Shown here in pieces: positions 1 to 34,876 of a stretch of DNA of 34,876 nucleotides. A program made the position numbers and the translations under genes. Below the pieces are notes generated by a model that ran no database searches, was not told the DNA's origin, and saw nothing but the letters and a program-made list of their open reading frames with translations. The stretch's first letter is position 1. Every line of letters starts with the position of its first letter. This stretch comes from Xylaria sp. FL1777 (Eukaryota > Ascomycota > Sordariomycetes > Xylariales > Xylariaceae), in the NCBI GenBank assembly GCA_022578965.1, contig MU400824.1, positions 1-34,876 on the forward strand. Reading direction: 5' to 3'.

Positions 1-1399
1 ATTTGCTATATAAACAATTAAAGTTATTTAATATATAACTTAAAAAAATAGTTTAATTAAAAGTAATAAATAATAAAAAGTAATAAGTTAATATAATTAA
101 TAAACTTATAAAATTATAAAAACTTTAAATTATTAAAGCTTAAAATATAGCTTAAAAAAAAATCATATTTAAAAAAATAAAACTATAATTATAAATAGTA
201 TAGTTATTAAACTAATTATAAACTATTAAAATACTTAGTTATTAAATAAACTTAAAAAAACAAAACTTATAAAACTTTAAAACAAAAACAAATAAAATTA
301 AAAGCTATAAAAAATACTATAGAAAAAAAACTAATAAAAATAAACAAAGTATTTTTATAGCTTAAACTACTTTAAATATAACAAAATAAAAAAGCATTAA
401 TAGTTAGTACAAAAATTAATATGTTTTAAAAACTAAAACTAGCAATTTAATTAATTATTAAAAGTTACTACTATAATAAAACTATAATAAAAAACAATAA
501 TAATATTTTATATTTAAAAGATTTAAAACATAATAAAATATTATAAAATTATTATATAATATATTATTGCTACTAATATTTATTTAATAAATTAAAAAAT
601 AATTAATTTTTTAAACAAATTATAAAAATAAAAATATAAAAGTTTTATAAATTAAAATAGTTAGTTATAACTATAGTTTATTATAAAAATTTACAAAAAT
701 TTGCAACATTTAAAAAAAATTCTAACTATATTTATAATACTAGTTTAAAAAAATATAAAAATAACTACTATAAATATTATTAGCTAATTAAAGCATAATT
801 ATATTAAAAAATAGTTATTAAAAATAAAAAAGCTTAAAAGCTATAATTTAAAGCTTAACTAAAAGCAAAAATAAAACAAAGCATAATAACATTTAAAATA
901 TAAAATAAAACAAACATTTAAACATTTAATAAAAAAAAGTCAAAAAACAAAATAAGCATTTGCTAAAAAAGCAGCAAATAGCTAAAAAAACTAAAGCTTT
1001 ATATAAAGTTTAATGTAATAACTAAAAAAATCAATTTAAAGTTAAACTTATATATTAAAAAAAAAAATATAACACTTTAATTAATTTAAAAGTATAAGCT
1101 AACATAATTTTACTTAAAGTAACAAAACAAAATAAAATTTCTTAAAAATACAAGCAAAAATCTTAAAAAATTAAAAGATTTAATAAAAGTACTTTTAGCT
1201 ATAATAACAGTTATATATTTAAAAAAACTAAACTTTTTAATATATTTATATAAAAACATAAAAAGCAAATTATATTAAATATTGCTAATATATTTAATTA
1301 TAATATTATTTTAAAAATACTATAGCTAAAAATTAGCAACTTTTTAATTTAATAAAAAGCAAAAACTATTAATTAAAAAAATAAAAAATAAAGCAAAAA

Positions 1400-2815
1400 A
1401 ATTAGAAAAATCGCAAAAGAAATCCTAAACAAAATACTAAAAGTATATTATAAATTTTACAAACTATTTAAAAAAAAAAAAAAAAAAAAACTTCTTAAAT
1501 ATAGCTTATAAAACTATTATATTTTTATTAAAAAAAAATGTTAACTAAAGCTTTATTAAGTATATTATATAAGCTTAAACAAAACAAACGCTTTATAAAA
1601 ATATATTTAAAAAAATCTAGCAAAAAAATTCTTAAAAAAATTTTAGTTATTTGCTAAATATTTTATAGTATTAATACTTAAAATAAAAAATAAAAAACAA
1701 CTAATTAATAAAAAAAAAAAACTAGTATAGTAAATAATAATTAATTATTAACTATTAAACGTAATTATTATTACAAATAAATATTTTTTTATTTTATTAA
1801 TAACTATAAAAAAAAACATTAACTAAGCAAAATAATTTATAATAGTTAATATTTTAAATAAATATTATGTTATTAAAATAACTAAAAAAAAAAAATAAAA
1901 AACTATTATATAAACAATATATAAATTATATAAGTATATAGTTATGCTATAAAAACTATAAAACATATTAGCTAGCTTTTAATATATAATAATAACGATT
2001 TTACAGAAGTTTTTAAACAAATTTATGTTTATTTATTTAAACAATATTTTAATTTACTTTAAAACATTAAAAAAACATAAAAAACATATAACTTAAGTAT
2101 TAAAAATATTTAAACAAGTAAAATTATAACTTAATACAAAAAAGTATATATAGCATATATAAAAAATTAACTTTTTAAGATTTATAATTATTTTAAAACA
2201 AATATAAATTTAATAATTAAAAATTAATATAATATAAAACTAAAAGATATTTAACTTAGCTATTATTATAAATATATAATAAACATTAAAATTTTTAAAT
2301 TATGTTTAAATGTTAATTTAAAACTTTAAAAAAATAGCATTTTATTTTATAAAGTATATAAAAAAAAAATATAAAAGAAAATCTTTTTTAATTTTAAAAA
2401 AAGCTTAAAAAGCTTTTAAAAAACTAAAACTAAAAGTTATTTCTAATTTTATAATTAAACTACTTAATTTATAAAAAAAGAAAAAACTAAAAACTAATGC
2501 TTTAAATAATATAATTACAAAAGTTTTAAAACAATTAAAAAATAACAAAAAATAGCACTTAATAGCTTATTATTTTAAAGCACTACAAAATGCAGCATTA
2601 TAATACTTTATATATAACAAAAAACTATTTGTAATTATTATAGCACTTAAAAAGTAAAAACTGTTTTTTATAAAAACTATAAAACTAATTAAAATTTATT
2701 TAAATTATTAAAACTTAACAAAATTTATAACTATATAAAAAATTACTAAACAACATAAAAATTAAATAGTTTTTTTTTTTAAGTTTAACTTTAAAATATA
2801 TTATATTAAAAAAAA
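1400..2815 (+). pseudogene. Degraded reverse transcriptase/RNase H region of the Gypsy element
   Basis: Reading from about 1400 shows reverse-transcriptase-like traces. The clearest is Y-L-N-N at 2034-2045, where two Asp codons of the catalytic YxDD box have become Asn, as G-to-A RIP on the coding strand would produce. Downstream is a thumb/connection-like stretch near 2290-2400. An RNase H-type segment with HLIAYYFKALQNA lies from about 2556, then an IALKK.K segment and a degraded YTDHKNLTKF-type motif near 2687-2720. Many TAA and TAG codons sit where Trp (TGG) or Gln (CAA/CAG) is expected. This is a relic, not a gene. Confidence 0.75.
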
Positions 2816-3049
2816 AAAAACATTTAAGCAAACATACTTAATTAATAAAATTAAAAAAGATTTAAAGTTTTAAAAAAAAACATTTAAATATTATATTTTT
2901 AAAAAAATAAAAGCTTAAAAATTAAAGTTATATTTAAAAACTTTATAAATATATAGCTATAATAAGCTTATAACTTAAAAAAGTTAGCATAATTACAAAA
3001 ATATAAAAAATTAAAAAATAATAAGCTAATATATAAACATAAAGTTTAT

Positions 3050-3700
3050 TTACTAGAATTTTTACGAAATAAATTTATTAAAAAATTTTATAAATACTTA
3101 TTATATAAACACTAAAAAATAATAAAAATAGTTAAATAACTATAAAAAAAATACAATTTTTTAAAACTATAAAACATAGTTAAATTTATTATAAAAAAGT
3201 ATAATATTTGTAATAAAGCTAAAATAGCTTAATATAAACTTTATAAACTGCTATAATTTATATAAATACTTAAATAAGCATAGCATACTATTGCTTAAAA
3301 TTTTATTATAGCATTACTTTTATTAACTAATTTAGTTACAAAAATATAATATAATAAAATATAAATTATTATTAATAAACTTATTAAGTATGCTTACTTT
3401 TTATTATTTAAAGAAAATATAATAGCTAAACAACTTATATATACTTTTATATACTAATATTTAAATAAATATAAACTATTAAAAAAAATTGTTTTAAACT
3501 AAAATAAATTATTTACTTTTAAGTTTAAAACTAGCTTTTTTAAACTTATTAATATTAAACTAAAGTTTTTAACTATTTATTACTTATAAATAAATAAACA
3601 AACAAAAAAACTAAACTAAATATTAAAACAATATTTATAAAGTTATATTAACTACTAATAAAATAATTAAGTAAAATTATTACTAATAGCATAAATTTTA
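3050..3700 (+). pseudogene. Degraded Gypsy integrase region
   Basis: Traces in order are a zinc-binding-like HHCC region (about 3100-3230), a DFI segment that would carry the first catalytic Asp (about 3290-3320), a KYAYFL-like segment near 3385-3405, FTFKF at 3512-3526 and a degraded HPQTDGQTER-type segment near 3583-3612. That order is specific to Ty3/Gypsy integrases. The frame differs from that of the RT/RNase H traces upstream. Multiple stops make it non-functional. Confidence 0.75.
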
Positions 3701-4449
3701 TATAATATATTAATAAACAAAAATATAAATATATTTTTATATAAAGCTATTTATAAATAACAAGCAATTATTAAAAAACAAAAAAAAACATTAATAAAAA
3801 CACTTGCTATTTTAATTATAATACTTTAAGCAAAAACTATTATAACAAAAATTAAAACGTTATAAGTTAAACTGTAATTATGCTTTTAATTTTTATAATA
3901 ATAAATGTTAATATATTATAACAAAAAACAAACTAAAAAATTAATTTTTTAAAAAAAAAACAAAGTTTATTTATTATAATAAAAACAAAATATAAACATT
4001 AATATTCTTTAAATTAAAACAAAACAACTAAGCAATAAATTAAAATTTAAAAAATTTAGCTTTTTTAAAATTAAAAAAATTATTTTATTTATTAACTATA
4101 AACTATTATTATTAAAAAATATACAAATCTATTTTATTTTTTATATTTTTTTACTAAAACTAGCACTTATTAAAATACTTATTAAAATATAACTAAAAAT
4201 AAAAACAAATTAAAACGTTTATAAAATTAAAAGTATACTAAATTTTTGTTAAAACAATAATAACTTAAAATATTTTATTAAATAAAAAAAATATTTATAT
4301 ATTAATAATACTTAAAAACTTAAAAAACATTTAAAAACTGCTAAAATAGTTATAAATTAGTTTTACTGCTAATATTTTAACTGCTTAAAACTAAAAAAAA
4401 AAAGTTAACTTTAAAAAAAACGCTTAAAAAATCTTAATTAAATTTAAAT

Positions 4450-4970
4450 AAAATAGTTTATGCTATTTTAGCTTGCTTTTTTTATTATTTTTACTTTTTT
4501 ATTAACGCTTTTTGTTTTTTTTTAATATGCTTTATTTTGTTTAATTTATTTAAAAATTAAAGCTTTTGCTAAACTATTTTAATACTTTTTGCTTTTAAAA
4601 AACGTTTTTATATATAAAACTAAGCTAACTTACTTAAAACAAAGTTAAAGCTATTTTAAGCTTGTTTTAATTTTTTTTAAACTAAAAATAACTATTATTT
4701 TGCTTGCTTTTTTTTTTTTTTAAAACAATAATATTTAAAAACTATATTATTAATTAAGTTAATTAAAACTTTTAATTTATTATAAAAGCAACTAATATAT
4801 ATGCATTTAAAACAATAAAACATATTATTTGTTATTTTATATATTAATAACTAATTAAAGCAGTAAAAGCAAAGCATAACTTTATAACTAATAAAATTAA
4901 TAAAAAAAGCAAAAACAAGTTTTTGTTTTGTTTTAAATAAGCAGTAAGTTTTTTTAATGCGTTTTAATAT
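4450..4970 (-). pseudogene. Antisense Cys-rich ORF relic inside the Gypsy 3' region
   Basis: Base skew flips here: the + strand is A-rich up to about 4440 and T-rich from about 4450 to 4970, which suggests that the minus strand was coding. The minus-strand frame starting near 4960 runs a long way with a single stop and shows two paired-cysteine groups, C-x2-C at 4860-4871 and C-x2-C-x4-C at 4788-4815. A Lys-rich, coiled-coil-like tail follows toward 4460. This resembles the Cys-rich plus coiled-coil hypothetical proteins that accompany some fungal Gypsy elements as antisense ORFs. That link is from memory of the family and needs a search. RIP has degraded the frame. Confidence 0.4.
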
Positions 4971-5049
4971 TATAACATACAAAAAAAAAAAAAAAAAAGA
5001 ATACTTACAGAAAATTATTAAAACAATAATTTTAAAAAAAAAAAAATAA

Positions 5050-5543
5050 TATTATAAAATTAGCATAAAAGTAGCTTTTAAAGCAGCTTAATGCTTTTAT
5101 ATATACTTTATACTTTTTTTTTTGCTAGCTAAAACTAAAATTACATAATAATTTATTTAGCTTACTAAGCTTATAATAATTTAAAGCTTACTAAGCTTAC
5201 AGTAATTTAAAGCTTACTAAGCTTATAATAATTTAATGCTTACTAAACTTGTAATAATTTAAAAAAAGTTACTACTTTTTTTACTTTTTTTTTGTTTATA
5301 TAATTATGCACTTTTTATATTTAATTATTTGCTTAGTTTTAGTTTTTTAGCTATTAATTTTTTATAACCGCTAAGTATTAATATATTTATTACTTTTAAT
5401 TCCTTAAGACCTTTATTAATGCATAGTAGTAAAAATACCTTAAAAACTTCCTTAATGAACTACTATTAAAAATCCTATTATTACCTACAAATCAAGACCT
5501 TAAAAGCAAACCTGTTATATTAATATATAACAGGTTTATTACA
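5050..5543 (+). repeat. 3' LTR of the left Gypsy element
   Basis: This 494-bp segment aligns base for base, apart from transitions and about one indel, with 34370-34864. The start corresponds to TGTTACGAAAT in the better-preserved copy (here TATTATAAAAT), and the end is ATTACA, so the original ends were TG...CA. An A-run at 5034-5046 directly upstream fits a mutated polypurine tract, which marks this as the 3' LTR. The 3' half keeps more G/C than the 5' half. The short palindrome-like sequence at 5511-5534 (CTGTTATATTAATATATAACAG) is internal to the LTR. Confidence 0.8.
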
Positions 5544-6600
5544 TTATATTATTTTTATTATTTATGTATTAAGCTATAAACTATATATTTATAGCTAATT
5601 TTAAGCTATTAATATGCATTAAATATATTATTATATAAGTTAAAGCAAAAATAATGCTTAATATTAGTTTTAAAGCAATAAAACTATTAATTTAATAAAT
5701 TAGCAAAATGTTTAGTTTTTTTAAAAAATAAATAAACAATAATACAAGCATATTTATAAATAAAAAAAGAATTAATTAGCATAAATTAAACAGTTTTATT
5801 ATAAAATTAATTATACTTAAAAAATCTAAAAATAATAGCAAAGTTAAAAAAACTAATAATAATATTAAATAAATTATGCTATATAAAAGTTTAATTTATT
5901 GCTATTTTAATTTTTAAACTTTATTAAAAATAGCTATTTATATATATAATTAAACTTTAAAGCTTAATAATTATAGCAGTTATTTTTTGCTGTTTAAAAT
6001 ATAACTATTAAATTAATAATTAGCTATAAAAATTATTAATTATATTAAAAATTTAAATAAAAAAAAAAGTTAAATTTTAATAATATTTAATATAAAACTA
6101 TAAAGTATTATTAATATATAATTACTTTAATAGTTTAAAAATATTAAAAAACTAAATTTAAGCTTATTTATAAAAAAAAAAAGCTTAATTAAAACTTATA
6201 AAACTAATAATTAAGTTTTATATATTAAATAGCAAGCTAATAAATTTAAACTATATTATAATAGCTTATAAGCTATTATAAATTATTATTATAATAATAT
6301 ATATAAATTATAAAGCTTTAAAAAAATAACGTTATTTAATAAATATAATAATAATAACTTATTTTTAGCTTATAATAAAAATAGCTACTTAATAAAAAGT
6401 TTATAGTATACTAATAAATATATACTAAAAAAAATAAACAAAAATTAAAAATATTAATAATATAAATATTAAAAAGTATTTATAAATAGCTTTATTTTTA
6501 TAAATAGCTAAAATAGCTATTTAGCAAAAAAAATAATTATAGCTTTTAAGCAATATAAGCTATAATATATATTATATAATAGTTATTATATAAAAACCTA
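5544..6600. other. AT-rich RIP-like block without readable genes
   Basis: This 1-kb stretch has the same A+T-rich, stop-filled composition as the retrotransposon but lies outside its LTR. I could read no protein motif on either strand and found no matching repeat in the window. It is probably another mutated repeat, or flank reached by leakage of RIP. Composition returns to normal abruptly at about 6600-6640. Confidence 0.6.
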
Positions 6601-7009
6601 AAAAGCATAGATTAGCTCTACTTAAATTAGTAGTATTTATATATAGTTTTTTAGTACTGTACTTAGGAGATGTCTTTCCTTTAACATTTACCTTTTTAAG
6701 TACAGACCTGACCTTACGTAGTAATTACAAGGTTCTGGGCCAGTATTCAGAAGGCACACAGAGCATGGGCGTCCCCCCTGCCCGCTTCATGTTAAAGGAA
6801 GAAACTTGACCCCCATGGGTTGGTACCATACCTAGTGTAGAAGTAAATTCCCGATGCACCAGGTATTTCAAGCTGAACTGGGCCGTCCCTTTACCAATCT
6901 TGATGCCTTCTTCGGCACAGTTCGAAGAGGGGGCCCCCTTTCGCGCGAACTCGACAGGGCGGAATATTGCGCGCTAGCTTTGTAACAATAACAATACGCC
7001 TAAACAGCA
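6601..7009. other. Boundary and upstream region of the protease gene
   Basis: Base composition switches from AT-rich to normal here. An inverted repeat CTGTACTTA / TAAGTACAG lies at 6657-6665 and 6697-6705, right at the junction. No ORF is supportable. The remainder is presumably the promoter and 5' leader of the gene that starts at 7010. Confidence 0.4.
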
Positions 7010-9881
7010 ATGGCAGTTTCGAGGGTGTCTCGGTTGTTGCAGCTATTTCGCACTGTCCTTCAGAAGTTCATTGACGGCTGTACCGGAGCCTTGACTGAGT
7101 GTAACGAGCTAGAAGACTTGCAAGACGCGTTAGTGTCCGTGAGGTCTAAGCTGAGGTACCTTATTCCTGCAGATGACACTGTCAAAAATAAAAGAGTTGC
7201 AAAATTAGACGGCATTGGGCCAGTATTAGAAGAAGCGCTCAAGGGCTTAGAGGATCTGGCCAAACCTGCTACCAAGGTGCGTTGCTTTGGGAAGAGGGTT
7301 TGCTATGCCAACGATGAACGCGCCAAATATTCACATATTTAACTAGACTTTTGGGGCGGCTCAACATCCAAAACTTGAAGTACTGAGGAATCTCAACCCC
7401 GAAAAATTCGATTACACCGATGTATTCCATCTCCAAGCTCCGAACTTTCTTGGCCTCGTAGCATCGAGCGTGAGCGGGGTAAACAGCTTTGACCAATTCT
7501 TGAAGAGATTCGTGACCAAAGAGCCGCCAGGTTCCCAGCCCGGTGCAAAGAAGTATCTAGCCGAAAATCCCGAGCTGAATCCATTTTATCGCCGGGACAA
7601 AAGAAACAGCCTCTTCAGCGCGGTTGACCAGTATTGGGAAAGTTGCACTAAGCTACCTTGTGAAGGTCAGCACCATCCAGTCCTGTTTCTGCGGCCACCC
7701 GAGGTCCCGGACTTATTGCTAGATTGCCTGTTCAGCCTGAAGGAGATAGAAGAGCCTCCATGGGGAGAGTGTAGGATTAGATGGCTAGAACGAAAGTACG
7801 TGACGCCTCCCAACTTGAGAGCAGCTGAAATGATTACGGAACTGATATTGTATAGACAAAACATTAATACCTGGAAATTTGTCAAAGAACTTGAATCACG
7901 AGCTGGGCGATGCTCTCGAATGCACGCTCAGAGGTTGATTCTAAACTTCGCTGACACCATGGAGGCACAACCTGATTGCATCGGGAAGCTTGGGTCGGAG
8001 GTGTTAGATCAAAAACAGCGGCCTAGCTTTGAATTGGCGACGCTGGTGAGCCTAGGCGATATTCTTGCGCAGTCCACAGAGGCACCAGTGCTGAACGAGG
8101 AAACGAAAATGCTGCTGGCTTTCGCACTTGCGTTCGGGGTTCTTGCTTGGTCCGGATCCTACTGGCTTCCAACACAGCTGATTAAAGATCATATTTATTT
8201 CCTTCAGGACAAAGAAAAGTTATATCTCGAGCCCGTCATTTCACCTCCATCTGGGAATGTACTTACGAGGACAGAAGTTGACCACGATCCATACCGTCCA
8301 GCTCTTGGCGTCATTCTCGCAGAGCTATGGGAAGAGGAGGGCTGGGAAGCGAGCCTTGAAGACAGTGACGCTGATAATCAAGATGCCGCCTCGGAGACGG
8401 AAGATCCAAACACCATGGTTTACCAGACCCGAAGCACATTTCAAAACATCGAGTGGAATAACAACGAGTTCTACGAAAACGCTGTTGGCTCATGTCTTGA
8501 AGTAATAGGGAGTGGTTGGATATCTAATCCGTTGATTCACGATGAGTTATACCAGGACTTTCTCATAGAAAAAGTATTCGAGCCATTGCTCCAACAGATC
8601 TTGGCAATACCGGACTGCGATCCCCTAAAATTAGCAAAAGCACTAAAGACGAAGACAATGCCACCTATTGAAAGAGCATCCCAACCAACAATCCACCTCA
8701 CAGACTGCAGAAACACCCCGGGGTTCAGGTAAGTATATCTACAAGAAAGTGATACCGTGTACTAACTAAAACATCTATAGTGATGTGAAAGTAAAGCATT
8801 CACTGGGGTTTCTAGGTGAATTTAAACCGATTGTCCGGCATTTCTGCCTGAACAAGGAGAATGAGAAGTATTTTCCGGCGCTTAGCGATCGGCGGAAGGT
8901 GAGGATAGCCATTTTAGACACCGGCTTGGACCTTTTGCACGGCCAATTCGCGCCCAAGTTAGATAAAATATGCTTCAAAAACTTTGAGGCCGACTGCTGC
9001 AATGATGATAGCACAGATTGTGTTGACTATAAGCATTGCAAAGATGAGGACGGGCATGGAACGTTTATTGCTGGCATTGTCGACAAAGTCTGGGATATAT
9101 CCGAGCTTCATGTTGGGAAAGTTGCAAGCAAGCGCGAAACGGCTCGAAATTACACACAATTTGTTGATAGTGTTGCTAAGGTATGGTCGTTAGCCTCCAG
9201 AATTGCCCATATGTGAACTAACGGTGATGGTAGGGCATACTTTGGGCTTGTGACCGGTGGGAAGTGGACATCATCAACCTCTCCTTAGGTTTCCCAACGT
9301 ACAAGGAAGCCCTACGCCCTATCCGTGATGCGCTTAATCATGCCGCTAATAAGCGAGTCCTAGTGTTCTCTGCATGCCATAACTTCGGCAATAGTAGAGG
9401 TGCTCCGTGGCCTGCTAGCGAAGCTGGCCTTACGATCCCTGTCACGGCCGCCGACATGACTGGAAAGCTAGCGTCGTTCGCGCGAAGGCCGCAACCATCA
9501 AGAAAGAATGTTATGGCCTTGGGCGAGTCTCTCGAGTCAAGCTATGCTCTCCCAGGATCCCAAACTGTCCATTTCGAGTCAAGACGCCTAAATGCTACTT
9601 CATTCGCCACACCGATAGTAGCATGCATGGCCGCCATTGTGCTCTATGTCTTGAACAACGTGAATTACCCATATGGTCAAGAGGATGCCTCCCAAGAGCT
9701 CCGGACTTTTAAAGTGATGGAAAAAGTCTTGATTGACACGTTTGGTGAACATGAAGACATCGACTTGTACTACCTTAGACCAAGCTTTTGTTTGCACAGA
9801 ACTAAGGACTCATGGCAACTCGGAGAGAATATTAGGTTTATAGTGAGGAAAGAGAAGGCTAACAATGATGAATCAACATAG
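7010..9881 (+). CDS. DUF7580-subtilisin (peptidase S8) fusion protein, HET-Q2-like
   Basis: Four exons are inferred: 7010-7276, 7347-8728, 8781-9180 and 9234-9881, giving 898 residues. The introns start GTGCGT, GTAAGT and GTATGG; the second has a perfect TACTAAC branch site, and all joins keep frame. Residues about 1-550 resemble the fungal DUF7580-type alpha-helical region (conserved core LLAFALAF near residue 345, then IYFL). Residues about 590-830 are a subtilisin-like domain. Its visible triad is Asp596 in ILDTG, His642 in DGHGTFIAG and Ser806 in ATSFATP; the oxyanion Asn region is HNFGNSRG, near 732-739. There is no signal peptide, so the protease is expected in the cytosol. The gene lies tail to tail with a gasdermin-like gene 192 bp away, matching known fungal protease/gasdermin pairs in which an S8 protease cleaves the gasdermin. 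The protease call is firm; the pairing is inference. Confidence 0.85.
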
Positions 9882-10073
9882 TTAGAAATGGAGAAGCTAT
9901 GAATGAAGGCATTAGTTGGGCTAGATTGATGAGTTTGAATTCATATATTAGACGGAGAAAATCCTCGTAACCCAATCTTGGATATCAAGATCTCTATCCT
10001 TTGCAGATTGCACGCACGACCTATTATTGGCTGGCTCCGTTGAAAGAATATAGAAGCAATAGCTGCGCGCCAC

Positions 10074-10832
10074 CTATTTAGGAATGATCAGCTGGCAACC
10101 CTTCTCGGACACCTCGTCGTATCCTTCCGCTGCTCTCTCGGTTGGCGATGAATCCACCAAAAGCTTAAACGACGGTTCGTCGCCTTCCTTGTCGCTATAA
10201 AAGTAGCCGCGAAGTGCAGTGGCTCCCATCTCACCGACCCTGTTAGTTCGCAGCTTGGTCAACTCGTATCCACAAACGACTGGTCCCTCCGAGTAGTAGA
10301 ATACACGAACATCGCGGCCAGATTGGAACATGGCAGTGCCATCACCGGCTACCCCCACGTTTAACTGGCCTTCCAGCTCGTGTTGGGTGAGTTTAAAGTC
10401 GGTGACAATCACACCCCAGCCCAGTTTGATACCACTGATCAGCCAGGCCGTGTTTGTGTTGTTATCGTTGAAATGATTTGCTACAAAGCTCTTCGTGCTC
10501 AAGTCTCTGAGCAGGTCCTCCGTGACCTCTAAGTAGCTTCCAACCATCCTTTGGCAGGACAAGTATCTGCCCTCCTCACTCTTCCACGAGCCCCACAACC
10601 CGCCGCCGAGAGACAACACACTGGCCAGAGAGGAATTCACGCCGATTTTCCCCTCCGAGTTCAGCTTGATCTCGATAGAAAAGCTCACAGGGTTGGTTTC
10701 CTTCTTCTCATACTCTCTCTCCCCTAAAATGTAAAAGGGCGTGCTTAGTGGCTCGGAGTCGGGGAGCAGACTGCCCAGCTGGACAGCATCGATGGGGCAA
10801 TTGGGCTTCGGAATAAGTCTATAAGTAGCCAT
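10074..10832 (-). CDS. Fungal gasdermin-like pore-forming protein (RCD-1/HET-Q1 type)
   Basis: This is an intronless ORF of 252 residues starting at ATG 10832. The N-terminus contains YRLIPKPNCPID and QLGSLL, a pattern I associate with fungal gasdermin-like proteins. The middle has alternating beta-type segments and a Gly-rich stretch (SLGGGLWGSW, about residues 73-82), then LISGIKLGWGVIV (about 131-143), the position of the conserved beta-hairpin core in gasdermins. A final conserved-looking CGYELTKLR is followed by a charged tail of about 55 residues. In characterised fungal family members such a tail is removed by a partner protease to release the membrane-permeabilising form. The length (RCD-1 and HET-Q1 are about 250-280 residues) and the convergent S8 protease neighbour support the call. 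No Pfam-level motif can be verified by eye, so fold prediction would be needed. Confidence 0.65.
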   Translation of the reverse strand: MATYRLIPKPNCPIDAVQLGSLLPDSEPLSTPFYILGEREYEKKETNPVSFSIEIKLNSEGKIGVNSSLASVLSLGGGLWGSWKSEEGRYLSCQRMVGSYLEVTEDLLRDLSTKSFVANHFNDNNTNTAWLISGIKLGWGVIVTDFKLTQHELEGQLNVGVAGDGTAMFQSGRDVRVFYYSEGPVVCGYELTKLRTNRVGEMGATALRGYFYSDKEGDEPSFKLLVDSSPTERAAEGYDEVSEKGCQLIIPK

Positions 10833-11717
10833 CTTCTGGAAGTCGATGAGTTCTTGAGCCGTGCCTCAAGACTTGATTGGATGATATAGGAAAAACACCG
10901 TAAAGTAGTTTGAATTCTATATGGAGCTCCTTTTTACAACTATCAAAACTATCAAAACAGGCATACACAGTGACTGGCGGTAATCTTTGTAAACACGCGA
11001 CTGCCCCCTGCTAGATACCCCGAGACGGTGGCAAATAGTACCGGTTCCGACATGGGTTGTTCGATGTGATCTGAACACAGCAGCTGAACTGCGGCAGCCA
11101 GGCTGTGTATGGAGAGCTGAATCGCTTCCGACAGCGCCCAGGTGCTGACGAAGTAGGTACTTATAAATCTCTGCCCAACTGCGGGGTTCAATGCCGTGGA
11201 GATCATGTATACTAGTATCTACCGGTATTCAAATGGTAGAACGGATTTGCAGCACTTGCTTTCTGCACAAGTAGAAAACGGCGCAGCTTTTGTCAGCCAC
11301 GTAGCGGCTAAGAGGACCATCATTGGCCTCTATGTGTTCCGCTATCACCCGGCATTTACTGCATCCCCTTTCAGGACAAGCCTGCGTCAGTTGTATTATG
11401 GCGGCGCTTTTCGACCTAATTAAGCTGTAGCGTGGGTGCATCAAGTGGAATACTAGAAAAGAAACAAGGCACGGGGAAAATATACCTAGTTCTATTACCA
11501 TTTTGACTAATTATTTACGTGTTTAACCGTGGATGCACGTATTTTAGTTAGGCCACTTCCCGTAATTTTTTAGTTTCAGAGACCTAATTGAGTTTTAGAG
11601 AAAAGAGCAATGATTGCCCCGTGGCTTTATTTAATGTGGGAGAAAACCCAGCAAGGGAGTTGGAGCTGTTTTTTTCTTTTGAAGTAGTATCGATGATATC
11701 GAGGTCTTAGGCAACTC
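10833..11717. other. Intergenic region
   Basis: This gap separates the start of the gasdermin-like gene (10832, reading left) from the stop of the next minus-strand gene (11718). It contains only short ORFs of 75-90 codons on both strands without recognisable motifs. It should hold the promoter of the gasdermin-like gene immediately right of 10832. I see no RNA gene or repeat. Confidence 0.5.
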
Positions 11718-14700
11718 CTATTTTGTATCTTTAGAAGAGAGTTCCTGCAGTCGATCGAGGATTAAATGTTGAGCGTGGACGAATCGCGCTGCATCATCAG
11801 ATGTCCAACCCCGGCGCTTTTGGCTCTTAACAAGGAATTCTTTCGTGATTGGAAGTTTGTCATCACTGATCTTCTCCTCCATAAAGCCAAATATCCGGCT
11901 AGGTTTATAAAGCAGAACTAAGGTCGCAAACACAACTCTGTATTCCTCGCATACCTGGGAAACGAAGACTTCCATCTGCTCTGGATGGAGGCGTAGCATC
12001 GATTTGCTGATCTCCTGCCTAACATCCGAAGGATTGACTATATTCGTGTGATTACTTTCCCGCCCGCTCAGCACGTTTCTAATCTTCAGTACAAGGCTAT
12101 TGGCAGGAAACTCGATTCTCATTGCCTCACCTAGTCTGTGCAGCGAATCAATCAGATGTCGGCCTTTTTGGAGGTCATCCCACCCCGGACTTAATGGCGG
12201 GCCGTCACCGAATGGATCTGGTAGAATGCGCTCAAGACGCCCCATCTTGTTAACGAAGAGGGACAGGAGAGAATAGTCACTAGTCGCTGAAAACCTGTCC
12301 ACGAGAGACTCTTCGAAGACCCCATTAACAGAAATCCATAACTTAAACCTAGTGGCAAGCGTGCGACTGAGAGCCTCATACTCCCTGTCATCGTAGGATA
12401 GCAGTGCGATTGCGCATTCAATAAGGCCGGCTTTCCTTCGTATCTCCTCAATCGTTGCATTACCTGACACGTCTCTCGCGGGGAAGTGGGACTGGATTGG
12501 GCCCTGGTCTGTATCTTGTTGTCCAATGCCTAGGTACTTCAACGCAGGATCCAAATAATATTGAGGTTGATGTGCAAAGAAGTTCGTGAGTTGGCCGTCT
12601 TCGTATTTGTGAACGGACCTAAGATGCTGTACAAGGTGGTCTTTTCGTGTGAACCCCTTCTTGCCTTGATACAAAATGCATTCAGGGCATGGATATTCAG
12701 GGACTAAACCGTTATTGCTTCGAACGTGACGTTCTAAGGTGTAAAGATTCGCGAACTCTTTTCCACAAAGACACTTGGATGGATGTGATTCGCTCAGGAC
12801 TAGGTGTTGTTCCACGTGAGATGAACTAGAATATTCATGTAAAGTGTACGGAGGTAGTTGATTTATGAGATCATGTTGCCGGTGCTCAGTAACCACATCC
12901 TGCGGTGATTCCGAGGTATGAACTTTGAGGGCTCCGATATTTGGCTCTTGGTGGTCTCGACGTGAGACCTTGTATATGCTCAATATACCCGATATTTGGC
13001 TTGATTGATCTATGGAAGTTTGAGTGAAGTCGTCACTCCGGGACGCAAGCCCATCTTCATCCCACGAATCCACAACGGAGCTGGCTGTAGAAGTGCGACT
13101 ATACCCTATGGATTCACGTTCGTCATGCAGAACCTTAGTAGGGTTTGGAGCGAGAGCGCGCCTGGGATTCGTGGAATCATGAATTTTTAACGAACTCTCA
13201 AAGGCTCCATCACTAATAAGGTATTGGAAACATTTTTGCAAAGGTAGCGTCACCTTCTCGAGCATTTGCCGTCTCCAGCTACCTACCACCCCGGTGCCAT
13301 TATCAGCCATTGGCATCATCCGACAGCCAACCAAGCACCATTCTATAGCATCGACGTACTCCTGTCCAGCCTCTTCATTTACGTCTTTGCGCCATTCTAG
13401 CGCGGCAATCAGGTCAAACATGGTGTTGGTCTTGGGATCATCTGATGAAGGAAACCGCAACCTCGCAGGATGAGATTCGATGGTCATATTGAAGCAGAGT
13501 TCTAAGAGCATGATTCCTAGCCTATTCACATCCAAAATGTACTGAGTGCGGAGCGATGTTTCAGAAGTCGATACGTCGATAAAGCGTCGTGTAACGAAAG
13601 GGCGGTCAAGAAGAAGATATCAGGATCTTCAGCATCGGCAGGAATGAATATGGAATTTTTACTCCAGGGATTCTCCAAAGTCTCTGGGAACCAAGATGTA
13701 TCTTTTAGCTGTATGAAGGACGACGATATTGCAACCGCAAGGTAATAGCGCTGCCGGCGAGTCAGCCTTGGCTTAACTCCCTCCCCTATAAATTCGGAGA
13801 GGCTCTTGCTTGTTGCGTTGCATGGTCTGCCAGGACAGATATAAAACTTGTCATGATACTCGCCTCCATCCTGATCCCTTAAGTATCCAATGCTCGAAAC
13901 GCCATTTAGGCTACTTCTATTTCCTAAAGTGGTGCAGAGATTATTGATAGGCTGGTTTTCGAATGACATGCTCGAGTTGGTGCTTATGTGCTTCTCTGCT
14001 GAAGGAGTATCGGCGAACTTGACCGTGATCTTCCGTTTCGATCCTGGCGCCCGTCCCATTCCTGCTTCCCTCTGAGATGATGCTCGGATAGAAGGCTCTG
14101 TAACCTCCTGCCCTATCTTGACTATGACTGGTAAAGTAGACCATTCACCATTTCTTGTGTGTGTAGAGAGAACTAATCGAATCTCTTGATCTGAACTGTT
14201 TAACCTGGGTTGCAATTCGAAGTGCGACGAATGCCGGTCTGGGCATTCACATTTCCACGCTGTGAACAATGCTTTGTAGAGTTTGTCGGCATGGCGCCAG
14301 AAGTTACAGAGAGCAGCCTCCATAGACCCCACCCTAATTTTGTCGATAGGATGCGAGATTGAGACACTGTCGTTCTTAAGAATGAGCTTCCCGAGAATGT
14401 CGTTGCATGCCTGTATATCATCAAACACGTCCTTACACACGCTCTCGCCAAGGGTGAACTTGACACGGAGAACTTGGGATTTGGTGTCTCTTGGCGCATC
14501 GAGCCGCTCTTGCGTGAGTGTAGTCTCAGTCTGTCGGGGCTCCTATATAGACGTAGACGCATCAGCTTAAGGGCATGATTCACTTGAGGCTTGCTCCATG
14601 CTGAGTACCAACCTTTTCCCCGGAGACGCCTTCGCTTATGTCATTATTAGCCACGTGTATCTCTTTGAGGAATTGATTCAGTGCTGAGAAGACCCGAATA

Positions 14701-15008
14701 ATTGTCTTCAAGAATACGTCATAGGAGTCTTTGAGCTTTTCCTTCAGTGCGCGTGCAAGGTCAGGGTCGCTCCAGATGTTCCCACTCGGCGAAGTCGTCA
14801 GCCGATGCAACTCGACATCGTTGACGATAGGAGCAAGCAGGAGCCTCGTGTTTCTAACAAATAGCAATTGGTGATATTTGAGCTCATTCATGGCCTTTCG
14901 CCACTGGAGGCGCATTCTACCCCTCGCAACCTCTTTATACGGTTCGAGTTCAGAGATGGCGATGGGAAAAGCGGCCAGGGCCAACCCACAAATTGAGGTG
15001 TCAGCCAT
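11718..15008 (-). pseudogene. DUF7580-type protein with C2H2 zinc fingers, frame broken near 13612
   Basis: Exon 1 is 15008-14613, the intron is 14612-14543 (GTTGGT..TATAG, 70 nt, phase 0) and exon 2 is 14542-11718. The N-terminus (LALAAFPIAISELEPYKE, then LKYHQLLF) is the usual start of fungal DUF7580 proteins. The conserved motif before the break is SWFPETLENPWSKNSIF; after the break come DRPFVTRRF, LDVNRLGIMLLELCF and LPLQKCFQYLISDGAFE. The two halves lie in different frames and meet at the TTCTTCTT run (plus 13608-13618): a one-base loss explains it and no GT..AG intron there restores the frame. Zinc-finger pairs lie at 12773-12608 (C-x-C..H and C-x2-C..H..H). If repaired the product would be about 1,070 residues. 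It is either a recent pseudogene, a sequencing error, or two separate products. It is divergently placed from the C2H2 gene at 15275. Confidence 0.75.
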
Positions 15009-15274
15009 TGTTTGAATGTGATAATCTGTTTCCCAAACCCATTCTGATAATCATTGATTTGGAGAGGACACGATGTTAAGGAGATAAGCAACAACTCTGG
15101 CAAACATGCAGCTCCGAACGCCCTATCGCTTTCGATTAGCCACCTAGATGAGGGGCAAACAAGCCACCAGACGTACAACCCTGCTTTCGTGGCTGAAAAA
15201 GCCTCTCTCGACATTGCGAAACCCAAGAACCCCAACAACTAAGGTTTCGGCTTATTACGGTTCAGTGTCATTGT

Positions 15275-17081
15275 ATGTCACAGTATCGACTCTATTCTGT
15301 CACCTGGACAGCAGTCCAGTCTACGATGACCAGCATAACCGTGTCAACTGCATCTATAGCAGAACAATCAACAACCGTGGAAAAACGGTTCTCGGCTGTT
15401 ATTGCTCAGCTGCCGGGCAAGCATCAAAATACTGTGCAAGATTCGCATGACAGGTTTCGCCTCTGGGCTACTAGTGTAGGGGCCTTAAGTCCACCGTTTT
15501 CTCGCCACTCTCTCGTATATCGCCTTTCCTCTGCTGCCCCCGAGCTTCTGGGAGACGTGTGTGACTTGCTGACGGACCTCTCGGAAGCCCTAAACGACCG
15601 TAAAGAAACCCAAAGCCTAGGAAGACATTGTCCCATTTTACTAACCCTCTTTAGTGCTCGATACCATATCTAGTAACCCAGAAAATTTGACCTTAACCCC
15701 TCCAGATTCAAAAGACCTAATATTGGATGGTTTGGGGGACCAGACCGATTCCGCTGAGGATCAAGCTACCACCCTTCTCGAAATTGCGGATGAATGCATC
15801 AGTGGATTGTTCCGGCTCGCCGCCCTGGTGAGAAAGCCAACATCGGGCCAGGATCGATTTTCGAAAGCTCAAAATCATGCAGCTCCCTTTCCTGACCACT
15901 TTGACATTACTTACGTACAGGAACGCTACCCAAAATTAAACAGGCCGGAAACAAGATGGTTGTCCGAGCGATTTGGACGTGCTAATACGAAACGTCGCCA
16001 GTTTCTTCGGCATGCAAGAGAACACCGAGATCGACTCTATAGCCAAACCCCTGAGGTACCTCAAACTCCAGCTCCAGACACCACGGGAGCGACGGCTCCA
16101 GATTCTTTACAGTCACTTTTTAAAGTTTCCATTGGAAAATCAATGCAGACCACGACTAAGGCTATGCCCCCTTCGACAAAAGCATCAACATTTGTTCCGG
16201 TGGACAGGGTCAAAGGAAAGAAGGCAGGAGATGACAGCCAGTCTTCATCCCCCGTTCCGGCTACTACATATGCTAGTTATCATAGAGATGACATTGGAAG
16301 CCTGCTCATCCCCAGCCTTATGGACGTCAACAATAACGGGGAGTCAGAGTTTGAGTGTCCTCTCTGCTGGGTCATTTGCAGTATCAGCAATCAGCGAGCG
16401 TGGAAACGTCATGTATTCGCAGACCTCAAACCTTATGTATGTTGTCTTGGAGAGGGCGAGTGTGATGACCTACTTTTTCACGACCGGTTATCGTGGTTCA
16501 ATCACGAGCTTCAATGCCATCGTCGGCAGTGGGCCTGCATTATGTGCGAGGGAGGTCCATTTGAGGCAGCTGAAATATTCGAGGATCATTTGAAATCCAC
16601 ACACAGTGATATACCTCTTGATATGGATGCGTTGGAAGCTGTAAAGGATGCCAGCCAACGAGCTGTTAGCGAAATCTCAGCTGCTGACTGTCCATTTTGT
16701 GATGACTGGGAGGACATGTTGAGACAGAATGTTTCGGGGGAACGATCCAACAATTCTTTAGTCCAACTCGACAATCCCATTTTTGTCAGCCCACACACGT
16801 TTCGAAGGCATGTCGCTCATCACATGGAGCAACTCGCGCTTTTTGCTCTCCCAAGAGGTCTCGGAATCGACAGGGATGAGGACGAAAGCAACTCAACTAC
16901 GATGGCCGGAAGGCAAATCGAGGATTTATTCTGGGACCCAAGTCCAGCTTTCGGAGACTCTAACGAAGAACACGCGAGTATTATTTCAGGCCCAGAGGAC
17001 ATAGACCAAGCAGAAGACAGAGGTAGTGTTGAGGGCAAAAGTACAGCTCCCTTCCTAAACGAGATGAAGCGTGCGGAATAA
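15275..17081 (+). CDS. acuF-type C2H2 zinc-finger protein
   Basis: Exon 1 is 15275-15599 and exon 2 is 15655-17081. The 55-nt intron starts GTAAAG, contains a TTTACTAAC branch site and ends TTTAG; the join makes CTG (Leu) and keeps frame, giving about 583 residues. The ATG at 15326 is an alternative start 17 codons in. The N-terminal helical region contains RFRLWATSVGAL, a hallmark of this large fungal family, which is often annotated as 'oxidoreductase acuF-like C2H2'. The linker is low complexity. From about residue 341 there are FECPLC, HELQCH, CIMC, a DHLKSTH segment and CPFC, then a histidine pair in FRRHVAHHMEQLALFALPRG near residue 490-510, the typical C-terminal signature. Function is unknown; family members are common in NLR-rich accessory regions. 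The gene shares a 266-bp divergent promoter with the gene starting at 15008. Confidence 0.85.
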
Positions 17082-17361
17082 AGATTGTTGCCTAAATGAG
17101 CAGAGTAAATAACCGCGAATTGGTGGTTGACTGTGGGCTCCTAAGCCTTCAATAGATATTCGTGTTAGTAGCGGTATAGATGCTTTAACAGCTAATTAAA
17201 GCTGTTAAAGTTAAAAACTTCAAAATAAAATAATATTCTATCAAAACAAAGTAACTATCTTACTTTATATAATAGTCTCATAATTTGAATCTGCATAACG
17301 TTAGATTGTCTCTTTTAACAGGATGGCGGCCCTTGATGACGAATAAACACCCCACGGCCTG

Positions 17362-18257
17362 TTATAATATAGTAAAGAGTAATGATCCGGCGACAGCAGC
17401 GAATGCTAAGCTGGCAACGCCTGCTGGCGTCATGTTCGAGCCGAGACCTTGGGGCGGACTAGTCGTGCTTGTGTTCATGGAGGCGGGTGTTGTGCTTGAT
17501 GTGGGCGTGCTGTGGGTGGTCGAGTTCGACGGGACAGTCGTGGTAGACGGCAAGCCAGAAAGTGTCGTGCTGTCACTGCTCGCCACCGTGCTAGTCGTAC
17601 TCGGCCAGGGACTGAAGACCGATAACGAGCTCGTTGTGGTTGTCGCTGCGGTTGTCGCCGAAGATAATGCGCAAGCCAAAGACTGCGTGAAGAATTGTGT
17701 TGCGGTTTCATACACCTCTGTATCGACATCCTTGCCGATAGGCTGACATCCAACTGCGTCCTCGGCCAAAGTGGCGAAACCGTAATAGCCCTCTTCGCAG
17801 CACCATCCCCGCGTGCCGTCGCTGTTGTAGGCCCATGCATTCCACGAAGACACCGGACACTGCAGCAAAAGAGGTGCAAAGTCAGAGAGACGTGCGTGAA
17901 CGTCAGGAAGTATTTATTTACCTGAGGATGGTCGTTCGTCTCTGCAGCACAGTCCTGGCCTTTACACACCACCCCATATTAGCCTCATATGGCAATCAAC
18001 ACACGTGGCATAAGTTGTGGCATCTTACCAGGAGGACAACAGTATGCTAAACTAGTGCCATCAAACGACGGAACGACTAAGCATTCGAATCCGGAGGGGC
18101 AACATCGCGGTTGTAGTCCTAAGCCGCACGAGACAGGCGCGTCCGAGTTACAACCGCTCGCTTTTCTAATGGGCCAGCCGCCGCTGAACCCGCAAGTCGA
18201 GTCCTTTGCAAACACGCTCGACGATATCAAAATCAGAGGGAGTAAGACGCCAATCAT
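17362..18257 (-). CDS. GPI-anchored cysteine-rich cell-surface protein
   Basis: Three exons are inferred on the minus strand: 18257-18029, 17959-17922 and 17859-17362, giving 254 residues. The introns begin GTAAGA and GTAAAT and end AAAG and GCAG, and both joins keep frame. The first 17 residues (MIGVLLPLILISSSVFA) form a signal peptide. The mature N-terminal half is Cys-rich with CC pairs (RCCPSGFEC, YCCPPG, GWCCEEGYYG), the pattern of fungal secreted or wall proteins with paired cysteines. Then comes a long Thr/Ser-rich stretch expected to be O-glycosylated. The C-terminal hydrophobic end (VASLAFAAVAGSLLFTIL) after small residues fits a GPI-attachment signal. No enzymatic motif is visible. 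Confidence 0.8.
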
Positions 18258-18998
18258 TTTGACTGGACAACCGATTCACGGGCGCCGGAAACAGAGGAGG
18301 ACCCAGAAATGATCAGGAAACGGCGCTGGGAAAGGTAACATATATAGAACTTGCATGAACCGTCATTCTAACTTGTTTCGCTTGATAAACCTGGTCAAAG
18401 TCAATACGAGATACTGAGCTGGCTGGGCTGGGCTAGGCTAAGCGACTGCAATCCCTGTCTCGACCGTTACGCACTGCAGCCGTCTAGCCCTATCAAACTA
18501 TTTTTAGAACCCATTTAGGAAATACTGCGTATACGATCGCAAGAGGAAAGTGACAGGACCGATTACGGAGTACTTGATGTTTATTCAATGCGCCTACGCA
18601 ACCGGAAGCTCAAGCGTTCATCGTGACTAACGTGCCCTCATTTCGGTTAGGCAGTCCGCCAGCAAGGAACCGATCCTCCTACCTATAAGAGGATAGCGTA
18701 CACTACTACGCAGTACGCAGGCGGCCTTCAATTAACGAAGCCTTGATTCTTGAACTCTTCTCGTCATGTTTATCGGCAGAAGCAAGTCTAGGACTCCAAG
18801 AACATATTATGATGGCATTTTAGTCTCTGTGGATTTGCAATAAAGCTAGCTGCTATATTAGCTCGGACACTGCACCGTACGTGGGTACTCTGCTGCAAGA
18901 GGGGTAATGTTCAGATAAATGCTCTGTATGCTGGATTGTTACGGAAGAAACTCGGAGAGATGCCATCAATATATATCAAGGAAAGAAAAGAATAAGCA
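18258..18998. other. Intergenic region
   Basis: This is about 740 bp between the start of the GPI-anchored protein gene (18257) and the stop of the nuclease-like gene (18999). It holds the promoter of the former and a small GCTGG/GCTAG micro-repeat near 18418-18442. No supportable ORF or RNA gene is seen. Confidence 0.5.
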
Positions 18999-20578
18999 TC
19001 AATCTAGAACATTGGTTTGGAACCATGGCATGTAAACATCTCTCGCCCATGCCGTCAGCTGTCTCACGCCGGCAATGATAGAATACGTCTCCAAGCAAGT
19101 CTGAGTTGTGCCAAATTGGCGATCGGCCCACAGCTTCGTCTTTCGACTTTCACCTTCGTAGGTGGAAAGAACCAGATGCCATCGATGGCCCTGTACAATG
19201 ACGGCCGGGATGAAGCCAAGATCTGATAGGATCAAGAGCACCTTAGCCTTAAACTCGTCTTGATCTTCCTGTGTTGGAGGAGGAGGAATCTCCACGTCGA
19301 CTTCGGTCCGTTGCCTTTGCCTTCGAAGCTTGTCAGCGACAGCCCACCGGAGAAAGGCCCATTGCGAAGCGTGCCAGATACCGATCTGGAGCTGTGCCGC
19401 GTCCCAGTGAACATCGGGCTTCTTAGTCTCGATGCTCAGCACGAGAGGGCGCGTAGCAATGGGGACAAAGTCGGTATGGTTGACGGTTGCCGTTGGTGTG
19501 AGGCGGCAGAATTCGGTCATCTTTGCGCTTAGGTCTGCACGTTGATCGGTCGATGCATATACGCATAGGTCAATCATCTTAGCCGGGGACCAGATGGGCT
19601 TGAGTGCGCGATGTGGACGGGCGGTGGTACTGTGATCAATGAAGCAGACGAGTTAGATAAGACGCTTTTCTCCCATCGATGTCGGACGTCTTGCTTCTAG
19701 TACAAGACAAGGCCAAGACGGCACCGCCGTACGTACCAGTTCATGGCGTTGAAGTCATCGCATTGATGTCCATCGCGATCCTCCAGAATGCTTTCCAGCA
19801 GACGCAGATGGACCCGACAGTTCCATGCAACCTCTTCGTAGCTGTGTTGCTGAGACTCGCTTGCCTTCCTGCATATCCTCTCGACCTCTTCGAAGGCGGG
19901 GATTCGACCGGGCAGTGTATCGGCTTCGGCGGGGGGTTTGAACGAATGTCTCCATCGTCGAGGCACCAGATCCCGTGCCTCGACGTGTTCCATGATGGTA
20001 GGCTCTAGAGCGTGCGGTAGAATGTCGTGGTTGCATCCGATCTCCTCCATGGCGATGACCAGCTCACGGGCGACGGCCGGCAGCTCATCAAGCCGGAGAG
20101 GATTGATCTCAATGGCGGGATCGCTGAGTCGAAGATTCAACATCTGCTTCTTGGGCGACGAAGCGCCGGATGGCGCCGATGAGGACGGCATCGAGATCGA
20201 TTCGGAGAGATAAATAGAGCCGCCTGCTCCGCCCGCTCCGCCGGCGCCTGGGCGAGGTATGATATCGAAGTCTGCAGCAGCGGCGGCAGCCGCGACATCG
20301 TCATCGTCATCGTCATTATCATCATAACCGCCGGTGTTGAGACGGTTGAAACGTCGTCTCTCTTTCTTCGGTGTTGACGCCATCGTCATCTCGTTATTCT
20401 CATCGTCGTTATCGTCATCGTCATCGGCGGTGTTGAGCGAATCGGGAGGGCTGGTGCATTGTTTTTGTTGTTGTTGATCTCGCTTTCGTTTCCTGGACCC
20501 CCCCAAAGAAACGGGGACAATATCACGATCTGCGGGCAGAGAATGGATCCAAGAAATAATGGAGTCTCTGTCATTCAT
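18999..20578 (-). CDS. PD-(D/E)XK nuclease-like domain protein
   Basis: Exon 1 is 20578-19737 and exon 2 is 19629-18999. The intron starts GTACGT and ends CACAG, and the join makes TGT (Cys) and reads CTTARPHR, giving 490 residues. The N-terminal third is low complexity: KRKR, poly-Gln, Asp-rich runs and poly-Ala, encoded by GTC/CAT-rich microsatellite sequence at about 20275-20430. The C-terminal part matches a fungal PD-(D/E)XK-like family. Visible features are EVAWNCRVHLRLLE, the putative acidic residue Asp301 in MIDLCVY, VNHTDF, and an E-x-K motif (Glu348, Lys350) in LSIETKKP, followed by AAQLQIGIWHASQW. The catalytic signature is present, but substrate and role are unknown. Family members are frequent in accessory regions. 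Confidence 0.8.
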
Positions 20579-20982
20579 GGCGCGTCATTATATGTCTCGA
20601 TCCTCGCCCTTTACCTTCATGGTATTCATGCATTGTGGTGGTAGAGGTTACCGTGGAGGTAGAGGTGGGAGGTGAAGTGATGGCAGGTCTTGGATCCATG
20701 GTGTAATAAAAGACATGAAGAAGTTAACCCAGCAACCATCATTAAGAAGTTGTGGGCACTATACCTATTTAGGAAACGTCTTCATTCCGCAAGTCTTTTA
20801 ACTCCGTTATCCCGTTCGATGGAGAACTAACGTCATCATCTTCCTCGTGGCCATATTCATGTCTGTAGGCATGTATACTAAAAGATCGAATCAAATCAAT
20901 TGAGCTAATAACAAGGGCTCTTGAAGTAACTACGTGGCTAGATCCATAGGCCACAACAAAGCAACTCTCCCCCGCCTGAGTA
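20579..20982. other. Intergenic region with one short unassigned minus-strand ORF
   Basis: This gap includes the promoter of the nuclease-like gene (right of 20578), with GGTGG/GGAGGT micro-repeats at 20636-20680. A minus-strand open frame ends at 20769, starts no further right than the end of the SesB-like gene and contains an acidic stretch (HEEDDD). It matches nothing I know and may be chance. Confidence 0.4.
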
Positions 20983-22345
20983 TCATCTTTGCCACTTAGT
21001 AAAACCCCATTTATCCAATATGAGCCTCAGAATCACAAGCAGAATCGCTGTAAACTCCAGTGAGGCTTGAGTCGCAGTGTTACTCTTGCCAGTGATTTCG
21101 CAGCTGTTTCCGCCGCCAAACTGGCCCGCCCTATTCTCGCTCCCAGTGATGATGTTTTGATTCCGGTGGCCAGCCTGCGTGACTATGTTAGCCAAGCCAG
21201 TAATACTACTGGTATTATCTTCGTAGAGATGCGGTTCTTCTTTGCTGCTGCACCGGCGTGAAGCAAGAGAAGTGGCGCTCGTAACAATCTGCGCTATGTT
21301 ATCCTCCACAAGCTTATACCTGGGGTCGTCCATGCTTGAAAACTTGCAGATTCCTCTATGGTCAGCGTCAATCGGTATTTGACGCTCGCGTGTTCCCGGG
21401 AGCCCAAGCAAAGCTGACTTCTGATCGACAATCTAGAGCAAGAATCAGATCCACTCACAATACATCCATGGCAAACTAGAGCAATGGTACTGACAAGTCC
21501 AAAGGAACCCAAAGGCCGCGTCTCGTAGAAGCTGATAATCTGAAAATCTTCGAGCATTTGACGGAAGTCGTCCGTGATTATGCTTAGAACTGCAGAGTTG
21601 CTCTTCAAGGCGTCCATGAACGTGTTCCCTGGGTTCCTCGTCATACAACGACCAATACTTGCCACTATGTCCCCGAAGCCGGCATGGTTTCCTCCTTGTT
21701 GGGGCGTGGCGAAGAATACGAGCGCAATTGTTGATTCCCAAATGTTCTTGTATGTTGCATCAGCCTTCGTATGTACCAATGCCTATATGACCGTTAGCAA
21801 CTTATCGTAATGAAAATTGTGCTGTTACTTTGGGCTATCCGACCCTTTTGATTACCAACCCTCCTACAATAAGTTAGAGATCGAGACCATAGAGAACATT
21901 TAGCACAGATGTACTGTCCGAATTTGCTCCAGGTGATTCAATAAGTTTTCACTCTGTTCCCTAACACCTGCCGCCGATGATCCAAAGGCAACGTTTGAAT
22001 TATATCCAAAAAGACATATCCTCGCATGAGGAACACGTCTGGGTAGGAAATAGCGAAGCCAAAGCTTATCTTCAGACGTCCATGTGGCTTCTGCGTGGGA
22101 CTCCTTATTGAGAGGATTCAGGCCATGGATAGCGATGATGCTTGATTTATTTTAACTTTCTTTCGTTGAGAAAAGGTAAGGACTTGATGATGTGCCATGG
22201 TGGCCTACTCTATATTTGCCTCCGAAGGGTCCACGAGGATCTTGAGGAAATTCTGACCGCTTGCAGAGCGGGACACACGGCCGGCTGTGGCTGGCTCATG
22301 TTTGGATTTGGGGGCGTATTTAGCGACTAAAGAAAGGAGACCCAT
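20983..22345 (-). CDS. SesB-like alpha/beta hydrolase with C-terminal amyloid-type repeats, catalytic elbow missing
   Basis: The model is exons 22345-22209, 22140-21915, 21782-21495 and 21432-20983, giving 366 residues in frame. N-terminal features are LKILVDPSEANID then IIAIHGLNPLNK and WLRYFLPRRVPHARICLFGY, the usual oxyanion-loop part of the SesB/NLR-associated lipase-like family. Exon 3 has ATYKNIWESTIALVFFATP and GGNHAGFGDIV. The last exon has LGLPGTRERQIPIDADHRGICKF with the expected catalytic His. The nucleophile segment (normally ..F-x-CHSLGGLVIK) is absent: only GGLVIKR can be read, at 21862-21842, inside the 132-nt gap between exons 2 and 3. Residues encoded by 21204-21067 are three 18-residue repeats (I-T-G-x2-N-x3-Q-x-G-x2-N). 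A membrane segment (FTAILLVILRLIL) and a basic end follow. It is probably a catalytically dead but amyloid-competent protein. Confidence 0.7.
21067..21204 (-). repeat. Three 18-residue amyloid-type repeats (SesB-like protein)
   Basis: Successive units start at ITGLAN, ITGSEN and ITGKSN, exactly 18 residues apart. All have Gly at position 3, Asn at 6 and Gln at 10. The first two also have Gly at 12 and Asn at 15, and the third is cut short by the membrane segment. The same register is found in the two neighbouring genes. Confidence 0.85.
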
Positions 22346-22967
22346 GATAACCTTTAATGTACTTATTACTAGTAAAACACAACGTTGAGTCAAGATAGCA
22401 GCGATCTCGAGCCAGCTTTATCAAAAATCGTGTTTCCTGCGCCCAGTGCCCTCACGCCACATCGCAAGTTCTTTTAGGTTCTCGTCGCCGGTCTTTTCTC
22501 ATGTGAGAAAATAAAAAGCAATCCTGGACCAATTACCATGTAGAAATCATCGGCTCATCGCCATGCGAGGGTTACAGTGCATGGTGGCGGGGTCTTCTCT
22601 CTGTCTCTCGTAATATGAACCTCAAGTAGATAGGTACCTATATACCGAGCGGTGGCAGCGCTGCTACAAGCTACATAGAGGCTCCATATAGCATTGAAAT
22701 ATCATAAGCTGCTATCATATGATAGACTGAATCCCATTTCAATTGCCATCCCTGCGCTCGAGACTAAACAACTCAGCCCGCTCGTCAGTATTCGTTCCCC
22801 GTTTCATCGACGTGGCAGTCCGAGTTCCGGTACGTAGCCTTCTCCTGAATGGTATACTTACGATCTGATTCGCGCTAACCTCTGTCCTTACGCCTTTGTC
22901 ATATAGGCTGCAGTGCCTCAGTACCTCAGTAGAAGATCCTGTTGCTTCCTCTTCCTCGTCCACCACT
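22346..22967. promoter_or_regulatory. Divergent promoter region and probable 5'-UTR intron
   Basis: This interval separates the starts of the SesB-like gene (22345, -) and the small repeat/membrane gene (22968, +). A plausible leader intron lies just before the latter: GTACGT at about 22830, a GCTAACC branch site and ATATAG ending at 22910. No ATG in frame precedes 22968. The intron is inferred from signals only. Confidence 0.45.
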
Positions 22968-23315
22968 ATGCCAAACGAGCCTTCTGGGTATCGAATACCA
23001 CCGCCTTCATATCAAGAAAAGGCCAGTCGCGCGAGAATTCAGCCGCAGAGCAGCAATGATATGTACCGGAACTCCATCACGATCTATGGATCTGAAAACA
23101 ATTTTGACCAGCGTGGGGAATGGAACCGTGCAACGGCTCAAGGTTCTAAAAATCGTGTCAGACAGAATTCTTCGGGCACTTCTCCATGGATTCGCACTGG
23201 TATTGTTGTTGTGGTTGTATCAGGTGTGATACTCGCCTGGATTCCCTTATTGTTAGTCAGAATCCAGCGGGCTTGGGAAGGGCTTCAACGTACTATTCAT
23301 TATCGCTTCAAGTAG
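22968..23315 (+). CDS. Small single-pass membrane protein with PPxY motif and two amyloid-type repeats
   Basis: This single-exon ORF encodes 115 residues from the first ATG (22968). Residues 11-15 are PPPSY, a PPxY-type site that WW-domain proteins such as Rsp5/Nedd4 ligases can bind. Residues 39-68 form two 18-residue repeats (IYGSENNFDQRGEWNRAT, then AQGSKNRVRQNS) with G3, N6, Q10, G12 and N15 in unit 1, the same register as in the two neighbours. Residues about 78-97 (GIVVVVVSGVILAWIPLLLV) are a membrane helix. A basic amphipathic tail follows and ends YRFK. There is no signal peptide, so it is probably tail-anchored, with the repeats in the cytosol. I know no named family with this layout. 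The stop lies 4 bp from the stop of the convergent gene at 23320. Confidence 0.7.
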   Translation: MPNEPSGYRIPPPSYQEKASRARIQPQSSNDMYRNSITIYGSENNFDQRGEWNRATAQGSKNRVRQNSSGTSPWIRTGIVVVVVSGVILAWIPLLLVRIQRAWEGLQRTIHYRFK

Positions 23316-23319
23316 CTAA

Positions 23320-23796
23320 TTATCGCCTGACCCCAGGCATGAGCTTCTCGATGTGATCCTTTAGCCAATGTTTAAAAACTGTCAGAGGGCTTTTAAATAA
23401 CCCGGAATTGTGATTAGAAATGCGTTCTCCTGACATCTCTGCTGATGTTTGCAAATCTCTACCAGCAACCTCCACTTCGGTGTTATTAAAGTGAGCCTTG
23501 TGTTTATTAATGTCCCCACATTGTATTGTGTAGTTTTCCTTTCCTACTATGTCGCTAAGGTTTCCGGTCCCTTTCTGCCCTGTTACATTATCGTCGTGAA
23601 CCGTTGTGCTACACTGATCTTTGCCGTCCTGGACAGTGGAGTTGGAATCCCCATCAATTCGCTGTTTATTTAAGCTCCCTAGTTGACTCGCAAGGTTTCC
23701 ATTCCCAGTTGTCTCGCTCAAGTGGCCCTGTCCCTTTTGAGAGATACTATTTCCATCTCCACTGATGTGGGAGGTGTTCCAAGGAGGTGACGCCAT
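23320..23796 (-). CDS. Protein of five tandem 18-residue amyloid-type repeats with amphipathic C-terminus
   Basis: This single-exon ORF encodes 158 residues from ATG 23796. Residues 11-100 are five contiguous 18-residue units starting at 11, 29, 47, 65 and 83. Asn at position 6, Gln at 10 and Gly at 12 are invariant, Gly at 3 is present in four of five, and Asn at 15 in three of five. Unit 2 is TTGNGNLASQLGSLNKQR. A sixth, degenerate unit starts at 101. Such N-x3-Q-x-G-x2-N periodicity resembles curlin repeats and the G-x-Q-x-G core of fungal PP/RHIM-like motifs, and suggests a beta-solenoid with one coil per unit. The C-terminus (SPLTVFKHWLKDHIEKLMPGVRR region) is an amphipathic basic helix that could bind membranes. 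Function is inferred from architecture and neighbours only. Confidence 0.7.
   Translation of the reverse strand: MASPPWNTSHISGDGNSISQKGQGHLSETTGNGNLASQLGSLNKQRIDGDSNSTVQDGKDQCSTTVHDDNVTGQKGTGNLSDIVGKENYTIQCGDINKHKAHFNNTEVEVAGRDLQTSAEMSGERISNHNSGLFKSPLTVFKHWLKDHIEKLMPGVRR
23497..23766 (-). repeat. Five perfect-length 18-residue repeats
   Basis: Five units of 54 nt follow one another without gaps. DNA identity between units is low while the protein register (G3, N6, Q10, G12, N15) is kept. This indicates old duplication under structural constraint rather than a recent microsatellite expansion. Confidence 0.85.
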
Positions 23797-24925
23797 GTTA
23801 TGGTAATCGCTTTTTGATGATAAGGATGAAGCGAAGGGAATTTATAGGGTAAGACACTATCATAATATGACAAATAATAGTATTAAAGAAGAGTCAATCA
23901 CTTTCGGTGTGTAGCCTAGATTTCAGTACAGCTGTTTGTTCTCGCAGGGTGTTTCCCACTTAGGTACACAGTCAACGATATCATAGAACTCATGAGATTC
24001 GTATACCTTTCCTAGAAACGACCATTCTTACCGTATATTTCAACCATATCGCCCGCTCAATTACGCTACTCAAGGCTGTTGCCATATGTGACAAATAATA
24101 TTTATTACTGCTCGAGCCTTGCTGTCGCACATAGTATGCGTGTGCTCTAGGGTAGAATGCCGAGTGCCAGGCTGCCAGATAATAGGTAAGGCAGGCTGCC
24201 CAGGCTTCCAAGGACAATAAATCTAGAACAGCTTGGGGAGGTGATCGGCAAGGAGAGATCCCTGCTCAGCGTATGCGAATCATACCCAATACATCGTCCC
24301 GGCCAGATATCCAAGCAGATATTCCCAGACAGTTTACATCAAGCGGGCTGTTTCCTACTCTTACAAGATCTTATCTTGGCTAATTAATATGTGTTAAATG
24401 CATGATAAGGAGGTGAATTTTTTCATGTTCATAATTATCTCTCTTGATCCACGTATACGTTGTATCGCGTTTTGCTAGACCTTTCTATGCATATTAAAGT
24501 GCATGTTGAAGCAGTCATCCTGCAGGAAGTAGGACATACTATGATGGGCTTTCCATACTCGGTTAACTAACTTTCGGTGAGTCCTTTGTGGTAGCATTAT
24601 GAGATGATACATCAGATAAATCCCTGCTCAGTTAATATATCGTAGGGAGGGAAGGTGCCGCCGTGGCGGTGGCGCACCAAAGGGACATTTCCGAAGTAGG
24701 GATCGGTTACATTCGGGGTAGCCGTAGCGACCAACATCTTGCATGCTTCGCCTGTCTTATGTTGCCTCTCCGAATAGGACCAGGCACTATAAGCTAACAA
24801 TTCCAGTAAGGTCTTTCTGTCTCTTGACCACCCATGCTTCATCTAATATGCCTTGCCTATTGTTTCTCCATGTTAGAACTGCGTCACACGGCACGAAATC
24901 AACGTTATCACACCTACTATGGATA
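23797..24925. other. Gene-poor region
   Basis: The promoter of the five-repeat gene should lie just right of 23796. Beyond it only short ORFs of 75-81 codons occur, without motifs. A minus-strand open stretch at 24842-24612 and fragments up to 24955 read like pieces of an old coding region broken by stops, but I cannot assign them. Confidence 0.4.
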
Positions 24926-25202
24926 CTAGTCTATGTCCTCAGAGTAGCAGCGGCTGTGATGAAGAAACTCCGCCGAACCCTGGCATAAGGCATCCAGTTC
25001 TACAACAGTCACTGACTTGGCCAAACATGAATCATCGGTACCAAGATGACGTTGCATCTTACGGCCAGCATCCCAGGCAGCTTCACTCCAATAGAAATCC
25101 TCCATCTCCAACCACGTTTATTGCTGTTGCTTTCGTAGCGAGATGTAGGCTGAGGGCGAGACCAAGAGCAGCTGCCCAGGAGTCGCCACAATCGACAAAC
25201 TC
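24926..25202 (-). pseudogene. Possible relic of a ThDP-dependent enzyme C-terminal domain
   Basis: One minus-strand frame (25202-25096) reads EFVDCGDSWAAALGLALSLH and then NVVGDGGF, resembling the Gly-Asp-Gly start of the thiamine-diphosphate binding motif and the preceding helix of acetolactate-synthase or decarboxylase-like enzymes. The frame then stops, and the adjacent frame (25111-24926) continues with FYWSEAAW. If real, this is a fragment with a frameshift. The evidence is thin and rests on one motif. Confidence 0.25.
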
Positions 25203-25893
25203 CCTTTGTCTGCTTGTCGCAGTCCTCTATAGCCTCGGCGCTGTAGAGCTTAAACGATCCATCTACTGTGATCCCAATATTACGAGTCAATCGGAACGAG
25301 GATGGGTCATCAATGTGTACATACGACAGGAAGTGGGCTTGGTCGGCGTCCTACTCCTCCTTGTCTTTCTTAAACGATATTACCCAAGAATAACAGTGAT
25401 CAATACTATCAGCCTTTCAGGAAACCATATGTCGTGTACCAAAGAGGGTAGTAGAATTTATTCAAGTTACCTTGTCGACCTGAGAATTATATATAAGCTT
25501 GTTCTCGCTGTGGGGAAACTACTTAAGGTAATTATATTAGTTAAGACTTCTATTGCTGCGCCATACCTATATACACGACTACTACTTTGTTTATCACCTT
25601 TTGCCTCTAGCACCGTTCTAACACTTGCTCGACTGTATAGAGAAGCCAATACGCTCGGCTGATAGAAACGCGAACTTTCCTCCAACATCCTACATTCTTC
25701 ATGCTGAAGAATTGCGATGCAGGGCCATTAGGGCTAATTCTTGCATCCACTATGTCAAACGTTCATTTTAGTTCTATACAGATCTAACCTCCTCATGGTA
25801 TCTTAGTGCAAATAGAACTCGTTCTCTCCTCAGATTTATTATGAATTAAATCATCGCTTACTGAAGTGGACTATAGTAGTTTACATACTCATT

Positions 25894-25916
25894 ATGACTA
25901 AGCATTGCTTAGTCAT
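25894..25916. repeat. Perfect 11-bp inverted repeat (hairpin)
   Basis: ATGACTAAGCA, a single T, then TGCTTAGTCAT. The arms are perfectly complementary. It contains TGACTAA in both orientations, an AP-1/Gcn4-like half site. It could be a chance palindrome, a regulatory site or a mobile-element end. Confidence 0.6.
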
Positions 25917-26037
25917 GAAGGCAAACAAGGGGTGAAACTGCTATTTTTCGAAGGAGGACTAAACAAGGACACAGAGATATAGAGTTTAGTTTTAATTAAT
26001 TGCGTTTGTTTAAATCACCTTATAAAAATCAATTTGC

Positions 26038-26077
26038 CGTACTAAGGTGTGTAAAATACGGTTTATCTCTTAGTACG
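26038..26077. repeat. Inverted repeat CGTACTAAG / CTTAGTACG
   Basis: Nine-base arms at 26038-26046 and 26069-26077 are perfectly complementary and separated by 22 bases. It lies 120 bp from the 25894 hairpin, in AT-rich sequence. Confidence 0.6.
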
Positions 26078-26775
26078 TGAAGTATAAGACCAGCTTTAAC
26101 AGTTATGCTACTTCATTTCATTACTCACTTTATTATAGTTTAATGGCTTGAAGAAATAAAATATGCTTGTTCCTTGCCCCATTATCCCCTTGTCACTACG
26201 AATGCAGGTGATTCAAATGAATTTTGGTTAGTATTGTTGCTACACAAAAGCATCTGTGCACAACGAGCATCTAGTGAGGTATTTGGACATCTTTGCACAT
26301 TAAAACCCCTTTTTTTCAAGAGATACTATGAGAAAACTCGACTTATTCCGGTTGTGATGCTGCTCGTTCATCTCATATGGCCTCGGTAGGCATGCATCGC
26401 CCGCTTACCTAAAACTACTAATATGCCTTGTCGTCTTTCTATAAAGTATAGGCCTTTAGAGCCTTGAGTTATCTTAAAAGAAATCCTACGGGCTATATTG
26501 CTCTACTTGTTTCTGGGCCTGAAATGCCTTGTATACAATCTTCACTTAAACTACTGCACGCTCTAGTTTATACTGCTGGGAATCTGTAGTTAAGACGCGC
26601 TTATGCACGGGCTCCCGTGAATTTGAGTTTGGACTGCTAGGAAAGCCTATCAAACCACTGGCAGGGTTTACCATATTCAGTACAGCGGCGAAGTCTATCT
26701 GCATCTCATCGTCTCTTTTATGCTGCGCGTGTCGTTGGAATCCACTAATTCTCAGAGACATTGAAGAAGATTTCA

Positions 26776-27565
26776 TCAGCCCTTCTTGGTCAGTCCGAGC
26801 GCTTGCGGAGATCTGAACTCCTGCTGGACGGTGGGCAGGGGTCTGATGCCGCGGCCCATCGCACGCAGGTCCGCCGACCACTTCTTAAACTCCTCTACCC
26901 CGGCACGTTGGCGTGCTTCTTTTGCAACCGGGTCTTCTAGGGACCAATAATCAATCATGTCTCCGATGTCGTGCACCAACCCGTAATAGAAGGGGATATT
27001 CGTAGTGCCATAAGGCAGCAAGTACGCAAACTCGAAGTCGACCGCAACAACGTGATCCGCGATAACAGGATTGCTTGCCCAAATGAATTTATGCAATTTG
27101 CCATCACCTTGGACGACCCCGTACATGCTAGGCGCATCGAACATCTCTTTGAGGGCTGATGCAAGTCGCGGATTGGGGATATTGTCACTCTTGACAGTCG
27201 GTAACTTTATGTGTTCGCCAGATGCTTGCAGCACTGTGGGATTCACAAGCGCGTCAAGATCGAGCTGATGAAGGGGTGTGCCATTGACGTAATTATTCCA
27301 GAAGAAGGGTCGGTTTAGCATTGTTGCCGATTGCTGTACCGAAGCAACGCGGGGCGTAGTTCCCCTGAAGGCATCGCAGTCGCGTGTATATGCTAACCTC
27401 GTTGTGGAAGTCGTCAAGCCTCGTCGGATTCATCTCTTTTGGCATGATGACAGAAGGAAGAAGCGACTCTGGGACCAGCCTCCATAGTGCAGTGTGGATA
27501 GGAGCAGGAAGCCAGAGTAGAAGCCAGCTTTGGACTGGCGAGGACGGAATTTCTACTCGATACAC
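26776..27565 (-). pseudogene. Kinase-like (aminoglycoside-phosphotransferase fold) gene broken by a 4-bp insertion
   Basis: The N-lobe frame (27565-27293) reads LLLWLPAPIHTALWRL, VIMPKEMNPTRL, EVSIYTRLRCLQGNYAPRCFG and KPTLLLE, typical of fungal kinase-like proteins. The C-lobe frame (to 26776) continues with YVNGTPLHQLD, YGVVQGDGKLHKFIW and VVAVDFEFAYL. The halves join perfectly if TAAT at 27292-27295 is removed, since the family reads ..LLLE-YV-GTPLH. The catalytic loop keeps Asp in QGDGKLHK but has Gln for the usual His and Lys for the usual Asn. No start ATG is visible upstream and an in-frame TGA lies just left of the conserved N-terminus. It is non-functional as it stands. Confidence 0.75.
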
Positions 27566-28447
27566 GTTTCAGTTCGCGATCTGGTGAGCGCGTGGCTTGA
27601 TGGTACGTATCCTGAAGCGCATTTTCTAATCGAGAACGTTAGCTATCATATTATGCGACGCCAGGAAGAGAACACCTGTTAGCTTGAATAACGGTGTCTC
27701 CATCTTGGCCGTGTCCAGTCATCATACTTAATAGTCTTGAGATTGTTTAAAGCCGGGCGGGAAAACTGGGCACTACCTAGGTGTGTTGTGTGTGATTAGC
27801 CGAGACTCAGTCGTTGCGCAACCCCACTACTATAGGACAAACGTGAAGACCAATTTAGTAATGTATCTGGATTGCAATCCTGAAGTCATCATAATGAGAC
27901 ATATAGCTAACTAGGTATAGGAGACCGTAGAGGTTAATCTACTTTACTTTAACGCTATCCGCCTTGCTCTAAAGGGGTTCTGTTGTCTGGTTAAGCGGAT
28001 ATACCATTTTAGACAGGAGTAGTCGGTCCAGTTCATCTTCTATGCCTAACACATCTTAAATCCCGTCGAAGTCGGCGAAATGGAATCATAGTAAGATAAT
28101 CTCTAGATAGCTAGAAGCCTATGGTCTTTATGAAGTGCTGCAAGAACTCCATCTAGGAGATAATAAAAACTAGCAAAAGGAACAGCAAGCTAATTCAAGA
28201 TATCACAGAGAGGCAAAGCTATAGTAAAAGAGGTATAATGTTGCGATTAGTAATTTTAATTACGTCTAACATAGCATTAAATGTTTCGCGTTATTGTTAT
28301 TATACCCCCTCCTTAGTTGGCTGAGCAGGTACTAGAGCTAAAACACTAATTAAAGGGATAACATTAACGAACTATTGGCTTGTCTCCTCCCTCTCATGCA
28401 AGCGATCGGGAACTACAGCCTGTAGAATATACGAGCACGAGAGAACC
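27566..28447. other. Intergenic region
   Basis: About 880 bp without an ORF worth calling. 28240-28360 is moderately AT-rich. It should contain the promoter of the + strand gene that follows. No repeat or RNA gene is recognised. Confidence 0.45.
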
Positions 28448-30445
28448 ATGGGCTACTCTGAGACAAACAATGTAACCCTCCTTCTCAGTTCAAAACCTAT
28501 CCATTTGCAGGTAGTGTTTCCCATGCCCATCTCTGATTCTTGTTCTAGCAACGTTCCCTTTCTATTTCGAAAATTCATTGATACTGTCAAGCCCTCACCA
28601 TATAACATCACACCTCCAGAGAGCCCTGTTCTCGATCTCTACCATCGCTGCAGCAGGCCTCTCAACAGCCGTCTCGCCTACAACACCAGTCTCAAGTCGA
28701 GTTTCTTGCCTGGGGCGTAGCAAGGCGCCCGCTCCGATTCCCAGCCCACGATCCCTCTCAAAACCAAGAGCTCACGCATCTTCCCCAGAATCACACTCGA
28801 GAAGAGTAGCAGGGCGTTCACAGGATAGCTTAACCTCGCAATTGTCCAACGATTCAGATCCGGGTGAGTGGTCCGATGTCAGCTCACTGGAGCAGCAAGA
28901 TGTCCAAATGATCCTTCGTCGGCCTGGGCTCAGATATTCGTAATCATCACTTGGAAGTCAACCCTGAGAATTCTGAGGAGGGCTTATCTGCACCTCCGCC
29001 AAGTAACAGCAACGTGGCATCCAGCTCTAACCGCGAGGGCATTTCGGCCCGGAAGTTCAGCCAGAAGACGAAGAGGAAGAAGCGAGAGGCACGGGAGAAA
29101 CGAAAGAGAGAAAAACCGCAACGAGTGGCTCGCGCTAAAGCGCTGATCAAAGCCTTCAGTGATAACAAGTCCTTGGACAAATTCACTAGCGATATCGACA
29201 TCCAGGAAGACATAGTTGCAGTGGACTTGTATTTGGATGAATATAGGGATTTACTTCGGGAAATAGAAGAGGACAGTGACCTCGATAGCTACTTCCACTC
29301 CAAACTGAAGTGCGTTCCAGACATATAGGGAGAAACATAACATGGTGGTCGAGCTGACAGGAAATTTCTAGGTACGAGTACGCAAGTAGGAAAGGAGCCA
29401 AGCAGTTCGCTATTCGTATGCCCGGCCCTGTCCACGCGAACTTGGCAGGAGCAATAAGTTCGGCTGTCACGGAATGGTCTGCGTTGGTTCGAAATGGGAC
29501 GTCTAGGTGTGGGACCGGGGAATGTGCTGGACGAAATATGAACTGCTCACATATGAATACAAGGTCAATAGCTGGGATGATACAATACGTTGCTGGAAAG
29601 AATGTACAATACGGGGATAAGACGGAGAGTGACACAAATGTTCCAGATGGCTCGTTTGAGTTAACAGGCCTCGAGGACTCGCGGCACAGAGGTCTTGTCA
29701 TAGAAGTTGGCTGGACTCAAGAAAGTTGGGAGTTGAGGCAGAAGTGTCAGGGATACATCGAAAAGTCCAAAGGTCTTGTCCGGACTGTGGTTGGGATTGA
29801 CCTTCATGAACTATATCAGTGTTATAAGACAGTAATTGGGAGGGTTGGGAAAGTCACTGCTCGCGAAAAGAAGGCTACAGGGCTAAAAAGAATCCATGAG
29901 ATGGCCACGGAAACCTTGGAACAAGGAGCTACCGGGAAGATCTCTGTGTGGCATTCCCAGTGGGATGAGGCGACCGGCACAGCGAAGGCGAAAATTGCTT
30001 TTTCCAACCACGTATGTGAAGAGCCCCCATTGTCTAGGTTTCATAACATCGCTAAAACATACACCAGAAGTTTCGAGATAAGGATGGGAAGCCAATCGGT
30101 AAGGTGGCTTTGTGCCTTTCACTACAGGCTTTTATTTCCGAACGCACTGAAGACCAGTTTCCATCCTCGCATAATCCGAGGTGTGCCATCAGCGCAGAGT
30201 ACCTATGCTCTCGTCTCGATGATGGACTCAAGGAGATCTTCACATATGTCCCACAAAGCCCGAGAGATAAAACACATGCCTCCACTCAGAATGATTTGAG
30301 CCGAGGTTTGATGTTTAGGCTTGTTCAAGACGAGGGCGAGCCATCTGAACCTCCCTCATTCCTGCCTGGTCCCCCTACCACTCAAGACAACGCAGCTCCC
30401 CGTGTAAGAAGGTCCCTCAGAATAATGGCACAACCCGACCAATGA
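28448..30445 (+). CDS. Uma2-like / PD-(D/E)XK-fold fungal protein, 5' end uncertain
   Basis: Well-supported exons are (to) 29309, 29372-30011 and 30068-30445. The introns 29310-29371 (GTGCGT..CTAG) and 30012-30067 (GTATGT..CCAG) keep frame and restore conserved sequence such as FRDKDGKPIGKVALCLSLQ. Upstream, an intron 28864-28933 (GTGAGT..CTCAG) joins the frame ending ..SNDSDP to ..RNHHLEVNPE in frame. The true start may be ATG 28448 or lie between it and 28600. The N-terminus is Ser/Pro-rich; then a Lys/Arg-rich helix (KTKRKKREAREKRKREK), IRMPGPVHANLAGA, VPDGSFEL, and GLVIEVGWTQESWELRQKC followed by RTVVGIDL. PD in VPDGSF and Glu in VIEVGW are spaced as in Uma2-type restriction-endonuclease folds. 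The role is unknown; family members are common in dispensable fungal regions. Confidence 0.65.
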
Positions 30446-31970
30446 AGATTTTCTCTGAAGATCTGGTATGCTAAGAAGAGGACGAATTAAGGACGAATTT
30501 AGAAGGACGTTCTTTGCTTCTGGGGTCTTTCTTTAATAATCCAGACTATGTTAGCGCTGCTGGTATAAGGGTAAAATAGGATACTTGTTGATGGCACACA
30601 AGGAGAAACACAAGGAGAAAACAAAGACGTAGCAATGATTGTGAGCCGCATCGGTAACCAGGAAGAAAATTCAGAAATCTCCATGGCGGAGCGAGTGCTC
30701 ATGACAATTTAGCAGCGCATTATGCACCGCGTGAATCATAATTCAATAAGGAATGTAATGGTATTTTTTTCGATGTTATGAGAACATTATCGGCCGAGTT
30801 ATTAAAAACTACACTAAAATAATCCTTGCAACCCGGTTTTTTTGAAGGTGCACGCTGCAATTATGTCTTTTTTTAATAAAAAAAAAAAAAAAAGCAAAAA
30901 TACAACTGCATATATCACTTATATCTGACAGCTTCACTTTGCTTTACAGGACCTCGGTTATTGTTGTTGATAACCAGGCTGCTAAGAACAGCTACTGCGC
31001 TAACCTCCGCTAGGCCGCCGTTGCTCGTTGCTTTGGCTATTTGCCACTCCTAAGCCTAACCCCCGAGTTTAAGCCCCGTAGCGCTAAAGCCAAGAAGGCC
31101 GCCCAGTTAAAAAAAGAGTCGGCGTGATGATTATAGGACAAAAGAGGTCCCGGCAAAGCAATGGGATTTGGAGGCTAAGCCAGGTCAACTGGCGGAATAA
31201 GGCAGGCATCCATTTTGCCTCGTTGCCGACTAGTAGTAGTCAAAATCACCAAAGAAGCAAACAGAAGAAAAAAGATTCAAGACTGCATACCATGAGGCCC
31301 TCTGCTTCATCATCGTCTCGCGTGGGCGTTTGTTATGACAGTTCTACAGGCGCATACTCGACATGAGAAATGAAACCAATCTTGATACGACCGATTCAAT
31401 AGTGACAACTTTGACATGATCAGTCCAGTAGCGACTGCGATGACGCTCATGCAAGGCCGCAGCCGCCACAACCCAATAGAACGGGTGGTTTCATTGCCGA
31501 TGGGGTCGAGTCATCCAAACCGGCACGATGTTGTAGACGAGCCTCGGGACAGTCAAAAGACCAGATGAAGATGGGAGCTGATGGCGTTGAACAACTGGCT
31601 AGCTTCTAACATGTGCCGACGGATATAAAGTATCTGTAATGAACGGATCGTATTTTGGCACAGTAAAACGGTGACCTACTGCTTTCAGACATCGCCGATC
31701 TTTAAACACAGTCGACCTGTAGGAAGGGAAAAGCTCTAGTTGAGGCTACCGTGAAACAAACAGCCGAAGCACTAATCATAGAGACCTCCTTCACTTAACA
31801 ACGAAAACATGACATCATTCTTACAGAAATTCGTTTTCGCCCATGGTTGGCTATCATGCTCATGATTGAGTAAACCCCTGCCAACCGTCCGCTAACACCC
31901 CCGGGGTTCTCTTGGGCCTCGTGAAGCATTGCTACACTCACCCTCCGCCCACGCCTCAGTGTCCAACACC
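30446..31970. other. Long gene-poor region
   Basis: About 1.5 kb with homopolymer runs at 30865-30895 and short ORFs only. One coding-looking relic is listed separately at 30951-31127. The stretch 31128-31970 shows nothing I can support. Confidence 0.45.
30951..31127 (+). pseudogene. Short coding-like relic with internal stop
   Basis: A + strand frame reads VIVVDNQAAKNSYCANLR, a TAG at 31011-31013, then AAVARCFGYLPLLSLTPEF and a Lys/Ala-rich end (SAKAKKAAQLKKES) before TGA. A TTTACAG just upstream resembles a 3' splice site. The composition is protein-like and may be the tail of a transposon protein, but I do not recognise the family. Confidence 0.25.
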
Positions 31971-33065
31971 TTAGAATCCTTTTGGGGCCTCTTGGAGGAC
32001 TGTTATCATGCGATTGTAAAGTGTCGGATCTGGGTCCCTAGGCAGGTCACCATCTGGAAATTCCTCCTTCCGCAGTGCTTCGACACATGGGATCAATGGC
32101 TGGTAATAGGATGTGAAATGTTTTCTTGCCCTCTGCTCAAAAGTACGCGTACCATAAATCATGCCCCTTTTGGCGTCAATTAAGTCATCATCGTTTTTGT
32201 AGTTCCAGGAGTCAAGCAGACTTTTCTTGACGGATTCACCTCCAGCTCCTTAGTGAAGGCAAATCCAGAATAGCACCCAGAAAAATGATTCGAGATCGTG
32301 CATATAGCTATGCTGCTCGTCATCAAGTAGTCCAATTGCCATAAAACCCTTGTGCCAGTTCTGCCTTTTGCTCCCGAGAGGCCCTTTCGGTCTTCTTTAA
32401 TAGCGAGGTCAAGGTCAAGGAGAAATGAAAACGGAGAAGTACTTTCTTTATCCTCATTAATCATGACATTGTTTATCGAGATGTCTCGATGGAAGATGCC
32501 TGCTCCTCTAAGACACTTGTGTCCGTTAATGCAGCCCTATAGGGCTTTAAGCAAAGCCACTCGAGAGCTAGCTTTGTAGATTGGTGTCCCGTAGTCACAA
32601 AGAACAACACGCCGATGTTCACGATTTGACGGGCCAGTGCTGTCATATATCGTTTGAGAACCAGAACAAGGTCGCTTATTGGGCGGCATAGGAGCACTGA
32701 TTGACTAGCTGATCGCTTTCGGTTAGTAGCCTTGCTGGCATTGCTAGTGGCCATGCTATTATTCATCTTGCAGGTTTTGGACTCTCCCGTGTGCTTATCA
32801 ACGCTTGGTTTTAGCCACGATTTCGCATCTTGAATATTCAGCTTTCCTCGAATATTGTTGTGGACATCGTCGACCTAACCACGGACAACCATAGTTTCGT
32901 GGTGGTAGTAACGAGCTATGTTATCTACACCTTGTTCAGTTGCAATGCTCAACAACTCGCCTTCTTCTTCTCGAGACCTGGCACACGACTGAAATACGTA
33001 TTGTAGAAACGAGGGACTCCGGCACGCAAATCGCCAAGGTCCCTTTTCAGCAAACTGTTGTCACG
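31971..33065 (-). pseudogene. FunK1-type protein kinase pseudogene
   Basis: Minus-strand frames give FunK1 landmarks in order: EEEGELLSIATEQGVDNIARYYHHET (about 32975-32900), KRSASQSV, HKCLRGAGIFHRDISINNV with the HRD catalytic loop (about 32520-32467), INEDKE, FLLDLDLAIKEDR (the DLD metal-binding position), SGAKGRTGTR, YMHDLESFFWVLFWICLH, and the C-terminal FTSYYQPLIPCVEALRKEEFPDGD. Lesions are TAG at 32875-32877, TAG at 32537-32539, a one-base frameshift near 32345 and TAA at 32250-32252. FunK1 kinases are expanded in fungi and often decay. This copy cannot make a full-length kinase. Confidence 0.8.
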
Positions 33066-34369
33066 TTTAGGTGTGTAAACGCTTAGTCATATGGAAGTTA
33101 ACCAGTGCACTCTCCAGAAGGGATCATGTGAACAGTCTCTAGAAGATCCAAGTTCTAGAGGCTAGATAGTTAATAACAAAGGAAACGATCGCAATATATA
33201 TAGGCTCATCGAGCTTATGGTTTTGCCGAGCCGGTATCCACTCCAACGTGATAACTGTCCATATCATCGCGACGCTCCAACGAATCCGCAACGGCTCTAG
33301 AATTGCGAGAATGTGGGGTCTGTTAGGTTAGACTTGCCACTTGCCGATGAGTCGGCGTCGTCAGAGGCAGGGTCGTCAGAGTTGATTCGACGACAGCACC
33401 AGAGGCGGGGTCCTTAGAGGCGGCATCATCTGTACGCCAGTTAGAGTGCTCTGACAACATTGGATGGTTGATCCCTACCCTCACTTGCGTCTGACGAGGG
33501 ACGGCTATCTCTGCGAACAGCGTCAAGTGCGTTCCCACTAGGACAAATGTGTGTTAAATATATCGGACTGATTCACCATAGTTGATGTGATCGTTGTTGA
33601 ATAGCTTCAGGTGTGTATGGAAGTGGAATAGGTTAAGTTTTGGTGGCAGCTAGGTTCAAATGTAAAGACGCGTTGTAAGTACTAGAATCTCGGGCACCGA
33701 GCGCTGAGACAGCGGTTGCACAGGAGATACATTCGACCTGAGAGCATTCACTAGTGTATAGCATTCTGTAGACCCTTGGTAATACCAAATAAATACCAGT
33801 ACGGTAGTCTTTCTGAATGGATAATTGATGTTGTTCAGGGAATGGTGTAATTGACATGAGCCGCCTGGGCGGGGTTGCTTATAGGCACTGTGCTTTGTAC
33901 CTTAGCTAAGAGCATTAAACAACACAAAGTACTTCGTACGTAGTACCTATTAGGGGGTCCACCCTTGGAAGCCCCGCCGCCTCGGCTTCGGGACCTAAAA
34001 AGTGGAACAGCGGGACTGCATGCATAGCAGGAGCAGGGGGTTCTGAGAGACAATCATGGACAGTGATAGTTACAGATATTGAAAACAGTCTCGGCTATAT
34101 AACATTCTTTTAAACAGTTCACGTCTAATATCATTTTCAAAGTTATTATAATCATTGTGATTTATGAAAATCTATGTTTCCTAGGATTCCTAGAGACTAA
34201 ATGACCAGCTGAGAGATTTGCTATCCTACCATGGCTATTGGTTATCACCGCCGCCCACTTCTTGCCAATGTGGATAACAATTCTTCGGCTCCAAACTGTC
34301 GGGTCAAACATTGCAAAAAGTAATACCTGGCCTCAGTTTTTGCGGCATCACGTTTTGATATCGGGGCAT
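33066..34369. other. Intergenic region before the right LTR
   Basis: About 1.3 kb with only short motif-free ORFs. There is a degenerate GGCGGGGTC/GTCGTCAGAG-type internal repetition at 33355-33430 and a near-palindrome GTACTTCGTACGTAGTAC at 33930-33947. The last five bases before the LTR (GGCAT, 34365-34369) would be the 5' target-site duplication of the inserted element. Confidence 0.45.
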
Positions 34370-34864
34370 TGTTACGAAATTGGCACGGGGGTGGCCTTTA
34401 GAGCGGCCCGATGCTTCTATACATACTTTGCACTTTTTCTTTTGCTGGCTAGAGCTGAAGTTATGTAACGACTTATCTAGCTTACTAGGCTTACAGTAAT
34501 CTAAAGCTTACTAAGCTTATAATAATTTAAGGCTTATTAAGCTTATGGTAATTTAGTGCTTATTAGACTTGCAATAATTTAAAAGAAGTTATTACTTTTT
34601 TTACTTTTTTTTTATTTATATAATTATGTATTTTTTATATTTAATTATTTATTTAGTTTTAGTTTTTTAGCTATTAATTTTTTTATAACTACTAAACATT
34701 AATATATTTATTACTTTTAATTTTTTAAAACTTTTATTAATACATAATAATAAAAGTATTTTAAAAACTTTTTTAATAAATTATTATTAAAGATTTTATT
34801 ATTATTTATAAATTAAAACTTTAAAAGCAAACTTATTATATTAATATATAATAAGTTTATTATA
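34370..34864 (+). repeat. LTR of a second Gypsy copy, probably its 5' LTR
   Basis: This segment is homologous end to end with 5050-5543 in the same orientation. It starts TGTTACGAAATTGGCACG, a typical fungal Gypsy LTR start, and ends ATTATA (ATTACA in the other copy). The sequence after 34864 (TTTTAATAGCTT) differs from that after 5543 and does not repeat GGCAT, so this is more likely a 5' LTR followed by a mutated primer-binding site than a solo LTR. The first 110 bases keep much G/C and the rest is heavily A/T-converted. Confidence 0.75.
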
Positions 34865-34876
34865 TTTTAATAGCTT

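What the first reader, a model, noticed from the sequence alone, without database searches (positions are those of the whole stretch)
20983..23796. Three adjacent genes share one 18-residue amyloid-type repeat and end in membrane-active C-termini
A SesB-like hydrolase, a 115-residue protein and a 158-residue protein carry 3, 2 and 5 copies of I-x-G-x2-N-x3-Q-x-G-x2-N-x3 in identical 18-residue register. Each is followed by a membrane helix or amphipathic basic helix. Known fungal amyloid signalosomes (HET-s, sigma, PP/RHIM-like) couple a sensor to an executioner through a shared motif. Here a whole set of repeat-bearing, membrane-directed proteins is clustered, and two of the three match no family I can name. 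This is the best candidate for an undescribed system: an amyloid-templated membrane-disrupting or signalling module.
Basis: partly seen in the sequence, partly recalled or inferred. Interest (0 to 1): 0.93.

Follow-up and report, generated by a model that had tools for sequence, protein, structure and literature searches.

The report
Membrane-linked curli-like repeat gene trio
Three neighbouring genes in a Xylaria fungus, all with counterparts in its relative X. venustula, carry the same strongly conserved 18-residue repeat and likely assemble into an amyloid-like complex at a membrane that would control a lipase-type effector, whose predicted active-site serine is missing in this strain.

Summary
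The window is a whole contig of Xylaria sp. FL1777. Three adjacent genes encode 3, 2 and 5 copies of I-x-G-x2-N-x3-Q-x-G-x2-N-x3 in one register. All three have counterparts in Xylaria venustula, each on a contig of 297,855 bases, so probably one contig. Between the species the six consensus columns are identical in 56 of 58 cells, against 63 of 112 for the other repeat columns.

The SesB-like protein ends in a predicted membrane helix. The small one is predicted single-pass, with a PPxY motif near its N-terminus. The 158-residue one is mostly repeat plus a C-terminal amphipathic helix. In FL1777 the SesB gene lacks the segment with the nucleophile HSLGG; X. venustula keeps it.

No Pfam family matches the repeat, including sigma, PP, HET-s and curlin. 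No NLR carrying it was found, in an incomplete scan. Its half-repeat N-x-Psi-x-Q-x-G-x-x is the bacterial curlin half-repeat shortened by two residues.

Best reading: a membrane-tethered amyloid-type co-assembly module, a new variant of fungal amyloid signalling. Amyloid formation, seeding and cell death are all inferred. AlphaFold gave no confident model of the repeats.

The parts
20983..22345 (-). SesB-like hydrolase gene, four exons 22345-22209, 22140-21915, 21782-21495, 21432-20983 (366 aa, F5Y12DRAFT_721376)
   Evidence: Exon model built here equals database protein P0004 letter for letter; 89% identical to X. venustula P0005
21783..21914 (-). 132-base stretch annotated as intron, at the place where X. 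venustula encodes 21 residues with the nucleophile elbow (HSLGG); only a remnant reading GGLVIKR is seen in one frame, beside stops
   Evidence: DUF676 is matched by P0005 (22.5 bits, cut-off 20.3) and not by P0004
21061..21204 (-). Three 18-residue units in the SesB-like protein (residues 294-341; unit 3 runs into the membrane segment)
   Evidence: 15 of 15 consensus cells identical in X. venustula, first 14 positions of each unit counted
21010..21072 (-). C-terminal hydrophobic helix of the SesB-like protein (residues about 338-358)
   Evidence: Hydropathy 1.75 over 19 residues; predicted helix 330-350 in P0005, blocks 331-350 at pLDDT 58 and 80
22968..23364 (+). Small, predicted single-pass membrane protein gene, exons 22968-23251 and 23337-23364 (103 aa, F5Y12DRAFT_721377)
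   Evidence: 71% identical to X. venustula P0003
22995..23021 (+). PPxY sequence at residues 10-18 (IPPPSYQEK; IPPPPYQEK in X. venustula)
   Evidence: the meaning of PPxY as a WW-domain ligand is recalled, not tested
23082..23189 (+). Two 18-residue units of the small protein (residues 39-74)
   Evidence: 12 of 12 consensus cells identical in X. venustula
23196..23251 (+). Predicted transmembrane segment of the small protein (residues 77-95)
   Evidence: Hydropathy 2.48 over 19 residues
23320..23796 (-). 158-residue repeat protein gene (no FL1777 record among the proteins returned at E up to 10)
   Evidence: X. venustula homologue P0001, 158 aa, E 2.9e-44; 56% identity without gaps
23497..23766 (-). 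Five 18-residue units of the 158-residue protein (residues 11-100)
   Evidence: 28 of 30 consensus cells identical in X. venustula
23323..23376 (-). C-terminal amphipathic helix of the 158-residue protein (residues 141-158)
   Evidence: Highest hydrophobic moment 0.57 in both species; helix 137-152 in the model, where only residues 140-152 reach pLDDT 50

Best explanation
Three adjacent Xylaria genes share a conserved 18-residue repeat and likely form a membrane-tethered, amyloid-like co-assembly module that would regulate a SesB-type lipase effector. Shown: the repeat, its conservation, counterparts of all three genes on contigs of one length in X. venustula, and loss of the nucleophile segment in FL1777. 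Predicted: the membrane segments. Inferred: the five-repeat protein acts as nucleator or linker. Its units stack with the juxtamembrane repeats of the lipase-like protein and of the small PPxY membrane protein as short beta-arches of curlin grammar. Stacking clusters the hydrolase on the membrane and switches on an output such as regulated cell death or growth arrest. In FL1777 the hydrolase has kept its repeats and anchor but lost its nucleophile, so there it could serve only as a non-toxic seed or scaffold, as HET-s is to HET-S, or it is at the start of decay.
For: Shared register in three proteins. Consensus columns identical in 56 of 58 cells against 63 of 112 other cells between two species (Fisher p 4.5e-9; without SesB 39 of 41 against 36 of 80). 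In two of ten units only the first 13 positions were counted, because they run into a membrane segment or tail, and the columns were defined from the same sequences. All three X. venustula proteins come from contigs of length 297,855, the two small ones with consecutive tags 397608 and 397609. The similarity is at protein level: DNA alignment of the repeat regions is at chance for SesB against the small gene (266 of 300 shuffles as good), not significant for SesB against the 158-residue gene (45 of 300), and marginal for the other pair (2 of 300), so a recent copy does not readily explain it. X. venustula SesB matches the serine esterase family DUF676, and its low-confidence model resembles lipases and cutinases, with no match at E up to 0.001. 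SesB-like proteins with a shared short motif beside other effectors are an established fungal amyloid-signalling layout. The published curlin kernel N-x-Psi-x-Psi-x-Q-x-G-x-x becomes the present half-repeat if one Psi-x step is removed; position 8 is a residue the paper allows at Psi (A, I, V, L, F, S or T) in 10 of 10 units of both species (unit lists).
Against: No direct evidence of amyloid. AlphaFold on the 158-residue protein: pLDDT 33, pTM 0.19, from only 2 sequences, whereas curlins average 83 in the paper. The repeats of SesB were also unmodelled, pLDDT 22-28 over residues 271-330. Pfam's curlin model finds nothing in the genome. The other Psi position (17) fits the Psi list in only 5 of 10 units in each species, and position 8 is hydrophobic in the strict sense in only 7 and 5 of 10. 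No receptor was found. The cross-gene profile fails to find the 158-residue protein. The nucleophile is lost in FL1777. Only two species are known. The same-contig linkage in X. venustula is read from equal contig lengths, not seen as a map.
Confidence: 0.5

Rival explanations
1. An ordinary NLR-controlled amyloid signalosome of the sigma or PP type, whose receptor is encoded elsewhere or carries a motif too divergent to detect.
For: The effector domain and clustering match the ses and hellp loci. The genome has many NLR candidates: 53 NACHT and 16 NB-ARC matches. Motif pairs encoded by non-adjacent genes have been looked for and discussed.
Against: No repeat was found near 40 of 53 NACHT and 16 of 16 NB-ARC matches. 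Pfam sigma has no match in the genome (the control genomes are not fungal, so there is no positive control). The window is the whole contig, and no NACHT or NB-ARC match lies on it. Sensitivity to divergent copies is limited.
Confidence: 0.2
2. A structural beta-solenoid scaffold that organises a membrane patch, with the hydrolase as an ordinary resident enzyme and no templating or death output.
For: Two of three proteins have a predicted C-terminal membrane segment and the third an amphipathic helix. The spacing of turns fits a solenoid in principle (inference).
Against: SesB-type domains are tied, if indirectly, to fungal cell-death systems. The cluster was found in only two species, which fits immunity genes better than housekeeping, though the search misses distant relatives.
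Confidence: 0.14
3. Decaying remnant: an old effector cluster losing function in FL1777, where the shared repeat no longer does anything.
For: The nucleophile segment of SesB is missing. The 158-residue gene has no FL1777 record among the proteins returned. The contig begins with about 6 kb of 11-20% GC.
Against: All other exons of the three genes are open and conserved. The repeat columns are the best kept part of the two small proteins' repeats. The last 27 shared residues of SesB, its membrane anchor, are identical in both species.
Confidence: 0.12
4. Chance convergence on a Gly/Asn/Gln-rich composition in three unrelated neighbours.
For: The profile trained on the other two genes does not recover the 158-residue protein (1,572 of 5,000 shuffles as good).
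Against: Register and columns are shared and selectively conserved. Outside the trio the spacing G..N.....G..N occurs at one place, in a 47-codon frame seen in two overlapping loci, among 587,112 frame residues scanned, which include the window.
Confidence: 0.04

Closest known systems
Sigma motif, ses locus of Nectria haematococca (SesA, SesB, HET-eN)
   Same: A SesB-type hydrolase with a repeated Gly/Asn/Gln-rich motif near its C-terminus, beside other genes with the same motif
   Different: The sigma units are GxGxQFNxx and GGTQNINT, three in all. Here units are 18 residues in fixed register and are followed by a membrane helix. The partners are not SesA or an NLR. Pfam sigma does not match.
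PP motif, HELLP / SBP / PNT1
   Same: One motif couples a SesB-like lipase (SBP) and a second effector. The PP consensus FxGx(x)NxGLQLxGxNxGxL shares G-x2-N-x3-Q.
   Different: PP is a single pseudo-palindrome of about 20 residues. After Q the spacing differs (Q-x2-G-x-N against Q-x-G-x2-N). Pfam PF17046 does not match.
HET-s / HET-S with NWD2
   Same: A toxic protein and a toxicity-dead variant that keeps the amyloid motif; FL1777 SesB keeps its repeats without its nucleophile
   Different: 21-residue repeats, a HeLo pore-former, an NLR next door. Here the two forms are in different species and no prion is shown.
Bacterial curlin repeats (CsgA/CsgB)
   Same: Half-repeat N-x-Psi-...-Q-x-G-x-x, two per repeat; 5 repeats in the longest protein here, as in E. 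coli CsgA
   Different: 9 rather than 11 residues per half. I replaces Q in alternate halves. No match to PF07012, no confident AlphaFold solenoid.
GDQN motif of Fusarium oxysporum and the PUASM motifs
   Same: Recently found fungal amyloid motif candidates with G/N/Q signatures and clustered genes
   Different: GDQN is NxxxGxQYxxxGxGDQNxVSxxxxQxN and is found in a probable NLR and a SesA protein; PUASM is associated with PNP_UDP domains.

Membership tests
Fungal NLR-associated amyloid signalling motif systems | Same short motif in products of adjacent genes | tested here: met
   Three genes within 2.8 kb (20983-23796); counterparts on contigs of the same length in X. venustula
Fungal NLR-associated amyloid signalling motif systems | Motif at the N-terminus of an NLR | tested here: inconclusive
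   None near 40 of 53 NACHT and 16 of 16 NB-ARC matches; the scan is weak for divergent copies, and X. venustula's genome could not be searched
Fungal NLR-associated amyloid signalling motif systems | Known effector domain (SesB-like, HeLo-like, PNP_UDP and others) | tested here: met
   SesB-like hydrolase by similarity to SesB-like paralogues in the genome (the name SesB-like rests on my reading of the family); P0005 matches DUF676 over cut-off, FL1777 P0004 does not
Fungal NLR-associated amyloid signalling motif systems | Forms amyloid and seeds its partner | not testable with these tools
   Needs peptides, fibrils and in vivo seeding
Sigma, PP and HET-s motif families | Match to Pfam NACHT_sigma, Ses_B (PP), HET-s or HET-S models | tested here: not met
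   No such match at E up to 10 for five database proteins and the 158-residue ORF, though HMMER's filters drop most matches above 0.1; NACHT_sigma: 0 matches in the genome (no fungal positive control)
Curlin repeats | Match to PF07012 | tested here: not met
   (E. coli among the control genomes did match)
Curlin repeats | Half-repeat N-x-Psi-x-Psi-x-Q-x-G-x-x (11 residues) | tested here: not met
   Half-repeat here is 9 residues, one Psi-x step shorter
Curlin repeats | Secretion through a Csg system | not tested
   No signal peptide predictor was run
SesB-like serine hydrolases | Nucleophile elbow HSLGG | tested here: not met
   Missing in FL1777; present in X. venustula P0005

The most novel reading that the evidence does not exclude
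A receptor-free, membrane-anchored amyloid signalosome built on a miniature curlin-like beta-arch, a fold class I have not seen described in fungal signalling. Its soluble five-repeat protein is the seed. FL1777 carries a natural toxicity-dead lipase with an intact seeding tail, a second, independent evolution of a HET-s-like non-toxic prion partner.
Probability: 0.15. Interest if true: 0.88.

Novelty: new variant of a known kind. Interest (0 to 1): 0.62.

Why it matters
Only about four or five fungal amyloid-signalling motif families, plus the provisional GDQN pair, are described in the papers seen. This would add one with a new sequence grammar, two partner proteins of no known family, and a layout in which the motif lies directly before a membrane segment in two of the proteins. 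It would also tie fungal immune amyloids to the curli type of beta-arch. It makes a concrete question testable: can a repeat-only protein, with no NLR, nucleate a membrane-bound lipase signalosome?

Tried and rejected
Sigma, PP, HET-s and curlin membership: tested and not met. Recent duplication of the repeat between the genes: no DNA-level support for two of the three pairs, marginal for the third. Structure: AlphaFold on the 158-residue protein (2 sequences) failed, pLDDT 33. On X. venustula SesB (2 sequences) the mean was 49, the hydrolase only moderate and the repeats unmodelled. Foldseek against the PDB with that model gave 0 matches at E up to 0.001; the best were cutinases, lipases and thioesterases, E 3.4e-3 and weaker. 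Sequence search of solved structures: 0 at E up to 10 for the 158-residue alignment and 0 at E up to 1 for P0005. Whole-genome protein searches for further copies of the repeat: only the trio, plus matches near chance at C6 (E 0.11, stops inside) and C54 and C20 (E about 0.5); two searches gave the trio alone. I first read the catalytic gap as a splicing puzzle; comparison with P0005 showed a missing segment.

Literature: none of the rows listed is, by title and start of abstract, a paper on this motif or cluster. These are the top 6 to 20 rows of each search in an open-licence library; nine papers were looked into, by passages, and one of them also by one section.
Full report
What the window is. 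The window is the whole of contig C319 (34,876 bases) of a 58.7-Mb assembly in 588 contigs. Two of its proteins are in the database as Xylaria sp. FL1777, from a contig of 34,876 bases.

The trio. (a) SesB-like gene, minus strand, four exons from 22345 to 20983. The model built here gives 366 residues and equals the database protein P0004 letter for letter. (b) Small membrane protein, plus strand from 22968, 103 residues in the database model (splice). (c) A 158-residue protein, minus strand 23796-23320. The database search returned one protein at E up to 10, X. venustula P0001, of the same length and 56% identical without gaps, and no FL1777 record. The small protein finds itself and P0003 of X. 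venustula, 71% identical. The SesB tail likewise finds only itself and P0005 of X. venustula; the whole proteins are 89% identical over aligned columns. All three X. venustula proteins come from contigs of length 297,855, and two have consecutive tags, so linkage is very probably conserved. No map of that contig was seen. The protein search needs shared five-residue words, so more distant relatives may be missed.

The repeat. The 18-residue units read I-x-G-x2-N-x3-Q-x-G-x2-N-x3. In FL1777, N6 and Q10 are present in 10 of 10 units, G3 in 9, G12 in 8, I1 in 7, N15 in 6. Unit 3 of SesB and unit 2 of the small protein keep the consensus only in their first half. Shuffle tests are: the SesB tail is far beyond chance, the small protein is modest, and the 158-residue protein is clear by the pattern (post hoc) but not by the profile trained on the other two genes. 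The strongest evidence is conservation. Between the two species the consensus columns are identical in 28 of 30 cells (158-residue protein), 12 of 12 (small protein) and 15 of 15 (SesB, first 14 positions of each unit). The other columns are identical in 27 of 60, 11 of 24 and 24 of 27. Pooled with slightly different ends: 56 of 58 against 63 of 112. The columns were chosen from the same sequences, so the test favours them somewhat, and SesB is too conserved throughout to add much. The DNA of the repeat regions is not significantly similar for two of the three pairs.

Membrane parts. SesB has a C-terminal hydrophobic helix (hydropathy 1.75; predicted helix in the model) that begins where the third repeat ends; the last 27 shared residues are identical in both species. 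The small protein has one strong transmembrane segment (2.48) near its C-terminus, with a nearly identical N-terminus carrying PPPSY or PPPPY. That PPxY binds WW domains of Rsp5-type ubiquitin ligases is recalled knowledge. The 158-residue protein ends in an amphipathic helix with highest moment 0.57 in both species, but net charge +4 against -1, so the 'basic' feature is not conserved and membrane binding is uncertain.

A broken enzyme with an intact tail. X. venustula SesB reads RRPLIFVCHSLGGLVVKR; FL1777 lacks 21 residues there. The 132 bases at 21783-21914 hold a GGLVIKR remnant but no HSL in any of three frames. Accordingly P0005 matches the esterase family DUF676 and P0004 does not. An intact relative therefore exists, and the FL1777 protein cannot act through that serine. 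The rest of the gene is open and conserved. This resembles the published view of HET-s as a HET-S devoid of toxicity but able to propagate as a prion (passage). An assembly error in FL1777 is not excluded.

Receptor search. PF05729 gave 53 matches and PF00931 gave 16, none on the window's contig. Loci around 30 NACHT and all 16 NB-ARC matches (about 1.5 kb each side), and 2.5-kb stretches reaching about 2 kb upstream at ten further NACHT matches, were scanned with a unit profile and with spacing patterns. Outside the trio nothing scored better than E 1.4, and the spacing G..N.....G..N occurred at one place, in a 47-codon frame. Thirteen NACHT matches were not scanned in their own right. Pfam sigma has no match in the genome, but that search had no fungal positive control.

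Comparison with the known. Papers were read as passages only (PMC5485727, PMC3321046, PMC516043, PMC9815663, PMC12881547, PMC8086366, PMC10192328, PMC7889193; PMC12261475 passages and section 12). The sigma units (GxGxQFNxx, GGTQNINT) and the PP consensus differ in spacing, and their Pfam models do not match. The curlin kernel N-x-Psi-x-Psi-x-Q-x-G-x-x differs from the half-repeat here by one Psi-x step, which would keep the in/out alternation of a strand. By the paper's own list of Psi residues, position 8 fits in 10 of 10 units in both species and position 17 in 5 of 10; counting only hydrophobic residues the figures fall to 7 and 5 of 10 (position 8) and 3 and 2 of 10 (position 17). This is an analogy: PF07012 does not match and AlphaFold does not show a solenoid.

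Judgement. The trio is a real, conserved repeat-sharing cluster that includes a SesB-type effector. The most likely function is amyloid-type co-assembly at a membrane controlling that effector. It differs from described systems in motif, partners, predicted membrane anchoring and the absence of a detected NLR. The functional steps are inferred, hence confidence 0.5.

Noticed in passing
window 1-6000: GC content 11-20% at the left end of the contig against 43-53% from about 7 kb on: an AT-rich stretch, possibly decayed repeats.
   Followed up: no
window 7347-9881 (+): DUF7580 segment followed by two pieces of a subtilase (Peptidase_S8), probably one gene with introns.
   Followed up: partly
window 11718-14542 (-): A second DUF7580-bearing protein spread over two overlapping ORFs; one match is over and one under the cut-off.
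   Followed up: no
window 18999-20584 (-): Two ORFs matching consecutive parts of the PD-(D/E)XK nuclease family PDDEXK_12, probably one gene, directly beside the trio.
   Followed up: partly
window 17362-18275 (-): Cysteine-rich and Ser/Thr-rich ORFs with a hydrophobic start and end, reading like a secreted wall protein; a weak Lustrin_cystein match below its cut-off.
   Followed up: no
window 22995-23021 (+): Conserved PPxY sequence in the small membrane protein, a possible ubiquitin-ligase adaptor signal (meaning recalled).
   Followed up: partly
own genome G000, C7, C28, C337, C43 and others: More than ten further SesB-like loci, several within about 2 kb of NACHT matches (e.g. C28, C30, C60, C189, C68, C42), fitting all-in-one SesB-NLR genes.
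   Followed up: no
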